64,000 nucleotides of DNA from an uncultured Tateyamaria sp. (lineage in GTDB: Bacteria; Pseudomonadota; Alphaproteobacteria; Rhodobacterales; Rhodobacteraceae): the NCBI RefSeq assembly GCF_947503465.1, contig NZ_CANNDN010000001.1, positions 1,054,001 through 1,118,000 of the forward strand. The letters are read 5' to 3'. Position 1 is the stretch's first letter; each line of letters starts with the position of its first letter. Below the pieces are notes generated by a model. The model did not search any database. It was not told the origin of the DNA and saw only the letters and a list, made by a program, of their open reading frames with translations. A program made the translations under genes and the position numbers. Positions 1 through 64,000 of this stretch are shown one piece after another.

Positions 1-896
1 GACCCGCCCGACCTCAGATGCTGCGAAAACGCCTCGACCTGTAACACATAATGGTTTGCACCGGGAAACCGTTCCTCGATCACGCGCATGCCCTTGTGGA
101 TCTCCAACCGGGCTGTGGCGAAGACGCCCGGGTTGAACGGCGCGGTCAACGTCATCACCCCCGCATCGCCGACAAACGTCATCTTCTGACATGGATGCAT
201 CCGCATCGCATTGACCCAATGGGCCGAGAAGCCGGGAAACCGGGCCGACACACGTGCCACGACATCAACCCCGTTTTCGAAGTCGACATCCGCATGGGTG
301 ATCGCGTCCGGCTCTTGACCGGTGAGCCACCGTGTGGCGCCGTAGGTATAGACCCCGATATCGGGAATGCCGCCGCCGCCCGTTTCCGGCCGGTTGCGCA
401 CGTTGCCGGGATCGGCGGCGTTGTCATAGGCGAACAAGCCATCCACATGACGCAATGTGCCAATCGCCCCGTCCTGGTACAGCGCCCTGGCCCTTTGCCA
501 TTGGGGGTGGTGCACGATCATGTAGGCTTCGGTCGCGAACAGGCCGCTGCTGTCGCGCGCGTCGATCAGCGCCTCATATTCCGCAGCGGCCATAGCCATC
601 GGTTTTTCGCACAGGACATGCTTGCCCGCCGCCAGCGCCCTCAGCGACCACTCGACATGCAGATGGTTCGGCAGCGGGATATAGACCGCCTCAATCGCCG
701 GATCGGCCAACAGCGCATCATAATCGTCATAGACAGTCAGGTCCGGGCAGACGGCCTGAAACTGGGCGGCCTTGTCGGCGCTGGACGTGGCAAGCCCCGC
801 CAGCCGCGCCCCTGCCGCCGCGTGGATGGCCGGGCCCATATGTTCGCGCGCGAACTTGCCCGCGCCCAGAATACCCCAATTGACCGGATCAGCCAT
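1..896 (-). CDS. Gfo/Idh/MocA family NAD(P)-dependent oxidoreductase (3' end outside window)
   Basis: The reverse strand is open from an ATG at 896 to the window edge, about 298 codons with no stop. The N-terminus has a Rossmann dinucleotide-binding motif (WGILGAGKFA). About 90 residues in is the family signature CEKPMA, whose lysine is the usual catalytic residue, and further on GGGGIPDIGVY matches the family's second conserved block (G-x-x-D-x-G). Members oxidise or reduce sugars, inositols and related polyols with NAD(P); the substrate here cannot be told. The protein is cytoplasmic with no signal peptide. It is transcribed away from the M19 dipeptidase. The last few dozen residues lie beyond the window. 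Confidence 0.9.
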   Translation of the reverse strand, partial: MADPVNWGILGAGKFAREHMGPAIHAAAGARLAGLATSSADKAAQFQAVCPDLTVYDDYDALLADPAIEAVYIPLPNHLHVEWSLRALAAGKHVLCEKPMAMAAAEYEALIDARDSSGLFATEAYMIVHHPQWQRARALYQDGAIGTLRHVDGLFAYDNAADPGNVRNRPETGGGGIPDIGVYTYGATRWLTGQEPDAITHADVDFENGVDVVARVSARFPGFSAHWVNAMRMHPCQKMTFVGDAGVMTLTAPFNPGVFATARLEIHKGMRVIEERFPGANHYVLQVEAFSQHLRSGG

Positions 897-1042
897 CAAA
901 CATCCCCCCGTTTCGGTTGCGTGTTGGCGCCACCTTATCGGCCCCGCATGTGGTGGCAAGTTCCGGCCTGCCGTACCGTCATGCTGGCCTGATGACATCT
1001 GGCCCGCTTACGATCAGGGCAACGCATGGGCGGGAGGGCAAG

Positions 1043-2218
1043 ATGAGAGCGATCAAACGGGGACTTCTGGGGCTGTTGGCCCTGCTGGTGGTGGCGGTTG
1101 GCCTTTTTCTGACCTTCGCGCCCGGCTTTGTCGAACGCGGGCGCAATGCGGTCGTGCCACATGCGCCCTACCCCGTCTCGGACACCGCGCAGGCGCTGCA
1201 TGACACGTTGATCGTCGGGGATTGGCATGCCGACAGCCTGTTGTGGAAGCGGGACATCAGCACCCGCGCCGACCGGGGGCATGTGGACGTGCCCCGCCTG
1301 ATCGAAGGCGGTGTGGCCCTGCAGGTCTTTGCCGCAGTGACAAAATCGCCGGCGGGCCAGAATTATGAAACCAACTCGGCCGAGGCGTTTGACAACATCA
1401 CACCCTTGGCCATCGGGCAGCTGTGGCCGCCGCGCACCTGGGGGTCACTGGCAGAGCGGGCCATTTATCAGGCCGAACGCCTGCACAGGGTGGCCGCGCG
1501 TGTGCCGGACCGGTTGACGGTGATCACATCGCGGGCCGAACTGGATGCCCATCTGGCGGCACGCGCCAATGGCAGTGGTGCCGTTGGCGGACTTCTGGGG
1601 ATCGAAGGGGCGCATGCGCTGGAAGGCGACATGGCCAACCTGGACCGGCTGCAGGCCGCAGGGCATCGCATCATTGGCCTGCAACATTTTTTCGACAACG
1701 AACTGGGCGGATCGCTGCACGGCACCCGCGACATGGGGCTGACGCCGTTCGGGCGCGAGGTTGTGGCAGAGATTGACGCCCGCGGCATGGTGCTGGACCT
1801 GGCACATTCGAGCCCCGCCGTGGCGCGCGACGTGCTTGAGGTGACCGACATGCCCGTTATCGTCAGCCATACCGGCCTGCACGGGTTTTGCCCCGTAACG
1901 CGCAATTTCGAGGACGACATCATGACGGCCGTCGCCAGCACCGGCGGCGTTATCGGGCTGGGCTATTGGGGCGACATCCTGTGCCGCGACGCCACGCCCG
2001 AAGCGATTGCAGCCATGATCGTGCAAGCCATCGACACGGTTGGCGTGGATCACGTGTCGCTGGGATCCGACTTTGACGGGTCCGTGACAACCGCGTTCGA
2101 TACATCCAAACTGGCCAGCCTGACACAGGCGCTGCTGGACGCGGGGCTGGACGAGGCGGCGATTTCCAAGGTCATGGGCGGCAACATGGTCCGGGTGCTG
2201 CGCGCGCGGCTGAATTGA
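1043..2218 (+). CDS. Membrane dipeptidase, peptidase family M19
   Basis: A 391-residue protein. The chosen start at 1043 follows a GGGAGGGCAAG ribosome-binding site and gives an N-terminus with a basic tip and one hydrophobic helix (residues about 5-25), so it is probably exported and membrane-anchored. The metal-site motif HAD follows at DWHADS, with the later family motifs SHTGLHG and GSDFDG. M19 enzymes are zinc dipeptidases that cleave dipeptides, including some with a D-residue. The length fits bacterial M19 proteins that carry an anchor. It converges on rpoH and has no operon partner. Substrate is unknown. Confidence 0.92.
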   Translation: MRAIKRGLLGLLALLVVAVGLFLTFAPGFVERGRNAVVPHAPYPVSDTAQALHDTLIVGDWHADSLLWKRDISTRADRGHVDVPRLIEGGVALQVFAAVTKSPAGQNYETNSAEAFDNITPLAIGQLWPPRTWGSLAERAIYQAERLHRVAARVPDRLTVITSRAELDAHLAARANGSGAVGGLLGIEGAHALEGDMANLDRLQAAGHRIIGLQHFFDNELGGSLHGTRDMGLTPFGREVVAEIDARGMVLDLAHSSPAVARDVLEVTDMPVIVSHTGLHGFCPVTRNFEDDIMTAVASTGGVIGLGYWGDILCRDATPEAIAAMIVQAIDTVGVDHVSLGSDFDGSVTTAFDTSKLASLTQALLDAGLDEAAISKVMGGNMVRVLRARLN

Positions 2219-2306
2219 CGGGCCGTGCCTCCGTCCCTGTTTCGAGACAATCCCCGTCCCAAGGCTCTTTGAACCCGGCGTCGTGACCGCCGGGGACCGG
2301 GAACCG

Positions 2307-2335
2307 AAAAAAGGGCGCCCATCACGGACGCCCTT
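2307..2335 (-). terminator. Rho-independent terminator of rpoH
   Basis: Read on the minus strand, AAGGGCG (complement of 2329-2335) and CGCCCTT (complement of 2311-2317) form a 7-bp stem with an 11-nt loop, followed directly by a run of six T. It lies about 40 bp past the rpoH stop and between two convergent genes. Confidence 0.8.
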
Positions 2336-2373
2336 GATCATCTTGCACGCCGCATTTCAAGGCGCCCCGCCGG

Positions 2374-3270
2374 TCAGGCGGTTGCCATCAGCCCCTTGGC
2401 CTTGGCGATTTCGCGCATCTTTTTTTGCAGCTTCTCGAATGCCCGCACCTCGATCTGGCGGATGCGTTCGCGGCTGACACCGTACTCTGTCGACAGGTCC
2501 TCAAGGGTGACCGGCGCATCGGCCAGACGGCGCTGGGTCAGGATGTCCTTTTCGCGATCATTCAGCACGCCCAGCGCTTCGGCCAGCATCTCGCGGCGCA
2601 CTTCCAATTCGTCCTTTGCCTCGTAGTCGGCGGCCTGATCGGCATCTTCGTCCTCGAGCCAGTCCTGCCATTGCATGGCCCCTTCACCTTCGGACCCGAC
2701 GGTGGCGTTCAGCGACGCGTCGCCGCCCGACAGCCGACGGTTCATCGAAATCACTTCGGTTTCGGTCACGCCCAGATCGGTGGCAATCTGTTTGACATTT
2801 TCAGGACGCAGATCGCCTTCTTCCAGTGCGCCGATCTTGGCCTTGGCCTTGCGCAGGTTGAAAAACAGCTTTTTCTGGGCCGACGTGGTGCCCAGTTTCA
2901 CCAGGCTCCAGGATCGCAGGATGTATTCCTGGATCGAGGCGCGGATCCACCACATCGCATAGGTCGCGAGGCGAAAGCCCTTTTCGGGATCAAAGCGCTT
3001 GACGGCTTGCATCAGGCCCACATTGGCCTCGGAGATGACTTCGGCCTGGGGCAGGCCATACCCGCGATAGCCCATGGCGATCTTGGCCGCGAGCCGCAGG
3101 TGGCTGGTGACCATCTTGTGCGCTGCACCTGTGTCTTCCTTTTCGACCCAGGCTTTGGCAAGCATGTATTCCTCTTCCGGCTCGAGCAGCGGAAACTTGC
3201 GGATTTCCTGCATGTACCGGTTCAGACCGCCTTCGGGTGTCGGTGCGGGAAGATTTGCATAATTGGCCAT
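2374..3270 (-). CDS. rpoH: RNA polymerase heat-shock sigma factor RpoH (sigma-32)
   Basis: A 298-residue sigma-70 family protein. Region 2 (about residues 50-120) contains the core-binding and -10 recognition stretch with YAMWWIR. The RpoH box QKKLFFNLRK at about 132-141 distinguishes it from other sigma factors. Region 4 with SRERIRQIE is at the C-terminus. The start at 3270 follows a perfect AGGAGG. It directs transcription of chaperone and protease genes under heat and oxidative stress. Rhodobacterales often have two rpoH paralogues, and I cannot say which this is. A heat-shock-type promoter upstream suggests autoregulation; the gene is monocistronic with its own terminator. Confidence 0.96.
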   Translation of the reverse strand: MANYANLPAPTPEGGLNRYMQEIRKFPLLEPEEEYMLAKAWVEKEDTGAAHKMVTSHLRLAAKIAMGYRGYGLPQAEVISEANVGLMQAVKRFDPEKGFRLATYAMWWIRASIQEYILRSWSLVKLGTTSAQKKLFFNLRKAKAKIGALEEGDLRPENVKQIATDLGVTETEVISMNRRLSGGDASLNATVGSEGEGAMQWQDWLEDEDADQAADYEAKDELEVRREMLAEALGVLNDREKDILTQRRLADAPVTLEDLSTEYGVSRERIRQIEVRAFEKLQKKMREIAKAKGLMATA

Positions 3271-3314
3271 GTGTCCCTCCTTTGCCCCGCTCATGTTTAG
3301 GGGCTTAACATTAC

Positions 3315-3343
3315 ATATGGGACGGCGATCGCCCACGTTCAAG
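3315..3343 (-). promoter_or_regulatory. Candidate RpoH-type promoter of rpoH
   Basis: On the minus strand CTTGAAC (3343-3337) is followed after 14 nt by TCCCATAT (3322-3315). This matches the sigma-32 consensus CTTGAAA / CCCCATnT in all but one base of each box, with accepted spacing. Transcription would start about 38 nt before the rpoH ATG. Confidence 0.55.
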
Positions 3344-3478
3344 ATGCGGGTGTCGTCGCTGGTTCAGTATGGCACGCGGGGGCACGGCAGGGCAGACCCA
3401 AGCCCGCGCTCTCACGCGCATGTGCTGTTCGTTTCAGTGATGTGTGAATAATGCGTAAATGAGGTACGCGGTTCCGGC

Positions 3479-4504
3479 CTAATCGCCCAAAAGCGAAAGA
3501 AGGTGCGCGAAATCGGCGGGAAGCGGTGCTTCGAACCGTAACATTTCGCCCGACAGCGGGTGCTCGAACCCCAAGATCGCGGCGTGCAGCGCCTGTCGGC
3601 CAAACGTGGCAACGGCCTGTGCGGCCGTCTCGTTCAAGGCGCCGCGCGCCAGCTTACGCTTGCCGCCATAGGTCGGATCGCCCACCAGCCCGTGCCCCGC
3701 ATGCGCCATGTGTACCCGGATCTGATGTGTGCGCCCCGTCTCGAGCCAGCATTCGACCTGGCTCAGCACCGGCGGTGCGCCATACCGCGCCACACGCCGC
3801 GCGCGGGTCACCGCGTGCCGTCCGCCCTGAAACAACACCGCCTGGCGCTGCCGGTCGGTCCTGTGCCGCGCAAGCTGTGTGGTCAGTTTCAGCACGTTGC
3901 CCGGTTCGAACGACGCGCCCCGCACGCCGCGCAGGCGCGGATCATTGGCATCGGGCACGCCGTAAACCAGCGCGCGGTAGTACCGTTCGACACTGTGCCG
4001 GGCGAATTGCGCCGCCAGCCCGTGATGGGCCGCGTCGGACTTGGCCACAACCAGAAGGCCGCTGGTGTCCTTGTCGATCCGGTGCACGATGCCCGGGCGT
4101 TTCATGCCCCCCACACCGGACAGATCGTCGCCACAGTGATGCATGAGCGCATTGACCAGCGTGCCCGAGGGGGAGCCGGGTGCCGGGTGTACCACCATGC
4201 CCGCGGGCTTGTTGACCACGACCAGGTCGGTGTCTTCGAAGACGATGTCCAGCGGGATGTCTTCGGCCCCGATATGGCTGTCCTCTGCCGCCTCGACGGT
4301 GACTTCGACAACCGCACCTTCGGTGACGCGGGCCTTGGGATCGGTCGCGGCCACACCGTCCACGGTCACAGCCCCGTCCGCCAGCAGCCGTGCCAACCGG
4401 GTACGCGACAGGGCCGCCCCCTCTGGCACGTCGCGCGCGATGGCCTTATCAAGGCGCGCAGGCGGATCGGCTGCGATGACAAAGGACACGGTTGTGGACG
4501 ACAT
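3479..4504 (-). CDS. rluD: 23S rRNA pseudouridine synthase, RluA/RluD family
   Basis: A 341-residue protein with an N-terminal S4-like RNA-binding region (about residues 15-80, including SRTRLARLLADG) and a pseudouridine synthase domain. The catalytic motif HRIDKDTSGLLV carries the nucleophilic Asp, and RTHQIRVHMAH matches the second family motif. RluD makes the pseudouridines of 23S helix 69 (1911/1915/1917). The assignment to RluD rather than RluC or RluA rests on the S4 domain and length. The start overlaps by 2 bp the ATG of the divergent small membrane protein, so the two genes share a very compact promoter region. Confidence 0.88.
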   Translation of the reverse strand: MSSTTVSFVIAADPPARLDKAIARDVPEGAALSRTRLARLLADGAVTVDGVAATDPKARVTEGAVVEVTVEAAEDSHIGAEDIPLDIVFEDTDLVVVNKPAGMVVHPAPGSPSGTLVNALMHHCGDDLSGVGGMKRPGIVHRIDKDTSGLLVVAKSDAAHHGLAAQFARHSVERYYRALVYGVPDANDPRLRGVRGASFEPGNVLKLTTQLARHRTDRQRQAVLFQGGRHAVTRARRVARYGAPPVLSQVECWLETGRTHQIRVHMAHAGHGLVGDPTYGGKRKLARGALNETAAQAVATFGRQALHAAILGFEHPLSGEMLRFEAPLPADFAHLLSLLGD

Positions 4505-4793
4505 GGACACCCCAGAGCTTCCCGCGAACCTGGCCTTCTTGCGGCGGCTGGTGACGGTGTTGACGATCATCATGATCGGGGGCGTTGTAACGGTGGTCGC
4601 GCTGCTTGTCATCCGGCTGAACGCCGACCCGGCCCCGTTGCCCCTGCCCGACCGGATCACCCTGCCGGACGGGACAACCGCCACGGCCTTTACGGTCGGG
4701 TCCGACTGGTATGGGGTCGTGACCCTGGATGACCGCATTCTGATCTATGATCAGGTGACAGGCACCCTGCGCCAGACGGTGATATTGGATTAG
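4503..4793 (+). CDS. Small single-pass membrane protein beside rluD (DUF6476-like)
   Basis: A 96-residue protein from ATG 4503; an in-frame ATG at 4476 would add nine residues. One transmembrane helix (about residues 15-38) is followed by a proline/leucine-rich stretch and a beta-rich domain with DWYGVVTLDDRILIYD. The layout resembles the Rhodobacterales family I remember as DUF6476, which usually sits next to this pseudouridine synthase; that name is from memory. Function is unknown. The position suggests a conserved pair rather than a shared pathway. Confidence 0.7.
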   Translation: MDTPELPANLAFLRRLVTVLTIIMIGGVVTVVALLVIRLNADPAPLPLPDRITLPDGTTATAFTVGSDWYGVVTLDDRILIYDQVTGTLRQTVILD

Positions 4794-4850
4794 GCGCGCG
4801 GGCCAGCGGGTCAGCGACTGGCCAACCGCACACTGCCGCCACGTGCCATT

Positions 4851-5159
4851 TCAGCAGCTGTGCGCCGCCTGGCGGCGCGCCAGTTCGGTCTGGTCAAGCG
4901 AACGGGTGAAGGGAACACGGGGCGGTTCCAACGCCCGCACATAGCCCGAGATGCCCGCATAGCACTGGCAGTCGAGACCGCCGCCCAATGCCTCGCAATG
5001 TTCCATTTCCGCCGCAACCGCCGCATCGAATTCCGCCTGGCTGACGCCCGATGCCACGGCGCTGTTGCCCGAGGTCAGCGGCGGCACAAGCGACACCAGG
5101 AAGATCAATGACGCGCCGATGGCGATCATGACCAGGTATATGCGGGCGTCATTTGGCAT
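4851..5159 (-). CDS. Hypothetical protein with N-terminal membrane helix and a Cys-rich segment
   Basis: A 102-residue protein starting at ATG 5159. One hydrophobic helix (about residues 8-27) is followed by an exported-looking domain containing C-x8-CQC, plus a last residue that is also Cys. Paired cysteines outside the membrane suggest disulphides or metal binding, but no family is recognised. It stands alone between the rluD partner and tRNA-His. The upstream 200 bp are G-rich and contain a run of ten G. Confidence 0.6.
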   Translation of the reverse strand: MPNDARIYLVMIAIGASLIFLVSLVPPLTSGNSAVASGVSQAEFDAAVAAEMEHCEALGGGLDCQCYAGISGYVRALEPPRVPFTRSLDQTELARRQAAHSC

Positions 5160-5357
5160 CTGTCTGTCTCACCGCTGCTACAGTGCGAGACAGATATTAA
5201 CGTTTGGTGTCGAGAGGCGCGATCCTTGCCCGCGGGGGTTCGCCGGACGCAGGTGCCCCGGGACACGGGCGCATGCAGTGGGGGGGGGGACGTGTCCGCC
5301 AACATGGCCCGTCACGCAGCGCCATGGGCGCGCGCCTAAGCATGGATATCGTTGAAG

Positions 5358-5434
5358 TGGTACCACCTCCCCGGCTCGAACGGGGGACCTCCTGATCCAC
5401 AATCAGGCGCTCTAACCTACTGAGCTAAGGCGGC
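5358..5434 (-). tRNA. tRNA-His (anticodon GTG)
   Basis: A complete cloverleaf on the minus strand: 7-bp acceptor stem GCCGCCT/AGGTGGT, D arm, anticodon stem CCTGA/TCAGG with loop TTGTGGA (GTG), T arm CCCCG/CGGGG, discriminator A at 5361, and an encoded CCA at 5360-5358. The base before G1 is T (5435 on the complement), so the usual G-1:C73 pair of tRNA-His is absent. That is the alphaproteobacterial variant. Confidence 0.95.
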
Positions 5435-5477
5435 ACTGATGCTCAAATACCCATGGCGCGCGCCGAATGCAAGACCG

Positions 5478-5960
5478 TCAAAAGCGATAAACCCAGGTCT
5501 GTTCCACCAGATCCTGACCGAAGGAATGGACCGGCTTGGACGCCACCATATCCCAGCCCGTGCGGGCATAGAGGGCACAGGCCGCGCGGTGACTTTCATG
5601 GGTCCACAAGGTCATGCCGGCAAATCCCGACGCGCGGGCAAAGCCCATGCATTCGGCCAGCAGCAACCGCCCGATACCCTTGCCGCGCGCCTCTGGCGTC
5701 AACAGGAACAGGCGCAGCTTGGCGGTGTCGTGAGTGTGGCGTACGCAAAAGATGGACCCAAGCCGCTGACCGTCCTGTTCGGCAATCCAGCCCTGTTCGC
5801 AGGACGGATCATGCGCGGCGTTGAACGCCTCGAGGATCGAGCGCACAAGCGGACCAAAGGTGTCATCGAACCCTTCGGCCTGCGCGTACAGCACGCCGTG
5901 CGCCTCGACCAGCCAATCGGTGTCGGACGGAACAAAGGGGCGCAGCGTGACATTTGACAT
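5478..5960 (-). CDS. GNAT family N-acetyltransferase
   Basis: A 160-residue protein from ATG 5960. The acetyl-CoA binding motif A is clear: LLTPEARGKGIGRLLL (R/Q-x-x-G-x-G/A). It is followed by motif B around LWTHESHRAACALYARTGW. The single compact domain is typical of GNAT enzymes that acetylate a small molecule or a protein terminus; the substrate is not predictable. A longer in-frame start would run into the opposite gene at 6042 and is less likely. It is encoded next to tRNA-His. Confidence 0.88.
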   Translation of the reverse strand: MSNVTLRPFVPSDTDWLVEAHGVLYAQAEGFDDTFGPLVRSILEAFNAAHDPSCEQGWIAEQDGQRLGSIFCVRHTHDTAKLRLFLLTPEARGKGIGRLLLAECMGFARASGFAGMTLWTHESHRAACALYARTGWDMVASKPVHSFGQDLVEQTWVYRF

Positions 5961-6041
5961 GCGCCAACCCTGCCCTGTGGCGGCTTGCCTTTCAATCCTG
6001 ATCAGGCTAGCACGCGCGCCTACACCGCGCCGGAGATGACC

Positions 6042-6230
6042 ATGAGCATCAACAAAGAAAGCGACATCGAAGCCAACCTGCAAATCGGTCCGACCGACAA
6101 GGGGATGGTGCGCATTTATGTCGAAGCGAAAGGTGTTGAAATTCCGATGGATTTCGACCCGGACGAAGCCGAGGAAATCGCGGATGAAATCAGGGCGGCA
6201 GCCAAAGCCGCGGCAGCCCTGAAACGCTGA
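6042..6230 (+). CDS. Short conserved acidic protein (DUF6324-like)
   Basis: A 62-residue protein beginning MSINKESDIEANLQIGPTDK. The start at 6042 was chosen because GGAG lies six bases before it; an ATG at 6036 has no room for a binding site. The protein is acidic in its middle (DPDEAEEIADEIRAA), with a likely C-terminal helix, and has no signal or membrane segment. It resembles a short Rhodobacterales family that I recall as DUF6324, of unknown role. It is divergent from the GNAT gene. Confidence 0.7.
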   Translation: MSINKESDIEANLQIGPTDKGMVRIYVEAKGVEIPMDFDPDEAEEIADEIRAAAKAAAALKR

Positions 6231-6326
6231 AACAGGCCACCCCCGAAGGGATGACCTGCATCAGGTCGCGCACCGCTCGAAATCACCGGGTGGGGGCCCA
6301 ACGACCGGCGCGCGCCCTGTCTCTCG

Positions 6327-7040
6327 TCAGAACGCGATCCGAGCGCCCACATTGATGGAAAAGGCGCTGAAGTCACCACTTACCACACCTGAGGATGCGC
6401 CCGACGGGAGAAACCGGTTGGATTCGATGTCAAAGAAACGGCGGTACCGGGCATCGGCCGTAATCGTGACCGTTTCCGTTGCCTCGAATGCGACACCCGC
6501 GATCAGTTGCGCGCCAAAGGCCGTGTCGCTGTCCGTCACCTGCACGCCGCCGCCGTAAAACAGATCCTGCGAGAACCGCCCGATCCCGACGCCCGCGCCG
6601 ACATAGGGGGTAACCGCACCGCCCGTTTCGAAATCGGCAAGGATGTTGGCAAACAGCGTCGTGGACTGGATACCTCCGGCCACGTTGATTTCATTGGCCG
6701 GACCATTGCCGGAAAACGCGATCGTGTCTGCGTCCGCATCGGCATAGGACAGCTCGATCTCGCCGCGCAAACCGACGCCATCGGCCAGAGAGCCAAAGCT
6801 GCGCCCGACACCAAGCCCGAACTGGAAGCCGGTGTCATAGTCGGTGTCGACCGACGAATTCTGTCCGGGCGGTGTTGCAGGTGCAGGCGAGATCAGGCCG
6901 CTCGCGCCCTGGTCGCCGTTCAGAACAGCGCCACCGAATGCAAAGAAATAGCTGTCCTGCGCACTGGCAAGACCGGGGGCGCAGGCAAGCAGCGCGGCAG
7001 AACAGATCGCGGCGCGGCGCATGTGTCGAATGGAAGTCAT
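6327..7040 (-). CDS. Outer-membrane beta-barrel protein
   Basis: A 237-residue protein with a classic signal peptide (residues 1-27, cleaved after ASA). The mature part is made of alternating beta strands and ends in phenylalanine (NVGARIAF), the usual C-terminal signal for BAM-assembled barrels. Glycine-rich strands such as TPYVGAGVGIGRF resemble the OmpA-barrel / opacity-protein type with about eight strands. There is no OmpA peptidoglycan-binding domain, so it is likely a small porin-like or structural surface protein. Monocistronic. Confidence 0.85.
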   Translation of the reverse strand: MTSIRHMRRAAICSAALLACAPGLASAQDSYFFAFGGAVLNGDQGASGLISPAPATPPGQNSSVDTDYDTGFQFGLGVGRSFGSLADGVGLRGEIELSYADADADTIAFSGNGPANEINVAGGIQSTTLFANILADFETGGAVTPYVGAGVGIGRFSQDLFYGGGVQVTDSDTAFGAQLIAGVAFEATETVTITADARYRRFFDIESNRFLPSGASSGVVSGDFSAFSINVGARIAF

Positions 7041-7142
7041 CAGAGTGTCCCTTGTGAGCGTGTGACACAGGACAAAACCGCGACGGCGCCATCTTATGCG
7101 TTCACGGTGAATGACGGCTGCGTTACCGGTGCGTGGGACGGG

Positions 7143-7619
7143 TCAGACCATCGCCAGGTTCAGCCGGTCGCGCGCCTTGTTGCTTTGACGCATCGCTTCG
7201 GACGGATCGCGGGACAGCACGAATTGCGGCTCGATCCAGTGCAGCACACCGTCATCCAGGATCACCCAATTCATGGAATGCACCAGATCCTGACCGAATC
7301 CGGGAAACAGGCCCCAGCAGATGCCCACCGCCAGCGGATAGTCATGCGGCCGGTTCTCTTGATACCATTTCGACAGCAGGCCCTTGAATATGTAGGAGAA
7401 GTCATCGCAGTCGAAATGATCGATCCCGGCATAGGTCTCCTCGTGCGGGATGCTGGCCTTGACGAAGGCATAGGCCTTGTCGAAGAGCGCGCGACTGGGC
7501 AGTTCAAACGCCATGTCCGACGCAAGCACGATGGGGCGCGTTTGCGCCTGCGGGTCGGTCGTGGCGAATTGCGACCGGAACCCCTGTTCCAGGTCGGGTT
7601 TGTCAATGCGACGCGTCAT
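7143..7619 (-). CDS. Papain-like cysteine protease fold related to the agglutinin MOA C-terminal domain
   Basis: A 158-residue protein, last gene of a three-gene overlapping operon. Candidate catalytic residues are C71 in FDCDDF, H114 in LVHSMNW and E130 in HWIEPQ. The Cys-His-Glu spacing (43 and 16 residues) is nearly that of the papain-like dimerisation/protease domain of Marasmius oreades agglutinin as I recall it (Cys215, His257, Glu274). No signal peptide is visible, so the protein is presumably cytoplasmic unless exported another way. The assignment is by motif only. The gene overlaps the upstream lipoprotein gene by 17 bp, which implies coupled translation and a shared role. Confidence 0.6.
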   Translation of the reverse strand: MTRRIDKPDLEQGFRSQFATTDPQAQTRPIVLASDMAFELPSRALFDKAYAFVKASIPHEETYAGIDHFDCDDFSYIFKGLLSKWYQENRPHDYPLAVGICWGLFPGFGQDLVHSMNWVILDDGVLHWIEPQFVLSRDPSEAMRQSNKARDRLNLAMV

Positions 7620-8880
7620 TTTGGGTCGCCTCGAAGACGCATCCGCCCAAGGGGGTGCATGTCATTTTGAGCGCCTGCTCCGGCGCGGTTGTGGTGGCGT
7701 TTGCCGCTGCCGCTCCACCCGGCGCAGCGGTGCCATTGAAGGTGGCCGGCGCATCCGTTGCATTTGCATCCGCCGCCTGCCCTGCGGGTGGCGGCACAAA
7801 GGTCGCAGGCGCGTTTGCAAGGCCCAAGGCACCCGCGTCCACCCCCCGCGCCGCAACGGCCGTGACCGTGGCCTGATAGTCGGCCAGCGCGGTCAAATAG
7901 GCCGCCTGCGCGTTCAACAGGTCAACGGATCCCTGCACTTCGTTTCGCCGCACCCCCAGCAGCCCGCTGATGGCGTTGCCGGTTCCGGTGAATATCGCCT
8001 CGATGATACGGACGGGCAGCAGTGCCGCGGCGGCCAGTTCGCTGGGCTTGGTCATGTCGATTTTCTGCAATGTGCCACCTGCGAACACCAACGTGGTTTC
8101 CCGGTCGACAAAGGCAGAGCGTTCGAGGTCAACGCCCGCAATCTGGTGCGGGTCGGGCACCTGCACGACGAAATCCGTCGAATTTCCGGAATGCGGTTCT
8201 TCGAAACTGATCACGACCGTCGTCAAGGGCCGGTAACACACGGAATGGTCGCAGGATGGATAGGCGGCGACGGGACGGGGCGGCGGTTGGATGCGCAGGT
8301 TCATCATGCGCCCCAGCCGATGCTGGGCGCGTTTCACGCTGGCCACATCAGTAGGATCAAAGCTGAGCTGGGCGACGACCTGATCAACCTTGTCCGCACC
8401 GCCCTGCCCGCCCCCCGGTGGGCCAAGGCCGCGCGGAGTGGTTGCCAATCCTGCCGACAGGCGGGCAATCTCTGCCGCCGCCTGCGCGAAGTTCACCAAC
8501 ACGTCGTCCAGTTCATCCTGCGTTGCAACGGTGATCGACGACAGCATCTGATTTTCCATCTCGATATCGACCTGATCGCGGCTGAACCGGGAGGGGGTGT
8601 AGTTCACATCGTACCGGAAAAGCGCACTGGGATCAGGCGCAAGCACCGATGCCCCTGTCCCCTCCTGCACCACGGAAAAGTGGCTGGCCGAGGTGAAGTG
8701 GCGATCATTGGCGAGGATTTTGAAGGTCAGGTAGCGCCGCGGCAAGGAATAGCTGCCTTGGTAGAAAGTCCGCTTTTGGGCGCCGCCGGCCGCCAGGAAC
8801 GGAGAACCGGCGCGATTGCTGTCCAGAACCGTACAGGCGCCCAATCCCAGCGCGAGGCACAAGGCCAAGAGACATTTCAT
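7603..8880 (-). CDS. Lipoprotein of unknown function
   Basis: A 425-residue protein with a lipobox LGAC (Cys16), so probably an envelope lipoprotein. The mature domain carries a short Cys pair (SCDHSVC) about halfway. It then has a helical stretch (about 330-355) and an Ala/Thr/Pro-rich linker (about 360-405), and ends in a small tail with a second Cys pair (TCTPLGGC). I recognise no family. It overlaps the upstream membrane-protein gene by 4 bp (ATGA) and the downstream protease-like gene by 17 bp. All three are likely made together at the envelope. Confidence 0.8.
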   Translation of the reverse strand: MKCLLALCLALGLGACTVLDSNRAGSPFLAAGGAQKRTFYQGSYSLPRRYLTFKILANDRHFTSASHFSVVQEGTGASVLAPDPSALFRYDVNYTPSRFSRDQVDIEMENQMLSSITVATQDELDDVLVNFAQAAAEIARLSAGLATTPRGLGPPGGGQGGADKVDQVVAQLSFDPTDVASVKRAQHRLGRMMNLRIQPPPRPVAAYPSCDHSVCYRPLTTVVISFEEPHSGNSTDFVVQVPDPHQIAGVDLERSAFVDRETTLVFAGGTLQKIDMTKPSELAAAALLPVRIIEAIFTGTGNAISGLLGVRRNEVQGSVDLLNAQAAYLTALADYQATVTAVAARGVDAGALGLANAPATFVPPPAGQAADANATDAPATFNGTAAPGGAAAANATTTAPEQALKMTCTPLGGCVFEATQNDASH

Positions 8881-9275
8881 TCCGTGTCCTCCGCAGATTT
8901 GGATTGAAACACCGCCGGATTTTCATCCGGGGCACCATCGACCGGGCGCCGGGCCGTCCCCATCAGCATGGTGGACATGTCTGGTGGCCGGTGTAGGTCG
9001 TCGTGCCGCGCGCCCGGCGCTTCGACACCTTCGGGATACCCGGTGCCGCGATTTCCGAACCAGAACCCGGCAATGCCGGCCGACAGGGTGGACAGGCCCG
9101 AAAACACACCCAAGGCCAGTTCGATCTTGCCGATGTAAAGCAGCACAAAAGTCAAAATTGTTGCGGTTGTGCAATACATGAACACCACGAAATAGGTGAC
9201 CACAATGCGCACATTGCTTTTGCGTATCTTCTGGCGAAGCATTGGTTTCGGGTCTGGCGGGTGTCCCATATCCAT
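8877..9275 (-). CDS. Two-TM membrane protein, first gene of the lipoprotein/protease operon
   Basis: A 132-residue protein from ATG 9275; an ATG at 9269 is also possible. A basic N-terminal tail (about residues 1-25) is followed by two hydrophobic helices (about 25-48 and 52-73), ending with FWFGNRG, then a soluble Pro/Arg-rich tail. The layout is like many small bacterial 2-TM proteins, including holin-like ones, but no family is certain. It overlaps the lipoprotein gene by 4 bp. The 175 bp upstream to mmcB hold the probable operon promoter. Confidence 0.75.
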   Translation of the reverse strand: MDMGHPPDPKPMLRQKIRKSNVRIVVTYFVVFMYCTTATILTFVLLYIGKIELALGVFSGLSTLSAGIAGFWFGNRGTGYPEGVEAPGARHDDLHRPPDMSTMLMGTARRPVDGAPDENPAVFQSKSAEDTE

Positions 9276-9450
9276 TTCATTTCCAAGGTTTTTTTGGCGG
9301 CAAATCGCCGAAATGGTCAGTCGTACTGAAAATACGGGAAAAGGGTCGTCAAAAAATCGAATTGCGTCAAGCGTGGACAATTCGGCGCCGCACGGACGTC
9401 CCGACCCTGCCAAACCTGCGGAAAACAACAAAATGCGCCTGCGTATGGCG

Positions 9451-9912
9451 TTACGGCCAGCCCAGACCGGCGCCGGGATCACGCATTGCGTGCAGGCGGC
9501 GCGCGGCATGTGTCGCGAATTTCTGCACCATCACCTTGCGCCGGGCCGGGGCCAGTTTGTGTTCGGGCGCCATGCGAATGATTTCGCCGTCATAGGCATC
9601 AGCAATCAACAGCCCCGTGCCCTCGGGCAACAGATCCACCGGGAATGCCTCATCTACGGCCCAGAAAAACCGGTCGCACCATTCAATATAGCCTTGCCAC
9701 TTCTGGTCCGACATAAAATCGGCGCGGCTGGACTTGCATTCGATCACCCAGATTTCACCCTTGGGGCCCAGTGCCATCACATCGACACGCAACCCGCGGG
9801 TCGGCACCAGTTCTTCGACCGTGACAAGGCCAAGGCTGGCCAAATGGCGGCAAACACCACGGGCCAGCATTTGGCCGGGCATCAGGTCGGTTGGATGGGC
9901 GGCGATGTCCAT
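9451..9912 (-). CDS. mmcB: MmcB family DNA repair protein
   Basis: A 153-residue protein, start chosen at 9912 so that the LexA box lies just upstream. It contains a PD-(D/E)XK-like nuclease core: RVDVMALGPKGEIWVIECKSS gives the Asp, Glu-x-Lys residues. A further conserved stretch is FWAVDEAFP. In Caulobacter MmcB is SOS-regulated and needed for mitomycin C resistance. The exact chemistry in this organism is not known. It has its own transcription unit between two envelope operons. Confidence 0.9.
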   Translation of the reverse strand: MDIAAHPTDLMPGQMLARGVCRHLASLGLVTVEELVPTRGLRVDVMALGPKGEIWVIECKSSRADFMSDQKWQGYIEWCDRFFWAVDEAFPVDLLPEGTGLLIADAYDGEIIRMAPEHKLAPARRKVMVQKFATHAARRLHAMRDPGAGLGWP

Positions 9913-9925
9913 GGCGCCGAAGTAT

Positions 9926-9940
9926 GAACAAAACCTGAAC
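9926..9940 (-). promoter_or_regulatory. LexA (SOS) box of mmcB
   Basis: GAAC-AAAACCT-GAAC on the plus strand (GTTC-N7-GTTC when read towards mmcB), the exact alphaproteobacterial LexA motif, ending 14 bp before the mmcB start codon. Confidence 0.85.
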
Positions 9941-10020
9941 AAACGCAAGCCGCGTCATGGGCCTTGGCGGCGGCGTCTGCTGTGCATACCTTTCACGGGT
10001 GGTAGGGAGAGGACGTTCAC

Positions 10021-11295
10021 ATGCCCGAAGACACGAAGCTGAGCCAGACACAGGCGCGCGGCGTCAGGTACGCGCGCGAGCTGGAGGGGCATCTGGGATG
10101 GCTCGATACCTTTTCCGGCACGGCGCTGGGTGTGCTGGCGGTGGCGTCCGGTATCTATACCTATCTGGGCGTGTCGTCCCTGCTGGATGAAAACGGAGCC
10201 ATGTCGGTCTTTGCGGCCATTGCCTATTCGATTGCGGTATCCGTGGGCATCTTTGTGTTCTGGTCCTACATGATGCGTCTGTTTCCCGCGGTTCGGTCGG
10301 CGCAGGCGCGGGTTGGGTTGATCGTCGCGATGGGTGTCGGGTCGCTTGCGATTGTGGCCATGTCCTCATGGCTGAACGCGGCCGCCCTTGCCGGATCGGC
10401 GGCCGTTGAACAGCATTTGGCCAAGACCGTGCAGGATTACCAAAGCAGCCTGGAGCGCGCGCATGAAGTCGCCCTGACCGGGCAATCGCTGGAGCGTGAC
10501 GTGGCGCGTGTGCGCCAATCCTTCGAAGACCTGTCGGAACAGGAGGCGGCCGGGGCGCTGTCTGGCCTTGCGGGACGCGGCGCGGTATTTCGGGTCTTGC
10601 GTCAGAAGGCGGCGGAACTGTCGGGACTGGAGGCACAAATCAGTGCCCAGACGCCCCTGGTTGACTCCGCCTTTGCCGAAGGCAACGCCATTCTGTCACG
10701 CATGCGTGCCCTGACCGTCGAACCCGGTCCGGTCGAGGCGCGGTCCGTCGAGTTTTCCGAACAGGCCGTGCGCCTTGCCGGGCTGATCACCCAGATGCGG
10801 CAGCTGTCGGTTGCGCCGCTGGTCGAACGCGCCGCGCAGGATCTGGCGGCATCGGTCGTGCTGCCCGAATTGGACAGTTCCACCGAACAGGGCCGCACCG
10901 ATCAGGCCGCGACCATCACGTCAGTGCTTGAAGTGCTGGCCCAGCGCGCCACGACGCTTGAACGCGCCGCACAGGCTGTTCAATCGCTCGAACCGGCCAC
11001 CGATGTGACCTATACCCCGATCTCGTCGGCGGACGCGGTGATCCTGTATGCCCGCAATTTCGTGCCGTCCTGGGCCGGTGCCATTGCGATTGACCTGTTG
11101 CCGGCGGTGCTGGTCTTTATCCTTGCCATCACCCAATCGGCCATTCGCGGGGGACGCGAAGGGGCCGCCATCGAAGACACGCTGACCCTGGCGGAACTGC
11201 GGGCTGCAATGGTCGCCCTGCGGGACGTGGAAAGCACGATGACCGCGCCGGACCAGATTGATGCACCCGTGCCACCCAAGCGGGTTGCGGAATGA
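10021..11295 (+). CDS. Polytopic membrane protein with long coiled-coil domain, unknown function
   Basis: A 424-residue protein preceded by GGGAGAGGA. Three membrane helices near the N-terminus (about 30-54, 62-84, 97-118) are followed by a long helical, Gln/Glu/Ala-rich coiled-coil region (about 125-335). A fourth helix (about 350-374) and a short helical tail (LAELRAAMVALRDVES) complete it. The coiled coil lies between helices 3 and 4, so it is probably periplasmic if the N-terminus is cytoplasmic. No family is recognised. The stop overlaps the start of a ClpP-like protease gene (ATGA), so the two proteins are likely partners. Confidence 0.8.
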   Translation: MPEDTKLSQTQARGVRYARELEGHLGWLDTFSGTALGVLAVASGIYTYLGVSSLLDENGAMSVFAAIAYSIAVSVGIFVFWSYMMRLFPAVRSAQARVGLIVAMGVGSLAIVAMSSWLNAAALAGSAAVEQHLAKTVQDYQSSLERAHEVALTGQSLERDVARVRQSFEDLSEQEAAGALSGLAGRGAVFRVLRQKAAELSGLEAQISAQTPLVDSAFAEGNAILSRMRALTVEPGPVEARSVEFSEQAVRLAGLITQMRQLSVAPLVERAAQDLAASVVLPELDSSTEQGRTDQAATITSVLEVLAQRATTLERAAQAVQSLEPATDVTYTPISSADAVILYARNFVPSWAGAIAIDLLPAVLVFILAITQSAIRGGREGAAIEDTLTLAELRAAMVALRDVESTMTAPDQIDAPVPPKRVAE

Positions 11296-12047
11296 CCGAC
11301 GCGACGGACAAGCCACGCAATCCCATTGCGCGCACGCTGATGGGCGTGCTGATCTTTCAGCTTGGCATTGGTGCTCTGCTGATCCTTGGCGACATGCAGG
11401 GGTTGCGCCTGCCCTCTTTCGGGCCCGACGCGCCACGCCTGACCGAACCGGTGCGCCCCGGCGATCAACGCCGCACCTTCCGCCCGGACCGTGACCGGCC
11501 GGTCACCCAACCCGCCCGCGACCCCGGCGAATTGCCCAATCGGCTGGTCCTGACGCAAAGCGACGGCACCACCTACCGGCTTGAGGGCGGGATCAGCGAT
11601 GGCGATGCAGAGCGCCTGGGCGCGCTGATCACCCAGGCCGATCCCCGGCCCGACACGGTGATCCTGCAAAGCCCCGGCGGCTCTGTTGCCGACGCGCTTG
11701 CCCTTGGGCGCGTAATCCGTCGCGAAGGGATCAAAACGCAGATGCTCGCCGGCGAATTCTGCTACTCCGCCTGCCCCTACATGCTGGCTGCCGGTGTCAC
11801 GCGGGACATTGACCCCGACGCTTCGGTTGGCGTGCACCAGCACTATTTCGGCGAAAACACGTTCCTGCCTGCCGGGTTCGCGGTCGAGGACATCCAGCGC
11901 GGTCAAGCCGAGGTGATGACCTATCTGGACGAGATGGGAATCGACCCGCTGGTGATGCAGCACGCGATGTCGACACCGCCGGACGAGATTTACGTGCTGC
12001 TGCCGGAAGAGCTGGAAGCATACGGATTTATCCAGTCTTCTGAATGA
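11292..12047 (+). CDS. Membrane-anchored ClpP-like serine protease (COG3904-type)
   Basis: A 251-residue protein with one N-terminal membrane helix (about 15-33), a Pro/Arg-rich linker (about 40-82) and a crotonase/ClpP-fold domain. SPGGSVADALALG (127-139) gives the oxyanion loop. The presumed nucleophile is Ser159 in CYSACPYML, flanked by Cys157 and Cys161 that could form a disulphide, and His182 in VGVHQHYF is the likely base. This suits a protease working outside the cytoplasm. Translational coupling to the coiled-coil membrane protein suggests it cleaves or is held by that protein. Substrate unknown. Confidence 0.8.
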   Translation: MTDATDKPRNPIARTLMGVLIFQLGIGALLILGDMQGLRLPSFGPDAPRLTEPVRPGDQRRTFRPDRDRPVTQPARDPGELPNRLVLTQSDGTTYRLEGGISDGDAERLGALITQADPRPDTVILQSPGGSVADALALGRVIRREGIKTQMLAGEFCYSACPYMLAAGVTRDIDPDASVGVHQHYFGENTFLPAGFAVEDIQRGQAEVMTYLDEMGIDPLVMQHAMSTPPDEIYVLLPEELEAYGFIQSSE

Positions 12048-12054
12048 CTTGATC

Positions 12055-12074
12055 GGAGCCCCTTCAATGGCTCC
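12055..12074 (+). terminator. Hairpin after the ClpP-like protease gene
   Basis: GGAGCC (12055-12060) and GGCTCC (12069-12074) form a 6-bp stem with an 8-nt loop right after the stop codon. There is no T run, so the terminator call is tentative. Confidence 0.4.
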
Positions 12075-12083
12075 AACGTAGCC

Positions 12084-12132
12084 TTGACATGATACCAAAA
12101 GGTATCTTATTGATGCGATACCAAATGGCATC
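12084..12132 (+). promoter_or_regulatory. Promoter with two operator palindromes for the ArsR operon
   Basis: TTGACA (12084-12089), 17 bp, then TTATTG (12107-12112). The spacer contains the perfect palindrome GATACCAAAAGGTATC (12091-12106). A near copy, GATACCAAATGGCATC (12117-12132), lies just past the -10. A repressor on the first site would cover the promoter, so autorepression by the ArsR protein encoded downstream is the simplest reading. Confidence 0.75.
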
Positions 12133-12147
12133 ATATTGAGAGAGATC

Positions 12148-12306
12148 ATGAAGCGCCCCGCTTTGCCCTTGCTTGCAGCCCGCCCCGCGCTGGCCGACCC
12201 GACGATCCCCTTCACCCCCACCGATCGGCTGGATCGGGCCACGGCGCCCCGTGTCACGGCATTGGGCCGGAACGGCGCGGTCGATTACCGGCGGGTGACG
12301 CAATGA
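12148..12306 (+). CDS. Possible 52-residue leader protein of the ArsR operon
   Basis: The frame opens with ATG 12148 just behind the operators and closes in an ATGA overlap with the ArsR start. The first 16 residues (MKRPALPLLAARPALA) look like a short signal peptide with a cleavable end; the rest is polar. It could be a real small exported protein, or the joined ends of a larger exported protein after an internal deletion. No family is recognised. Confidence 0.4.
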   Translation: MKRPALPLLAARPALADPTIPFTPTDRLDRATAPRVTALGRNGAVDYRRVTQ

Positions 12307-12623
12307 ACGACCGGACGCAAAACGCCTTTCGCGCGCTGGCCGACCCGACGCGGCGCGACATCCTCACGATGCTCAAGTCGCAGGAGATGACCATCGCGCA
12401 AGTGTCCGACAGGTTCGACATGACCCGGGCGGCGGTCAAGAAACACCTGACCGTACTCAGCGACGGCGGATTGATCACGGTCGAACCGCGCGGGCGCGAA
12501 CGCATCAACCGTCTGAACCCTGCCGGTCTGGCACCGGTCCTGTCGTGGCTCGAACTCTTCGACCGCTTCTGGGATGACCGCCTGTCCGACCTCAAAACCG
12601 CCATCGAAAAGGACATCCAATGA
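12303..12623 (+). CDS. ArsR-family winged-helix repressor
   Basis: A 106-residue protein. The winged helix runs over about residues 8-75: ADPTRRDILTML at the start, a recognition helix around MTRAAVKKHLTVLSD, and the wing LITVEPRGRERI. The metal-binding CxC motif of ArsR/SmtB sensors is missing, so it likely senses something other than thiophilic metals. ArsR proteins of this class are commonly coded with SRPBCC/AHSA1 proteins, as here (4-bp overlaps on both sides). It probably represses its own operon through the two palindromes upstream. Confidence 0.9.
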   Translation: MNDRTQNAFRALADPTRRDILTMLKSQEMTIAQVSDRFDMTRAAVKKHLTVLSDGGLITVEPRGRERINRLNPAGLAPVLSWLELFDRFWDDRLSDLKTAIEKDIQ

Positions 12624-13039
12624 CCGACACGACCCTGCAAAAGACCATCTTCCTCAAGGCCCCGCGTCAGCTGGTCTGGGAGTACCTGACCCAACCCGAA
12701 CATCTGGCCAAATGGTTCCACGCCCCCAAGACGCCCATGGCGGAGGGTCAGGCGCTGGAAATGTTCGGCACCACAAGCGGCGACCTTCTGATCTGGGGCA
12801 CCGTGGTCAAGGCGGATGCCCCGGATTATCTGGAATACACATTCACGGTCGGTCCCATGGGCGATGCTGTCAGCACGGTGAAATGGACGCTGTCCGACGT
12901 GCCGGGTGGCACGCAACTGTCCCTTGTTCACGAGGGACTGCCGCAGGGCGAGGCGGCCTTCAGCCTGACGCTCGCGCTTGACAAGGGGTGGGATGATCAC
13001 CTGATGCGCCTGCGCACCGACATGCATGGGGATGACTGA
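12620..13039 (+). CDS. SRPBCC (AHSA1-like) ligand-binding protein
   Basis: A 139-residue protein with the START/AHSA1 helix-grip pattern. The N-terminal IFLKAPRQLVWEYLTQPEHLAKWF is typical of the group (that string opens the domain), and the end GWDDHLMRLRTD is the long C-terminal helix. The fold has a deep hydrophobic pocket for a small ligand. Coupled by 4 bp to the ArsR gene and by a TGATG overlap to a second SRPBCC gene. Ligand unknown. Confidence 0.88.
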   Translation: MTDTTLQKTIFLKAPRQLVWEYLTQPEHLAKWFHAPKTPMAEGQALEMFGTTSGDLLIWGTVVKADAPDYLEYTFTVGPMGDAVSTVKWTLSDVPGGTQLSLVHEGLPQGEAAFSLTLALDKGWDDHLMRLRTDMHGDD

Positions 13040-13479
13040 TGGACTACAGTGCCACGATTGCGACACCTGTCGCACCCGAACTGGTCGGGCGGCAGATTGT
13101 CGATGACCTTGCCCTTTGGTGGTCCACACGGGTGGACCGTGGGGCAGATGGCTTCACGGTGCGGTTCAACAACAGCCACGCAACCTTTGCCTTCGATCCG
13201 GGCGCCACACAGGATCGGTTTGCATGGACCTGCACGGATGCGCACATGATCATGGACGGCGTCGATGATGTGGCGGAATGGAAAGGCACCCGCCTGATCT
13301 GGCAGATCACCCCGTCGGACGGCGGCAGCATGGTGACGCTGACCCACCAAGGGCTTGGCCCGCACATCGCCTGTTTCGACATTTGCCAACGCGGGTGGCA
13401 GAGGTTTTTCGAAATCAGCCTGCGGGATCACCTGAACGGCGCGTCGGCCCAGCCTGAAACCAGCAGACCGGCGGCCTGA
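13039..13479 (+). CDS. Second SRPBCC-family protein of the ArsR operon
   Basis: A 146-residue protein of the same helix-grip group as its neighbour: early WWSTRVDRG, central strands such as FAWTCTDAHMI, and a C-terminal helix GWQRFFEISLRDHL. It diverges enough from the upstream copy to suggest an old duplication or a different ligand. The gene starts on the upstream stop codon (TGATG). Together with ArsR the operon looks like a small ligand-sensing and sequestering unit. Confidence 0.82.
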   Translation: MDYSATIATPVAPELVGRQIVDDLALWWSTRVDRGADGFTVRFNNSHATFAFDPGATQDRFAWTCTDAHMIMDGVDDVAEWKGTRLIWQITPSDGGSMVTLTHQGLGPHIACFDICQRGWQRFFEISLRDHLNGASAQPETSRPAA

Positions 13480-13537
13480 CGGGACGGTCCGGTCCCTGCG
13501 CGGCCTTGCACCCGGCGCAGGACGGCCCTGCGCCGCC

Positions 13538-13566
13538 TTGCCCTGCGCGGTCCGACACCCTATGTA
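13538..13566 (+). promoter_or_regulatory. Promoter of the structured RNA
   Basis: TTGCCC (13538-13543), 17 bp, TATGTA (13561-13566). The predicted start, about 7 nt later, falls on the first bases of the closing stem of the RNA at 13571. Confidence 0.45.
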
Positions 13567-13570
13567 GCGC

Positions 13571-13737
13571 GGTGGCGGGCTCTGCCCTTCTCGTGACAGG
13601 TTGCATTCCGGTGGCCTTAAGCAATTCCGAGGGAGTTGGCTCTGTCCGGGCCCTGGTCCGGTTACCTGACGCCCACCTGTATATACAGGTCCTCGGGAAT
13701 GAGAGAACCAAACGGCTGTGGTGGTCCCGTCGCCTTT
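13571..13737 (+). ncRNA. Structured RNA of about 165 nt, candidate 6S RNA
   Basis: The 368-bp gap 13480-13847 has no convincing reading frame but holds nested complementary segments. The ends close: GGTGGCGGG (13571-13579) pairs with CCCGTCGCC (13726-13734), nine pairs with two G-U, followed by TTT. Inside, ATTCCGAGG (13624-13632) pairs with CCTCGGGAAT (13691-13700) with one bulged G. Alternatively GGTT/AACC and CATTCC/GGAATG pair. ACCTGTATATACAGGT (13675-13690) is a further hairpin. Length, long closing stem, large open middle and dedicated promoter fit 6S RNA, which regulates sigma-70 polymerase. No conserved 6S sequence block could be confirmed by eye. Confidence 0.5.
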
Positions 13738-13847
13738 CCACACAGACCAGTGTTGCAGCAGCGCACAGATGCGGTTCGCCGACGCCGATTGCAGTGGCGC
13801 GGGACCGGAATATCTTGGCTGCGAACATGGCATGAAAGGAGACAGAC

Positions 13848-14759
13848 ATGTCCCTCAGACCCACATTGGAAACCCGCCGCGCCCAGCCGACCATGGAGGG
13901 CGCAGGCGTTCACTTGCACCGCGCCTTCGGCTTTCAGGACCCGACAGAGCTGGACCCGTTCCTGTTGTTTGATGACTTTCGCAACGACGTGCCCGCGCAT
14001 TTCGAAAAGGGATTTCCGTGGCACCCGCATCGCGGCATCGAAACGATCACCTATGTGCTGGAAGGCACGGTCGAACACAGCGACAGCCTTGGCAATTCCG
14101 GCACTTTGGGTGCCGGGTCGGTCCAGTGGATGACGGCCGGGTCGGGCATTTTGCACCAGGAAATGCCGCACGGCAACGCCAAGGGGCAGATGCACGGCTT
14201 TCAATTGTGGGGCAACCTGCCATCAAGCCAGAAGATGACCGCGCCGCGCTACCAGGACATCACGGGATCGGACATTCCCGAAATCATCGACGACGACGGC
14301 ACCAAGGTGCGCGTGATCACGGGCGAATTCTGGGGCAAGACCGGTCCGGTGGACGGCATTGCCGCCGATCCGCAATACCTGGATATCGCGGTGCCTGCCG
14401 GGATCAAGAAGACCTTTCGGATCGACACCTATCGCCGCGCCTTTGCCTATGTGTTTGACGGGGCCGGTGCCTTTGCCGATGCCTCTGATCCCGCGGGTGT
14501 CCTGCTGGAAAAAGAGGTTGCGGGCCAAGAGGTCAATATCCGCGATCTGTCCGGCGACCGCACCCTGATCCGGTTCGGCACCGGGGATGAGGTCACGGTT
14601 CAGGCCGGGCCCGAGGGCATCCGCTTTCTGCTGATCTCGGGGGCGCCCATTGACGAACCGGTGGCGTGGCACGGTCCCATCGTGATGAACACGCAGGAAG
14701 AGTTGATGCAGGCCATGCGCGATCTGCGGAACGGCACCTTCATTCAACCGGCCCATTGA
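13848..14759 (+). CDS. Pirin family protein
   Basis: A 303-residue bicupin. The N-terminal cupin has the pirin signature FPWHPHRGIETITYVLEG, with the metal-binding His pair in HPHRG, and further ligands in GILHQEMP. The C-terminal cupin follows from about residue 175. The start is preceded by AAAGGAGA. Pirins bind a single metal; some have quercetin dioxygenase activity and others act as redox-sensitive partners of regulators, so the precise role here is open. Monocistronic, ending in a strong hairpin. Confidence 0.93.
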   Translation: MSLRPTLETRRAQPTMEGAGVHLHRAFGFQDPTELDPFLLFDDFRNDVPAHFEKGFPWHPHRGIETITYVLEGTVEHSDSLGNSGTLGAGSVQWMTAGSGILHQEMPHGNAKGQMHGFQLWGNLPSSQKMTAPRYQDITGSDIPEIIDDDGTKVRVITGEFWGKTGPVDGIAADPQYLDIAVPAGIKKTFRIDTYRRAFAYVFDGAGAFADASDPAGVLLEKEVAGQEVNIRDLSGDRTLIRFGTGDEVTVQAGPEGIRFLLISGAPIDEPVAWHGPIVMNTQEELMQAMRDLRNGTFIQPAH

Positions 14760-14765
14760 TACATG

Positions 14766-14792
14766 GCTGTCGGCGCGCCGTGCGCCGACAGC
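14766..14792. terminator. Bidirectional hairpin between pirin and the TetR gene
   Basis: A perfect 11-bp inverted repeat, GCTGTCGGCGC / GCGCCGACAGC with a 5-nt loop, placed in the 41 bp between two convergent stop codons. There is no T run on either side, but position and stability suggest termination in both directions. Confidence 0.6.
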
Positions 14793-14800
14793 GTCGCATG

Positions 14801-15385
14801 TCAGGCCACAACCGCCTTGCGCACCATCGCCCAATACTGGTCCTGCACATCGGTCAGGGTCAGGCGCCCTTCGTCCCGGAACCAGGTGGTGACCCCTGTC
14901 AGCATCGCGATGATCGCAAGCGTCACGATCTTGGGATCGGCGACATCGAAAACGCCCGCCGCCGCACCGTCCCTCAATATGCCTTCAAGCACGGCCTCGT
15001 AACGGCCACGCAAGGCCTCGATCTCAGCAAAGTTGTCGGGCGCGAGGTTGCGCAATTCCATGTAGGCGATGAACACCGCGTCGGGGCGCGCGTGGTGAAA
15101 ACCGATGTGAAACCGCACAAAAGCCTCGAGCCGGTCCAGATGCGGGGCATCGGCAGAGCCGGGCGTGGCGCCCAGCAGTTCGACCATGTGATCGCGCATC
15201 AATACGAACAGCAGCGTCTGCTTGTCAGGCGTGTAATTATACAGCGCCCCGGCCTGCACACCCACCTCGGACGCGATTTGGCGCATGGAAACAGCGGCAT
15301 AGCCGTGGCGGGCAAACAATCGCAGTGCCGCATCGCGCACACGCGGGCCGGTGATGTCGGAATGGGAACCTGTGGTGCGGGCCAT
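14801..15385 (-). CDS. TetR/AcrR family transcriptional regulator
   Basis: A 194-residue protein. The N-terminal helix-turn-helix (about residues 15-60) has the usual pattern: RDAALRLFARHGYAAVSMRQIA, then VQAGALYNYTPDKQTLL. The C-terminal ligand domain is helical. The type with GALYNYTPDKQTLLFVLM often controls fatty-acid or CoA-ester metabolism, but no target is adjacent apart from a small lipoprotein gene. An inverted repeat sits 15 bp before its start codon and could serve autoregulation. Confidence 0.9.
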   Translation of the reverse strand: MARTTGSHSDITGPRVRDAALRLFARHGYAAVSMRQIASEVGVQAGALYNYTPDKQTLLFVLMRDHMVELLGATPGSADAPHLDRLEAFVRFHIGFHHARPDAVFIAYMELRNLAPDNFAEIEALRGRYEAVLEGILRDGAAAGVFDVADPKIVTLAIIAMLTGVTTWFRDEGRLTLTDVQDQYWAMVRKAVVA

Positions 15386-15399
15386 GGGACGGATTTATC

Positions 15400-15413
15400 T
15401 GAACACATGTTCA
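15400..15413. promoter_or_regulatory. Candidate TetR operator
   Basis: TGAACA-CA-TGTTCA, 6-bp arms with a 2-bp centre, in the intergenic region between the divergent TetR gene and the lipoprotein gene. Confidence 0.5.
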
Positions 15414-15490
15414 AAACCAAGCTATGCTTGCACCACGCCGGACCATGGTGCATCACAAGAGCAACACACGGTTTCCGGAGCATTTCGCCC

Positions 15491-15775
15491 ATGCGCGCAG
15501 CTGCTGCCCTTCTTTGTTTCAGCCTTGCTGCCTGCACGCAGTTTCCCGACCTTGATGGCACGGTGCCCCCATCGGTCGAGGCGGCGGACTTTCCCGCCCT
15601 GTTGCCGTTGGAACCGTTGATGGCCAGGGCCGCGCCGATTGTCAGCGACCCTGTCGAGACCGCGAACACGCTTGAGCGGCGCATCGCGGCCCTCAGGGCC
15701 CGCGCCCGCGCCCTGCAACGGCGCGACATCGTGGACCCGGCCACGCGCGCCCGGATGCAGGCCCGTCTGGGCTAA
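15491..15775 (+). CDS. Small lipoprotein, unknown function
   Basis: A 94-residue protein. The start at 15491 gives a lipoprotein signal peptide with lipobox LAAC (Cys15). The mature part is Pro/Ala-rich and then helical, with an Arg-rich stretch (RRIAALRARARALQRR) near the end. No family is recognised. It is divergent from the TetR gene and shares with it the region holding the inverted repeat. It is followed after 68 bp by hom. Confidence 0.75.
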   Translation: MRAAAALLCFSLAACTQFPDLDGTVPPSVEAADFPALLPLEPLMARAAPIVSDPVETANTLERRIAALRARARALQRRDIVDPATRARMQARLG

Positions 15776-15843
15776 GGGCAATTGCGCCCCCGTTCCGAAC
15801 CCGTTACATCGCCCGCGACGCCCAACGCTCAAAGGAACCCGAT

Positions 15844-17130
15844 ATGAACGCACCGCTTCGGCTTGGCATTGCAGGATTGGGGACGGTTGGCATCGGCGTG
15901 GTCAAGATCATTCGTCAACACGCCGAAATGCTGACCGCACGCACCGGGCGCAAGATCGAAATCAGCGCCGTCAGCGCGCGGTCCCGCGACAAGGATCGTG
16001 GCGTACCCCTCGCGGGCTATGGTTGGGAGGATGATCCTGTCGCACTTGCCACCCGCGACGACGTGGACATCTTTGTCGAACTGATGGGCGGCACGGACGG
16101 GCCCGCCAAGGCGTCGGTCGAAGCGGCAATTGCAGCAGGCAAGGATGTGGTGACGGCCAACAAGGCCATGCTGGCCGTCCATGGCCAGGCCCTGGCCGAG
16201 GCCGCCGAAGCCAAAGGCGTCAACCTGCGGTTCGAAGCTGCCGTGGCCGGTGGCATCCCCGTGATCAAGGCCCTGACCGAAGGGTTGGCCGGAAACGAAA
16301 TCCGGCGCATCGTCGGCGTGATGAACGGATCATGCAACTACATCCTGACGCGGATGGAGACTGCCGGCCTCAGCTATGACGAGGTCTTTGCCGAAGCTGA
16401 CGGGCTTGGTTATCTTGAGGCCGATCCGCAATTGGACGTCGGTGGCATCGACGCGGCCCATAAACTGGCGATCCTGTCCTCGATCGCCTTTGGCACGCAG
16501 GTCGATTTCGACGGGATCGAGCTGGAAGGGATCGAACGGGTCAGCATCGAGGACATCCGCCACGCTGCCGATATGGGCTACAAGATCAAATTGCTGGGCG
16601 TGGCGCAGAAAACCGGCCGTGGGCTGGAACAGCGCATGATGCCCTGCCTTGTGCCAGACACGTCGCCCTTCGGGCAATTGCAAGGCGGCACGAACATGGT
16701 CGCCATCGAAGGGCATGCCGTGGAACAGATCGTGCTGCGCGGTCCCGGCGCGGGCGAAGGGCCCACAGCCTCTGCCGTGATGGGCGACGTCTGCGACATG
16801 GCCCGTGGCATGTCGCTGCCCGTCTTTGGACAACCGGCCACCGGTTTGGACACCGCCCCCCGCGCGGCGTCGGTCTTGCCTGCGCCCTACTACCTGCGCA
16901 TGGCGCTGGTCGACAAACCCGGCGCGCTTGCGAAAATCGCCACTGTTCTGGGCGAAGCAGGCGTAAGCATCGACCGGATGCGCCAATACGGCCACAGCGA
17001 CACGACGGCACCGGTGCTGATCGTCACCCATACTTGCACACGCGGGGCCGTAGACGACGCCATCGCCGCCATGCAAGGCACGGGTGTGCTGGTGTCGGAC
17101 CCGGTCGTGTTGCGCATCGAATCCATCTGA
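15844..17130 (+). CDS. hom: Homoserine dehydrogenase
   Basis: A 428-residue enzyme that reduces aspartate semialdehyde to homoserine, the branch towards threonine and methionine. The NAD(P)-binding motif GLGTVGIGVV is at about residues 10-20. The catalytic domain includes AAVAGGIPVIKALTEGLAGN, with the active-site Glu/Lys region around EADGLGYLEADPQLD. A C-terminal ACT domain (about 350-428) suggests feedback control by threonine. AAAGGAAC precedes the start. Followed at 29 bp by glpX. Confidence 0.97.
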   Translation: MNAPLRLGIAGLGTVGIGVVKIIRQHAEMLTARTGRKIEISAVSARSRDKDRGVPLAGYGWEDDPVALATRDDVDIFVELMGGTDGPAKASVEAAIAAGKDVVTANKAMLAVHGQALAEAAEAKGVNLRFEAAVAGGIPVIKALTEGLAGNEIRRIVGVMNGSCNYILTRMETAGLSYDEVFAEADGLGYLEADPQLDVGGIDAAHKLAILSSIAFGTQVDFDGIELEGIERVSIEDIRHAADMGYKIKLLGVAQKTGRGLEQRMMPCLVPDTSPFGQLQGGTNMVAIEGHAVEQIVLRGPGAGEGPTASAVMGDVCDMARGMSLPVFGQPATGLDTAPRAASVLPAPYYLRMALVDKPGALAKIATVLGEAGVSIDRMRQYGHSDTTAPVLIVTHTCTRGAVDDAIAAMQGTGVLVSDPVVLRIESI

Positions 17131-17159
17131 TCACTCCATATTTCAAAGGAATTCCTCTC

Positions 17160-18128
17160 ATGACCGCCACAGCACAATTCCAGGACCGCATGCTGTCACT
17201 GGGTCTGGCCCGTGTTTCCGAAGCGGCGGCCCTCGCCTCTGCGCGACTGGTCGGGCATGGGGATGAAAAGGCCGCGGATCAGGCCGCCGTCAATGCGATG
17301 CGCGAACAGTTGAACCTGCTGGACATCGCGGGCGTGGTCGTGATCGGCGAAGGGGAGCGGGACGAGGCGCCCATGCTCTATATCGGAGAAGAGGTGGGCA
17401 CCGGGAACGGCCCCGGCGTGGACATCGCACTGGACCCGCTGGAAGGCACGACGCTCACCGCCAAGGATATGCCCAACGCGCTGACCGTTATCGCCATGGG
17501 ACCGCGCGGCAGCATGCTGCACGCCCCGGACGTCTACATGGACAAGCTGGCCATTGGTCCGGGATACGCGCCGGACACGGTCACATTGGACATGTCCCCC
17601 TCTGAACGGGTCCAAGCACTGGCCAGGGCCAAGGGCTGTGATACGTCCGACATCACGGTGTGCATCCTTGAACGTCCGCGGCACGAAGACGCGATAGCGG
17701 CGGTGCGCAGCACGGGCGCGTCGATCCGCCTGATCACGGATGGGGATGTGGCCGGCGTGATGCACTGCGCAGACCCAAGCACTGGTATCGACATGTATAT
17801 GGGCGAAGGTGGCGCGCCCGAAGGTGTGCTGGCCGCCGCCGCGTTGAAATGCATGGGCGGGCAGATCTATGGCCGCCTCCTGTTCCGCAACGACGACGAA
17901 AAGGCACGCGCCGCCAAGGCGGGGATCGATGATCTGAACCGCGTGTATACCCGGGACGAGATGGTGACACGGGACGTGATCTTTGCCGCCACCGGCGTAA
18001 CGGACGGGTCCCTGCTGCAATCCGTGCATCGCGAACCGGGCTGGCTGACCTGTGAAACCCTGCTGATGCGGTCCAAGACCGGATCGGTTCGCCGCATCAA
18101 TTACCGCACGCCCACGCACACCGTCTGA
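17160..18128 (+). CDS. glpX: Class II fructose-1,6-bisphosphatase
   Basis: A 322-residue protein of the GlpX family. The metal and substrate motifs are VVIGEGERDEAPMLYIGE, DIALDPLEGTT (metal-binding Asp and Glu) and, later, GGAPEGVLAAAALK. It removes the 1-phosphate of fructose 1,6-bisphosphate in gluconeogenesis, and in the Calvin cycle if present. The start at 17160 follows AAAGGAATTCC. Placed between hom and recJ, an order I recall from other Rhodobacterales. Confidence 0.95.
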   Translation: MTATAQFQDRMLSLGLARVSEAAALASARLVGHGDEKAADQAAVNAMREQLNLLDIAGVVVIGEGERDEAPMLYIGEEVGTGNGPGVDIALDPLEGTTLTAKDMPNALTVIAMGPRGSMLHAPDVYMDKLAIGPGYAPDTVTLDMSPSERVQALARAKGCDTSDITVCILERPRHEDAIAAVRSTGASIRLITDGDVAGVMHCADPSTGIDMYMGEGGAPEGVLAAAALKCMGGQIYGRLLFRNDDEKARAAKAGIDDLNRVYTRDEMVTRDVIFAATGVTDGSLLQSVHREPGWLTCETLLMRSKTGSVRRINYRTPTHTV

Positions 18129-18228
18129 TCCGACACGGGCGGGCAATGCGTCTGCCCGACATGGCTGGCGCTGGACCCTTGTCTGCGGCTAGAACTGGTC
18201 CGATCGGTGCGAGAAGGAAGCCATCGCT

Positions 18229-19968
18229 GTGTCATTTCTGGGTGTGGAGCAGTCACTGACCGGGCGGGCCTGGATCGGACCGGACAGCGCGACCGACCGC
18301 GCGGCCGAAGCGCTGGCCCAAACGACGCAGTTGCCGCGCCCCGTTTGCCAGATCCTTGCCCGCATGGGTGTGCCGGCGGATGGGGCAGAGGCGTATTTGT
18401 CCCCCACCCTGCGGGACCTGATGCCCGACCCCCGTTCCCTGCGCGACATGGAACCCGCAGCCGCACGTCTGGTCCATGCGGTCCGAAACAGGGAAAAGAT
18501 CGCGATCTTTGCCGACTACGATGTGGATGGGGGCAGTTCCGCGGCACTGCTGGTCACATGGTTGCGCAGTCTGGACATCGGCGCGACGGTCTATGTTCCG
18601 GACCGCATCGACGAAGGGTACGGCCCGAACGACGCGGCGATGGCACAGTTGGCCGCGGCGCATGACCTGATCCTGTGCGTGGATTGCGGAACCTTGTCAC
18701 ATGGTCCCATTGCCGCTGCCCGTGGGGCAGATGTGGTGGTGTTGGACCACCACCTTGGGGCCGAAACACTGCCTCCGGCCTATGCGGTTGTGAACCCCAA
18801 CCGGCAGGACGAAGACGGCGCGCTGGCCCATTTATGTGCCGCAGCGGTCGTGTTCCTGGTTCTGGTCGAGGCTGGCCGCCAATTGCGCGCCGCCGACCGC
18901 AAGGGGCCTGACCTGATGGCGCTGCTGGATCTGGTCGCGCTGGCCACCGTGGCCGACGTCGCGCCCCTGATCGGTGTGAACCGCGCCTTTGTCCGGCAAG
19001 GATTGAAGGTCATGGCGCGTCGGGATCGTGCCGGGTTGGTGGCGCTTGCGGACATCGCGGGTCTGGACACCGCGCCAACCCCGTACCATCTGGGCTATCT
19101 CCTGGGGCCACGGATCAATGCGGGGGGTCGCATTGGCCAGGCCGATTTGGGCGCCCGCCTGCTGAGCACCCAAGACCCGCATGAAGCGGCCGCACTGGCC
19201 GAGCGGTTGCATGTCCTGAACGCCGAACGGCGGGACATCGAAGCGCAGGTTCGGGCAGAAGCCATTGCGCAATGCGATGCCCGCGACAGTGACGGCGCGC
19301 TGGCGTGGGCCGCAGGGCCCGGCTGGCACCCGGGTGTTGTGGGTATCGTGGCCTCGCGCGTGAAGGAGGCGACAAACCGACCCGCTGTCGTGATCGGGGT
19401 CGAAAACGGCATTGGCAAGGGATCGGGCCGGTCCGTGTCCGGCATTGACCTGGGCGCACCGATCCAGAGGCTGGCGGCAGAGGGTCTGCTGATCAAGGGT
19501 GGTGGCCACAAGATGGCAGCGGGCCTGACAGTGGCCGAAGACATGATTGAACCGGCCATGGCGCGGTTGAGCGAGCTGCTGGCGCGTCAGGGCGCCGAGG
19601 CCCTTGGTCCCGCCGACGTGCGGGTGGACGGTGCGTTGATGCCGGGGGCTGCGAATGTTGAGCTTTTGGACCAGATCGATGCCGCCGGGCCATTTGGCGC
19701 AGGCGCGCGCGCGCCGCGCTACGCGTTCCCCGGAATGCGCATTCTCAGCGCCCGACAGGTCGGCGAAGCGCATTTGAAACTGACCTTCGGAGAACCGGGT
19801 GGCGCACGTCTGGACGCAATATCTTTCGGGGCGTTCGAGACGGCACTTGGGCAGGCCCTGCTGGATCACGGCGGGGCGCCATTTCACCTGGCCGGCCGGG
19901 TCGAAATCAACAGCTTTCGCGGGCGGCAGTCCGTCCAATTGCGGCTGGAAGATGCGGCACGCGCCTGA
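18229..19968 (+). CDS. recJ: Single-stranded-DNA-specific exonuclease RecJ
   Basis: A 579-residue protein with a GTG start behind GAGAAGGAAG. DHH-family phosphoesterase motifs are in order: IFADYDVDGGSS (metal-binding Asp residues), CVDCGT and VVLDHHLG (the DHH motif), then the DHHA1 domain with IGKGSGRSVSGIDL and GGHKMAAGLTV, and a C-terminal OB-like domain. It degrades single strands 5' to 3' in RecF-pathway recombination, mismatch and base-excision repair. Third gene after hom and glpX, with a 100-bp gap that may hold its own promoter. Confidence 0.96.
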   Translation: MSFLGVEQSLTGRAWIGPDSATDRAAEALAQTTQLPRPVCQILARMGVPADGAEAYLSPTLRDLMPDPRSLRDMEPAAARLVHAVRNREKIAIFADYDVDGGSSAALLVTWLRSLDIGATVYVPDRIDEGYGPNDAAMAQLAAAHDLILCVDCGTLSHGPIAAARGADVVVLDHHLGAETLPPAYAVVNPNRQDEDGALAHLCAAAVVFLVLVEAGRQLRAADRKGPDLMALLDLVALATVADVAPLIGVNRAFVRQGLKVMARRDRAGLVALADIAGLDTAPTPYHLGYLLGPRINAGGRIGQADLGARLLSTQDPHEAAALAERLHVLNAERRDIEAQVRAEAIAQCDARDSDGALAWAAGPGWHPGVVGIVASRVKEATNRPAVVIGVENGIGKGSGRSVSGIDLGAPIQRLAAEGLLIKGGGHKMAAGLTVAEDMIEPAMARLSELLARQGAEALGPADVRVDGALMPGAANVELLDQIDAAGPFGAGARAPRYAFPGMRILSARQVGEAHLKLTFGEPGGARLDAISFGAFETALGQALLDHGGAPFHLAGRVEINSFRGRQSVQLRLEDAARA

Positions 19969-20070
19969 GCAGCAGGCCAAGGATTTTTCCGTCGAATTAT
20001 CGTCTCTCTGGCGTTTTTTCCGCTTGCGCCGGTCCGCCTTATTGCCTATCTGAGCGCTCACATCAGCGCT

Positions 20071-20145
20071 GGCCCGTTCGTCTATCGGTTAGGACGCCAG
20101 GTTTTCAACCTGGAAAGAGGGGTTCGATTCCCCTACGGGCTGCCA
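20071..20145 (+). tRNA. tRNA-Glu (anticodon TTC)
   Basis: Acceptor GGCCCGT/ACGGGCT with a terminal G-U pair, anticodon stem CCAGG/CCTGG with loop TTTTCAA (TTC), T arm with GGTTCGATTCC, discriminator G and encoded CCA. It lies alone downstream of recJ. Confidence 0.97.
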
Positions 20146-20228
20146 GATCCCTTCCCGAGATACCATTTTGGGCTGTCCACACGCCGCCACCGATACCGGT
20201 TTCACATCATAGATGTGTGCGCAGGTGA

Positions 20229-21266
20229 TCAGGCGTTGCTGGCGGCGTCGCGACCAACGGGCGGCGCCAGGTTTTGTGCGTCATGACGCAGCGCGGGCAC
20301 ATACTGCGTTTGCTGGCCACGCCCACCGTGTTTTGATGCATATAGGGCGACATCGGCATCATCCATGACCTCGGCAACGGTCTGGCTGGACGCGGGATCA
20401 AAGATTGCCGATCCGATGCTGGCCGATATCCGGCACACGTCTCCCTGGAACGGGATGGGTTTTGAAATGCGTTGGATGATCCGGCGTCCGATCCCGGTCA
20501 TCGCCTCACCATCCTTGGCATGGGGCAGGATGATGACAAATTCGTCGCCGCCGACCCGGGCGACGGTGTCGCTGTCGCGGGTTTCCTCGACCATGACGCG
20601 GGCGACGGTTTGCAGAACGTGATCGCCCGCGGCGTGCCCCAGCGTGTCATTGACCGCCTTGAACCAATCAAGGTCAATTTGCATCAGCCCAAATCGCGTG
20701 CCCCAATCCGCGTGACGCGCCAATACGTGATCCATTGCGCGACGGTTCTTGAGCCCGGTCAGCGTGTCGGTAAAGGCCTGTTCTTCCGCCGCGATCATTG
20801 CGCCCTGGAGCCGCAGGTTCAGCTTGCGCGACGCTTCCATGGCGGCCGATTTCGCCTCGACCAGATAGAGCATTTCAACGGTCAGGTCCGTGGCCGCAAA
20901 ATCGGCACTGGTCAGGGCGTAATCCGAAACCGCATCGACCACCGAAATGCCGAAAGACAGGTTCACGATGCTTTGCCCGTCCTCGGCCCCGGCCACAAGA
21001 AGGCCCTTCACTTCTGTCTTGGGGGCGTCGCGCAGTTGCAGATGCAGTTTTGTCCCCGCCGTTGCACGCAACCCTTCCATGCTGGTGATCGCGCGCGGCC
21101 GTTTCAGATCAAAGATTTCAAGGAAGCGCCGTCCGACCATCGGCAGGTCGGGGCGCAGTTTTTGCAATGTGGGTCCTGCATGGACGACATGCCCTGTCGC
21201 GTTCAGAACCACGTGCATGGGGCACAGCACATCCAGGGATCGGGTCAGCATGGTCTGAGTCTTCAC
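20229..21266 (-). CDS. Diguanylate cyclase coupled to an H-NOX-like protein
   Basis: A 345-residue protein. The N-terminal half (about 1-150) resembles the PAS-like H-NOX-associated domain; it is followed by a short coiled coil (about 135-165) and a GGDEF domain. The catalytic GGDEF is intact in ARVGGDEFVIILP, and the product-inhibition site RDSD (RxxD) sits five residues before it, so it can probably make c-di-GMP and be feedback-inhibited. No membrane segment. The start overlaps the stop of the H-NOX-like gene by 4 bp, the standard pairing in which H-NOX controls the cyclase. Confidence 0.9.
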   Translation of the reverse strand: MKTQTMLTRSLDVLCPMHVVLNATGHVVHAGPTLQKLRPDLPMVGRRFLEIFDLKRPRAITSMEGLRATAGTKLHLQLRDAPKTEVKGLLVAGAEDGQSIVNLSFGISVVDAVSDYALTSADFAATDLTVEMLYLVEAKSAAMEASRKLNLRLQGAMIAAEEQAFTDTLTGLKNRRAMDHVLARHADWGTRFGLMQIDLDWFKAVNDTLGHAAGDHVLQTVARVMVEETRDSDTVARVGGDEFVIILPHAKDGEAMTGIGRRIIQRISKPIPFQGDVCRISASIGSAIFDPASSQTVAEVMDDADVALYASKHGGRGQQTQYVPALRHDAQNLAPPVGRDAASNA

Positions 21267-21850
21267 GATGCACGGGCCCCCAGATCAAACACCCGCCCCT
21301 CGGCGAATTCAGTTTCGACAAGCGTCACGGATATCGTTTCGACGCCATTGCCGCTGCCCGTATACTCCAGCAAGGCAAGCGCACCGTAATCGTCGGCCAT
21401 CGTCCGCAATATCCCCATCATGACATGGCCGTACCCGTCGATTGGGCTTTCGCATACAAGGCTGAACTGGGTGGGCGAATGATCCCGCAGCTCGATCCGG
21501 GGCAGGTTCAGGTCGGACACCGCAAGACGGGCGCGATCCGGCAGATCGTCCAGCGAATGCAGGAATTCGACAAAGGTCACGCCACCGAACCGCAACAGAC
21601 GGCGCAACGCTTCGACATTCGGATGGGACACAAGATAGGTGCCCATATCCTCCATCACATCGCTGCGCGGGCGGTCCAGGATGTTGCTGATCGCATCCAG
21701 AAGGCGCGGCGTGATGTCATCGTCATAGATCAGCATCGCCTCGAACTCGACAAAGTCGAGATCGGCAAAGCGGGTTGCTTCGACCCATTTGTCCGCACCG
21801 TAACTGTCGGTGACGAAACACTGTATTGCCCGATTGATCAGCCCATGCAT
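21263..21850 (-). CDS. H-NOX-like (haem NO-binding fold) sensor lacking the usual haem ligand
   Basis: A 195-residue protein starting MHGLINRAIQCFVTDSYG, the family's hallmark N-terminus. In haem-binding members the proximal histidine lies in LDNLHxR. Here the aligned stretch is SLDDLPDRAR with proline at 104. The YxSxR haem-propionate motif is replaced by C133-E-S-P-I137. So the fold is there but haem binding by the usual residues is not expected. It may sense another ligand or act as a plain partner of the cyclase. A longer start at 21883 is possible. First gene of the H-NOX/cyclase operon. Confidence 0.8.
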   Translation of the reverse strand: MHGLINRAIQCFVTDSYGADKWVEATRFADLDFVEFEAMLIYDDDITPRLLDAISNILDRPRSDVMEDMGTYLVSHPNVEALRRLLRFGGVTFVEFLHSLDDLPDRARLAVSDLNLPRIELRDHSPTQFSLVCESPIDGYGHVMMGILRTMADDYGALALLEYTGSGNGVETISVTLVETEFAEGRVFDLGARAS

Positions 21851-21947
21851 GGCACGACTTTCCCATTTCCACGCACGCACCATGCAAGCCGAAGCCTAAA
21901 CAATCCAATAACAGATGCAATTTGACGTATTTTTGGGCCCGCACGGC

Positions 21948-23510
21948 TCAGAAATCGGTCGGCGCACCGCCTTCGGCTTTCCGGCGGGCCACGAAATCCG
22001 CCAATTCCTCGCGAATGCCTGCGTCCATGTCCGGGGCCTCGAAACTGCCAATGATGTCCTTGAACATCCCGTGCGCCCGCTCGGGTGTCCACACGGCACC
22101 CGCCGCCTCCCAGCCTTCATAGTTCTTCCAGTCGCTCAGGAAGGGTTGGTAGAACGCGGTGGTGTACCTGTCCTGCGTATGCTGAATACCAAAGAAATGG
22201 CCATCATTTCCCACCGACTTGATGGCATCCAGTGCAATCTCATCAGGTCCGGTCGCGACAAGGCTGGGGTCCATATAGCGTTGAATTTGCTGCAGGATTT
22301 CGCAATCCATGATGAACTTCTCGGGGCTGGCGATCAGACCGCCCTCAAGCCAGCCTGCCGCATGATACACCATGTTCGTGCCGGACTGCACCGCGGCCCA
22401 CAGGCTGTTGGATGTCTCCCACATGGCCTGACCGTCCGGCACGTTGGCAGCGCACACGCCCGACGACCGCATGGGCAACCCGTAAAGGCGCGCCAACTGG
22501 CCCGTCATCTGGGTGGCCCGCATGTACTCGGGCGTGCCAAAGGCAGGCGCGCCCGATTTCATGTCCACGTTCGATGTAAAGGTGCCAATGGCGCAGGGCG
22601 CACCGGGCGCTACGTACTGAAACAGCGCGATGGCGCACAGGGCCTCGGCAATGGACTGCGCCACTGCGCCCGCCATCGTAACGGGGGCCATCGCGCCAGC
22701 AAGGGTAAAGGGGGTGACGACAACCGCCTGACCGCGCCGCACCAACCGCAGACAGCCATCGATCATCGGATGATCATGCTTGAGCGGCGAGGTCGAATTG
22801 ATGTTGGTGTACATCCGCGGCGTTGCTTCGAACTCTTCATGGGTTAGACCGCTGGCGATGCGCACCATCTCCATCACGTCCTCGACCCGTTCCTTGCCCA
22901 ACGAATAGGCGTGCATGACCTTGTCCGTCAGCGTCAACTTGTCATAGAGCACGTCAAGGTGGCGCACACTGGCGTGGAGGTCGACAGGTTCGACCGGATA
23001 GCCGCCCGCGAAGTGGATGCAGTTGAAATACTGTGTCAGTTTCAAAAGATTGGCACACATCTCGCGCGTGCCGGGGACCTTCGTGCCGATCGCCAAATCC
23101 CAGTAGTTCGGGGGCGACGACACGTTGCCAAACAAAAGATGCCGCCCGCCGACGGTGATCTTGCGGTCCGGGTTCCGCGGCGTCAGGGTGAACTGCGACG
23201 GCGCCTTGCCCACCATTTCCATGACGAAATGCCGATCCATACGCACGATATCGCCATCGATGCTGCATCCGGCCTCGCGCAGGATCTCCAGGGCCTCTTC
23301 GTTCAGAAACTGAACACCGATCTCTTCAAGGATGCGCATCGCGCCCTCGTGAATGGCGGCAACGCCTTCGGGGCTCAGTGGTTCGACCGGGGCGTCGGTG
23401 ATCACGGGCGGGTTCCACGGCATCTGCTCGATCACGGCCCCGCCACGCCGGGCGGCTGCCCCGGCCCGGCCACCGCCGCGTGTTCTGCGCCGTGTCGCTG
23501 TGTCTGCCAT
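21948..23510 (-). CDS. MttB-family methylamine/betaine methyltransferase (non-pyrrolysine)
   Basis: A 520-residue protein of the trimethylamine methyltransferase (MttB) superfamily, from ATG 23510; the first 25 residues are Arg/Gly-rich. Recognisable family blocks include LEEIGVQFLNEEALEILREAG and the conserved run STSPLKHDHPM. The frame is open throughout with no internal TAG, so it lacks pyrrolysine. Non-Pyl members demethylate quaternary amines such as glycine betaine, passing the methyl to a corrinoid protein or folate. No corrinoid protein is adjacent. A carnitine-to-betaine operon lies 9 kb away, but no direct link is shown. Confidence 0.85.
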   Translation of the reverse strand: MADTATRRRTRGGGRAGAAARRGGAVIEQMPWNPPVITDAPVEPLSPEGVAAIHEGAMRILEEIGVQFLNEEALEILREAGCSIDGDIVRMDRHFVMEMVGKAPSQFTLTPRNPDRKITVGGRHLLFGNVSSPPNYWDLAIGTKVPGTREMCANLLKLTQYFNCIHFAGGYPVEPVDLHASVRHLDVLYDKLTLTDKVMHAYSLGKERVEDVMEMVRIASGLTHEEFEATPRMYTNINSTSPLKHDHPMIDGCLRLVRRGQAVVVTPFTLAGAMAPVTMAGAVAQSIAEALCAIALFQYVAPGAPCAIGTFTSNVDMKSGAPAFGTPEYMRATQMTGQLARLYGLPMRSSGVCAANVPDGQAMWETSNSLWAAVQSGTNMVYHAAGWLEGGLIASPEKFIMDCEILQQIQRYMDPSLVATGPDEIALDAIKSVGNDGHFFGIQHTQDRYTTAFYQPFLSDWKNYEGWEAAGAVWTPERAHGMFKDIIGSFEAPDMDAGIREELADFVARRKAEGGAPTDF

Positions 23511-23627
23511 TGTGTGATCCCCATGTATCGCGTGTGACATCAAACACACCTCAGAGCGGGGCGACCCACATTTCCATTTGCGACGGACCGTGTCGTTTTT
23601 CCAGCGGCAAGGGCCGTTTACGCGTTC

Positions 23628-24350
23628 TCAGCGGGCCGCGACCCGATCCAGCCAGGCAGGCAACGCGCCAATGTCGGGCAGAACGGTATCGGCATGCGGG
23701 GCCAGCACGTCTTTTGGGGCCAGCCCGGTCAGCACGGCAACGGTGCGCATGCCCGCGGCACGCCCCGCCATCAGGTCATGGGTGCTGTCGCCCACCATCA
23801 CAACGGCCTCGGCAGGCACGTCCAATTCGGCACAGAACGCCAAGAGCTGACCGGGCGCAGGTTTGCCGCCAAAGCCGCTGTCGCTGCCTGCAATGAAATC
23901 AAACAAGGGGGCAATACCCGCCGATTGCAAATGCGCCTGTGCCGGGGCCTCGGCATCATTGGTGGCAACGCCCAGAACCAGGCCGCGCGCGCGCAGGTGC
24001 GTCAGCAACGGCAGCAGCGGGACGGCTTCGGCCTGAGGTGCGCGCGCCGCTTCCGCATTCAGAAGCGCGACAAGCGCATCGCGGGACATGTCCGGGAAAA
24101 AGGGACGCAAATCGTCCGCAATCTCAGCCGGGGTTCCGGCGATGACAACGCTGTCCGGGGCAAACCGACGCTGAGCAAGGTCAAAGCCGATGGCCGCGCC
24201 TGCGCGCATCGCCAAGTGTTGATCCCCGCCGGCAGCCCGGCGCAGGAACGCGGCGGCCCATGCCTCCCACGTGGTGGTAAAATCGAAAAGCGTGCCGTCC
24301 TTGTCAAAGATGATGCCTTGCACGGGGGGGCCAGACGGCGTCACGTCCAA
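23628..24350 (-). CDS. gph: HAD-superfamily phosphatase, probable phosphoglycolate phosphatase
   Basis: A 240-residue HAD hydrolase. Motif I is FDKDGTLFDF (nucleophile and acid/base Asp), motif II is GVATND, and motifs III-IV end in MVGDSTHDLMAGRAAGM. The cap domain between motifs I and II is helical, as in Gph-type enzymes. Substrate specificity is inferred only from overall similarity. There is no ATG at the N-terminus: TTG 24350 (behind GGAGGGG) or GTG 24344 is the start. The first bases overlap the end of the DUF3572 gene by 10 bp, so the two are co-translated. Confidence 0.85.
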   Translation of the reverse strand: MDVTPSGPPVQGIIFDKDGTLFDFTTTWEAWAAAFLRRAAGGDQHLAMRAGAAIGFDLAQRRFAPDSVVIAGTPAEIADDLRPFFPDMSRDALVALLNAEAARAPQAEAVPLLPLLTHLRARGLVLGVATNDAEAPAQAHLQSAGIAPLFDFIAGSDSGFGGKPAPGQLLAFCAELDVPAEAVVMVGDSTHDLMAGRAAGMRTVAVLTGLAPKDVLAPHADTVLPDIGALPAWLDRVAAR

Positions 24351-24625
24351 TGCACATCCCCCCCTCCGGGCAATGCCATGCGCGCACGCATCGGCGCGTC
24401 ATAAGACAGACCGCTGGCATCGCAGAAGGATTTCACCCATGTATCATCCATCATGATGAAATCCAAAAGCGCACCCAGAAAGGCCGGATCGGACACGCCT
24501 GCGCGCATATCTGCCTCGCTGGCGCCGGTGGCGCCCAGGAACACGGGCAGCAATTCCGCGTTGCCGGCCATCCAGGCAACCGCCTGCAATCCGACAACTT
24601 CGGCGGATTCTCGCGAATGGGACAT
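24341..24625 (-). CDS. DUF3572 family protein
   Basis: A 94-residue protein. The pattern AVAWMAGNAELLPVFLGATG, DPAFLGALLDFIMMDD and a C-terminal LPGGG-x-x-HW matches the DUF3572 family, common in alphaproteobacteria next to a phosphoglycolate phosphatase-like gene. All-helical, cytoplasmic, function unknown. The first gene of a two-gene operon with the HAD phosphatase. The ATG at 24625 was chosen over the preceding GTG codon. Confidence 0.85.
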   Translation of the reverse strand: MSHSRESAEVVGLQAVAWMAGNAELLPVFLGATGASEADMRAGVSDPAFLGALLDFIMMDDTWVKSFCDASGLSYDAPMRARMALPGGGDVHWT

Positions 24626-24720
24626 CACGTTTGTGCCTTTGCAGTCTCGTGGAAACGCTTTGTTAACCTAAACGATCAAAAACCGAATGCACGGCTTTTG
24701 TAACGAATTGGAAACGCCTC

Positions 24721-26118
24721 ATGCACGGCAAGGTCCTTCTTATTGACCCGATCGCGACCAACCGCATCGTGCTGCGCGTCAAATTGGCGGCCAGCCACTA
24801 CCACATGACGCAGGCAGCCTCGATCGCCGATGCGATGCAGGTGCTGTCCCAGGACCTGCCTGACCTGATCCTGTGCGCAACCGATTTGCCGGACGGCGAT
24901 CCGCTCCGGCTGTTGCGGCGCATGCGCAAGACGGGGTTGACGGGAAAGGTGCCGGTCATCGCCCTCAGCGGATGCGATGACGACAGCGAACGGCTGCGCC
25001 TCTTGGCCGGCGGGGTCGATGACGTCATGCAAAAGCCCATCAACGACGCCCTGTTGCTGGCGCGCACGCGGTCGATCATTCGTGCCTATGCAACGGCCAG
25101 CGAATGGACGCTGCGCGAAGGCACGTCGCGTGCGCTTGGCTTTGCCGAGGCGGCGGATGCGTTCGCCCCGTCCCAGACGGTGCGGATCATCGCGCGTGAT
25201 CCGGCAGCGGCTGAACCATGGTCGTCGGCGCTTGCCAACCGGATTTCTGCCCGGATCACCTATGCCAAGCCCGCCACCGCCGTCGATGATATCGAGCCGG
25301 GGTCCCCGCCTGACGCGCTGGTTCTGGTTGTGGGGCCACACGAAGGCACGCAGATGCTGCAATTGCTTGCAACGGTGCGCAGCCAGGCCAGCACGCGCCA
25401 CTGCGCCATTCTGGGCGTGATCGGGCCCGAGGACATGACGCTTGGCGCGCAGATGCTGGACATGGGCGCAAATGACCTGATCCGCCACACGCGATCAGCC
25501 GACGAATTGGCGGTGCGCCTGGATGCGTTGCTGCGCCGCAAGCGCGTGACGGATGCGCTGCGCGATACCGTACGGTCGGGGATCGAAGCCGCGGTGATTG
25601 ACCCGCTGACGGGCCTGCACAACCGCCGCTATGCCATGCCCCACCTGACGCGGATTGCCGACCGGGCCACGCGCACCGGCAAACCCTATGCCGTGATGGT
25701 TGCCGACATGGACCATTTCAAGCGGATCAATGACACCTATGGCCATGCCGCCGGTGACGCCGTGCTGATCGAAACGGCGCGCAGGCTGCGGGAAAACCTG
25801 CGCGCCGTCGACCTTGTGGCCCGGATCGGGGGCGAAGAATTCCTGATCGTTCTGCCGGGTGCAGGGCTGAGCGATGCGCGCAAGGCGGCCAAGCGGATGT
25901 GCCGGATCATTGAAACCACAGCCTTCGATGTGCCGGGCCAGACGGCGCCCATTACGGTGACCATGTCCATCGGGATGACCGTGGTCGATCCTGGGCGCGG
26001 CGCCAAGTCTTCGGACGCGCACACGCCACAGGCCCTGCTGGATCGCGCGGACAAGGCGCTTTACGGCGCCAAGGCCGAAGGGCGCAACCGCGTCACGCTC
26101 AGCCGTCCGGCGGCGTAA
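24721..26118 (+). CDS. PleD-like diguanylate cyclase with degenerate receiver domains
   Basis: A 465-residue protein in PleD order: receiver 1 (about 1-120), a second receiver-like domain (about 150-275), and a GGDEF domain (about 290-460). The cyclase site GGEEF is intact in ARIGGEEFLIVLP, and the inhibitory RAVD (RxxD) lies five residues before it. In receiver 1 the phospho-acceptor position is Ala53 (DLILCATDLP instead of DLILLD-x-x-x-P), and the acidic pair is D9-P10 rather than D-D, although Lys105 remains. The second receiver is also diverged. Activation by phosphorylation therefore seems unlikely. Monocistronic. Confidence 0.88.
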   Translation: MHGKVLLIDPIATNRIVLRVKLAASHYHMTQAASIADAMQVLSQDLPDLILCATDLPDGDPLRLLRRMRKTGLTGKVPVIALSGCDDDSERLRLLAGGVDDVMQKPINDALLLARTRSIIRAYATASEWTLREGTSRALGFAEAADAFAPSQTVRIIARDPAAAEPWSSALANRISARITYAKPATAVDDIEPGSPPDALVLVVGPHEGTQMLQLLATVRSQASTRHCAILGVIGPEDMTLGAQMLDMGANDLIRHTRSADELAVRLDALLRRKRVTDALRDTVRSGIEAAVIDPLTGLHNRRYAMPHLTRIADRATRTGKPYAVMVADMDHFKRINDTYGHAAGDAVLIETARRLRENLRAVDLVARIGGEEFLIVLPGAGLSDARKAAKRMCRIIETTAFDVPGQTAPITVTMSIGMTVVDPGRGAKSSDAHTPQALLDRADKALYGAKAEGRNRVTLSRPAA

Positions 26119-26129
26119 CGGCCGCTTGA

Positions 26130-26621
26130 TCAGTCGCGCTTGCCCGGCCCGGGCCGGCCGCGCCCCCCTCTCGAGATCACCTCCTGCACCCGTTGCGCGT
26201 AGGCGCGCCGGTCCTGCACCGACATGGCCGCAACTTTTTCCAGCCATGCAGACTGGGCCACCGATTGCACCTGTCCGACACTCGCGGCCTGCCGCGCCAG
26301 AACCGCCCTGACCGCCGCGGTGTCAAGCGTGTCAGCGGACAGCAAATCCAGCATGTCGCGATAGGTGGCCCTGCGGGCGCTGCGCCCCGGCAGATCGGGA
26401 TCATTGCGCACCGCACCAAAGACCGCGCGCCGGTCCTCCTTGGGCAACGCCAGCACATACGGCATCGCATAACCCATGCCCGGGCCCTTTCCACCCAAGG
26501 GCCCACCGCGCACCGCGAGCCCCACAACCAGCCCCGCCACGGCCAGGTTGATGGCCAACGACAGCGTCAGCAGGACCTTGACCCACAAGGGGACGCGCCG
26601 TGTGATATCTGTGTCCGCCAT
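26130..26621 (-). CDS. Membrane-anchored Spy/CpxP-like periplasmic sensor
   Basis: A 163-residue protein with one N-terminal membrane helix (about residues 12-37), a Gly-rich linker and a helical periplasmic domain. The LALPKEDRRAVFGAVR and RATYRDMLDLL helices resemble the periplasmic heavy-metal sensor/chaperone group related to CpxP, Spy and CnrX, and the C-terminus is Gly/Arg-rich. The metal ligands of CnrX are not obvious. Last gene of the ECF sigma operon, 2 bp after the anti-sigma-like gene, so it probably takes part in signal reception. Confidence 0.75.
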   Translation of the reverse strand: MADTDITRRVPLWVKVLLTLSLAINLAVAGLVVGLAVRGGPLGGKGPGMGYAMPYVLALPKEDRRAVFGAVRNDPDLPGRSARRATYRDMLDLLSADTLDTAAVRAVLARQAASVGQVQSVAQSAWLEKVAAMSVQDRRAYAQRVQEVISRGGRGRPGPGKRD

Positions 26622-26623
26622 TC

Positions 26624-26998
26624 CTACCCCTCCTCCAGGGCCCAGCCAAAGGCATCAAGACCAAGGTCGGTGTCATAATCCGCGTCGTATCCAAGGGTCC
26701 ACAGCGCATCGACACCGGTTGTGTCCAAGGCGCCCAGGCCAATGACAAATCCGGTCGCCGTGGCCGCGACAAGACCGCCAACAGCGCCCCATCCCCCCAA
26801 GCCACCTATGATCTGTCGCCACATCCGCGCCTGGGGGCGGCCACCTCCTGGCGCGGGCAGATGGGCCTGCGCATCGGCCAACACACGGGCCATCAGATCC
26901 GGCGAAGGCTCCGGCACGGGCAGGGCCGACATGTCGTCCAGCATCGCTTCGATCCGGTCGGGGCCAGGTGATTTGGAACCTTGGGTCATATCCATCAT
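26624..26998 (-). CDS. Putative anti-sigma factor (single-pass membrane protein)
   Basis: A 124-residue protein. The N-terminal soluble part (about 1-60) includes RIEAMLDDMSALPVPEPSPDLMARVLADA, like the short sigma-binding region of small anti-sigma proteins. A glycine-rich membrane helix (about 65-92) and a short acidic periplasmic tail follow. It lacks a zinc anti-sigma HxxxCxxC motif. The start overlaps the sigma-factor stop (ATGA), which is the main reason for the anti-sigma call. Confidence 0.6.
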   Translation of the reverse strand: MMDMTQGSKSPGPDRIEAMLDDMSALPVPEPSPDLMARVLADAQAHLPAPGGGRPQARMWRQIIGGLGGWGAVGGLVAATATGFVIGLGALDTTGVDALWTLGYDADYDTDLGLDAFGWALEEG

Positions 26999-27582
26999 CC
27001 TTCATATCCAAGGGCGGATTCCCGCCCTTTCAATGCGCTGGCCAGGGCACGTTTGGCGCGCGCTGTCAGGCTTTCCACGGCTTCGACGCTGACACCCAAC
27101 GCCTCGGCAATCTCCGGGTTCGATGCGCCCTCGAAATGGCGCAGGGTCAGGGCCAGCCGCTGTCGTTCGGGCAAGACGGCCATGGCGTCGCGCACCGCAG
27201 CATGGCGTGCCGTGTCTTGCAGACGGGCTTCGGCACCCGGTGCCGGATCTTCGGGTTCGGCCACGTCCTCCAGCGGAATGCCCGCGCGCGGCCGCTTGCG
27301 CAAGCGGTCCGTGCACAGGTTGGACACAACGCGGAACACCCATGTCGACACCTGCGCCTCGCCGCTGCGCCAATCCGGTGCCATGCGCCACAGACGCAAC
27401 ATGGCCTCTTGCGTCACGTCCTCGGCCTCGGCCCGGTCGCCCAGCATGCGAAAGGCCTGCGCCTGCGCCCGCGGCACCAGCCGCACCGTCAATGCACGTG
27501 CCGCCGCCGCATCGCCCCGCGCATAGCGCAGCAGCAATGCGGCGTCATCCTCGTGGGATTGGGCGTCAAATGGCATCGTCAT
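26995..27582 (-). CDS. ECF-type RNA polymerase sigma factor
   Basis: A 195-residue sigma-70 family protein. Region 2 (about 20-85) has DRAEAEDVTQEAMLRLW and WVFRVVSNLCTDRLRKR, and region 4 (about 125-185) has LPERQRLALTLRHFEG and NPEIAEALGVSVEAVESLTARAK. There is no region 3, as expected for ECF sigma factors. The start at 27582 removes a long unlikely extension; 27576 is the next ATG. It is transcribed between an EF-hand protein gene and its putative anti-sigma. The four genes probably form an envelope or metal/calcium stress circuit. Confidence 0.9.
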   Translation of the reverse strand: MTMPFDAQSHEDDAALLLRYARGDAAAARALTVRLVPRAQAQAFRMLGDRAEAEDVTQEAMLRLWRMAPDWRSGEAQVSTWVFRVVSNLCTDRLRKRPRAGIPLEDVAEPEDPAPGAEARLQDTARHAAVRDAMAVLPERQRLALTLRHFEGASNPEIAEALGVSVEAVESLTARAKRALASALKGRESALGYEG

Positions 27583-27639
27583 CGTCCCGGAACACTGCCC
27601 GGCCCCACCCCAGCAAACAAGGGATGGGGCCAAACGGCT

Positions 27640-28083
27640 TCAGTTGTCGCGCAACCTGGGACCGCGCTTGCGGAATTCCGCGCGCGCCTGCTCGAACTCT
27701 TCTTGCGAAATGCCGCCGCTGTTGTCTGCATCCAGACGGTCAAAGAACCGGGCCGGATCACGGCGGGTGTTCTGCATTTCCTCGACAGACAGCTTGCCAT
27801 CTTCGTTGGCATCAAGGCGCGACAGGACACGTTCGGCACGCGCCTTGGCACGGTCCGCGCTGCGTGCTTCCAGTTCAGCCAACGACAAAAACCCGTCGCC
27901 GTCCGTGTCGGCACCGTCAAAGCGCGCCTGGGCGCTGGCCTGCATTTCCTGCAGGGTCACTTCCCCGCTGCCATCGGCATCCAGGGCCGAAAAGTCGGGA
28001 CCGCGGTCGCGTGCCATGGCGGACATTGTGGTCAGCCCGATGGCTGCGGCGGCGATGGCGGCGATAAAGGTACTGCGTTGCAT
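27640..28083 (-). CDS. Periplasmic EF-hand calcium-binding protein
   Basis: A 147-residue protein with a signal peptide (residues 1-24, ending AMA). Four EF-hand loops start with DADGSGEVTLQE, DTDGDGFLSLAE, DANEDGKLSVEE and DADNSGGISQEE, each with the usual acidic coordinating positions and final Glu. Four loops suggest two EF pairs. As the first gene of the ECF sigma operon (57 bp upstream of the sigma start) it may report periplasmic calcium or act as a buffer. Confidence 0.88.
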   Translation of the reverse strand: MQRSTFIAAIAAAAIGLTTMSAMARDRGPDFSALDADGSGEVTLQEMQASAQARFDGADTDGDGFLSLAELEARSADRAKARAERVLSRLDANEDGKLSVEEMQNTRRDPARFFDRLDADNSGGISQEEFEQARAEFRKRGPRLRDN

Positions 28084-28297
28084 GGATCATTCTCCGTTCT
28101 TGCCTCTGCGGCAGCAGGATCATCCTGCCACCCTATGCCCCTTCAAACGCCCCCCGGGCCCGGTTCCGTCGAAAAAAGTTTTGGCGGCCGCCCTGACCTG
28201 CCCCGGCGAACGCGACATCGGGACGCAAGGACAGATTGCGCCATTCCGTTTCGCCATCCACCCCGGCACAGTTCCACCATTCAGAAAGGCGTATGCC

Positions 28298-28696
28298 ATG
28301 CGACCCGAGCAGACCAGCTTTACCAATGCCCCGCAACGGCGCCTGCGGCCCGCGCTTTTGCGTGGGTGGCGGCGCAGATGCCCCCGGTGTGGCAACGGGC
28401 ACCTGCTCAAAGGGTACCTGAAGCTTGGTGCCACCTGTCCGGTCTGCAAGCTGGACTACACCCACGCGCGGGCAGATGATGGACCTGCCTATCTGACAAT
28501 CCTGCTGGTTGGGCACCTCATGGCGCCCCTGCTGCACCTGGTCTTTGTCACGTGGCGGCCGGAACCCCTGGTGCTGTTCACGATTTTTGCGGTTGGCTGC
28601 GTGGGCCTGTCGCTTTACCTTCTGCCACGGCTCAAGGGGGCCATCGTGGGGTTCCAATGGGCCAGGCAGATGGGCGGCTTCGGCCCCGCCGGGTAG
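28298..28696 (+). CDS. DUF983 family zinc-ribbon membrane protein
   Basis: A 132-residue protein. A zinc ribbon (CPRCGNG ... CPVCKLD, about residues 27-52) is followed by two membrane helices (about 65-85 and 90-110) and a short tail with FQWARQMGGF. This matches DUF983, an alphaproteobacterial family of unknown function. The start at 28298 was chosen to leave the ribbon near the N-terminus. Followed 39 bp later by a NUDIX gene on the same strand, a pairing I recall from other Rhodobacterales. Confidence 0.88.
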   Translation: MRPEQTSFTNAPQRRLRPALLRGWRRRCPRCGNGHLLKGYLKLGATCPVCKLDYTHARADDGPAYLTILLVGHLMAPLLHLVFVTWRPEPLVLFTIFAVGCVGLSLYLLPRLKGAIVGFQWARQMGGFGPAG

Positions 28697-28735
28697 GCAA
28701 CGCCCCGGCGCGGAAACCGGCCAAGAAGGGGCGAC

Positions 28736-29431
28736 ATGACACCTCAGGACAAAACCCAGATCCGCAATGCCGCGACCGTGATCGTGCTGCGCGACCGCTT
28801 GACGACACCGCGCATCCTGATGGGCCAGCGCGGGGCCAAGGCGGTGTTCATGCCGAACAAGTTCGTCTTTCCCGGTGGCGCGGTTGACGCGGACGACCAC
28901 CATATCCCGCTGGCCACGCCGCTGACGGCTCCAAACGACGCGCGTCTTGCCGAAGACGGGGATGCCGCCCTTGTGCCGGCCCTGGCCGCCGCCGCCATTC
29001 GCGAGCTGTTCGAGGAAACGGGCCAGGTCCTGGGCGCACCGGGCGCATGGCCGGATGCGCCCGCCGACTGGACGCAGTTTGCGGCCACCGGTCACCGCCC
29101 CCACGCCGCCCCCCTTCAGTTCGTCTTTCGGGCGTTGACCCCGCCGGGTCGGCCCCGCCGCTTCGATGCACGGTTTTTCCTGATTGATGCCGATGACCTT
29201 GCCTCGGATCCCGACGATTTCTCGCAGGCCTCGGACGAGCTGTCGCATCTGCAATGGGTTGGGCTGGACGATGTGCGCGGCTTCGACATGCCCTTTATCA
29301 CCGAGGTTGTGCTGGCCGAAATTGCCGCCCGCGTTGCGGACCGGGCACCGCCAGCCAGCGTGCCCTATTTCAGGAACGATGACGAAGAAAGCCTGTTCCT
29401 GCGCCTGCGCGGACACAAGATGCCAGACTAG
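28736..29431 (+). CDS. NUDIX hydrolase
   Basis: A 231-residue protein. The Nudix box is partly spread: FVFPGGAVDADD at about residues 43-54, then AAIRELFEETGQVLG (the RE-x2-EE motif that binds metal) at about 84-98. The insertion between them is typical of the larger NUDIX proteins related to NUDT19/CoA-type enzymes. It probably hydrolyses a nucleoside diphosphate linked to another group; the substrate is unknown. The stop codon overlaps the convergent EamA gene within the palindrome CTAG. Confidence 0.87.
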   Translation: MTPQDKTQIRNAATVIVLRDRLTTPRILMGQRGAKAVFMPNKFVFPGGAVDADDHHIPLATPLTAPNDARLAEDGDAALVPALAAAAIRELFEETGQVLGAPGAWPDAPADWTQFAATGHRPHAAPLQFVFRALTPPGRPRRFDARFFLIDADDLASDPDDFSQASDELSHLQWVGLDDVRGFDMPFITEVVLAEIAARVADRAPPASVPYFRNDDEESLFLRLRGHKMPD

Positions 29432-30330
29432 ATCACCGTGATCAAAAGCAGGATCGAGGCCAGCAACACAGCCATGCCCAACCCTTCGCGCACCGTGATC
29501 TTTTCCTTGAAAATCAAGACACTCACCAGCGCGCTCATCACCAGCTCGACCTGACCGACGGCATTCACGTAGGCCGCGTTTTGCAAGGTGAAGGCGGTGA
29601 ACCAGCAAAATGATCCGGCCATGGACATCAGCCCCACCCACACCGCGATGCGCCGCGCCGCCCACACCGCAGCCACTTGCCCCGGGTCGCGCCACCGCAA
29701 CCACACCAGCATGGCAACGGTCTGCATGGCGGTGACAGCCGCCAGTGTCACGCCCGCCCGCGCCAGCGGATCGGACAGTTCAAGGCTGAGCGACGCCCCG
29801 CGATAGCACACGCCCGACACGGCAAAGAACAACCCCGCCATCAGCCCCAGCGCGGTTGACCGATTGGCCAGGTCCCGCCATCCCCACCGCACCATGTCCG
29901 GCGGCGCCGACAAAAGCAGCACTCCGACAAGGCCCAGGCCAATGGCGGCAAAGCCCATCGGGCTGACCACATCCCCCAACAGGACCCAACCAACCAGCAC
30001 GGCCTGCATGACCTCGGTTTTCTTGAACGTGATCCCCACCGCGAAATTGCGCGCCTGGAACAGGCGCACGGTCGCGACGGTCGCAAGGATCTGGGCCAGC
30101 CCGCCCATGGCGCCATATCCCCAGAACGCCACGCCGAACCGGGGCCAGGCCTGCGCCGTGGCACCCATGTAGATAAGGATCAGAACCGCAACCAGGGGCG
30201 ACGAATAGAGGAACCGCGCCAACGTGGCGCCTGTCGCGCTCAACGTGCCCAGCGACAACTGGCGCTGCAGCATGAAGCGCAACGTCTGAAACAGGGCCGC
30301 AGCCACCGTAATCGGGATCCAGAGGGTCAT
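29428..30330 (-). CDS. EamA/DMT-family transporter
   Basis: A 300-residue membrane protein with about ten helices, built as two five-helix halves typical of drug/metabolite (EamA) transporters. The second half ends with the family's characteristic LVSVLIFKEKITVREGLGM. It probably exports or exchanges a small metabolite; the substrate is not predictable. It lies 16 bp downstream of the desaturase gene end on the same strand, so may be co-transcribed with it. Confidence 0.87.
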   Translation of the reverse strand: MTLWIPITVAAALFQTLRFMLQRQLSLGTLSATGATLARFLYSSPLVAVLILIYMGATAQAWPRFGVAFWGYGAMGGLAQILATVATVRLFQARNFAVGITFKKTEVMQAVLVGWVLLGDVVSPMGFAAIGLGLVGVLLLSAPPDMVRWGWRDLANRSTALGLMAGLFFAVSGVCYRGASLSLELSDPLARAGVTLAAVTAMQTVAMLVWLRWRDPGQVAAVWAARRIAVWVGLMSMAGSFCWFTAFTLQNAAYVNAVGQVELVMSALVSVLIFKEKITVREGLGMAVLLASILLLITVI

Positions 30331-30346
30331 GGCCCTTAATGGCTGC

Positions 30347-31267
30347 TCAGTGATCCGGGGACCAGAGCGGATGCGGCACGGGGTCCTTGCCCTTCAGGAA
30401 GTGTCGCACGAACACCTCGCGATAGGAGGCATAGCGATAGCCCTCGTTGCAGGTCAGATACCGATCCCGGTTCGCGCGGTAGAGGCCGGGCAAGCGGTAC
30501 CAGGGCACCCGTGGATGCATGTGATGCACAACGTGGAAGTTGTTGTTCAGAAAGAGAAACGCCAAAACGCCGCGGTCTTCGACAATAACGGTCCGGCCGC
30601 GCGCGCGCGCATGGGCCTGATGTTCCAGGAACGTCCGTATCTTCAGGATCGACACAGCCGCATAGCACGCCACAAGGTACAGCCACACAGGCATCGGGCT
30701 GGCCCAGACCACCGCCAGCACAAGAACGACACCGGGCACATGCAACAGCCAACCACGCAGCACCTGTCGGTCACCGCGCAGGATCGCGCCTACGTCCTGT
30801 CGTACAAAGCTGACCTGCGCCACAATCGGCCCCAGCACCATCCGGCCCGCCAGCGTGTTGTTCACCTGCAAGACAAGGCGCAGGATACCGGGCATCCGCG
30901 CCCAGACGGCCGGGTCCACATAGTTGGTTTCGGGATCGTCATAAGGGTCCGTCAGGTTCGCATCCTGATGATGCGCCAGATGCGTGTCCCGAAACCGCAG
31001 ATAGGGGATGAACAGACCGGGGTTCACGACCACCAGCATCTCGCTTGCGATCCGGGACGGGAACGGGTGGCCGTGCAGCACCTCGTGCGTGATCGACGCG
31101 TGCAACGCCAGGACAAGGGCCAACAGGATCACCGCCCAGCCACCGGGCAGCACAAACACCGCAACACCCCACAACACGACACATCCAGACCAAAGCCCCA
31201 GCGTGATCCATTCGATCTGCAACGGTCGATCAAAGGGCAAGCGTCGGGAGGACCGGCGGGCGGGCAT
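30347..31267 (-). CDS. Membrane fatty-acid desaturase / hydroxylase family protein
   Basis: A 306-residue membrane protein with the di-iron histidine boxes HEVLHG, HLAHH and HVVHHMHP, in the order and spacing of membrane desaturases, between pairs of membrane helices. It could act on acyl lipids or, as in related carotenoid enzymes, on another hydrophobic substrate. The ATG at 31267 follows GGAGAT; the TTG two codons upstream is less likely. Divergent from an XRE regulator, with a palindrome in the shared region, so it is likely controlled by that regulator. Confidence 0.88.
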   Translation of the reverse strand: MPARRSSRRLPFDRPLQIEWITLGLWSGCVVLWGVAVFVLPGGWAVILLALVLALHASITHEVLHGHPFPSRIASEMLVVVNPGLFIPYLRFRDTHLAHHQDANLTDPYDDPETNYVDPAVWARMPGILRLVLQVNNTLAGRMVLGPIVAQVSFVRQDVGAILRGDRQVLRGWLLHVPGVVLVLAVVWASPMPVWLYLVACYAAVSILKIRTFLEHQAHARARGRTVIVEDRGVLAFLFLNNNFHVVHHMHPRVPWYRLPGLYRANRDRYLTCNEGYRYASYREVFVRHFLKGKDPVPHPLWSPDH

Positions 31268-31295
31268 TGTCAAATCTCCGAGAAATGCAGTGCGG

Positions 31296-31309
31296 TCACG
31301 CTAGCGTGA
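31296..31309. promoter_or_regulatory. Palindromic operator between desaturase and XRE genes
   Basis: TCACGCTAGCGTGA, a perfect 14-bp palindrome, 28 bp from the desaturase ATG and 65 bp from the XRE start, in an intergenic region that is more AT-rich than its surroundings. Confidence 0.6.
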
Positions 31310-31374
31310 TCAAGGACCGCCGCGAATTCCGAATTGAGTTAACATTCTTGGCAGACGCAGATAAATATCATCAT

Positions 31375-32235
31375 ATGTTGGAAATAGTAGACAAACGGCT
31401 CCGCGCCGCGCAATTCCGCACCCGACTGGCGCGCGCCATGCGGGACCAGAACATGTCCCAAAGCGCGCTGGCGCGCCTGATCGGGACAGACCGCTCTACC
31501 ATCAGCCAGGCGCTGAACGACGATGGCGCGCGCCTGCCGGGCGCGCAGGTGGTCGGGGCCTGTGCGCAGGCGCTTGGCATTTCCGCGGACTGGCTGCTAG
31601 GCCTGTCGGACCGACCCGAAAGTGCCGCGGCCCTGACCGCCGCCGCCCTCACGCTGACCGAAGCCCCCCGCGCCCTGATCGACGAACGGATCTTCTCGTG
31701 GCATCAAGAGGCCGCAGGGTACAAGATCCGCCACGTCCCCGCCGGACTGCCCGACATGCTGAAAACGCAGGACATGCTCGAGTGGGAGTATCGCCCGCAT
31801 CTGGGCCGCACGACAACACAGGCCATCAACGCCTCGCGGGATCGATTGAACTGGATGCGATCCGCCCAATCCGACTATGAAATCGCCCTGCCGATCTACG
31901 AATTGCACAGCTTTGCCACGGGCACAGGCTATTACGCCGATCTGCCGGCGGACATTCGGCACCAGCAACTGGATCAACTGCTTGATCTGTCCAACCAGCT
32001 CTACCCAAGGCTGCGGCTCTATCTCTTTGATCAACGCAAACTGTATTCGGCCCCCATCACCCTCTTCGGCCCGTTGCTGGCGGTGATCTATACCGGCGGG
32101 CACTACATGGCTTTCCGCGACCGCGAGCGGATCGAAACCCTGTCACTGCATTTCGACACGCTGATCCGTCAGGCCTCGTTCACGGCACGCGATTTCCCGC
32201 ATCACCTCGACAGCCTGCGCACCCTGGTTGCCTGA
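31375..32235 (+). CDS. XRE-family transcriptional regulator with a large C-terminal domain
   Basis: A 286-residue protein. The helix-turn-helix lies at about residues 15-70 (MSQSALARLIGTDRSTISQAL, then ISADWLLGLSD). The remaining 200 residues contain a Trp/Tyr-rich domain, for example EWEYRPHLGR and IYTGGHYMAFRDRERIE, that I do not recognise; it may bind a ligand. Divergent from the desaturase gene, it is the obvious candidate for its control. It converges on the carnitine dehydrogenase gene. Confidence 0.85.
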   Translation: MLEIVDKRLRAAQFRTRLARAMRDQNMSQSALARLIGTDRSTISQALNDDGARLPGAQVVGACAQALGISADWLLGLSDRPESAAALTAAALTLTEAPRALIDERIFSWHQEAAGYKIRHVPAGLPDMLKTQDMLEWEYRPHLGRTTTQAINASRDRLNWMRSAQSDYEIALPIYELHSFATGTGYYADLPADIRHQQLDQLLDLSNQLYPRLRLYLFDQRKLYSAPITLFGPLLAVIYTGGHYMAFRDRERIETLSLHFDTLIRQASFTARDFPHHLDSLRTLVA

Positions 32236-32314
32236 GGCGACACGGGCCGTGGCGAAGCGGACGGACGGTCAAGACGGGAACGCGCCGTCAGGCGCTCAAT
32301 CGGATCACATCCGC

Positions 32315-33790
32315 CTAGGGGCGCTGCCCCACGGCGCGACCAGCGCCCTCCGGCACCGGCAATCCCGCATGGGCCTGCGCAATGCGCGCCAACGCGTGGA
32401 CAATCGCGGGTGCAGGCTCGGACGGGCGGCGCGTCTCCAGGCTGACATGAAGCAGGAAATGCTCCCCAGTCGCGAGCAGCCGCGTGCCATCAAACATCTC
32501 GTGGAACAGGTGCAGCTTTTTGTCGGCCCCGGCCAGAACGCGCGTGCGCACCTCGATCAGGGTGCCCGCATGCACCTCGTCCACATGCCGGATATGGGTT
32601 TCGGCGGTAAAGTAGCTGCCGCCGGTGGCGATGTAATCGGCATCGCAGCCGATCAGCGCCATGAACCGGTCCGACGCATCGCCGAAGGCCTGCAAGTACC
32701 GTGCCTCGTTCATGTGGCCGTTGTAATCGGTCCAATCCAGCGGCACCGCGCGCCGCACTGTCAGAATGGGCTGGGTCACGTCATCCAGGGCATCTGCATG
32801 CGCGCCCAGAACGGTGCCCTCCCGCAACTGCGCCTCATGTGCGTTCATAACCGCGCCAGCGCCCCAATCGTTGGCCTTCAGGGCCCGCATCATGGCAACA
32901 AGATTGTCGTCGCGGGCCTTCAACATCTCGGGGATGGTCATGTGGCCGGATTGCGCGTCAGACTGACCTGCGATCAACTCCACCAGATCATCGGTGAACT
33001 CGGGCACATCCATCAACCTGGTCCACGGCCACTTCAGCGCGGGCCCGAACTGCGCCATGAAATGGCGCATCCCCGCCTCGCCGCCCGCGGTGCGATAAGT
33101 GTCAAACAACCCCATCTGGGCCCAGCGGATGCCAAAGCCCATGCGAATGGCCTCGTCGATCTCTTCGGTCGTGGCGACCCCGTCCTTGACCAGCCACAGC
33201 GCCTCGCGCCAGACCGCCTCAAGGAACCGATCCGCGATATGCGCGTCGATTTCCTTGCGCACGCGCAACGGAAAATGACCCAGCGACCGCAAGATGGCTT
33301 CGGCCTTTTCCACCAACGCCGGATCGGTATGCGGCGATGGAACCACTTCGATCAACGGCATCAGATAGACCGGGTTGAATGGGTGACACACCATGATCTG
33401 TCCGGGCCGCGCGGCCCCGTCCTGCAACTCGCTGGGTTTGAAACCCGACGTGGACGATCCGATGACCGCATCGTCCGGGCACGCGGCCTGCACCTCCGCC
33501 AGCACCTTGTGCTTGATCTCCAGCCGTTCCGGCACGCTTTCCTGTATCCAGGTCACGCCGCTGACCGCCTCCGCCAGATCGGTGTGAAAACTCAGGCATC
33601 CTTCGGGGGGCAAGGCCACGTCGGTAAGGCTCGGCAACGCCCGGCGCGCCTGCGCCAGTACCGGCGCCAGCTTGGCCTCTGCGTCGGGGTCAAGGTCAAA
33701 CACCCGCACATCCCAGCCGTTCAACAGGAACCGCGCGGCCCAACCGCCGCCAATCACGCCACCGCCGATGATGGCCGCCGTTTGTGTCAT
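32315..33790 (-). CDS. lcdH: L-carnitine dehydrogenase fused to betainyl-CoA thioesterase
   Basis: A 491-residue fusion. The N-terminal part (about 1-320) is a 3-hydroxyacyl-CoA-dehydrogenase-like carnitine dehydrogenase: NAD motif IIGGGVIGGGWA, then SSTSGFKPSEL and CHPFNPVYLMPLIEVV. The C-terminal part (about 345-485) is a hotdog thioesterase with the signature DWTDYNGHMNEARYLQ. Carnitine is oxidised to 3-dehydrocarnitine; after the BKACE step encoded upstream, the thioesterase would release glycine betaine from betainyl-CoA. The fusion of steps one and three is known in this family. Confidence 0.9.
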   Translation of the reverse strand: MTQTAAIIGGGVIGGGWAARFLLNGWDVRVFDLDPDAEAKLAPVLAQARRALPSLTDVALPPEGCLSFHTDLAEAVSGVTWIQESVPERLEIKHKVLAEVQAACPDDAVIGSSTSGFKPSELQDGAARPGQIMVCHPFNPVYLMPLIEVVPSPHTDPALVEKAEAILRSLGHFPLRVRKEIDAHIADRFLEAVWREALWLVKDGVATTEEIDEAIRMGFGIRWAQMGLFDTYRTAGGEAGMRHFMAQFGPALKWPWTRLMDVPEFTDDLVELIAGQSDAQSGHMTIPEMLKARDDNLVAMMRALKANDWGAGAVMNAHEAQLREGTVLGAHADALDDVTQPILTVRRAVPLDWTDYNGHMNEARYLQAFGDASDRFMALIGCDADYIATGGSYFTAETHIRHVDEVHAGTLIEVRTRVLAGADKKLHLFHEMFDGTRLLATGEHFLLHVSLETRRPSEPAPAIVHALARIAQAHAGLPVPEGAGRAVGQRP

Positions 33791-33805
33791 CTCGTTTGTC
33801 CTTCT

Positions 33806-34123
33806 CTACAGTCCGCCGGTATGGCTCGCGCCCCAAATCGCCGCCACCAGGGCAAAACTCAGCAGGAACACGGCACTTGCGATCATGTGGGGTCGGGTGC
33901 TGACCAGCCGCCCGATCAGGCTGCACAGCATCCCGAACAGAAGCGCGGCGATCACCGGGACCGAGACGCCCGCAAACGGCCCCAGGATCGGGGTCAGCAC
34001 GAACAGACACGTCGCGACAATCAGTGTCCCCGCGATGCCCATCCACCACACGGCGCGGGCCGCAAGATAGGCCGTGCCCCCGGCGACAAGCGGCAATCCC
34101 CCAAGGACAAGCATGCCTGCCAT
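33806..34123 (-). CDS. Small four-helix membrane protein of the carnitine operon
   Basis: A 105-residue, almost wholly hydrophobic protein with about four membrane helices and no charged domain. The ATG at 34123 follows AAGGCGG; the ATG three bases upstream would place the binding site too close. No family is recognised. It sits between the BKACE and carnitine dehydrogenase genes on the same strand, 15 bp before the latter, so it may help uptake or assembly in carnitine use. Confidence 0.65.
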   Translation of the reverse strand: MAGMLVLGGLPLVAGGTAYLAARAVWWMGIAGTLIVATCLFVLTPILGPFAGVSVPVIAALLFGMLCSLIGRLVSTRPHMIASAVFLLSFALVAAIWGASHTGGL

Positions 34124-34168
34124 CATCCGCCTTGCCCTCGGCAAGATGCACCCAAACGGTGTACGGGC

Positions 34169-34198
34169 TGTGCACACTCTGTGCACAGGGTGTGCACA
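34169..34198. repeat. Three 8-bp palindromes TGTGCACA at 11-bp steps
   Basis: TGTGCACA occurs at 34169-34176, 34180-34187 and 34191-34198, exactly one helical turn apart, in the 82 bp between the BKACE stop and the small membrane-protein start. A related GTGTAC lies at 34159-34164. The regular phasing suggests a protein-binding array or an internal promoter/operator. Confidence 0.6.
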
Positions 34199-34205
34199 GC
34201 GGATT

Positions 34206-35120
34206 TCACTGTTTCGGGGCCCGCTTGGTAAGGCCCAGTTTCTCCCGCACCTCTGCCGGTCCCATGACCCGCGCACCCATGTTGTCGATGATGGTGCACG
34301 CCCGTTCGACCAGGTGCCAGTTCTCGGCCAGCACCCCTTTTTCAAGCCACAGATTGTCCTCAAGCCCGACGCGCACATTGCCACCCGCCAGCACCGCCGC
34401 CGCGACATAGGCCATCTGGTTGCGCCCAAGGCCAAAGGCCGAAAAGGTCCAGTCCTCCGGCACGTTGTTGACCATCGCCATGAAGGTGTTCAGGTCATCC
34501 GGCGCGCCCCACGGCACGCCCATGCACAGCTGCACCAGGGCGGGCGCGTCCAGAACACCATCCTTAACCAGTTGTTTTGCATGCCAAAGATGCCCGGTAT
34601 CAAAGGCTTCGATCTCTGGCTTCACGCCCAGTTCGGTCATCATCCGGCCCATGGCCGTCAACATGCCGGGCGTATTGGTCATGACGTAATCGGCCTCGGC
34701 AAAGTTCATCGTGCCGCAGTCGAGCGTGCAGATTTCCGGCAGGCATGCAGCCACGTGCGCCACCCGTTCGGTCGCGCCGATCATGTCGGTGCCCGCGTCT
34801 TTCAAAGGCAATGGCACCTCGGTGTCCCCGAACACCATGTCGCCCCCCATACCCGCGGTCAGGTTCAGGACAACATCGACGTCCGCATCCCGGATACGGT
34901 CCGTAACCTCCCGGTAATACTCAAGTTTCCGGCTGGGTGCGCCCGTGTCGGGATCACGGACATGACAATGCACCACCGCCGCTCCCGCCTTGGCTGCGGC
35001 AATGGCACTGTCGGCAATCTGCGCGGGCGAGCGGGGCACATGCGGGCTGCGGTCCTGCGTTCCGCCCGATCCGGTCACGGCACAGGTAATGAAAACCTCG
35101 CGGTTCATGGTCAACGGCAT
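34206..35120 (-). CDS. BKACE-family 3-dehydrocarnitine cleavage enzyme
   Basis: A 304-residue beta-keto acid cleavage (DUF849) enzyme. The zinc-ligand motif is VVHCHVRD (the HxH of the family), with the N-terminal ITCAVTGSG and later LDCGTMNF and GLEDNLW. BKACE enzymes condense a beta-keto acid with acetyl-CoA to give acetoacetate and a new acyl-CoA. Beside carnitine dehydrogenase the substrate should be 3-dehydrocarnitine, giving betainyl-CoA; this is inferred from context. The start at 35120 follows GGGGAGGACACCG. First gene of the operon. Confidence 0.88.
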   Translation of the reverse strand: MPLTMNREVFITCAVTGSGGTQDRSPHVPRSPAQIADSAIAAAKAGAAVVHCHVRDPDTGAPSRKLEYYREVTDRIRDADVDVVLNLTAGMGGDMVFGDTEVPLPLKDAGTDMIGATERVAHVAACLPEICTLDCGTMNFAEADYVMTNTPGMLTAMGRMMTELGVKPEIEAFDTGHLWHAKQLVKDGVLDAPALVQLCMGVPWGAPDDLNTFMAMVNNVPEDWTFSAFGLGRNQMAYVAAAVLAGGNVRVGLEDNLWLEKGVLAENWHLVERACTIIDNMGARVMGPAEVREKLGLTKRAPKQ

Positions 35121-35232
35121 CGGTGTCCTCCCCGGTTTTGATGGCACTGTGTCATCGCGCCGTGCGCAGTCTTGTCCGAAAACGAAATACGGGGACCAAT
35201 CCCGTCATTTTTCGCACCATGTGCGGCTGTAT

Positions 35233-36276
35233 TCAGTACGGCATCGGGTGCGCGCGGTGCGCCATGTCCAGATCCGCCATCACCTCATCGCTGAGGGTCA
35301 GGTCAGCGGCACCAATGGCCACCTCAAGCTGATCCATGGTCGTTGCACCAAAGATGACCGAGCACATGAAGGGCCGCGTCACGCACCAGGCAAGCGCCAT
35401 CTGGCTGGGGTCCAATCCGTGCTTGCGCGCCACGGCCAGATAGCCGTCCACCGCCTCGAACGCCCGCTCCGTCTTGCGCCCGCCCAGATCGGGGCTCAGC
35501 GACAGGCGTGACCCGGATGGCACGGCACCGCCCTGATACTTTCCGGTCAACAGCCCGGTCGCCAGCGGCGAAAAAGACAGCAGTCCGACATCCTCGTTCA
35601 GGCTCAGCTCGGCCATATCCGTGTCGTAGAGACGGCACATGAGCGAATATTCATTCTGAACCGAAGCGACACGTGGCCCGCCCGTCCGGTCGGCGGCAGC
35701 CAGCCATTGCGCTGTGCCCCATGCGCTTTCGTTGGACAGGCCGAAGGCACGGATGGTGCCGCGATCCACTTCGCGTTGCAGCGCGCCCAGGCAATCGTCC
35801 ATGTTCTGGCGCACGGCGGCCGGATCCTGACCCGAGGGATCATAGGTCCAGTTTTGCCGGAACATGTAGCTGCCGCGATTGGGCCAGTGAAACTGATACA
35901 GGTCGATGTAATCGGTCTGAAGACGCCTCAGCGACCCTTCGACCGCGCCTGGTATGGTGTCGGCAGAGATATCGGCACCGTCGCGCACATGGCGCATACC
36001 GGCCCCGGAGTGTTTGGAGGCAAGGATCATCCTGTCCCGTGCGCCACCGCGTTCGAACCATTTGCCAATGATCTCTTCGGTGCGGCCAATCGTGTCCTTG
36101 GCGATCGGGTTGACGGGGTACATTTCGGCCGTGTCGACAAAGTCGATGCCGACCTCAAGCGCGCGGTCAATCTGGGCGTGACCTTCCTCTGTTGTGTTCT
36201 GTGTGCCCCAGGTCATCGACCCCAGGCACAGCGTTGACACCTCGATCCCGGTGCGGCCCAATGCGCGTCTTTCCAT
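35233..36276 (-). CDS. Aldo/keto reductase, Tas-like
   Basis: A 347-residue TIM-barrel reductase. The N-terminus MERRALGRTGIEVSTLCLG is the family opening. The catalytic Asp and Tyr are in FVDTAEMYPVNP, the Lys in ASKHSG, and the His in QFHWPNRG. Its length is close to that of E. coli Tas. It uses NADPH to reduce aldehydes or ketones; the substrate is unknown. AGGAGGGCACGGG lies before the start. It is divergent from the SOS-controlled imuA. Confidence 0.92.
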   Translation of the reverse strand: MERRALGRTGIEVSTLCLGSMTWGTQNTTEEGHAQIDRALEVGIDFVDTAEMYPVNPIAKDTIGRTEEIIGKWFERGGARDRMILASKHSGAGMRHVRDGADISADTIPGAVEGSLRRLQTDYIDLYQFHWPNRGSYMFRQNWTYDPSGQDPAAVRQNMDDCLGALQREVDRGTIRAFGLSNESAWGTAQWLAAADRTGGPRVASVQNEYSLMCRLYDTDMAELSLNEDVGLLSFSPLATGLLTGKYQGGAVPSGSRLSLSPDLGGRKTERAFEAVDGYLAVARKHGLDPSQMALAWCVTRPFMCSVIFGATTMDQLEVAIGAADLTLSDEVMADLDMAHRAHPMPY

Positions 36277-36367
36277 CCCGTGCCCTCCTGTCTTGGCGGC
36301 GCCGACCCTAACGGCGCTTTGCCGGGGGACAAGCCCAAAAAGCGGGGCGGCCCTTTCCAGTTCAGGA

Positions 36368-36395
36368 TTGAGAACAAAATAAGAACATGTATACT
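36368..36395 (+). promoter_or_regulatory. SOS promoter of imuA with embedded LexA box
   Basis: TTGAGA (36368-36373), 16 bp, TATACT (36390-36395). The LexA box GAAC-AAAATAA-GAAC (36372-36386) overlaps the -35 element and spacer, so LexA would block polymerase. The start of transcription would fall at or next to the imuA ATG (36403), which implies a leaderless message. Confidence 0.8.
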
Positions 36396-36402
36396 CTGTC
36401 CC

Positions 36403-37044
36403 ATGCCGCTCCCTGTTTCTCTTGCCCATCGGACCCGGACCCGCGAAACGCCTTGCCTGCCCCTTCTGCCCGACGGCGCACATCAGGGGTTGGGGCACGG
36501 ACTGGCATTGGGCCGGGTGCACGAAGCCTGCGGGCCTGCCCGGCACCGCTTTGCCCTGTGGCTTGTGGCGCAGACCCGGGGGCCGGTCATCTGGATTACC
36601 CCGGATTGGGGCATCGAAACGCTGAACCCGTGCGGGCTCATGCCATTTGTCGACCCTGCCCGCCTGATCCTGGTGCATGCCAAGCGTCCCGATGATGTGT
36701 TGTGGAGTATGGAGGAAGTGTTGCGGTTCGGCACGGCCCCTTTAGCCATCGGTGATTTGCCGGGGCTGCCGGGGCTGACCCCGGTGCGGCGTATGCATCT
36801 GGCAGCGGAAAACGGGGGGGCGGGCAAGGGCAACGCACCTCTTGGCCTCTTGCTGACCCCTGGCATGGGCGGCGCGCAAGGGGTCGAAAGCCGCTGGCAT
36901 CTGGCCCCCGATCACAGGGGCAGTCCCGGGCGCTGGCGGATGACACGGCTGCGGGCCCGCACGGCGCCCGAACAGGCCTGGGAAGTCACGCGGCACCCCG
37001 ATCAGCCCCTGCCCCGCATCTCCGCTTCGATCAAGGCTGCGTGA
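36403..37044 (+). CDS. imuA: ImuA-like protein (RecA/SulA-related), without imuB and dnaE2 alongside
   Basis: A 213-residue protein. The stretch RVHEACGPARHRFALWLVAQ and the block LNPCGLMPFVDPARLILVHAKR with WSMEEVLRFG match ImuA, the RecA-like accessory factor of the ImuA-ImuB-DnaE2 mutasome. The start at 36403 lies 8 bp past the -10 element with no leader or clear ribosome-binding site. imuB and dnaE2, which usually follow in one operon, are absent; the next gene is yceI. It is either a second, orphan imuA or the set is split in this genome. Confidence 0.8.
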   Translation: MPLPVSLAHRTRTRETPCLPLLPDGAHQGLGHGLALGRVHEACGPARHRFALWLVAQTRGPVIWITPDWGIETLNPCGLMPFVDPARLILVHAKRPDDVLWSMEEVLRFGTAPLAIGDLPGLPGLTPVRRMHLAAENGGAGKGNAPLGLLLTPGMGGAQGVESRWHLAPDHRGSPGRWRMTRLRARTAPEQAWEVTRHPDQPLPRISASIKAA

Positions 37045-37107
37045 CATCCGACTAAATGCCGGGCGCGCGTGTTACCTATTCAACATGCTCGCGAAGAGGA
37101 GACCGAC

Positions 37108-37704
37108 ATGAACCGTCGTCACATGATGCTGGGTGCCCTCGCGGCCCTTGCCCCCATCAGCCCCGGCATCAGCTGGGCCGCGCCGACCCCCTACCGCCTG
37201 GCAACGGGCGGGGCGACCATCACGTATACCTTCATGCTGAACGGTGCGCCGGTCAAAGGCACGGTGCCGGTCAACCAGGCGGATCTCAGCATTGATCCCG
37301 GCAACCTGTCAGCATCGACCGCACTGGTCAGCGCGGATGTGCGCCGCGCCCGCACCGGGTTGATCTTTGCCACCGAAGCGCTGAAATCCGCTTCGGTGCT
37401 GGATGCCAAAACGCACCCCACCGCGCGGTTCAGATCAACACGCGTGACGCTTGGGCCCGGGGGCCGTATCTCGGACGGGGCCACGCTGGAAGGCGATCTG
37501 ACGCTGCGTGGCGTGACCCGCCGCGTCAGGTTCGACGCCGGCCTGTTTCGCACCCGCGGCAGCAGCACGGATGACTTCAGCGCATTGACGGTCATGCTCA
37601 AGGGGCGGGTAAATCGCCGCGATTTCGGCGCCACGGGCTATGCCGATCTTGTCGAAGATACGGTCGGGATCGACATCGTCGCAGAAATCAGGGCAGCAGG
37701 CTGA
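37108..37704 (+). CDS. YceI family periplasmic protein
   Basis: A 198-residue protein with a 24-residue signal peptide; the NRRHMM near the N-terminus could also serve as a twin-arginine motif. The lipocalin-like YceI fold is shown by the LDAKTHPTARFRSTRVT and GDLTLRGVTRRVRFD blocks. YceI proteins bind isoprenoid-type lipids; the role in this organism is unknown. GAGGAGA precedes the start. Confidence 0.88.
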   Translation: MNRRHMMLGALAALAPISPGISWAAPTPYRLATGGATITYTFMLNGAPVKGTVPVNQADLSIDPGNLSASTALVSADVRRARTGLIFATEALKSASVLDAKTHPTARFRSTRVTLGPGGRISDGATLEGDLTLRGVTRRVRFDAGLFRTRGSSTDDFSALTVMLKGRVNRRDFGATGYADLVEDTVGIDIVAEIRAAG

Positions 37705-37770
37705 AAACGACGCGCGCGCGTCGAATCCCCACTAGGCACTGACCGCAGACTGCGCCACAACGGGCGGGCC

Positions 37771-38994
37771 ATGCGTATGCTCATTTCCTTCGCGGCCCTG
37801 TTTCTCTCGGTCATCCTGTTGCAACTCAGTTCGGGCGCGCTTGGTCCTCTGGATGCGTTGTCCGGCCTTGCCCTCGACTTTACGCGGCAAGAGATTGGCC
37901 TGCTTGGGTCCGCGCATTTTCTGGGGTTTTTCATCGGATGCTGGTGTGCACCGCGCCTGATGGGCAGCGTCGGCCACAGCCGCGCCTTTGCCGCGTTCAC
38001 CGCAACCGGCGCCATCGGACTGATCGCACATATGATGATTGTCGATCCCGTCGCATGGGCCGTGATGCGGATCGCATCCGGCATGTGCGTTGCCGGGTGC
38101 TACACGGTGATCGAGGCGTGGTTGCAGGCCAAGGTCACCAATGAAACCCGCGGACGGACGATGGCGGTCTACCGTGTGATGGACATGGGCGCATCACTGG
38201 CCGCGCAGTTGGTCATCGGCGTGCTCGAACCGGCCAGCTATGTCAGCTACAACCTGCTGGCGATCGTGTGTTGCGCGGCGTTGCTGCCGCTGACCCTGAC
38301 CAAGGTCAAGCAACCCGAGACGCCCACGGCCCCACGCCTGCGCCCGCGCCTTGCAGCCCAACGCTCGCCCCTGGCGGCCGCGGGGGTCATCGTGGCCGCG
38401 CTGTCCAGCGCATCTTTCCGCATGGTGGGGCCCATTTATGGGCAGGAAGTCGGGCTTTCGGCCCAGCAGATCGCCTGGTTCCTTGCGGCGTTCGTGCTGG
38501 GCGGGGCCCTGGCGCAATATCCCGTGGGTTGGCTTGCCGACAAATTTGACCGGCGCTGGGTCCTGATCTGGCTGTCAGCGGCTGCAATGGGCAGCTGCGC
38601 CGTCACCGCCCTTGCCACCGACCTGCAGCCCGCCGGGATCATGCTGACGGCTGGCGTCTTTGGCCTGACGACCTTTCCCATCTACTCGGTTGCCGCAGCG
38701 CACGCGCATGACTTTGCGGATACCTCGGAACGGGTCGAACTGTCCGCGGCCCTCATGTTCTATTTTGCATTGGGGGCAATTGCCGCGCCTCTTACCGCAT
38801 CAGCCCTGATCGAAGCCTTTGGCCCGCCCGCGCTTTTTGCCATGATCGCCGTGGGGCACGGGGTTCTGATCGTCTTTGGGTTGGCACGAATGCGCGCACG
38901 CGCGACACCGGCTGAACGCACCCGCTATGTGTATGCGCCCCGCACATCGTTCCTGATCGGGCGGCTGACCGGGCGCAGCCGGGACAAGCGGTAA
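37771..38994 (+). CDS. Major facilitator superfamily transporter
   Basis: A 407-residue protein with twelve hydrophobic helices and a central loop of about 25 residues (rich in Pro and Arg). The loop between helices 2 and 3 (RLMGSVGHSRAF) and the repeat DKFDRR between helices 8 and 9 are the MFS signature positions. The protein belongs to the sugar-porter-like YcaD/MFS branch often annotated as a multidrug or nucleotide transporter. Substrate unknown. The gap of 66 bp after yceI holds a 16-bp CG-alternating palindrome (37708-37723). Confidence 0.9.
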   Translation: MRMLISFAALFLSVILLQLSSGALGPLDALSGLALDFTRQEIGLLGSAHFLGFFIGCWCAPRLMGSVGHSRAFAAFTATGAIGLIAHMMIVDPVAWAVMRIASGMCVAGCYTVIEAWLQAKVTNETRGRTMAVYRVMDMGASLAAQLVIGVLEPASYVSYNLLAIVCCAALLPLTLTKVKQPETPTAPRLRPRLAAQRSPLAAAGVIVAALSSASFRMVGPIYGQEVGLSAQQIAWFLAAFVLGGALAQYPVGWLADKFDRRWVLIWLSAAAMGSCAVTALATDLQPAGIMLTAGVFGLTTFPIYSVAAAHAHDFADTSERVELSAALMFYFALGAIAAPLTASALIEAFGPPALFAMIAVGHGVLIVFGLARMRARATPAERTRYVYAPRTSFLIGRLTGRSRDKR

Positions 38995-39054
38995 GAGGCC
39001 TTTTCCACGAGGCACCGCACTGTTACATGGGCCGCAACCATGCAAGGGCCGGAT

Positions 39055-40767
39055 ATGCAGCGTCATCTCATCACCTCAGCGATCCCCTATATCAACGGGA
39101 TCAAACACCTTGGAAACCTTGTGGGCAGCCAGTTGCCCGCCGACCTGTACGCACGGTACCAACGCGCACGCGGGCACGAGGTGTTGTTTCTGTGTGCCAC
39201 CGACGAACACGGCACACCGGCCGAGCTGGCGGCGGCAAAAGCAGGCAAACCTGTCGCCGAATATTGTGCCGAAATGCACGCCATTCAGGCGGAGATCGCC
39301 AAAGGGTTCCGACTTTCCTTTGACCATTTCGGACGCTCCTCGTCGCACCAGAACCATGCGCTGACCCAGCATTTCGCCGGGCGCCTGGCCGAGGCCGGGT
39401 TGATCCGGGAAGTCACTGAAAAGCAGGTCTATTCGCACACCGACGGCAGGTTCCTGCCTGATCGCTATATCGAGGGGACCTGCCCGAATTGCGGCTATGA
39501 CAAAGCCCGCGGCGATCAATGCGAAAACTGCACCAAGCAGTTGGACCCGACGGACCTGATCGAACCGCGCAGCGCCATTTCCGGTTCAACCGATTTGGAA
39601 GTGCGCGAAACCAAGCACTTGTACCTGCGCCAATCGGCGTTGAAGGATGACCTGGATGCGTGGATCGACAGCAAGACCGATTGGCCCGTCCTGACCACCT
39701 CAATTGCCAAGAAATGGCTGCATGATGGCGACGGACTGCAAGACCGCGGGATCACGCGGGATCTGGATTGGGGCATCCCGGTCAAGCGTGGCGATGCGGA
39801 TTGGCCGGGCATGGAGGGCAAGGTGTTTTACGTCTGGTTCGACGCGCCGATCGAATACATCGCCTGCGCGGGCGAATGGGCCGATGCGCAGGGCGGCGCC
39901 GATTGGGAACGGTGGTGGCGTACCGACAAGGGCGCGGATGATGTGCGCTATACCCAGTTCATGGGCAAGGACAACGTGCCGTTCCACACGCTCAGCTTCC
40001 CCGCAACTCTGCTGGGGTCGGGCGAACCGTGGAAGATGGTCGACCACCTCAAGTCGTTCAATTACCTCAACTATGATGGCGGCCAGTTCTCAACCAGCCA
40101 GGGGCGCGGCGTGTTCATGGATCAGGCGCTTGAATTGCTGCCTGCCGATTACTGGCGCTGGTGGCTGTTGTCGAATTGTCCCGAAACGTCGGATTCCGAA
40201 TTTACATGGGACCTTTTCCAGCAAGGGGTGAACAAGGACCTGGCGGATGTTCTGGGCAATTTTGTCAGCCGGGTGACCAAGTTCTGCCGATCCAAATTCG
40301 GCGAAGAGGTTCCCGCGGGAGGGCAATACGGACCCGAGGAACATGCTTTGATCGCGGATCTGGACGCACGCATCGCCCGGTACGCTGGCTTCATGGACGC
40401 GATGGAGGTGCGAAAATCGGCACAGGAGTTGCGCGCAATCTGGGTGTCCGGCAATGAATATCTGCAGGCGGCAGCACCCTGGGCAACGATCAAGGAAGAC
40501 AGTGACAAGGCCGCGATGCAAATACGCCTTGGCCTCAACCTGATCGCCCTTTATGCGACATTGTCTGCGCCCTTCATCCCGGATGCCGCCGCCCAGATGC
40601 ACATTGCCTTGGGTGTCTCGGAGACGGATTGGCCGACTGCGTGCGCTGACGCACTGGACCTTTTGGCCGCTGGCGACAGCTTTGCAGTGCCCGACAACCT
40701 GTTCGCGAAAATCAGCGACGAGGATCGCGCCGCCTGGCAGGAAAAATTTGCAGGCATCCGCACCTGA
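39055..40767 (+). CDS. metG: Methionine-tRNA ligase
   Basis: A 570-residue class I synthetase. The HIGH-type motif reads HLGN (in [10 protein letters not shown]). A zinc knuckle [17 protein letters not shown] is present. The KMSKS-type motif is divergent, QFSTSQGRG rather than KMSKS. The anticodon-binding helical domain with [15 protein letters not shown] follows. The start at 39055 lies behind AAGGGCCGG; the upstream ATG 39040 is weaker. Alone in its unit, converging on the chemoreceptor gene. Confidence 0.96.
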
Positions 40768-40884
40768 TCAAGTCATGGTGGTGCGTTTTGACACGACCAC
40801 CCGCGCCGGGTGACCCGAAACCAGTTCAAGCCGCCTTGGCGCGCCATGCACGCATCGCCAGATGCGCACGGTGCAAACAGCGCA

Positions 40885-43461
40885 TCAGAATTCTTCCCAC
40901 CCGGTTGGCACCGGGCCATCCGCCGGGGTCGTGTCGATGGCAAGCGCGCCCACCGTCAGCGTGGGTTGATCAGCGGCCACGGTGGGCGCAGGCGGGCTGG
41001 ATGCCCGCACTTGTGCAATGCGCCGGACACCGATGTTGAACTTTCCGACCGCTTCCGCCAACGCGTCGGCCTCACCGGTCAGCGCGTGGCTGGCGGCCGT
41101 TGTTTCCTCGAACATGGCGGCGTTTTGCTGGGTGACATGATCCAGTTCATTCACGGCGGCGTTGATTTCGTTCAAGCCGGCCGACTGCTGGCGCGCGGAC
41201 GTCGCAATTTCTGCGACCCGGTTCGAGATATCGGCAACCGAAGACACGATCGCTGACAGGGCGGTGCCTGTGCGATCCACCAATTCCACTCCCTGCCGCA
41301 CCTGCTCTCCGCTGGTCGAAATCAGCGTATTGATTTCCCGTGCGGCATCCGAAGACCGTTGCGCAAGCGCACGAACCTCTGTGGCGACCACCGCAAATCC
41401 ACGCCCCGCCTCGCCCGCGCGGGCCGCTTCGACACCTGCGTTCAGGGCCAGGAGATTGGTTTGAAATGCAATGTCATCAATCACCGAGGTGATCTTGGAT
41501 ATCTCGTGCGACGAAGTTTTGATGCCGTCCATTGCCACAACCGCTTGCCGGGCAATGTCACCGCCCTGTTCGGCATTCTGCTGTGCATCTTCCGACATCT
41601 TGCTGGCCGCATCCGCGCCTTCGGCGGCCGAGCGTACCGACGATGTCAGTTCGTCAAGTGCGGCTGCCGTTTCCTCAAGGGTCGCGGCCTGGCGCTCCGT
41701 GCGACGGGACAGGTCGTCCGCGGCGCTGGTGATTTCGGATGTTTCGCTCCGGATGGACTCGACATTTTGACTGACCGTCGTCATGGCACCGCGCAGACCA
41801 ATCAGCGCGGCGTTGAAGTCCTGCCGCAGCTTTTCGTACTCGTCCGGAAATGCGTCCGCCAGTTCCAGCGTCAAATCCCCTTCGGACAGGCATTGCAGCG
41901 CCTGGCCAAGCGCCTCGACGACGCGGGCCTGTTCTTCGGCCAGGCGTGTTTGCTGGTCGCGGACGGTGCGCACTTCAAGCTCGGCCTTGGTGACGTCCGT
42001 TCCAATCAGGATCATGCGCTCGATCACGTCGGTTTCCCCATGCACAACGATAAAGCCGCCATCGACAACAATCCGCTGTCCATCTGCCCGCGTGAGGTCA
42101 ATCTTGCCATGTACGCTGTCACCCCGCGCCAAGGCGTGTTCAATATCCGCGGGCATGTCCCCACCCGACTGCTCCCGCGCGATCAGAGACGACAGGGTCA
42201 AACCGCCCGGATCACTGGCGTCCAGATCCAACCGACCGGCGGCAACGCCGTTCATGTTGGAACACTTGCCTGCCGCGTCGAATTCGATGCGCATCTGCGT
42301 GCTGTCGATACCGCCAAGGAGCGCCGCATTTCGATGCGCTTCGGTTCGGTCGGCCCACTCGACAACGGCGCCGATCGATGCGCCGTCCTGATCGGTGGCG
42401 GGACTGACATTGACCTGGATGTGACGCTCACCCACGCGCATTACCGTGCTGCGAAACGGCGGCTGGTTGCCGGTTTCCTCATGCGCCAAAAGATCCGCAA
42501 TTTCAGTCAATTCCGCCAGATCGGCACCAATCCAGTTGTCCCGCTCGGCACCATTCCAGAGGGGCGACAGGTCTGCGAACAACCCGTTCAAGAGCGATAC
42601 GCATGCCGGATTGACAAAGGTGATCCTGCGACGCTGATCCACCATCATCATGGGCGCGGTTGACCCCTCGAACGCTGCGCCCTTGAACGCACTTTCCAGT
42701 TGACCCTTCTGGGCCCTGGCCAGCGCCAATCGAAAGCCATCCAGACGCCGGGCAATGTTGCCCACTTCGTCACCGCGCGCCGCCCCGGGCACGCTGACGT
42801 CGTAATTCTTGCCGGCAATCGCCGACATCGCAATTGCGATACGGTTCAGGGGCCGGGACACGTCGTACCACGCGTACACGATGACCAGGCACATTGTGAC
42901 GGCGAACACCCCCGCTGCGACCGCAATCGCCATCATCTGGTTGCGCGCAAGCAAGGCGAGCATCTGCGCATCATCCCAATATGTGACAACCGCACCGGCC
43001 ACGGCGCCGTCGGCCCCAAACCTGGAGGGATACGCAACAAGCATGCCCGTGTCCGACATGGCGACACCACCGTTCTCCATCGCCACGGCGGCCAACTCCA
43101 TGGCGGTGGGCGTCACCGCGTCCATGTCGGGGCTGGCGAACAGCGGAACCCCCGCGGCATTGACCACAAACGCCCCGCGCGCTTCGGGTGCCGCCGCGTC
43201 GATCACGCTGGTCGTGATTTCGGCCACCGCAACCTCATTGCCGAACTTGATCGATCCGCCCATCTGCATCGCCAAAAGCCCAGTGACATCCTGCGCCCGC
43301 GAGGACAATTCGTCGTGCAACAGGTTGCGCTGTGCCGAGTAATCGAAAGTGACCATCGCCGCGAGCACCGAAATCGTCAGCAATGCCGTCATAAACACGG
43401 CTTTGACCATCAACGTGTTGCAGCGCGACAAATAGGTTCGGCCGTAGCCCTTGGTTGACAT
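40885..43461 (-). CDS. Methyl-accepting chemotaxis protein with PAS domains and CheR/CheB tether
   Basis: An 858-residue chemoreceptor. Order: membrane helix (about 18-40), periplasmic sensor domain with no obvious cache motif, second helix (about 175-200), HAMP (200-255), PAS-like regions (about 265-510), a second HAMP-like segment (about 520-570), and the signalling hairpin with [20 protein letters not shown]. The last five residues GWEEF are the pentapeptide that tethers CheR/CheB in Rhodobacter-type receptors. ATG 43461 follows AGGGATC. No che genes lie nearby. Confidence 0.92.
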
Positions 43462-43598
43462 GATCTGATCCCTGGCTTGCGCGTGGCCAAATTGCGACCA
43501 CGATCTGAACTGGATCATGTCCATACCGACGTGCCATTACCGCCTGCTTAACAGCGCCGCGCAACAGCCTGATCATTCTATGGCAAAGTTTAGGAACC

Positions 43599-43684
43599 TG
43601 GTACGGGCGGTGGGACTCGAACCCACACGGGCGTCAGCCCTTCGGATTTTAAGTCCGATATGTCTACCATTCCATCACGCCCGC
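43599..43684 (-). tRNA. tRNA-Leu (anticodon TAA)
   Basis: Minus-strand cloverleaf: acceptor GCGGGCG/CGCCCGT, anticodon stem TCGGA/TCCGA with loop CTTAAAA (TAA), a long variable arm typical of tRNA-Leu, T arm with GGTTCGAGTCC, discriminator A and encoded CCA (43601-43599). Confidence 0.95.
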
Positions 43685-43730
43685 GTCGCAGGTGTGATAG
43701 GCAATCAGGCGCACTATCTCAAGGCCGAGA

Positions 43731-44285
43731 TCACAGCTCTTGCCCCTTTGGTCCAAGCGGCGCACCATCAGCCAGCAGGTGCCGTTCCGACAACCACGGA
43801 TTGTTCTCGAGCGCGGCTTCAAGCTGCGCGCGCGCATCATCAGTGCGACCAAGGTTCATCAAGGTCAGGGCGCGCCCGGACTGCGCACCGACATGATCCG
43901 GCGACAGGGCAAGCGCACGCTCAAGATCAACAAGGGCAGCTTCGAAATCCTCGCGCAGAAAGCTGATGAACGCCCGCTGGTTGTAGCCTTCGGCATAGTC
44001 CGGGCAATACGCCACAAGCGCGTCGAAGCTGTCGTAAGCGCCGGTGAAATCAAAGTTGCCACGCTGCCGCATGCCCCGGTCCAGAACCTCTTGGGCCGAT
44101 GCGTCGGGTGCGCGCAACCACACCTCCCACATCTGGTCGGACACAACCCGCCCCGCCCGTTCATCCGGCGCCGCGTTCGCGGCTTCGATCAAGACGTTCA
44201 GTTCTGATGAAATCTCCGGCGCTGGCGGGCATGTGTCGGCCCAGGCAGGCGTCGAGAGGAGAGCGGCAATGATCAGGTGTCTCAT
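43731..44285 (-). CDS. Periplasmic TPR-repeat protein
   Basis: A 184-residue protein with a cleavable signal peptide (residues 1-16, ending AWA). The mature domain contains tetratricopeptide helices, the clearest being GAYDSFDALVAYCPDYAEGYNQRA, then DFEAALVDLERALALSPDHVGA and GRTDDARAQLEAALENNP. It probably works as a protein-protein adaptor in the periplasm. No partner gene is adjacent, and the preceding gene on the strand is the putR regulator, 42 bp upstream. Confidence 0.85.
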   Translation of the reverse strand: MRHLIIAALLSTPAWADTCPPAPEISSELNVLIEAANAAPDERAGRVVSDQMWEVWLRAPDASAQEVLDRGMRQRGNFDFTGAYDSFDALVAYCPDYAEGYNQRAFISFLREDFEAALVDLERALALSPDHVGAQSGRALTLMNLGRTDDARAQLEAALENNPWLSERHLLADGAPLGPKGQEL

Positions 44286-44327
44286 GGCCCTGAGGATGGC
44301 ACCCCAGCCCGGCAGGTCAAGCCCCGC

Positions 44328-44813
44328 CTAGTCGAGACCAGGTAACATCACTTCCTTGACCGCTTCCATCGCCACATAGGTCGATGTCGACGACACATGC
44401 GGCAGACCCGAAATGATGTCCCCCAAAAACTGCCGGTAATGCGCCATGTTGCGCGTCCGCACCTTCAGCAGATAATCGAAATGGCTTGCAATCATATGCG
44501 CCTGTTCGATCTCGGGCACCTGTTGCACCGCCGTGTTGAACGCACGCAGCGCGGCCTCGCGGGTGTCACTCAGGCGCACTTCGACAAAGGCAACATGGTC
44601 CAGCCCTAAGGAAATCGGGTCCAGCAATGCCCGGTACCCCATGATCGTTCCAGACTTTTCCAGACGTCGCAGGCGCGCTTGGGTCGGTGATTTCGACAAG
44701 CCGATCCGCGCCGCCAGATCGGTAATGCTGATGCGTCCGTCTTCGGCCAGGGCAGCCAGAATCGATTGATCCAGACGATCCAGCGTTACGGGGCCTTTTT
44801 TCGTGTCTTGCAT
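44328..44813 (-). CDS. putR: Lrp/AsnC-family regulator, probable PutR
   Basis: A 161-residue protein: a helix-turn-helix (about residues 10-60, LDQSILAALAEDGRISITDLAARIGLSKSP) followed by an Lrp ligand-binding RAM domain with HMIASHFDYLLKVRTRNM. Divergent from putA at 97 bp, which is the arrangement of PutR, an Lrp-like activator of proline use in alphaproteobacteria. The ATG at 44813 is preferred; an in-frame TTG at 44855 would run into the putA promoter region. Confidence 0.88.
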   Translation of the reverse strand: MQDTKKGPVTLDRLDQSILAALAEDGRISITDLAARIGLSKSPTQARLRRLEKSGTIMGYRALLDPISLGLDHVAFVEVRLSDTREAALRAFNTAVQQVPEIEQAHMIASHFDYLLKVRTRNMAHYRQFLGDIISGLPHVSSTSTYVAMEAVKEVMLPGLD

Positions 44814-44910
44814 GGGTTGATCGATCACTTGTTCTGTCGATTTGGTTATCTTCAATCATTTTGACCGCAAACATGATGATATACTTTCCGAAATGGAAAA
44901 GGAATGCACA

Positions 44911-47900
44911 ATGGCGCGTGACCTGAACTGTGACCTTGCGGCGCGGCTGGATGCGGAGATGTATGCGGCCCCGGATGCGGTACTGGCCCGCTTGATTGAC
45001 ATGGCCGGGCTGTCGGCATCGGACCGCGCCGCGATCTGCACGGCGGCAACCGAACTCGTCACGGCGATCCGAAATGACGCCACCCCCGGTCTGATGGAGA
45101 CGTTTCTGGCCGAATACGGCCTGTCCACCGACGAGGGCGTCGCCCTGATGTGCCTGGCAGAGGCCCTGTTGCGGGTGCCCGATGCCGACACCATCGACGC
45201 ATTGATCGAGGACAAGATCGCCCCGTCGGATTGGGGCAGACATCTCGGGCACTCGACCTCTTCGCTGGTCAATGCCTCGACCTGGGCCCTGATGCTGACC
45301 GGACGCGTGCTGGATGATGGCCGACCCGGCCCAATCGGGCACCTGCGCGGCGCGATCAAACGCCTGGGCGAACCAGTGATCCGCGCCGCCGTGTCACGTG
45401 CCATGAAAGAGATGGGCCGTCAGTTCGTGCTGGGCGAGGATATCGACAGTGCGATGGACCGCGCCGCCGGAATGGAAGCCAAAGGGTTCACCTATTCCTA
45501 TGACATGCTGGGCGAAGCGGCGCTGACCGACGCCGACGCACGGCGCTATCACCTCAGCTATTCACGGGCCATTTCTGCAATTGCGCGGGCGTGCACACAT
45601 GCAGACATCCGCGAAAACCCCGGAATCTCGGTCAAGTTATCGGCACTTCACCCACGCTATGAACGGGCCCAGGAAACGGCCGTGATGCGTGACCTCGTCC
45701 CGCGTCTGCGTTCCCTTGCGATGTTGGCGGCTTCGGCAGGGATGGGGTTGAACATAGACGCGGAAGAAGCGGACCGCCTGTCCCTCTCCCTGCAGGTGAT
45801 TGATGCTGTCCTGGGCGAAGCGGCCCTGTCCGGATGGGACGGGTTCGGCATTGTCGTGCAGGCCTATGGCCCCCGGGCCAGCACCGTCATCGACGTGGTG
45901 CACGAGATGGCCGAGCGGCATGACCGCAAGGTCATGGTGCGGCTTGTCAAAGGCGCCTACTGGGACACTGAAATCAAGCGGGCGCAGGTCGAAGGGGTCG
46001 CCGGGTTTCCGGTGTTCACGCGCAAGGCAGCGACGGACGTGTCTTACATCGCCAATGCGCGCAAGCTTCTGGGATTGACCGACCGCATCTACCCGCAGTT
46101 TGCCACGCATAACGCGCACACCGTTGCATCCATCCTGCACATGGCCACGGACCAGCCGTTCGAATTTCAACGGCTGCATGGCATGGGCGAAGCCCTGCAC
46201 ACGATGGTCTTGCACGACCGGAACACCCGTTGTCGCATATATGCGCCTGTCGGGGCACATCGCGACCTGCTGGCCTATCTTGTGCGGCGCCTGCTTGAAA
46301 ACGGTGCAAATTCAAGCTTTGTGAACCAGATCGTGGACACGGATGTGCCGCCCGAGATCGTGGCCACGGACCCGTTTGACATGCTGCAGGCGACGGCCTT
46401 GTCCATCCCAGACGGTCCATGCCTGTTTGCGCCGGAACGGCGGAATTCGCAGGGGTTCGATCTGACGCACAGCCCGACCCTGGCCCGGATAGAACAGGCG
46501 CGGACGCCCTTTGCCGGGCACCGTTGGCGCGCGCAGCCGCTGGTGGTCGGTAATCTCAAAGGCGCGGAACACCCGGTCGCGAACCCTGCCGACCCGCATG
46601 ACATCGTGGGACATGTGGCTTGGGCAACGCCCGATGCCGCAGCACGTGCTGTCGCGGATGCCCGGACATGGGGCGCCGATCATGCCGTCCGCAGCGCGGT
46701 CCTGACGGCGGCCGCAGACCTGTACGAGGCGCATTTCGGAGAGATGTTCGCGCTGCTTGCACGCGAGGCGGGAAAAACCCTGCCGGACGCCGTGGCAGAA
46801 CTGCGCGAAGCGGTGGATTTCCTGCGCTACTATGCAACCCAAGGCGACAACAGTGCACCCGCAGGCACGTTCGTGTGTATTTCGCCCTGGAATTTCCCGC
46901 TTGCGATCTTCACCGGGCAGATAGCTGCGGCGCTTGCGGCGGGCAACGCGGTGGTTGCGAAACCGGCCGAACAGACACCGCTGATTGCGCACCGCGCGGT
47001 CACGTTGCTGCACGAGGCGGGCGTGCCGCGTGCGGCGCTGCAACTGGTTCTGGGCGCGGGTGACATCGGCGGCGCATTGACCGCATGCCCGGATGTTTCC
47101 GGCGTCGCATTCACGGGATCAACGGAAACGGCACTTCGGATCCGGTCCTCTTTGGCGGCACACGCCGCACCCGGCACGCCGTTGATTGCGGAAACAGGCG
47201 GATTGAACGCAATGATCGTCGACAGCACCGCCCTGCCCGAGCAAGCCGTGCGCAGCATCGTTGAAAGCGCGTTCCAGTCCGCGGGGCAACGGTGCTCCGC
47301 GTTGCGGTGCCTTTATGTACAGGAGGATATCGCGCCGCATCTGACCGATATGCTGGTTGGTGCCATGGAGGCGCTCGAACTCGGTTTGCCATGGTCCCTG
47401 TCCACAGATGTGGGTCCCGTGATCGATGACGCCGCGCGGGCAGGCATCGCGGCACATATCGACCAGGCACGGTCAGAAGGCCGCGTTGTGCACGAACTGA
47501 AAACGCCTGCCACCGGGTGCTTTGTGGCCCCTACCCTGATCCGCGTGGACGGGATCGCCGACCTCGAGCGCGAGGTGTTTGGGCCGGTTCTGCACATTGC
47601 GACGTTCCGGGCGGCGGATCTGGACAAGGTGATCGATGCGATCAATGGCACCGGGTACGGGCTGACCTTTGGGCTGCACACGCGGATCGATGACCGGGTG
47701 CAGCACGTGACAGACCGGATCGGCGCAGGCAACATCTACGTCAACCGCAACCAGATCGGGGCCATTGTGGGCAGCCAACCCTTTGGCGGTCACGGGCTGT
47801 CCGGGACGGGCCCGAAAGCGGGCGGGCCGGACTATTTGCTGCGGTTTCGGGCGCCACAGCCGGTCGCGGAACAGGACGCCTGGACAAAGCAGGCGGCAGT

Positions 47901-48321
47901 GCCGCCTTTGCCGTCCCGACAGCACACGACCCGGGCGGCGACGGCGTTGCCCGGTCCCACCGGCGAATCCAATCTGCACAGCCGCCATCCCCGCCCTGCA
48001 ATCTTGTGCGCGGGTCCGGGCGATGACGCCGTGGCGGCCCAAATCCAGGCGGTCGAACGCCTTGGCGGCCAGGGCGTACCGGCAAGTGGTGCCATCGCAC
48101 CCGAGGCCCTTACCGATGGGCCCGGCTTCGGCGGGGTCCTGTGGTGGGGCGATGCGGCAACAGGGCGTGCCCTGAACCTGGGGCTGGCGGCGCGCAGCGG
48201 ACCGATCATTCCATTGATCACCGCGCAGCCGGACCGCGCCCATGTGCTGGTCGAACGGCATGTATGCGTCGACACGACCGCATCTGGCGGGAACGCTGCC
48301 CTGCTTGGGGCTGCAAGCTGA
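44911..48321 (+). CDS. putA: Bifunctional proline dehydrogenase / L-glutamate gamma-semialdehyde dehydrogenase
   Basis: An 1136-residue protein. The proline dehydrogenase barrel (about 70-460) includes RLVKGAYWDTEIKRAQ and PQFATHNAHT, the FAD-site motifs. The aldehyde dehydrogenase domain (about 510-1000) includes PWNFPLAIFTGQ, FTGSTETA and the catalytic cysteine in FQSAGQRCSALR. A C-terminal ALDH-like domain (about 1020-1136) follows. There is no N-terminal ribbon-helix-helix, so it is the mid-length type that does not repress its own gene. AAAAGGAATGCACA precedes ATG 44911. Confidence 0.96.
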   Translation: MARDLNCDLAARLDAEMYAAPDAVLARLIDMAGLSASDRAAICTAATELVTAIRNDATPGLMETFLAEYGLSTDEGVALMCLAEALLRVPDADTIDALIEDKIAPSDWGRHLGHSTSSLVNASTWALMLTGRVLDDGRPGPIGHLRGAIKRLGEPVIRAAVSRAMKEMGRQFVLGEDIDSAMDRAAGMEAKGFTYSYDMLGEAALTDADARRYHLSYSRAISAIARACTHADIRENPGISVKLSALHPRYERAQETAVMRDLVPRLRSLAMLAASAGMGLNIDAEEADRLSLSLQVIDAVLGEAALSGWDGFGIVVQAYGPRASTVIDVVHEMAERHDRKVMVRLVKGAYWDTEIKRAQVEGVAGFPVFTRKAATDVSYIANARKLLGLTDRIYPQFATHNAHTVASILHMATDQPFEFQRLHGMGEALHTMVLHDRNTRCRIYAPVGAHRDLLAYLVRRLLENGANSSFVNQIVDTDVPPEIVATDPFDMLQATALSIPDGPCLFAPERRNSQGFDLTHSPTLARIEQARTPFAGHRWRAQPLVVGNLKGAEHPVANPADPHDIVGHVAWATPDAAARAVADARTWGADHAVRSAVLTAAADLYEAHFGEMFALLAREAGKTLPDAVAELREAVDFLRYYATQGDNSAPAGTFVCISPWNFPLAIFTGQIAAALAAGNAVVAKPAEQTPLIAHRAVTLLHEAGVPRAALQLVLGAGDIGGALTACPDVSGVAFTGSTETALRIRSSLAAHAAPGTPLIAETGGLNAMIVDSTALPEQAVRSIVESAFQSAGQRCSALRCLYVQEDIAPHLTDMLVGAMEALELGLPWSLSTDVGPVIDDAARAGIAAHIDQARSEGRVVHELKTPATGCFVAPTLIRVDGIADLEREVFGPVLHIATFRAADLDKVIDAINGTGYGLTFGLHTRIDDRVQHVTDRIGAGNIYVNRNQIGAIVGSQPFGGHGLSGTGPKAGGPDYLLRFRAPQPVAEQDAWTKQAAVPPLPSRQHTTRAATALPGPTGESNLHSRHPRPAILCAGPGDDAVAAQIQAVERLGGQGVPASGAIAPEALTDGPGFGGVLWWGDAATGRALNLGLAARSGPIIPLITAQPDRAHVLVERHVCVDTTASGGNAALLGAAS

Positions 48322-48418
48322 TACATCACCTTTTGCATGCAGGGAAAACAGACAGGAATCCCTGCCGGTTTCCGGCACAGCCCTTGACCCCGGCCCCTGC
48401 CCGGCCAACTGTCAGGAC

Positions 48419-49153
48419 ATGTTTCCGATCCGAGACCACAACCCGTCCGGCCGCACGCCTTATGTCACCTATGCACTCATGGCGATCAACGTCGTGGTAT
48501 TTCTGAGCTATGTAGGCCTGTTCGCCGACGACCGCGCGCTCAACCGGTTTTTCTTCGACTACGCGGCCATCCCGGCCCGCATCCTGTCGGGGGATGGCTT
48601 TTCCACGCTGGTGACGTCGATGTTCCTGCATGGCGGGTGGCTGCATCTGGGCGGCAACATGCTGTTTCTCTACATCTTTGGCGACAATGTCGAAGACGAG
48701 ATGGGGCACGCGCCCTTTCTGGGCTTCTACCTCGCCACAGGCGTGGCTGCCAGCGCGATCCACATCCTGTCCGCGCCGGGGTCCGTCGTGCCGGTTGTGG
48801 GTGCGTCCGGCGCGATTGCCGGGGTGATGGGGGCCTATCTGTTGCTGTTTCCAAAGGCCCGGATCGACATCCTGCTGATCCTGATCATCATCTTCCGCAT
48901 TTTCCCGATCCCTGCGTGGATCATGCTGGCACTGTGGTTCGGGATGCAATTCATCGGTGGTGTGGGCAGTGATCCAAACGCCGGCGGCGTGGCCTATTGG
49001 GCCCATGCCGGGGGATTTGTGGCTGGCGTTATCCTGACCGTTCCGCTGTGGCTCCGCCTGGGCGGGCCGGCGTTCTGGCGGCGCACGGACGGGCACCCGC
49101 CGCACCCTCAGGCACGCTATGCGTCGTCGCGCATCCCCAAGGTGCGGCGATGA
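48419..49153 (+). CDS. Rhomboid family intramembrane serine protease
   Basis: A 244-residue protein with about six membrane helices. The catalytic pair is visible: serine in VVGASGAIAGVMGAYL and histidine in AYWAHAGGFVAG, with the oxyanion/loop-1 motif HGGWLHLGGNMLFLYIFG. It cleaves single-pass membrane proteins within the membrane; the substrate is unknown. The stop overlaps (ATGA) the start of a frameshifted GFA gene. Confidence 0.93.
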   Translation: MFPIRDHNPSGRTPYVTYALMAINVVVFLSYVGLFADDRALNRFFFDYAAIPARILSGDGFSTLVTSMFLHGGWLHLGGNMLFLYIFGDNVEDEMGHAPFLGFYLATGVAASAIHILSAPGSVVPVVGASGAIAGVMGAYLLLFPKARIDILLILIIIFRIFPIPAWIMLALWFGMQFIGGVGSDPNAGGVAYWAHAGGFVAGVILTVPLWLRLGGPAFWRRTDGHPPHPQARYASSRIPKVRR

Positions 49154-49508
49154 AAGCGTCCTGCCACTGCGGGGCCGTGGTGCTTGAGGTAACGCTGACA
49201 AACGGGCTCGACACTGCGGGCCGGTGTGCGACTGTTCCTTTTGCAAACGTCGTGCGGCGCCCGCCGTGACGGCCCCCAGGAACGGGGTCAGGGTCGTGCA
49301 GGGCGCTGACAGTCTGACCTGCTACCAATGGGGGACAAAAACCGCCAAGCACTATTTTTGCAGCATTTGCGGCATCTACATGTATCACAACCGGCGGTCT
49401 GACCCGAACGAGATCGGCGTGAATATGGGCACGCTCGACGGGGTGAACCCCGCCGAGCATGAACCGATCCGCTGGGAGGATGGGGTCAACCACCCGTCGG
49501 ATCGCTAA
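49150..49508 (+). pseudogene. GFA (glutathione-dependent formaldehyde-activating-like) zinc protein, frameshifted
   Basis: The frame opens MKASCHCGAVVLEVTLTNGL, the usual GFA N-terminus with its first two zinc cysteines. The continuation CDCSFCKRR ... CSICGIYMYH lies one base earlier in frame from about 49224. A doubled TG in GGTGTGCGAC (49223-49232) is the likely cause: removing two bases restores a normal protein of about 118 residues. As written, the first frame stops at 49269. It could be a sequencing error or a real loss of function. It overlaps rhomboid at its start and the SDR gene at its end. Confidence 0.75.
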
Positions 49509-50275
49509 AGGAACATCCCACCGGAGGCTTCCACACGTTGGCCAGTGACCCACTGCGCCGCGGGGCTGGCCAAAAAGGCGATCACACCTTCGACATCCTC
49601 GGCCTGCCCCACGCGACCCTGCGCCGTGTTTGAGGAAATCGCCGCCACCACCTCCGGGTGGGCTTCGAAATGTGCCCGGTTAAAGTCGGTGTCCAGCGCA
49701 CCGGGCGCCACGACGTTGACCGTAATGCGTCGCGGACCCAGCGTTTTGGCAAGGTACAGCATGACACCGCTCAGCGCGGCCTTGGATGCGGCATAGGCGA
49801 CATAGGGCGGCAGGGCAAAGCGGGTCAGACCCGTGCCAAGAAACAGAATGCGGCCCCCATCAGTGATGCGGTCCACAAGGGCCTGGGTCAGAAAGAAGGC
49901 CGATTTCAGATTGGTGTCCATCATCGCGTCCCAATCCGCCTCGGTAACGGCCCCGAACACCGCGCTGCGTTCGATCCCTGCATTGTTGACAAGGACGTCG
50001 ATGCGGTCGTGCCCCATCACGTCTTTGCCCGTCTGGGCAAGGCGGGTCACGAAATCGGCGATCCCGGCCGTGCCTTCCAGATCCACGGGCAGGGCCGCGG
50101 CCTTGCGGCCCATGGCCTCGATCTCGGCCACAACGGCATCTGCCTCAGCCGCCTTGGTGCGATATGTCAGGATCACGTCTGCGCCTTCGCGGGCCAACCG
50201 CAGGGCCGTTGCCTTGCCCAGGCTACGGCTACCGCCGGTGATCAGAACGGTTTTTCCAGTCAAGTCATAAGTCAT
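49505..50275 (-). CDS. Short-chain dehydrogenase/reductase (classical SDR)
   Basis: A 256-residue protein. The cofactor motif is LITGGSRSLGKA (TGxxxGxG), followed by VNNAG and the catalytic YxxxK in PPYVAYAASKAALSG. The end WVTGQRVEASGGMFL is typical of FabG-like SDRs. It reduces or oxidises a carbonyl with NAD(P). Divergent from a LysR regulator, which probably controls it. AAGGAG lies before ATG 50275. Confidence 0.92.
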   Translation of the reverse strand: MTYDLTGKTVLITGGSRSLGKATALRLAREGADVILTYRTKAAEADAVVAEIEAMGRKAAALPVDLEGTAGIADFVTRLAQTGKDVMGHDRIDVLVNNAGIERSAVFGAVTEADWDAMMDTNLKSAFFLTQALVDRITDGGRILFLGTGLTRFALPPYVAYAASKAALSGVMLYLAKTLGPRRITVNVVAPGALDTDFNRAHFEAHPEVVAAISSNTAQGRVGQAEDVEGVIAFLASPAAQWVTGQRVEASGGMFL

Positions 50276-50344
50276 CGTCACGCTCCTTCTGCTGCGTCTG
50301 ACGGTGATCTAGGCGTTGCTTGAACGGTTGAATATTGACCCAAG

Positions 50345-51274
50345 ATGCAGCACGCTGTTGCGTGTATGACAACACCAGGCAGCTATAACACCGAGCGCAC
50401 GTTTCTGCGGATCGTCGAACTTGGCTCGATCCGGGCAGCCGCGCGCGAGGCGGGCATGGAACCGTCCTCTTTGTCGCGCAAGTTGGCCCGGCTTGAGGTC
50501 CGGTTGGGCACCCAGTTGATCGACCGGGCGGCGCAGGGCACAACCGAGGCTGGCGCGCTCTATTACAACAAGATGCGCGCACTTCTCAGTCAGATCGACG
50601 CGCTCGAGGCGGCGGTTGCGGGCGATGCGGGCACGCCGCGCGGGACCTTGCGGCTTGGGGCCTCCATCGACTTTGGACAGGCCTTTGTCGCGCCGTGGCT
50701 CACGCAGTTTTGCCAATTACATGATCAGGTTCAAGGCCAACTGACCCTCGACGCCCGGCAGGTGGACATGGTCGAGGCGGGGCTGGACCTGACAATTCGC
50801 ATTGGAACAATGCCCGACAGCGCGCTTATGGCGCGCAAGCTGGGCACGGCGCACCGGGTGCTGGTGGCGGCCCCGGCTTACCTGGCGCGGCGCGGCACTC
50901 CTGTCATGGCTTCAGACCTTGAGACCCATGATCACATCCTGTTCCTGCCGGAACACGCGAACCGACCGCTGCGCCTGACGGATGCGGACGGCAAGGAACA
51001 CAGCATCCCGCGACGCGCCCGGATGACCATTGGCGCGGTGCGGTCCATTGCGGATGCCGTGGCCGCAGGCATGGGCGTGCATGCGGGCCCGCGATGGGCC
51101 TTTGCAGAGATGTTGCGCACGGGCCAGGTTGTCGAGGTCTTGCCGGATCACACGCAACCGGCCTTGCCGATCTGTGCCGTGTGGCCGCCCGTCGCGATCC
51201 AGCCTGCCCGGGTGCGCGCCTTTGTCGATTTCGCCGCCAACGAGATCAAGAAGGTCCCCGCGTTGAGCGACTAG
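50345..51274 (+). CDS. LysR family transcriptional regulator
   Basis: A 309-residue regulator. The N-terminal HTH (RIVELGSIRAAAREAGMEPSSLSRKLARLE) is followed by a periplasmic-binding-type effector domain beginning near GTLRLGASIDFGQAFV. It belongs to the common CrgA/DhcR-like group. Divergent from the SDR gene, its probable target. ATG 50366 would give a shorter N-terminus and is an alternative start. Confidence 0.9.
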   Translation: MQHAVACMTTPGSYNTERTFLRIVELGSIRAAAREAGMEPSSLSRKLARLEVRLGTQLIDRAAQGTTEAGALYYNKMRALLSQIDALEAAVAGDAGTPRGTLRLGASIDFGQAFVAPWLTQFCQLHDQVQGQLTLDARQVDMVEAGLDLTIRIGTMPDSALMARKLGTAHRVLVAAPAYLARRGTPVMASDLETHDHILFLPEHANRPLRLTDADGKEHSIPRRARMTIGAVRSIADAVAAGMGVHAGPRWAFAEMLRTGQVVEVLPDHTQPALPICAVWPPVAIQPARVRAFVDFAANEIKKVPALSD

Positions 51275-51432
51275 GCTCACGGTTCACCAATCCTCTGGTG
51301 CCGCTGCCACAATCGCGAAGTTTCAGTTGTTTGGGCCGCACGGCAAAGCGTCGGTCCGATCCAAGGGCCCAGCAAACCGTCCGGTCAGGGTGTCCGTCAA
51401 ACCAGGGCCACGCGATCAATGGGTCCTTGCGC

Positions 51433-52218
51433 CTACGCGCGGATGATCTTGGCCAGTTGCGGGAACATATGGTCATTGGCGCATATGATCTCGCCATCTT
51501 CGAGGATGTCATTGCCTGCGGTCAGCGGCTCGACCAGCCCACCGGCTTCGCGGACGATCAGCAGACCGGCGGCCAGGTCCCAGGCGTTCAGACGCCGCTC
51601 CCAATAGCCATCGTAACGGCCCGCCGCGACATAGGCGAGGTCAAGCGCCGCCGACCCCCACCGCCGGACACCGGCGCATGTGGGCATCAGCCGGGCCAGT
51701 TCCTTCAACGTGTCCGGCAGATCGGTACGCCCGCCAAAGGGCAAGCCCGTGGCAAACACGCTTTCGATCAACTTGCGGCGCCCGGACACCCGCAAACGGC
51801 TGTCATTCATAAAGGCGCCTGTTCCTTTCTCGGCAAAGAACATTTCGTCCTTCGCAGCATCATAGACGACACCGGCAACAACCTGCCCCTTATGCTCAAG
51901 CGCGATGGACACGGCCCAATGCGGCAGCCCGTGCAAAAAATTCGTCGTGCCATCCAGCGGATCGACGATCCAGCGGCGCGTGGGGTCCTCGCCGTGCTCT
52001 TCGCCGCCCTCTTCAGCCAACCAGCCATAATTCGGACGGGCGGTGCGCAATTCCTCTTTCAGGATCTCTTCAGCAGCCAGGTCGGCCTTGGACACAAAGT
52101 CGCCCGCACCCTTCATCGACACCTGCAAATTCTCGACCTCGCGAAAGTCCTTGACCAGGGACCGGCCTGCCTTGCGCGCGGCTTTCATCATGATGTTGAG
52201 ATTTGCGCTACCTTGCAT
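51433..52218 (-). CDS. suhB: Inositol monophosphatase family phosphatase (SuhB-like)
   Basis: A 261-residue protein. Metal-site motifs are in order: WLAEEGGEEHGE, then WIVDPLDGTTNFLHGLP (D-x-D-G-T), and the second site in LNAWDLAAGLLIVREAGG. It dephosphorylates inositol 1-phosphate or related sugar phosphates; the bacterial protein can also bind RNA polymerase. The true substrate is uncertain. The ATG at 52218 gives the usual N-terminus; a longer in-frame start would extend towards the next gene. Confidence 0.9.
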   Translation of the reverse strand: MQGSANLNIMMKAARKAGRSLVKDFREVENLQVSMKGAGDFVSKADLAAEEILKEELRTARPNYGWLAEEGGEEHGEDPTRRWIVDPLDGTTNFLHGLPHWAVSIALEHKGQVVAGVVYDAAKDEMFFAEKGTGAFMNDSRLRVSGRRKLIESVFATGLPFGGRTDLPDTLKELARLMPTCAGVRRWGSAALDLAYVAAGRYDGYWERRLNAWDLAAGLLIVREAGGLVEPLTAGNDILEDGEIICANDHMFPQLAKIIRA

Positions 52219-52367
52219 CGAGACGCTCCGGGTGAGTGAGATCAAAGGCGCGCTATACGCCCGGTCGCACCCGATGCCAAGGGCTTATGCGCAGCACAAA
52301 TTCTTGCATTGAAACGCCATGCGCTTCTACCATGGCGATATTTTATGCACCTATTTTGAGAACCCAC

Positions 52368-54701
52368 ATGAAACAGGACCACCACACCCCGCCCGGCGAA
52401 GGGGCATTGGCGGATCAAGGGCACCCCGCCAAACCGCACAGCGCACCCCCGAACATCCGCAAATCCATCGTCACGGTGCTTGAACATACGTATGGCCCCT
52501 GGTTGATGGTTTTGATCTTTTCAATCGTTCTGAACCTTGATCCGTCGGTTGAGGTGCTGATCAGCTTCCTGCTCGACTGGCAGAACCAGGGATCGATCGA
52601 GCGCAGCAAGACACTGTCGGTCTGGGCGGCTTGGATTGCGCTCGTATTGCTGCCCCTGACCGCTGCCGCGGCATCGCAAATCACCTTGCGCCTGTGCAAG
52701 ATCGAACAACCGACGGCCCGGTACCTGCGGGCAGGTCTGCCGATCATCTGCCTTTTGGGCTATGCCTTTGCATTTGCAAACGTGGTCTTCAGCCCCGAGG
52801 TTGAGGCATTGCGCAAACTGAGCAACACGCAACTTCATCTCAGCATTGGTTGGGTCGCTCTTTTGTGGGGGCTGATCGCGTTTGTCGTGGGCGCAATTTA
52901 TGCCGCCTTCTTCTTCGGCTCGAAACTGGTGTGGACGATGGTCGACACGATCAACACCACAACAGAACAAGAGCTTCTGGCCCCGTTGGAGCAGGTTCCG
53001 TTCCTGCACAAGATCGCCAAGGTCGTGCTTTTGATCAATCCATTGGCCAAGATCCGCTCGGACCTGATCCGCGGCTTGTCCATCATCGTCGTGATCCTGA
53101 TCGGCGTTGTGGGCCTGGCGGCCTATGTGGGGTTCTGGGACCCCGCGCTCGCAACCAGCGTCGGCCCGGTCGGGCTGTCCGCCAACTTTTTCACCATCGC
53201 GATCATCGTGCTCAGCGCAATGACGGTGCTGTCCAGCCGGATGCCCGGCAACACGCCGATCATCCTGTTGGCCGTCTTGTTGTCTGTCGCCGTGGGGTCA
53301 ATCTTGGCCGCGGTGGTTGTCACTTTTGCGTTTTTCATCGCGCTTTTTGTCGCCGCAAGTCCAGCATCGAAAACACCGCACAGCCGGATGATCCTGGGCA
53401 CGGTCGTCTTTGGCGGTCTGGGCGTGTTGTCCTTCATCTACATGTATGGATTTTTCCAGGTGCCACACTGCAAGACGCTGGCAGGCTGCAACATGGTCGC
53501 GGGGGTCCAGCCGCAGCACCCCGTGCTGGCAGGCCTTCCGCCCGCGCGCGATACCGGCCCGATCCGCGTGATCGCAGCCCAGGGCGGCGGGCTCTACGCT
53601 GCGTATCACACGGCCTATTACCTTGCACACAGGGCGGATGAAGAACCGGGATTTGCCGACAGCGTCTACGCCATTTCCGGCGTGTCGGGCGGGTCCGTCG
53701 GTGCGGGTGTCTACTGGGCCGTGCGGGCAAGCGGGCTGTGCAAGGCACCCATGGAAGGCGACGCCACAAACACCTGCCACCGAGACGCGGTAAGCGAGAT
53801 ACTGGAGAATGACTACCTTACCCCATCGCTGGCCACACTGTTGTTTCGCGACCTCTTTGATACGTTCGTGCCCATATCCGCATTGTGGAACAGGCTTGGG
53901 TTCGGCCCGATTGACCGCGGGCATGTGCTGGAACAGGAACTCAAGTCGCAGATGCAGGCCTGGTTCCAGGGCAGAACCGAAGGGCAAGAGCCACCCAAGA
54001 CTGCGCAGGCCCCGTCGGATCTGCTTGAAATCAGCATGCCGGACAGCGCCTATGTCGGCCCCGACCCCAGCGTTCCGGCCACGCATCCACTGCTTTTTTT
54101 CAACAGCACGCAGGTCGACAACGGGGCCAAGATTGTCCTGTCCCCCATCCGGGCCGTGAACAAGGCGCCCATGGCGCTGGAAACGGCGGCGGACACGCAT
54201 CTGACCGTCCTGAACAGCATGGTGATCTCTGCCCGCTTCCCGCTCGTCACGCCACCGGCCCGGGTCGCCATCGACCCGGTTGATGCAGAAAATCACCCCC
54301 ACAACACCGTGCAACTGGTGGACGGCGGCTATTTCGACAATTCAGGGATCGAAACGGCCATGGACATCATCCTGGACCTGCACAAAAGCGGCACCTATGC
54401 CGGGCGCGCCATCGAACTGATCAGCTTTCGCGCGGATGGACCCACGCAGCATGCCGAAATCAAGGGCACGCTTGGCGCGCCCCTTGGCGCGTTCCTGGCC
54501 GCGTGGCGCGCCCGCAGCGCGCATTCCGAGACGCGGGTAAACGAGGTGTTGGGCGGCAAGGCCACGCATTGTGTCGCAGCCCTGAACACCAGCGTGATCA
54601 ATTTCACCCTCAGCTGGTCCCTGTCGCAGGCCACGTTCAACGATGTCAAAACACAGATCACGGACAACGCGGTCTGCGCGCCGCGCGCACAGGGCGGTTA
54701 G
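52368..54701 (+). CDS. Polytopic membrane protein with patatin-like phospholipase domain
   Basis: A 777-residue protein. The N-terminal half carries several membrane helices (about seven to nine between residues 40 and 370), and the rest is a patatin-like hydrolase. The oxyanion Gly-rich motif is AAQGGGLYAAY (about 403-413), the nucleophile Ser440 is in ISGVSGGSVG (GxSxG), and the catalytic Asp652 is in LVDGGYFDNSG (DGG). It should hydrolyse a lipid ester at the membrane. ATG 52332 would add 12 residues. Not in an operon; it converges on metR. Confidence 0.85.
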   Translation: MKQDHHTPPGEGALADQGHPAKPHSAPPNIRKSIVTVLEHTYGPWLMVLIFSIVLNLDPSVEVLISFLLDWQNQGSIERSKTLSVWAAWIALVLLPLTAAAASQITLRLCKIEQPTARYLRAGLPIICLLGYAFAFANVVFSPEVEALRKLSNTQLHLSIGWVALLWGLIAFVVGAIYAAFFFGSKLVWTMVDTINTTTEQELLAPLEQVPFLHKIAKVVLLINPLAKIRSDLIRGLSIIVVILIGVVGLAAYVGFWDPALATSVGPVGLSANFFTIAIIVLSAMTVLSSRMPGNTPIILLAVLLSVAVGSILAAVVVTFAFFIALFVAASPASKTPHSRMILGTVVFGGLGVLSFIYMYGFFQVPHCKTLAGCNMVAGVQPQHPVLAGLPPARDTGPIRVIAAQGGGLYAAYHTAYYLAHRADEEPGFADSVYAISGVSGGSVGAGVYWAVRASGLCKAPMEGDATNTCHRDAVSEILENDYLTPSLATLLFRDLFDTFVPISALWNRLGFGPIDRGHVLEQELKSQMQAWFQGRTEGQEPPKTAQAPSDLLEISMPDSAYVGPDPSVPATHPLLFFNSTQVDNGAKIVLSPIRAVNKAPMALETAADTHLTVLNSMVISARFPLVTPPARVAIDPVDAENHPHNTVQLVDGGYFDNSGIETAMDIILDLHKSGTYAGRAIELISFRADGPTQHAEIKGTLGAPLGAFLAAWRARSAHSETRVNEVLGGKATHCVAALNTSVINFTLSWSLSQATFNDVKTQITDNAVCAPRAQGG

Positions 54702-54707
54702 ACCGCC
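54693..54707. terminator. Hairpin spanning two convergent stop codons
   Basis: GGCGGT (54693-54698) and ACCGCC (54702-54707) form a 6-bp stem with a 3-nt loop that covers the stop codons of both the patatin and metR-like genes. No T run; it may terminate both transcripts. Confidence 0.4.
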
Positions 54708-55603
54708 TGCAACTTGCGCGCCTCGACACGGGCCAGCTCGATCAGCTTGTCCATATAGGGTTTGCCCAGATCGTCATCGCGGACCGCCGCATACAGCCTG
54801 CGGGTCAACCCGTCCCGCGTCAGGGGGCGCGTGACATAATCGCTCGAATACTTGACCTCGCGCACCACCCAATCGGGCAGCACCGACACCCCCCGGTTGG
54901 ACGCCACAAGCAACAGGATCACGGCCGTCAATTCGGCTTGGCGTACCGCTGCGGGTTCGACTTTGGCCGGGATCAGCAATTGGCTGAACACATCCAGCCG
55001 CGTGCGCTCCACCGGATAGGTGATCAACGTCTGATCTCGGAAGTCCACCGCATCCACATAAGGCTTCTGCGCCAGCGGGTGGGTCGAGGCCGCCACAAAA
55101 ACCGGGGCGTAATCAAAGAGTTCGACAAAAGTGACGCCGGCAAGGTCCTCGGGATCGGACGACACGACCAGGTCAACCTCTTCCTTCATCAGCGCGGGCA
55201 GCGCGTCAAAGGCCAGCCCGGGGCGGATATCAACATCGACATCCGGCCAGGACCTGCGAAACACTTCCAGCACCGGAAACAGCCATTCGAAACAGGCGTG
55301 GCATTCAATTGCGATATGCAGGCGCCCGGACGACCCGTCCCGCAGCGAAGAAAACTCGGCCACGGCCGCCTCGACCTGGGGCAGCACCTGATCCGCCAGC
55401 CGCAACAGACGCAAACCCGCAGCAGACAGCTTCAGCGGTTTGGACCGGCGCACGAACAACTCGACCCCCGCCTGGTCCTCCAACCCCTTGATCTGATGGC
55501 TCAGTGCGGACTGCGTGATGTGCAACTGATCGGCAGCCCGCGCCAACCCACCCGCTTCGTGTATGGCCTTGATGGTGCGCAGATGGCGAAACTCGATATG
55601 CAT
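54698..55603 (-). CDS. metR: LysR family regulator, MetR-like
   Basis: A 301-residue LysR protein. HTH: IEFRHLRTIKAIHEAGGLARAADQLHITQSALSHQIKGLE (shown as separate helices, about residues 3-40), followed by an effector domain with HIAIECHACFEWLFPVL, a stretch characteristic of MetR, which senses homocysteine. Divergent from metF, a known MetR target in other bacteria. An inverted repeat lies between them. The ATG at 55603 was chosen to leave a standard LysR N-terminus. Confidence 0.85.
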   Translation of the reverse strand: MHIEFRHLRTIKAIHEAGGLARAADQLHITQSALSHQIKGLEDQAGVELFVRRSKPLKLSAAGLRLLRLADQVLPQVEAAVAEFSSLRDGSSGRLHIAIECHACFEWLFPVLEVFRRSWPDVDVDIRPGLAFDALPALMKEEVDLVVSSDPEDLAGVTFVELFDYAPVFVAASTHPLAQKPYVDAVDFRDQTLITYPVERTRLDVFSQLLIPAKVEPAAVRQAELTAVILLLVASNRGVSVLPDWVVREVKYSSDYVTRPLTRDGLTRRLYAAVRDDDLGKPYMDKLIELARVEARKLQAV

Positions 55604-55617
55604 ACGGAACTCATCTT

Positions 55618-55649
55618 TATCTTGAGAGTTATGAATTTGCCTCAAGATA
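55618..55649. promoter_or_regulatory. Inverted repeat in the metR-metF intergenic region
   Basis: TATCTTGAG (55618-55626) and CTCAAGATA (55641-55649), perfect 9-bp arms around a 14-bp centre. A LysR-type regulator such as MetR could bind here to control both genes. Confidence 0.6.
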
Positions 55650-55691
55650 CGCGCCGGGGCATTCTACAACAAGCCCAAAGGAGCCCTGCCC

Positions 55692-56561
55692 ATGCCCACG
55701 CCCGCCGTTGCCCTGTCTTTCGAGACCTTCCCCCCCAAGTCACTGGATGCCTCGTTTCACCTGTGGGACACCGTTCAGGCGCTTGCGCCGCTGAACCCCC
55801 GCTTCGTGTCGGTGACCTATGGCGCGGGCGGGTCCACCCAGTCCCTGACGCAAGAAGCGGCGCAGACGCTGCGCAAGACGTCGGGCATGCCCGTGGCCGC
55901 GCACCTGACCTGTACCGGGCAAAGCAAGGACGAAGTGCTGGCCACCGCCCAGCGCTATGCCGACAGCGGGGTCAGGGACATCGTGGCCCTGCGTGGCGAT
56001 GCCCCTGAGGGCGGCGCGTTTGAACCGCATGCACGCGGATTTGCCAACAGCATCGAACTGATCCAGGCGCTGGCCGACACCGGCACATTCAACATCCGTG
56101 TCGGGGCCTATCCCGACAGCCACCCCGACGCCGCGTCATCTCAACAGAACATCGACTGGTTGAAGGCCAAGCTGGATGCAGGCGCGTCCGAGGCCATCAC
56201 CCAATTCTTCTTCGAAGCGGACAGTTTCCTGCGGTTCCGCGACGCCTGCGTTGCAGCAGGGATCACGGCCCCCATCACACCCGGCGTCTTCCCCATCGCC
56301 AACTGGACCCGCGCCCGCAGCTTTGCCGAAAAATGCGGCGCACGTGTTCCGGTGGCAACGGCCACGGCATTTGACAGGGCCGACCGCGAAGACCGCGCGC
56401 AACTCTTTGCGCTCACGCATTGTGCCGACCTGTGCGATACGCTGATCAGCGAAGGGGTCGATGCGCTCCACTTCTACACGCTCAACCGGCCCGAGCTGAC
56501 GCTGAAAGTGTGTCGCGCCCTTGGCCTTGTCCGTCCGACACAAATGCGCAACGTCGCTTAG
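55692..56561 (+). CDS. metF: Methylenetetrahydrofolate reductase
   Basis: A 289-residue TIM-barrel enzyme. Family blocks in order: LSFETFPPKSL near the N-terminus, VSVTYGAGGST, IVALRGDAPEGG, and the FAD-contact stretch AITQFFFEADSFLRF. The C-terminus ends in VDALHFYTLNRPELTL. It reduces 5,10-methylene-THF to 5-methyl-THF for methionine synthesis. Divergent from the metR-like gene. RBS AAAGGAG. Confidence 0.97.
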   Translation: MPTPAVALSFETFPPKSLDASFHLWDTVQALAPLNPRFVSVTYGAGGSTQSLTQEAAQTLRKTSGMPVAAHLTCTGQSKDEVLATAQRYADSGVRDIVALRGDAPEGGAFEPHARGFANSIELIQALADTGTFNIRVGAYPDSHPDAASSQQNIDWLKAKLDAGASEAITQFFFEADSFLRFRDACVAAGITAPITPGVFPIANWTRARSFAEKCGARVPVATATAFDRADREDRAQLFALTHCADLCDTLISEGVDALHFYTLNRPELTLKVCRALGLVRPTQMRNVA

Positions 56562-56637
56562 ACCCGCGCGCCGTCTCTGATTGAAAAATCGCGGGGGGCC
56601 GCAGGGCAAACGTCGGCCCAGGCCTCCAATTGCCACT

Positions 56638-56651
56638 AGACCAATCGGTCT
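56638..56651. promoter_or_regulatory. Inverted repeat AGACC-N4-GGTCT before the hotdog gene
   Basis: AGACC-AATC-GGTCT ends 39 bp before the thioesterase ATG. Sites of this shape are common TetR-family operators, but no TetR gene is adjacent. Confidence 0.5.
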
Positions 56652-56690
56652 GATCGCACTACCGTCCCGGCAACATCCCCGGAGACAGAC

Positions 56691-57173
56691 ATGCCCCGCA
56701 TCGCCAAAGACCTGACAGACCTGCCCGGCCAGGACACCCTGCTGTCCATGTCCGGTCTCGCCTTCATGCAGGGCATCCTCGACGGAACGGTTCCGGGCCC
56801 ACCCATCGGACACACGCTGGGCTATGCGCTTCATGCGGTGCAAGACGGCAGCGTGACCTTTCGCGGCACCCCGGAATTCGACGTGACAAACCCGATGGGC
56901 ACGGTGCATGGCGGTTGGTACGGCACGCTCCTGGACAGCGCGATGGCCTGCGCCGTAATGACCAAAGTGCCCGCCGGCTCGGTCTACACAACGCTGGAAT
57001 ACAAGATCAACATAACCCGTGGCATCCCGCTGGGGATGGAAATCGAATGCATCGGCCGCATCGATCATGCCGGGCGCAGCACGGGCGTCGCCAGCGGCGA
57101 GATCAGAGGCGTCGAGGATGGCAAGCTCTATGCCACGGGCTCGACAACCTGCATCATCATGAAAATACGCTGA
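56691..57173 (+). CDS. PaaI-like hotdog-fold thioesterase
   Basis: A 160-residue protein. The hotdog signature is NPMGTVHGGWYGTLLDSAMA, with the HGG-x-x-x-x-x-x-D pattern of PaaI-type acyl-CoA thioesterases. The C-terminal strands end with ATGSTTCIIMKI. It hydrolyses an acyl-CoA, with substrate unknown. Preceded by CCGGAGAC and by the AGACC/GGTCT repeat. Monocistronic, converging on the DUF2235 gene. Confidence 0.9.
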   Translation: MPRIAKDLTDLPGQDTLLSMSGLAFMQGILDGTVPGPPIGHTLGYALHAVQDGSVTFRGTPEFDVTNPMGTVHGGWYGTLLDSAMACAVMTKVPAGSVYTTLEYKINITRGIPLGMEIECIGRIDHAGRSTGVASGEIRGVEDGKLYATGSTTCIIMKIR

Positions 57174-57211
57174 TTTCGGGACGGCGGGCGGGGCGACTTT
57201 GACCCGCAGGG

Positions 57212-58303
57212 TCAAAGAGCGTCGGCACCGGACCGGCGCAAGTTCGCAACGCGGTCCAGCAGGCCCGGCGTGGGCGGGGCCTGCGCCACGGACGGGTGAA
57301 CACGCTCGGATGGATCACACCCCACGGTCCGCGGCTTGCGGGTGACCAACCATTTGCCAAGGCCCACAAACGTGCCCATCGAGGGGGCGGACACATCCTG
57401 CGGGTACCGGTCTGCCCAACCCTCGGGCAGCGGCAATCCGCATCGCTCGGCCTGTTCAAGCATCCAGACCAGCGGAATATTGGCCAGAGGGCGCGAGGCA
57501 CGGCGCCCCGACAGATGCCCACCGATATCGCCATGCACACCGCGAAACCACATCTGCACCAGGTGACCGTCCCAGTCATCGGTCGTGTCCCACATCACGG
57601 GGGCATAGGCGACGCGGGTCTCGTTGCGGGCAATCGCGTGAAAGCCGTGCTTTACCGATTTGCCCAATTGATGGTTGTGAAAGGCGTGGCGCGGGGCGCT
57701 CAGGCGCCACAGAAACGGCATGTTCAGACCCAGGGACTTCACGGTGTCCCAGACGCCGATCATCTCGATCTCGACCTTCTGATGGCAATTGTTGCGCGCA
57801 AATATGCGGGCCGATGCGCCGTCAGGCGTGCACTCGTAATGGCGGTACACATCGCGAATGTTGCGTTCAGTGGCCGCGTCAGACTTCAACAGGCCCACCC
57901 GGTCGATGATGCCGGCAAGTGACCGCACCGCATAGGCCCCCCGCGAAAAGCCGAACAGATACACCTTGTCACCAGGACGGTAGCGGGACGCCAGATAGCC
58001 GTAGGCGCGGCGGATCTGCCGGTTGATGCCCCGGCCAAAGATCACATCCCCCGCCTTGCGCCAATGGGACCATTGCAGGCCCGGCTCGTAATACAGCGAC
58101 ACCTCGCCGCCCATCTCGCCCAGCAGCTTGGCGGTCAGGCCCGCATTGGTCTCCTCGCCGGGCTCCAGCGTGGACATGGTGCCGTCAATGATGATGACAT
58201 GGATGGTCTGGCCCCGCGCAGGCGGGTCAACCTGAGGCAAACCGTCCCCGAACCGGCCCTTCAGCCAGCCCGAGATGGTTTTATTCAGCCGCGACCTTAA
58301 CAT
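57212..58303 (-). CDS. DUF2235 (T6SS Tle1-like) alpha/beta hydrolase-type protein
   Basis: A 363-residue protein. The DUF2235 motif KVYLFGFSRGAYAVRSLAG gives a GxSxG nucleophile elbow, with later HxxxH-like segments (FRGVHGDIGGHLS) of the family. The fold is shared with T6SS phospholipase effectors of the Tle1 type and with housekeeping hydrolases. No T6SS genes lie in the window, so an effector role is not supported. It overlaps the end of the upstream CoxL-like gene by 23 bp in another frame, so the two are co-translated. Confidence 0.87.
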   Translation of the reverse strand: MLRSRLNKTISGWLKGRFGDGLPQVDPPARGQTIHVIIIDGTMSTLEPGEETNAGLTAKLLGEMGGEVSLYYEPGLQWSHWRKAGDVIFGRGINRQIRRAYGYLASRYRPGDKVYLFGFSRGAYAVRSLAGIIDRVGLLKSDAATERNIRDVYRHYECTPDGASARIFARNNCHQKVEIEMIGVWDTVKSLGLNMPFLWRLSAPRHAFHNHQLGKSVKHGFHAIARNETRVAYAPVMWDTTDDWDGHLVQMWFRGVHGDIGGHLSGRRASRPLANIPLVWMLEQAERCGLPLPEGWADRYPQDVSAPSMGTFVGLGKWLVTRKPRTVGCDPSERVHPSVAQAPPTPGLLDRVANLRRSGADAL

Positions 58304-60578
58304 CCTTCATCAATTCCCAAACCTTGATCGGTGTGAATGGCATATCCGCCTGCCGCACGCCGTGCTCCCACAGCGCGTCCTGCACCGCATTGGACACCGC
58401 GGCCAATGCTCCGACCGTGCCAGCCTCGCCGCACCCTTTCATGCCCATGACATTCGCGGTTGACGGAACCGGCTCTGACGTAAACCCGATGTAGGGAACG
58501 TCATCCGCCCGGGGCAAGGCATAATCCATGAACGATGCCGTGAGAAGTTGGCCGTCCTCGTCGAACTGAACATGCTCTGTCAGGGCCTGACCGATGCCTT
58601 GGACGACCCCGCCATGCACCTGCCCCTCGGCCAGCATCGGATTGATAAGATTGCCGAAATCATCCACCACCGCATAGCGGTCAACGGTCACGACGCCCGT
58701 GTCGGGATCGACCACAACCTCTGTAACATGACATCCGTTGGGAAAGCTGCGCGCCTCCAGTGTTGTACGCTGTTCATGCACCAGAAGGTCCTCGCGCCCC
58801 TTCTCGCGGGCGAGGTCCGCAACCTCCAGCATGGTGGGGGTCATGTTGGACCCTTCGATACGGAAGCGTTCGTCATCAAAGGAAATCTCGGACGCAGGCA
58901 CGCCTTCTTCCTCGGACAGGAAGGCGACAAACGCCGCGCGCATTGCATCCACCGTCGCAAGGGTTGCCGTGTTCTGCACCGTGACAGACCGCGACCCGCC
59001 GGTGCCGCCCCCCTGCTTGATCCGGTCACTGTCGCCCTGCACCACATCGATCATCGCAACCGGAATCCCGGTCTGGTCCGACAGGAACTGGGCATAGACT
59101 GTCTCGTGCCCCTGCCCGTTCGATTGGGTGCCGACATAGATGTTCACACGGCCCTCATCCGTAAACTCGACCTTCGCGCTTTCCGAAGGATCGCCCAGAA
59201 TGCTTTCGATATAGTAACACAGGCCCATCCCCCGCAGGCGCCCCTCCGCCGCATCAGCGGCCTTGCGCGCAGCATAGCCGGGGATATCCGCTTCAACCTC
59301 GGCGCGGCGCAGCACCTTGTCAAAATCGCCCACGTCATAGGTCTCGTCTACCAAAGTCTTGTAGGGAAACTGATCAGGCTTGATGAAGTTGATGCGGCGC
59401 AGCTCCAGCGGGTCCACGCCCAACTCGCGCGCGGCGCGGTCCATGGCACGTTCAAGGATATAAATCGCCTCGGGCCGCCCCGCCCCGCGATAGGCGTCCA
59501 CCTGTGTCGTGTTGGTAAAATACCCCACTGACCGCAGATGCGCGGCAGGCATGTCATAGACGCCGGTCAGCACGCGGCTGAACAATTGCGTCTGGATGAA
59601 CTGCGCATATTGCGAATTGTAAGCGCCCATGTTCGCTTCGGTAAATACACGGTAGCCGATGATCCGGTGGGTCTCGTCAAAGGCCAGTTCGGTCAGCGAT
59701 GTCAGGTCACGGCCTGCGTTGTCCGACAGCATGGCTTCGGTCCGCTCGGACATCCAGCGCACCGGGCGCTTGAGGTCACGCGCGGCATGGGCCACCACGA
59801 AATACTCGGGATACATGAACGCCTTCATGCCGAACCCGCCGCCCGTGTCGGGATTTGTCACCCGCACATCGTCCTCGGACATGTTCAGCGCCGTGGCAAG
59901 CGCGCCTTTCGGCCCCCAGACACCTTGCCCGTTGATGGCCACGTGAATCCGGTCGCCTTCGGGCTCGGCATAACAGCCGCGCGGCTCCATCGAACTCACG
60001 ATGACGCGATTGTCACCGACATCCAGCGATACGACGCGCGCCGCCTTGTCAAAGGCGGCGTTCGTGGCCGCCTCGTCACCCAGGGCCCAGTCATAGGCGA
60101 CATTGTCCGGTGCCTCCGCATGCACCGGCGCACCGCCCGCGGCCATGTCCATCTTGGCGGGCAGGTCGTCATAGTCCAGCAGGATCATCTCGGCCGCATC
60201 GCGCGCCTGCGCCAGCGTGTCGGCCACGACAACGGCCACCGGCTCACCGACAAAGCGCAGGCGGTCACGGGCCAGTATGGGCCGTTCCGGGCTGGCCCCA
60301 TCGCTGCCATCGCTGTTTTTGATGATGGCCGCAGGCATCCCCACCTTCATCCCCGCCGCTTCCAGATCGGCCAGCGTATAGATCGCGTGCACGCCGTCGG
60401 CCTCACGCGCGTCGCTGACGTCCAGCTGTGTGATCGTGCCATGTGCGACCGGCGATCGGAAAACAAACGACTGCAAGGCGTTGGCGGGGGCCAGGTCGTC
60501 CACATACCGGCCCTCACCCGTCAAAAAGCGCAAATCTTCGCGACGTTTCACGGGTTGGGATTTGCCGAACTTGTCCAT
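58281..60578 (-). CDS. Molybdopterin-binding large subunit, form II CoxL / xanthine-dehydrogenase family
   Basis: A 765-residue protein of the molybdenum hydroxylase large-subunit family. The active-site loop reads VDAYRGAGRPEA, the form II signature (form I CO dehydrogenase has AYRCSFR). MPT-binding blocks GGGFGMK, GTQSNGQGHETV and the C-terminal MGMKGCGEAGTVGAL (catalytic Glu in GCGEAG) are intact. The medium (FAD) and small (2Fe-2S) subunits that normally accompany it are not encoded next to it. The substrate is unknown and CO oxidation is not expected. Divergent from valS. Confidence 0.9.
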   Translation of the reverse strand: MDKFGKSQPVKRREDLRFLTGEGRYVDDLAPANALQSFVFRSPVAHGTITQLDVSDAREADGVHAIYTLADLEAAGMKVGMPAAIIKNSDGSDGASPERPILARDRLRFVGEPVAVVVADTLAQARDAAEMILLDYDDLPAKMDMAAGGAPVHAEAPDNVAYDWALGDEAATNAAFDKAARVVSLDVGDNRVIVSSMEPRGCYAEPEGDRIHVAINGQGVWGPKGALATALNMSEDDVRVTNPDTGGGFGMKAFMYPEYFVVAHAARDLKRPVRWMSERTEAMLSDNAGRDLTSLTELAFDETHRIIGYRVFTEANMGAYNSQYAQFIQTQLFSRVLTGVYDMPAAHLRSVGYFTNTTQVDAYRGAGRPEAIYILERAMDRAARELGVDPLELRRINFIKPDQFPYKTLVDETYDVGDFDKVLRRAEVEADIPGYAARKAADAAEGRLRGMGLCYYIESILGDPSESAKVEFTDEGRVNIYVGTQSNGQGHETVYAQFLSDQTGIPVAMIDVVQGDSDRIKQGGGTGGSRSVTVQNTATLATVDAMRAAFVAFLSEEEGVPASEISFDDERFRIEGSNMTPTMLEVADLAREKGREDLLVHEQRTTLEARSFPNGCHVTEVVVDPDTGVVTVDRYAVVDDFGNLINPMLAEGQVHGGVVQGIGQALTEHVQFDEDGQLLTASFMDYALPRADDVPYIGFTSEPVPSTANVMGMKGCGEAGTVGALAAVSNAVQDALWEHGVRQADMPFTPIKVWELMKDVKVAAE

Positions 60579-60733
60579 GGGGAAACTCCTCTGTGCCGCC
60601 CGTTTTCGTGCAGGGCAGTGTCATGTGCGAACCTATCGCGTGCAGGGCCCATGTCCAGAGACGAAAGCGACCCCATTGCCCCCACCGCGGCCCTTCGCTA
60701 TCTCACGCCGCATCAGACGAAGGACAAAGCGCC

Positions 60734-63700
60734 ATGGCACTGGGAAAATTCAACGCAAAAGAGGCCGAGGCCCGCATCTATGCCGACTGGGACGCGGCGG
60801 GCTGTTTCGCGGCAGGCGCAAACGCGTCACGCGATGACACCTATTGCGTGATGATCCCACCCCCCAATGTCACGGGCGTCCTGCACATGGGCCACGCCTT
60901 CAACAACACGTTGCAGGACATCCTGACGCGCTGGCACCGCATGCGCGGCTTCGACACGCTTTGGCAGCCGGGCACCGACCACGCGGGCATCGCCACGCAA
61001 ATGGTGGTCGAACGGCGTCTGGCCGAAACCCAGCAACCCACCCGCACCAAACTGGGGCGCGAGGCGTTCACCCGGAAAATCTGGGACTGGAAGGCCGAGA
61101 GCGGCGGCACCATCCGCGACCAGCTCAAGCGCCTCGGCGCCTCCTGCGATTGGTCGCGCGAGGCGTTCACCATGTCCGGCGCCCCCGGCGCACCTGCGGG
61201 CGAAGAGGGCAACTTCCACGACGCCGTGATCAAGGTGTTTGTCGAGATGTACAATCAGGGCCTGATCTATCGCGGCAAGCGACTGGTCAACTGGGACCCG
61301 CATTTCGAGACGGCGATTTCCGACCTCGAAGTCGAAAACATCGAAGTGCCCGGCCACATGTGGCACTTCAAATACCCGCTCGCAGGGGGCGAAACCTACA
61401 CCTATGTCGAAAAGGACGAAGACGGAAACGTCATCCTGACCGAGGAACGCGACTACATCTCCATCGCCACCACCCGGCCTGAGACCATGCTGGGCGACGG
61501 CGCCGTCGCCGTTCACCCATCGGACGAACGCTATGCGCCAATTGTCGGAAAACTCTGCGAAATCCCCGTCGGACCAAAGGAACACCGCCGCCTGATCCCG
61601 ATCATCACGGACGAGTACCCCGACCCAGACTTCGGCTCGGGCGCGGTCAAGATCACCGGGGCACACGACTTCAACGACTATCAGGTCGCCAAACGCGGCG
61701 GCATCCCGATGTACAACCTGATGGACACAAAGGCGAACATGCGGTCCGACGGGCGACCTTATGCCGAGGAAGCCGCCACTGCCCAGGCCATCGCGAACGG
61801 CGAACAGAGCTTCGACGAGGCCATGATCGCCGCCATGAACCTTGTTCCCGACGCCTACCGCGGCCTCACCCGCGAAGAGGCCCGCGCGCAAGTGGTCGCC
61901 GACATCACCGCCGAAGGCAACGCGGTCATGGTGGCACCTCCCCCCCCCGCATCTGACGCGCAAACACCCGACGACAGCGCCACCCCCCCCTCCCAAAGGA
62001 GGGGGGCCGGGGGGGAGGCCGACCTCATCCCATACGTCGAAAACAAACCCATCATGCAGCCCTTCGGCGACCGCTCCAAGGTCGTGATCGAGCCCCTGCT
62101 CACCGACCAATGGTTCGTGGACACCGACAAAATCGTCGGCCCCGCGCTGGAGGCTGTGAAGAATGGCGACGTCAAAATCCTGCCCGAAAGCGGCGAAAAG
62201 GTCTATTTCCACTGGCTCGAAAACATCGAGCCCTGGTGCATTTCGCGCCAACTCTGGTGGGGGCACCAGATCCCGGTTTGGTACGCTATGGACCCAGAAG
62301 CTGGGCAAGACCTAAAGTTTACCACATTCTGTGCATCAGACTTTGAAATCGCAAAAAAGGATGCCTTCTTACATTACAGCAGTAAGTTCCCAGACGCTAA
62401 CGTCTCCATTGAAGAGATGTTTGACGACGTTACCGATGCATGGCCTGAGTCCGAAGAAGACTACGCTGAATACAATGAGTTTGCCGAACAACACGGTTTA
62501 ACCAAACGATACAAAACGCAAAAGTTGACGGGGAGCAGAGCCAGCAGGTGGCGGGTTACAAATGACAAGATAACCGGCCAACAAACGCTGACTTTTTGGC
62601 TTAGACGCGACCCCGACGTCCTCGACACCTGGTTCTCCTCCGGCCTCTGGCCCATCGGCACCCTCGGCTGGCCCGAGAACACCGAGGAACTGCAAAAATA
62701 CTTCCCCACCTCCGACCTCATCACTGGCCAGGACATCCTGTTCTTCTGGGTCGCCCGCATGATGATGATGCAACTGGCGGTGACAGACAAAATCCCCTTC
62801 GACACCGTCTACCTCCACGGGCTCGTGCGCGACGCCAAGGGCAAGAAGATGTCGAAATCCACCGGCAACGTCATCGACCCGCTCGACCTGATCGACGAAT
62901 ACGGCGCCGACGCGCTCCGCTTCGCCTCCGCCGCGATGGCCTCGCTTGGCGGCACGCTCAAACTCGACACCCAGCGCATCGCAGGCTACCGCAACTTCGG
63001 CACCAAGCTCTGGAATGCTGCCAGCTACGGCGAGATGCGCGGCACCTTTGACGTGCCGCACACCGCCGACATCCCCGACACCAACCACCCGCTCAACGCC
63101 TGGATCAAAGGTGAAGTCGCCAAGACCCGCGAAACCGTCGACCAAGCGCTGAACGACTACCGCTTCAACGACGCGGCATCGGCCCTCTACGCCTTCACCT
63201 GGAATACGTTCTGCGACTGGTATCTCGAATTCACCAAACCCATCTTCGACGAAGGCACGCCCGAAGAGATCGCAGAAACCAAAGCCACCTACGCCTGGGC
63301 ACTCGACCAATGCCTGATCCTGCTGCACCCGATCATGCCCTTCATCACCGAAGAACTGTGGGGCCAAAAACAGCGCCCCAAACGCCTGATCCACGCCGAC
63401 TGGCCCACCTACACAACCGATCTGGTGGACGCAGAGGCCGACGCGGAACTCAATTGGGTGATCAAGCTGATCGAAGCCATCCGCTCCGCCCGCGCCCAGA
63501 TGCACGTCCCCGCAGGCGCCTACGTCCCCTGCGTCGTCAAAGGGTTCGAACCTGCGGCACGCGCGGCCTACGACCGCAACAAGGCGCTCATCCACCGCTT
63601 CGCCCGACTGGAATCGCTCACGGAGGTCAACGACTTCCCCAAAGGCACCGTCGCACTTGCCATCTCCGGCGGCACGTTCGGCCTGCCGCTTGCAGACGTG

Positions 63701-63910
63701 ATCGACGTCACCGAAGAAATCGCCCGTCTCGAAAAAACCTTGGGCAAACTCGCCAAGGAACTCGGCGGCCTGCGCGGACGGCTCAAGAACCCCAAATTCG
63801 CACAAAGCGCCCCGCCAGAAGTTGTCGAAGAAACCAAAGCCAACCTGGCTTTGCGCGAAGACGAAGAAAGCAAACTCCAGGAAGCGCTCACCCGGCTCAA
63901 AGAACTCTGA
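60734..63910 (+). CDS. valS: Valine-tRNA ligase with two insertions
   Basis: A 1058-residue synthetase, longer than the usual 880-950. HIGH-type HMGH is at residues 51-54, the CP1 editing domain follows, and KMSKS is intact in KGKKMSKSTGNVIDP. The C-terminal coiled-coil arm is present (EEIARLEKTLGKLAKELGGL). Two stretches stand out. Residues about 401-429 form a Pro/Gly-rich insert encoded by a G/C palindrome. Residues about 518-627, between WWGHQIPVWY and DVLDTWFSS, are AT-rich and use rare codons. Both insertions keep frame, so the protein is presumably functional. Confidence 0.96.
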   Translation: MALGKFNAKEAEARIYADWDAAGCFAAGANASRDDTYCVMIPPPNVTGVLHMGHAFNNTLQDILTRWHRMRGFDTLWQPGTDHAGIATQMVVERRLAETQQPTRTKLGREAFTRKIWDWKAESGGTIRDQLKRLGASCDWSREAFTMSGAPGAPAGEEGNFHDAVIKVFVEMYNQGLIYRGKRLVNWDPHFETAISDLEVENIEVPGHMWHFKYPLAGGETYTYVEKDEDGNVILTEERDYISIATTRPETMLGDGAVAVHPSDERYAPIVGKLCEIPVGPKEHRRLIPIITDEYPDPDFGSGAVKITGAHDFNDYQVAKRGGIPMYNLMDTKANMRSDGRPYAEEAATAQAIANGEQSFDEAMIAAMNLVPDAYRGLTREEARAQVVADITAEGNAVMVAPPPPASDAQTPDDSATPPSQRRGAGGEADLIPYVENKPIMQPFGDRSKVVIEPLLTDQWFVDTDKIVGPALEAVKNGDVKILPESGEKVYFHWLENIEPWCISRQLWWGHQIPVWYAMDPEAGQDLKFTTFCASDFEIAKKDAFLHYSSKFPDANVSIEEMFDDVTDAWPESEEDYAEYNEFAEQHGLTKRYKTQKLTGSRASRWRVTNDKITGQQTLTFWLRRDPDVLDTWFSSGLWPIGTLGWPENTEELQKYFPTSDLITGQDILFFWVARMMMMQLAVTDKIPFDTVYLHGLVRDAKGKKMSKSTGNVIDPLDLIDEYGADALRFASAAMASLGGTLKLDTQRIAGYRNFGTKLWNAASYGEMRGTFDVPHTADIPDTNHPLNAWIKGEVAKTRETVDQALNDYRFNDAASALYAFTWNTFCDWYLEFTKPIFDEGTPEEIAETKATYAWALDQCLILLHPIMPFITEELWGQKQRPKRLIHADWPTYTTDLVDAEADAELNWVIKLIEAIRSARAQMHVPAGAYVPCVVKGFEPAARAAYDRNKALIHRFARLESLTEVNDFPKGTVALAISGGTFGLPLADVIDVTEEIARLEKTLGKLAKELGGLRGRLKNPKFAQSAPPEVVEETKANLALREDEESKLQEALTRLKEL
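61985..62006 (+). repeat. Palindromic coding repeat inside valS
   Basis: CCCCCCTCC-CAAA-GGAGGGGGG, a 9-bp-arm hairpin, followed by a second G-rich arm (GGGGGGGAGG, 62009-62018) that could pair with the same C-run. Translated it adds a PPSQRRGAGGEA stretch to ValRS. Its shape is like dispersed palindromic elements of other alphaproteobacteria, but copies elsewhere in this genome cannot be checked from the window. Confidence 0.6.
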
Positions 63911-63930
63911 TCCTCGTCATCTTGCCAGAT

Positions 63931-63963
63931 AAACTCCGGGGAGTTTGAGGGGCTGAGCCCCTC
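63931..63963 (+). repeat. Two tandem hairpins after valS
   Basis: AAACTCC-GG-GGAGTTT (63931-63946) is followed directly by GAGGGGC-TGA-GCCCCTC (63947-63963), each a 7-bp stem. They begin 20 bp past the valS stop. Their position suggests a terminator or mRNA-stability element; the tandem design also resembles intergenic repeats of roseobacters (from memory). The remaining 37 bp to the window end carry no feature I can name. Confidence 0.5.
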
Positions 63964-64000
63964 ATTCAGAAAGAGATCGCGCCGCGCGTCAGCGCGTCCT

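Follow-up and report, generated by a model that had tools for sequence, protein, structure and literature searches.

Background

Aminoacyl-tRNA synthetases (aaRS) are expected to evolve slowly. The target domains of HsdS in type I restriction, surface antigens and phage receptors are horizontally exchanged specificity regions of a kind that resembles the segment of the valyl-tRNA synthetase (ValRS) gene valS described here in having conserved flanks, a replaceable variable cassette and alleles common to several species, but the valS segment lies in a cytoplasmic, essential housekeeping enzyme and has no known recognition role. Segmentally variable genes are defined by a variable stretch of 70 or more residues among well-conserved regions (Zheng, Roberts and Kasif 2004, PMC387263); that paper proposes a binding role as likely for the variable regions and discusses aaRS, with ProRS as an example, and a term search of its main text returned no ValRS, valyl, isoleucyl or leucyl. 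What valS has in common with such genes is the length of its variable region and the conserved sequence around it, any binding by the segment being putative. Unlike the segmentally variable genes, valS varies between congeners, its variable region is flanked by catalytic blocks, and related alleles occur across genera. The segment is a variant of this known pattern, and a search limited to the open full-text literature found no earlier account of the segment. One of the proteins made by phage T4, which infects E. coli, binds the ValRS of its host (PMC8076793) and is a precedent for a phage-encoded binder of this enzyme.

The segment in the window

The window is the whole 64-kb stretch of uncultured Tateyamaria DNA analysed here, and the features of its valS gene are collected in Table 1. 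The valS product passes the curated equivalog cut-off of NF004349, valine--tRNA ligase (1158.7 vs 704 bits). The preliminary description had reported an AT-rich, rare-codon insertion of about 110 residues between WWGHQIPVWY and DVLDTWFSS, and such an in-frame segment is real (residues 518-627). Its GC content is 0.476, whereas the adjoining 900 bp have 0.631 on one side and 0.618 on the other. A scan of the 64 kb in 330-bp windows with 10-bp steps singled out as low only two, 62271 and 62281, both overlapping the segment, which is the lowest-GC 330-bp stretch in the window. The GC content at third codon positions (GC3) is 0.52 in the segment and 0.81 and 0.85 beside it. The rare codons are also borne out: the 110 codons include TTA twice, CTA once, ATA once and AGA twice, none of which occurs in the other 948 codons of the gene, while AGG is found once in the segment and twice in the remaining 948. 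The target of a diversity-generating retroelement would have a template repeat close to the variable region, together with a reverse transcriptase; the repeats around the segment (61900-62900) amount to one 12-nt direct pair, with no inverted repeat. What did not hold for this family was the premise that the connection at this site is usually short, since a form of 28-33 residues accounts for 29 of 219 distinct segments, some of them from outgroups.

Table 1. Features of valS and of its variable segment, in coordinates of the window
Feature	Position	Strand	Basis
valS, valyl-tRNA synthetase, 1058 aa + stop	60734..63910	+	translation (1058 codons = 60734-63907); NCBIfam NF004349
second, milder length-variable site, residues 400-432	61931..62029	+	gap profile; lengths and sequences in relatives
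conserved block PWCISRQLWWGHQIPVWY, upstream edge of segment	62231..62284	+	mostly invariant alignment columns; class A GC3 falls at end of block
hypervariable segment, class A allele, residues 518-627	62285..62614	+	110 in-frame codons; codon 518 begins at 62285
shared core of segment, residues 529-561	62318..62416	+	AlphaFold2 model; FCAxxxxEA consensus of 89 class A segments
allele-specific C-terminal part of segment, residues 562-627	62417..62614	+	model confidence low over much of length
conserved block DVLDTWFSS, downstream edge of segment	62615..62641	+	invariant alignment columns

Forms of the segment among relatives

Relatives were sampled from the window's genus (20 genomes), a second genus (22 genomes), the genus of Phaeobacter italicus, named genomes and a search across the family. 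In that search 389 of 395 genomes matched the conserved block on the upstream side of the segment, and 90 of the 389 were read. The sample comprises one genome per species, and variation was compared between species. The 219 distinct segments obtained are a non-random set, in which 80 loci are the best 80 of 589 and a further 30 and 60 loci come from the top of a similarity ranking; in one batch, 24 loci were duplicates and seven (L024, L071, L127, L131, L139, L141 and L142) had no complete segment. In genus g11 the membership of L105 was confirmed, and the placement of L060 is a guess.

Every complete ValRS gene read from the family has some form of the segment at this position. Classes were assigned by pattern, class A being the remainder after the patterns of the other classes, and by this assignment the 219 segments comprise 101 of class A (54-124 residues), 73 of class B (about 105), 29 of a form called min (28-33), 11 of class C (74-75) and five of a 51-residue Rhizobiales form, with B and C as stable forms. 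The min form (like DEDGNQYCAATEAEAQAMAG...RDP), which is found in outgroups and in some Rhodobacterales, is probably ancestral. Most forms keep a core of the type (F/Y/H)CA...EA. Class A, to which the window's allele belongs, shows a loose cysteine pattern for this core in 94 of 101 rows and an R/Q-D ending in 100 of 101, and its members have little in common except the FCA-x4-EA core and the terminal RDP. Class labels on a tree of the flanks (202 tips, 260 residues) change 69 times, compared with 83-98 times in 50 shuffles, so that class is partly inherited, yet with frequent turnover.

The window's genus takes in Tateyamaria omphalii and T. pelophila, as judged from identical segments (L019 = L037 and L007 = L032). 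All 20 of its genomes carry valS, with a segment of 72-110 residues in each. The match to the window's ValRS is split into two pieces in 13 of these 20 genomes, and the split point lies at or inside residues 511-624 in 12 of the 13, the exception, G019, having the gene on two contigs.

Two side observations concern the classes. Class B segments (for example L048:6534-6848) carry an EF-hand-like loop, DDEGDGxLDxVE, in 59 of 71 cases, compared with 0 of 94 in class A; Pfam EF-hand models give weak matches to class B, with EF-hand_6 found in 4 of 37 at an E of 0.013 at best. In the family-wide search, genomes with the min form have a smaller mean size (3.39 Mb, n=17) than those with class A (4.01 Mb, n=31; Mann-Whitney p 0.0017, ignoring relatedness).

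Hypervariability and composition of class A

Grouping at 40% global identity splits class A, with its 101 segments, into 80 families, of which 68 have a single member; 5023 of the 5050 pairs lie below 0.40 identity, with 27 above. The window's genus has 18 class A segments in 12 families, and the seven genomes of the genus of Phaeobacter italicus have seven class A segments in six families, L311 carrying the same segment as L096. In the second genus, ten class A segments and L031 are all of different families, and three B-like segments and one min segment occur as well.

The scale of this divergence can be judged against the synonymous distance (dS) of the flanks, in counts for which the pairs are non-independent and the flanks were compared ungapped, and before which L241 was moved by hand from class A to class B. 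At a flank dS of 0.2-0.4, only 1 of 40 class A pairs is related (at least 40% identity), the median segment identity being 0.23, where a shuffled null has a mean of 0.19 and a 99th percentile of 0.277; at 0.4-0.6, none of 102 is related. The corresponding control pairs are related in 5 of 5 cases for class B (median 0.90), 4 of 4 for class C (0.87) and 1 of 1 for min at the lower distance, and in 106 of 111, 5 of 8 and 1 of 1 at the higher. Ungapped flanks gave a nonsynonymous distance (dN) of 0.5-0.8 in some pairs (L004/L011, L109 and L310 pairs), for which gapped values were used. The ten pairs among L307, L308, L309, L311 and L312 (genus of Phaeobacter italicus) combine flank dS values of 0.22-0.35 with segment identities of 0.18-0.33. 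Between the window's valS and nine congeners with a flank dS below 0.6 (0.32-0.50), 57-80 segment positions could be aligned with 8-16 identities, dN being 1.04-1.47 in the segment vs 0.033-0.061 in the flanks; the window's segment has no confident alignment to those of its congeners.

A variability profile of 97 sequences locates the variable region at residues 520-620. The comparable stretch of IleRS, from the SRQRAWG block to the DVWFDS stretch, served as a control and is 65 residues long in all 20 genomes of the window's genus, with a median identity of 0.92 and a minimum of 0.71 over 190 pairs. In the 400 kb around valS, comparison of the window's genome with congener G003 gave 144 ortholog pairs for 329 ORFs, and among the 138 testable pairs valS has the most divergent 60-column stretch with well-conserved sequence on its flanks, at 13% identity; only one more pair has a stretch under 35%, at 28%, and it is followed by one at 48%. 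The ORF at 28% (g0_215234, G000:C1 near 1129 kb) encodes a 297-residue protein starting MSDPMTNTEVEDVLASIRRLVSDDN, which we take to be possibly a disordered protein of the pole-organising type.

The low GC3 of the window's segment is general in class A, where GC3 is 0.569 vs 0.827 in the 80 codons on each side and the segment is lower in 92 of 93 rows (a set that still includes L241). The shift is found at both edges, GC3 dropping at the first codons of the segment and rising after the last. Class B has 0.772 vs 0.851 beside it. Values of 0.634 and 0.435 at the first and second codon positions of class A (46 rows) are coding-like. Class A GC3 tracks that of the host with a slope of 0.91, from which it follows that the donors are compositionally related and that the donor pool probably consists of other Rhodobacterales; the low GC3 might in part represent weak codon selection.

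Probable exchange of alleles between genera

Despite the overall diversity, some class A families recur in distant backgrounds. One family is present in three genera, in L018 (window's genus), L309 (genus of Phaeobacter italicus) and L315 (another genus), with 43-51% identity over about 100 residues; the segments of L308 (genus of Phaeobacter italicus) and L045 (Octadecabacter) are 46% identical; those of L109, L200 and L201 are 59-66% identical; and L004 and L011 have related alleles despite a flank dN of 0.231. Such families are rare: a profile built from L018/L309/L315 finds a match in 1 of 394 genomes. The L308/L045 profile matched in 3 of 394, two of these matches spanning little beyond the core, and since all three fail to join the family at 40% identity they are not counted as the same allele. 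All four profile matches lie within open frames of 1017-1140 codons that have the valS blocks. The converse is also found: L096 and L197 have 4 differences in 240 bp upstream, and L122 and L130 have 3 differences in 240 bp downstream, yet the segments of each pair are of different families. By sequence comparison, related alleles are thus present in distant backgrounds and unrelated ones in close, nearly identical backgrounds, as an exchanged allelic cassette would be, and replacement of the segment as a unit is well supported.

Within families, the alleles are under purifying selection. The values of dN and dS are 0.061 and 1.18 for L020/L023, 0.104 and 0.92 for L021/L022, 0.114 and 0.83 for L188/L226, and 0.060 and 0.19 for L015/L017, so that dN/dS is below 1 in each of these named pairs, which alone are cited from a listing that put L241 and the Rhizobiales rows under class A. 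The segment is nonetheless less constrained than its flanks in L015/L017, where dN/dS is about 0.32 vs 0.05 (flank dN 0.019, dS 0.37). The low ratios within families, together with the recurrence of families across genera, argue for folded domains swapped by recombination and against drifting loops.

For L096/L310, dS is 0.30 in the segment vs 0.84 and 0.71 in the flanks; raw DNA identity is alike in the segment and the flanks, with no edge of a transferred tract to be seen, and the case for transfer in this pair therefore rests on dS. Just downstream of the segment, at residues 626-659, the two hypervariable genera show a dip in synonymous distance, which falls to 0.72 and 0.59 of the mean for the gene. 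The same ratio is 0.86 in Leisingera and relatives, 0.93 for the set L020-L023, 1.10 in Ruegeria (class B), 1.12 in Salipiger and relatives (class C) and 1.28 in Paracoccus. This dip is suggestive, in groups that are small and with a dip at residues 694-727 in other groups too.

Searches and structural models

Among 394 genomes drawn from the family, two of them of the window's genus, the window's segment matched only its own genome. It gave nothing at E values up to 1 in Pfam and NCBIfam, a best E of 0.1 against phages and a best E of 0.7 against plasmids. Matches of 89 class A segments to six Pfam and three PHROG families, each in a single member and with E values of 0.0019-0.049, are taken as chance. 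An origin from another protein, a phage or a plasmid was therefore set aside, the Pfam, NCBIfam, PHROG, phage, plasmid and genome searches having yielded no source outside ValRS. A scan of the viral_contigs set for close relatives returned no ValRS. Nor was any allele-linked gene evident beside valS in the unannotated ORF lists of the window's genome and three congeners, and neither these lists nor the sequence searches produced an inhibitor or partner of the segment. A self-resistance aaRS paralog (alt_ValS or MupA type), which would be a second, divergent synthetase gene next to the housekeeping one, was rejected as well, the window's genome (G000) having a single valS match, which scores 277.9 bits for alt_ValS against a cut-off of 900.

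An AlphaFold2 model of the whole enzyme, built with 40 sequences, is of moderate quality (mean pLDDT 76.7, pTM 0.64). It predicts a core of a strand (529-533), a helix (537-551) and a strand (556-561), with block means of pLDDT of 84-92 for residues 531-560; confidence is low for residues 561-610, and the catalytic blocks too are poorly modelled in places. The best PDB match by both sequence and fold is the ValRS of T. thermophilus (1gax/1ivs/1iyw, 1gax being a complex with tRNA), in which chain residues 423-444 align opposite query residues 524-621. The same enzyme thus has a short stretch, presumably a zinc-binding ribbon, where the window's ValRS has a domain of 110 residues. A class B segment modelled alone reached a mean pLDDT of 81.7, and its fold had no known match in the PDB (best E 2.5).

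Explanations for the variability

The explanation that we tentatively favour, at a probability a little short of even, is diversifying selection on a presumed surface domain of ValRS, which would probably be escaping a ValRS-binding protein of phages or competitors. On this reading, the short connection between WWGHxIPVWY and DVLDTWFSS has become, in Rhodobacterales, the site of a small alpha/beta domain with a common strand-helix core, and in the hypervariable class this domain is replaced whole. A new allele could be brought in by homologous recombination within the flanks, which are highly conserved, while the catalytic enzyme stays intact, and the gene transfer agents known from this order are a plausible vehicle. 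Diversifying or negative-frequency-dependent selection would favour rarity, and the presumably exposed domain would be bound by the selecting agent, perhaps a protein or some other inhibitor made by phages, plasmids or competing bacteria. Rare alleles, conservation within families, kinship across genera and the lack of an evident linked partner would together make up the pattern of escape from recognition. The bolder form of this idea, in which undescribed but widespread protein inhibitors attack the ValRS of Rhodobacterales and the segment acts as an immune-like escape domain whose rare alleles (80 families among 101) circulate between genera, is possible but distinctly doubtful.

Neutral turnover of a tolerated surface loop, in which indels and recombination replace the segment without selection for difference, might instead be proposed; the position accepts 28 to 124 residues, residues 400-432 form another indel site, codon adaptation in the segment is low, and within the same pairs constraint is weaker in the segment than in the flanks. 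We consider it improbable, though deserving of weight, because neutral point change alone should not erase homology at a flank dS of 0.2-0.4, so that whole replacement would be needed, and unselected replacement should often import a congener's allele, yet the alleles differ while the flanks stay close. Classes B, C and min, which occupy this site as well, are moreover stable at like distances, and dN/dS is about 0.05-0.32 within clear class A families. That the alleles resemble constrained domains would also suit co-adaptation with an internal partner, such as a tRNA or another protein, that varies between species. Such a partner would need equal variability and mobility, and none is evident beside valS in the unannotated ORFs of four genomes; the B, C and min forms manage without it, and IleRS shows nothing similar, which makes this reading quite unlikely. 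Known resistance to aaRS inhibitors arises by active-site changes or through a second gene. These routes differ from what is seen here, where valS is single in the genome, and the swapping of 70-110 residues would better suit a protein-binding surface, so that escape from a small molecule, whether inhibitor or antibiotic, is, if anything, still less likely, although natural products that target aaRS exist (to go by their titles, structures include LeuRS with an agrocin 84 moiety and a mupirocin-resistant IleRS).

A single acquisition of foreign DNA in this lineage, which the preliminary description had suggested alongside recombination with a distant valS, can be given hardly any credence. It would agree with the match to only one genome among 394 and with the lowest GC in the window, but relatives have a segment at the homologous position with a shared core, 20 of 20 genomes of the genus have one there, low GC3 is general in class A (92 of 93 rows), and the searches described above found no source outside ValRS. 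What stands of that suggestion is that the segment's DNA has a history of its own and sits where an essential enzyme tolerates it, and the window's segment is best accounted for by recombination with other valS genes. The same segment was not seen in most relatives; the site is old and the sequence within it is not.

An aaRS domain that cannot be recognised from one congener to the next, yet has relatives in other genera, is a sign of selective conflict over translation inside the cell. A ValRS-binding protein is predicted to exist among the phages or the competitors of these bacteria, which are abundant in the sea. In this group, valS is a poor phylogenetic marker.

Repeat-like inserts

The second indel site of ValRS ranges from 13 to 47 residues in 60 of the 158 rows. 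In the window's valS it contains a GC-rich palindrome-like stretch, CCCTCCCAAAGGAGGGG, which is read in frame and occurs once in the window, and other repeat-like inserts are found there in L041, L054, L059 and L069. A class A segment, L016:1393-1644, carries the repeat-like insert REPLPSAASGGWGDGP, which suggests that mobile palindromic elements may enter the segment too.
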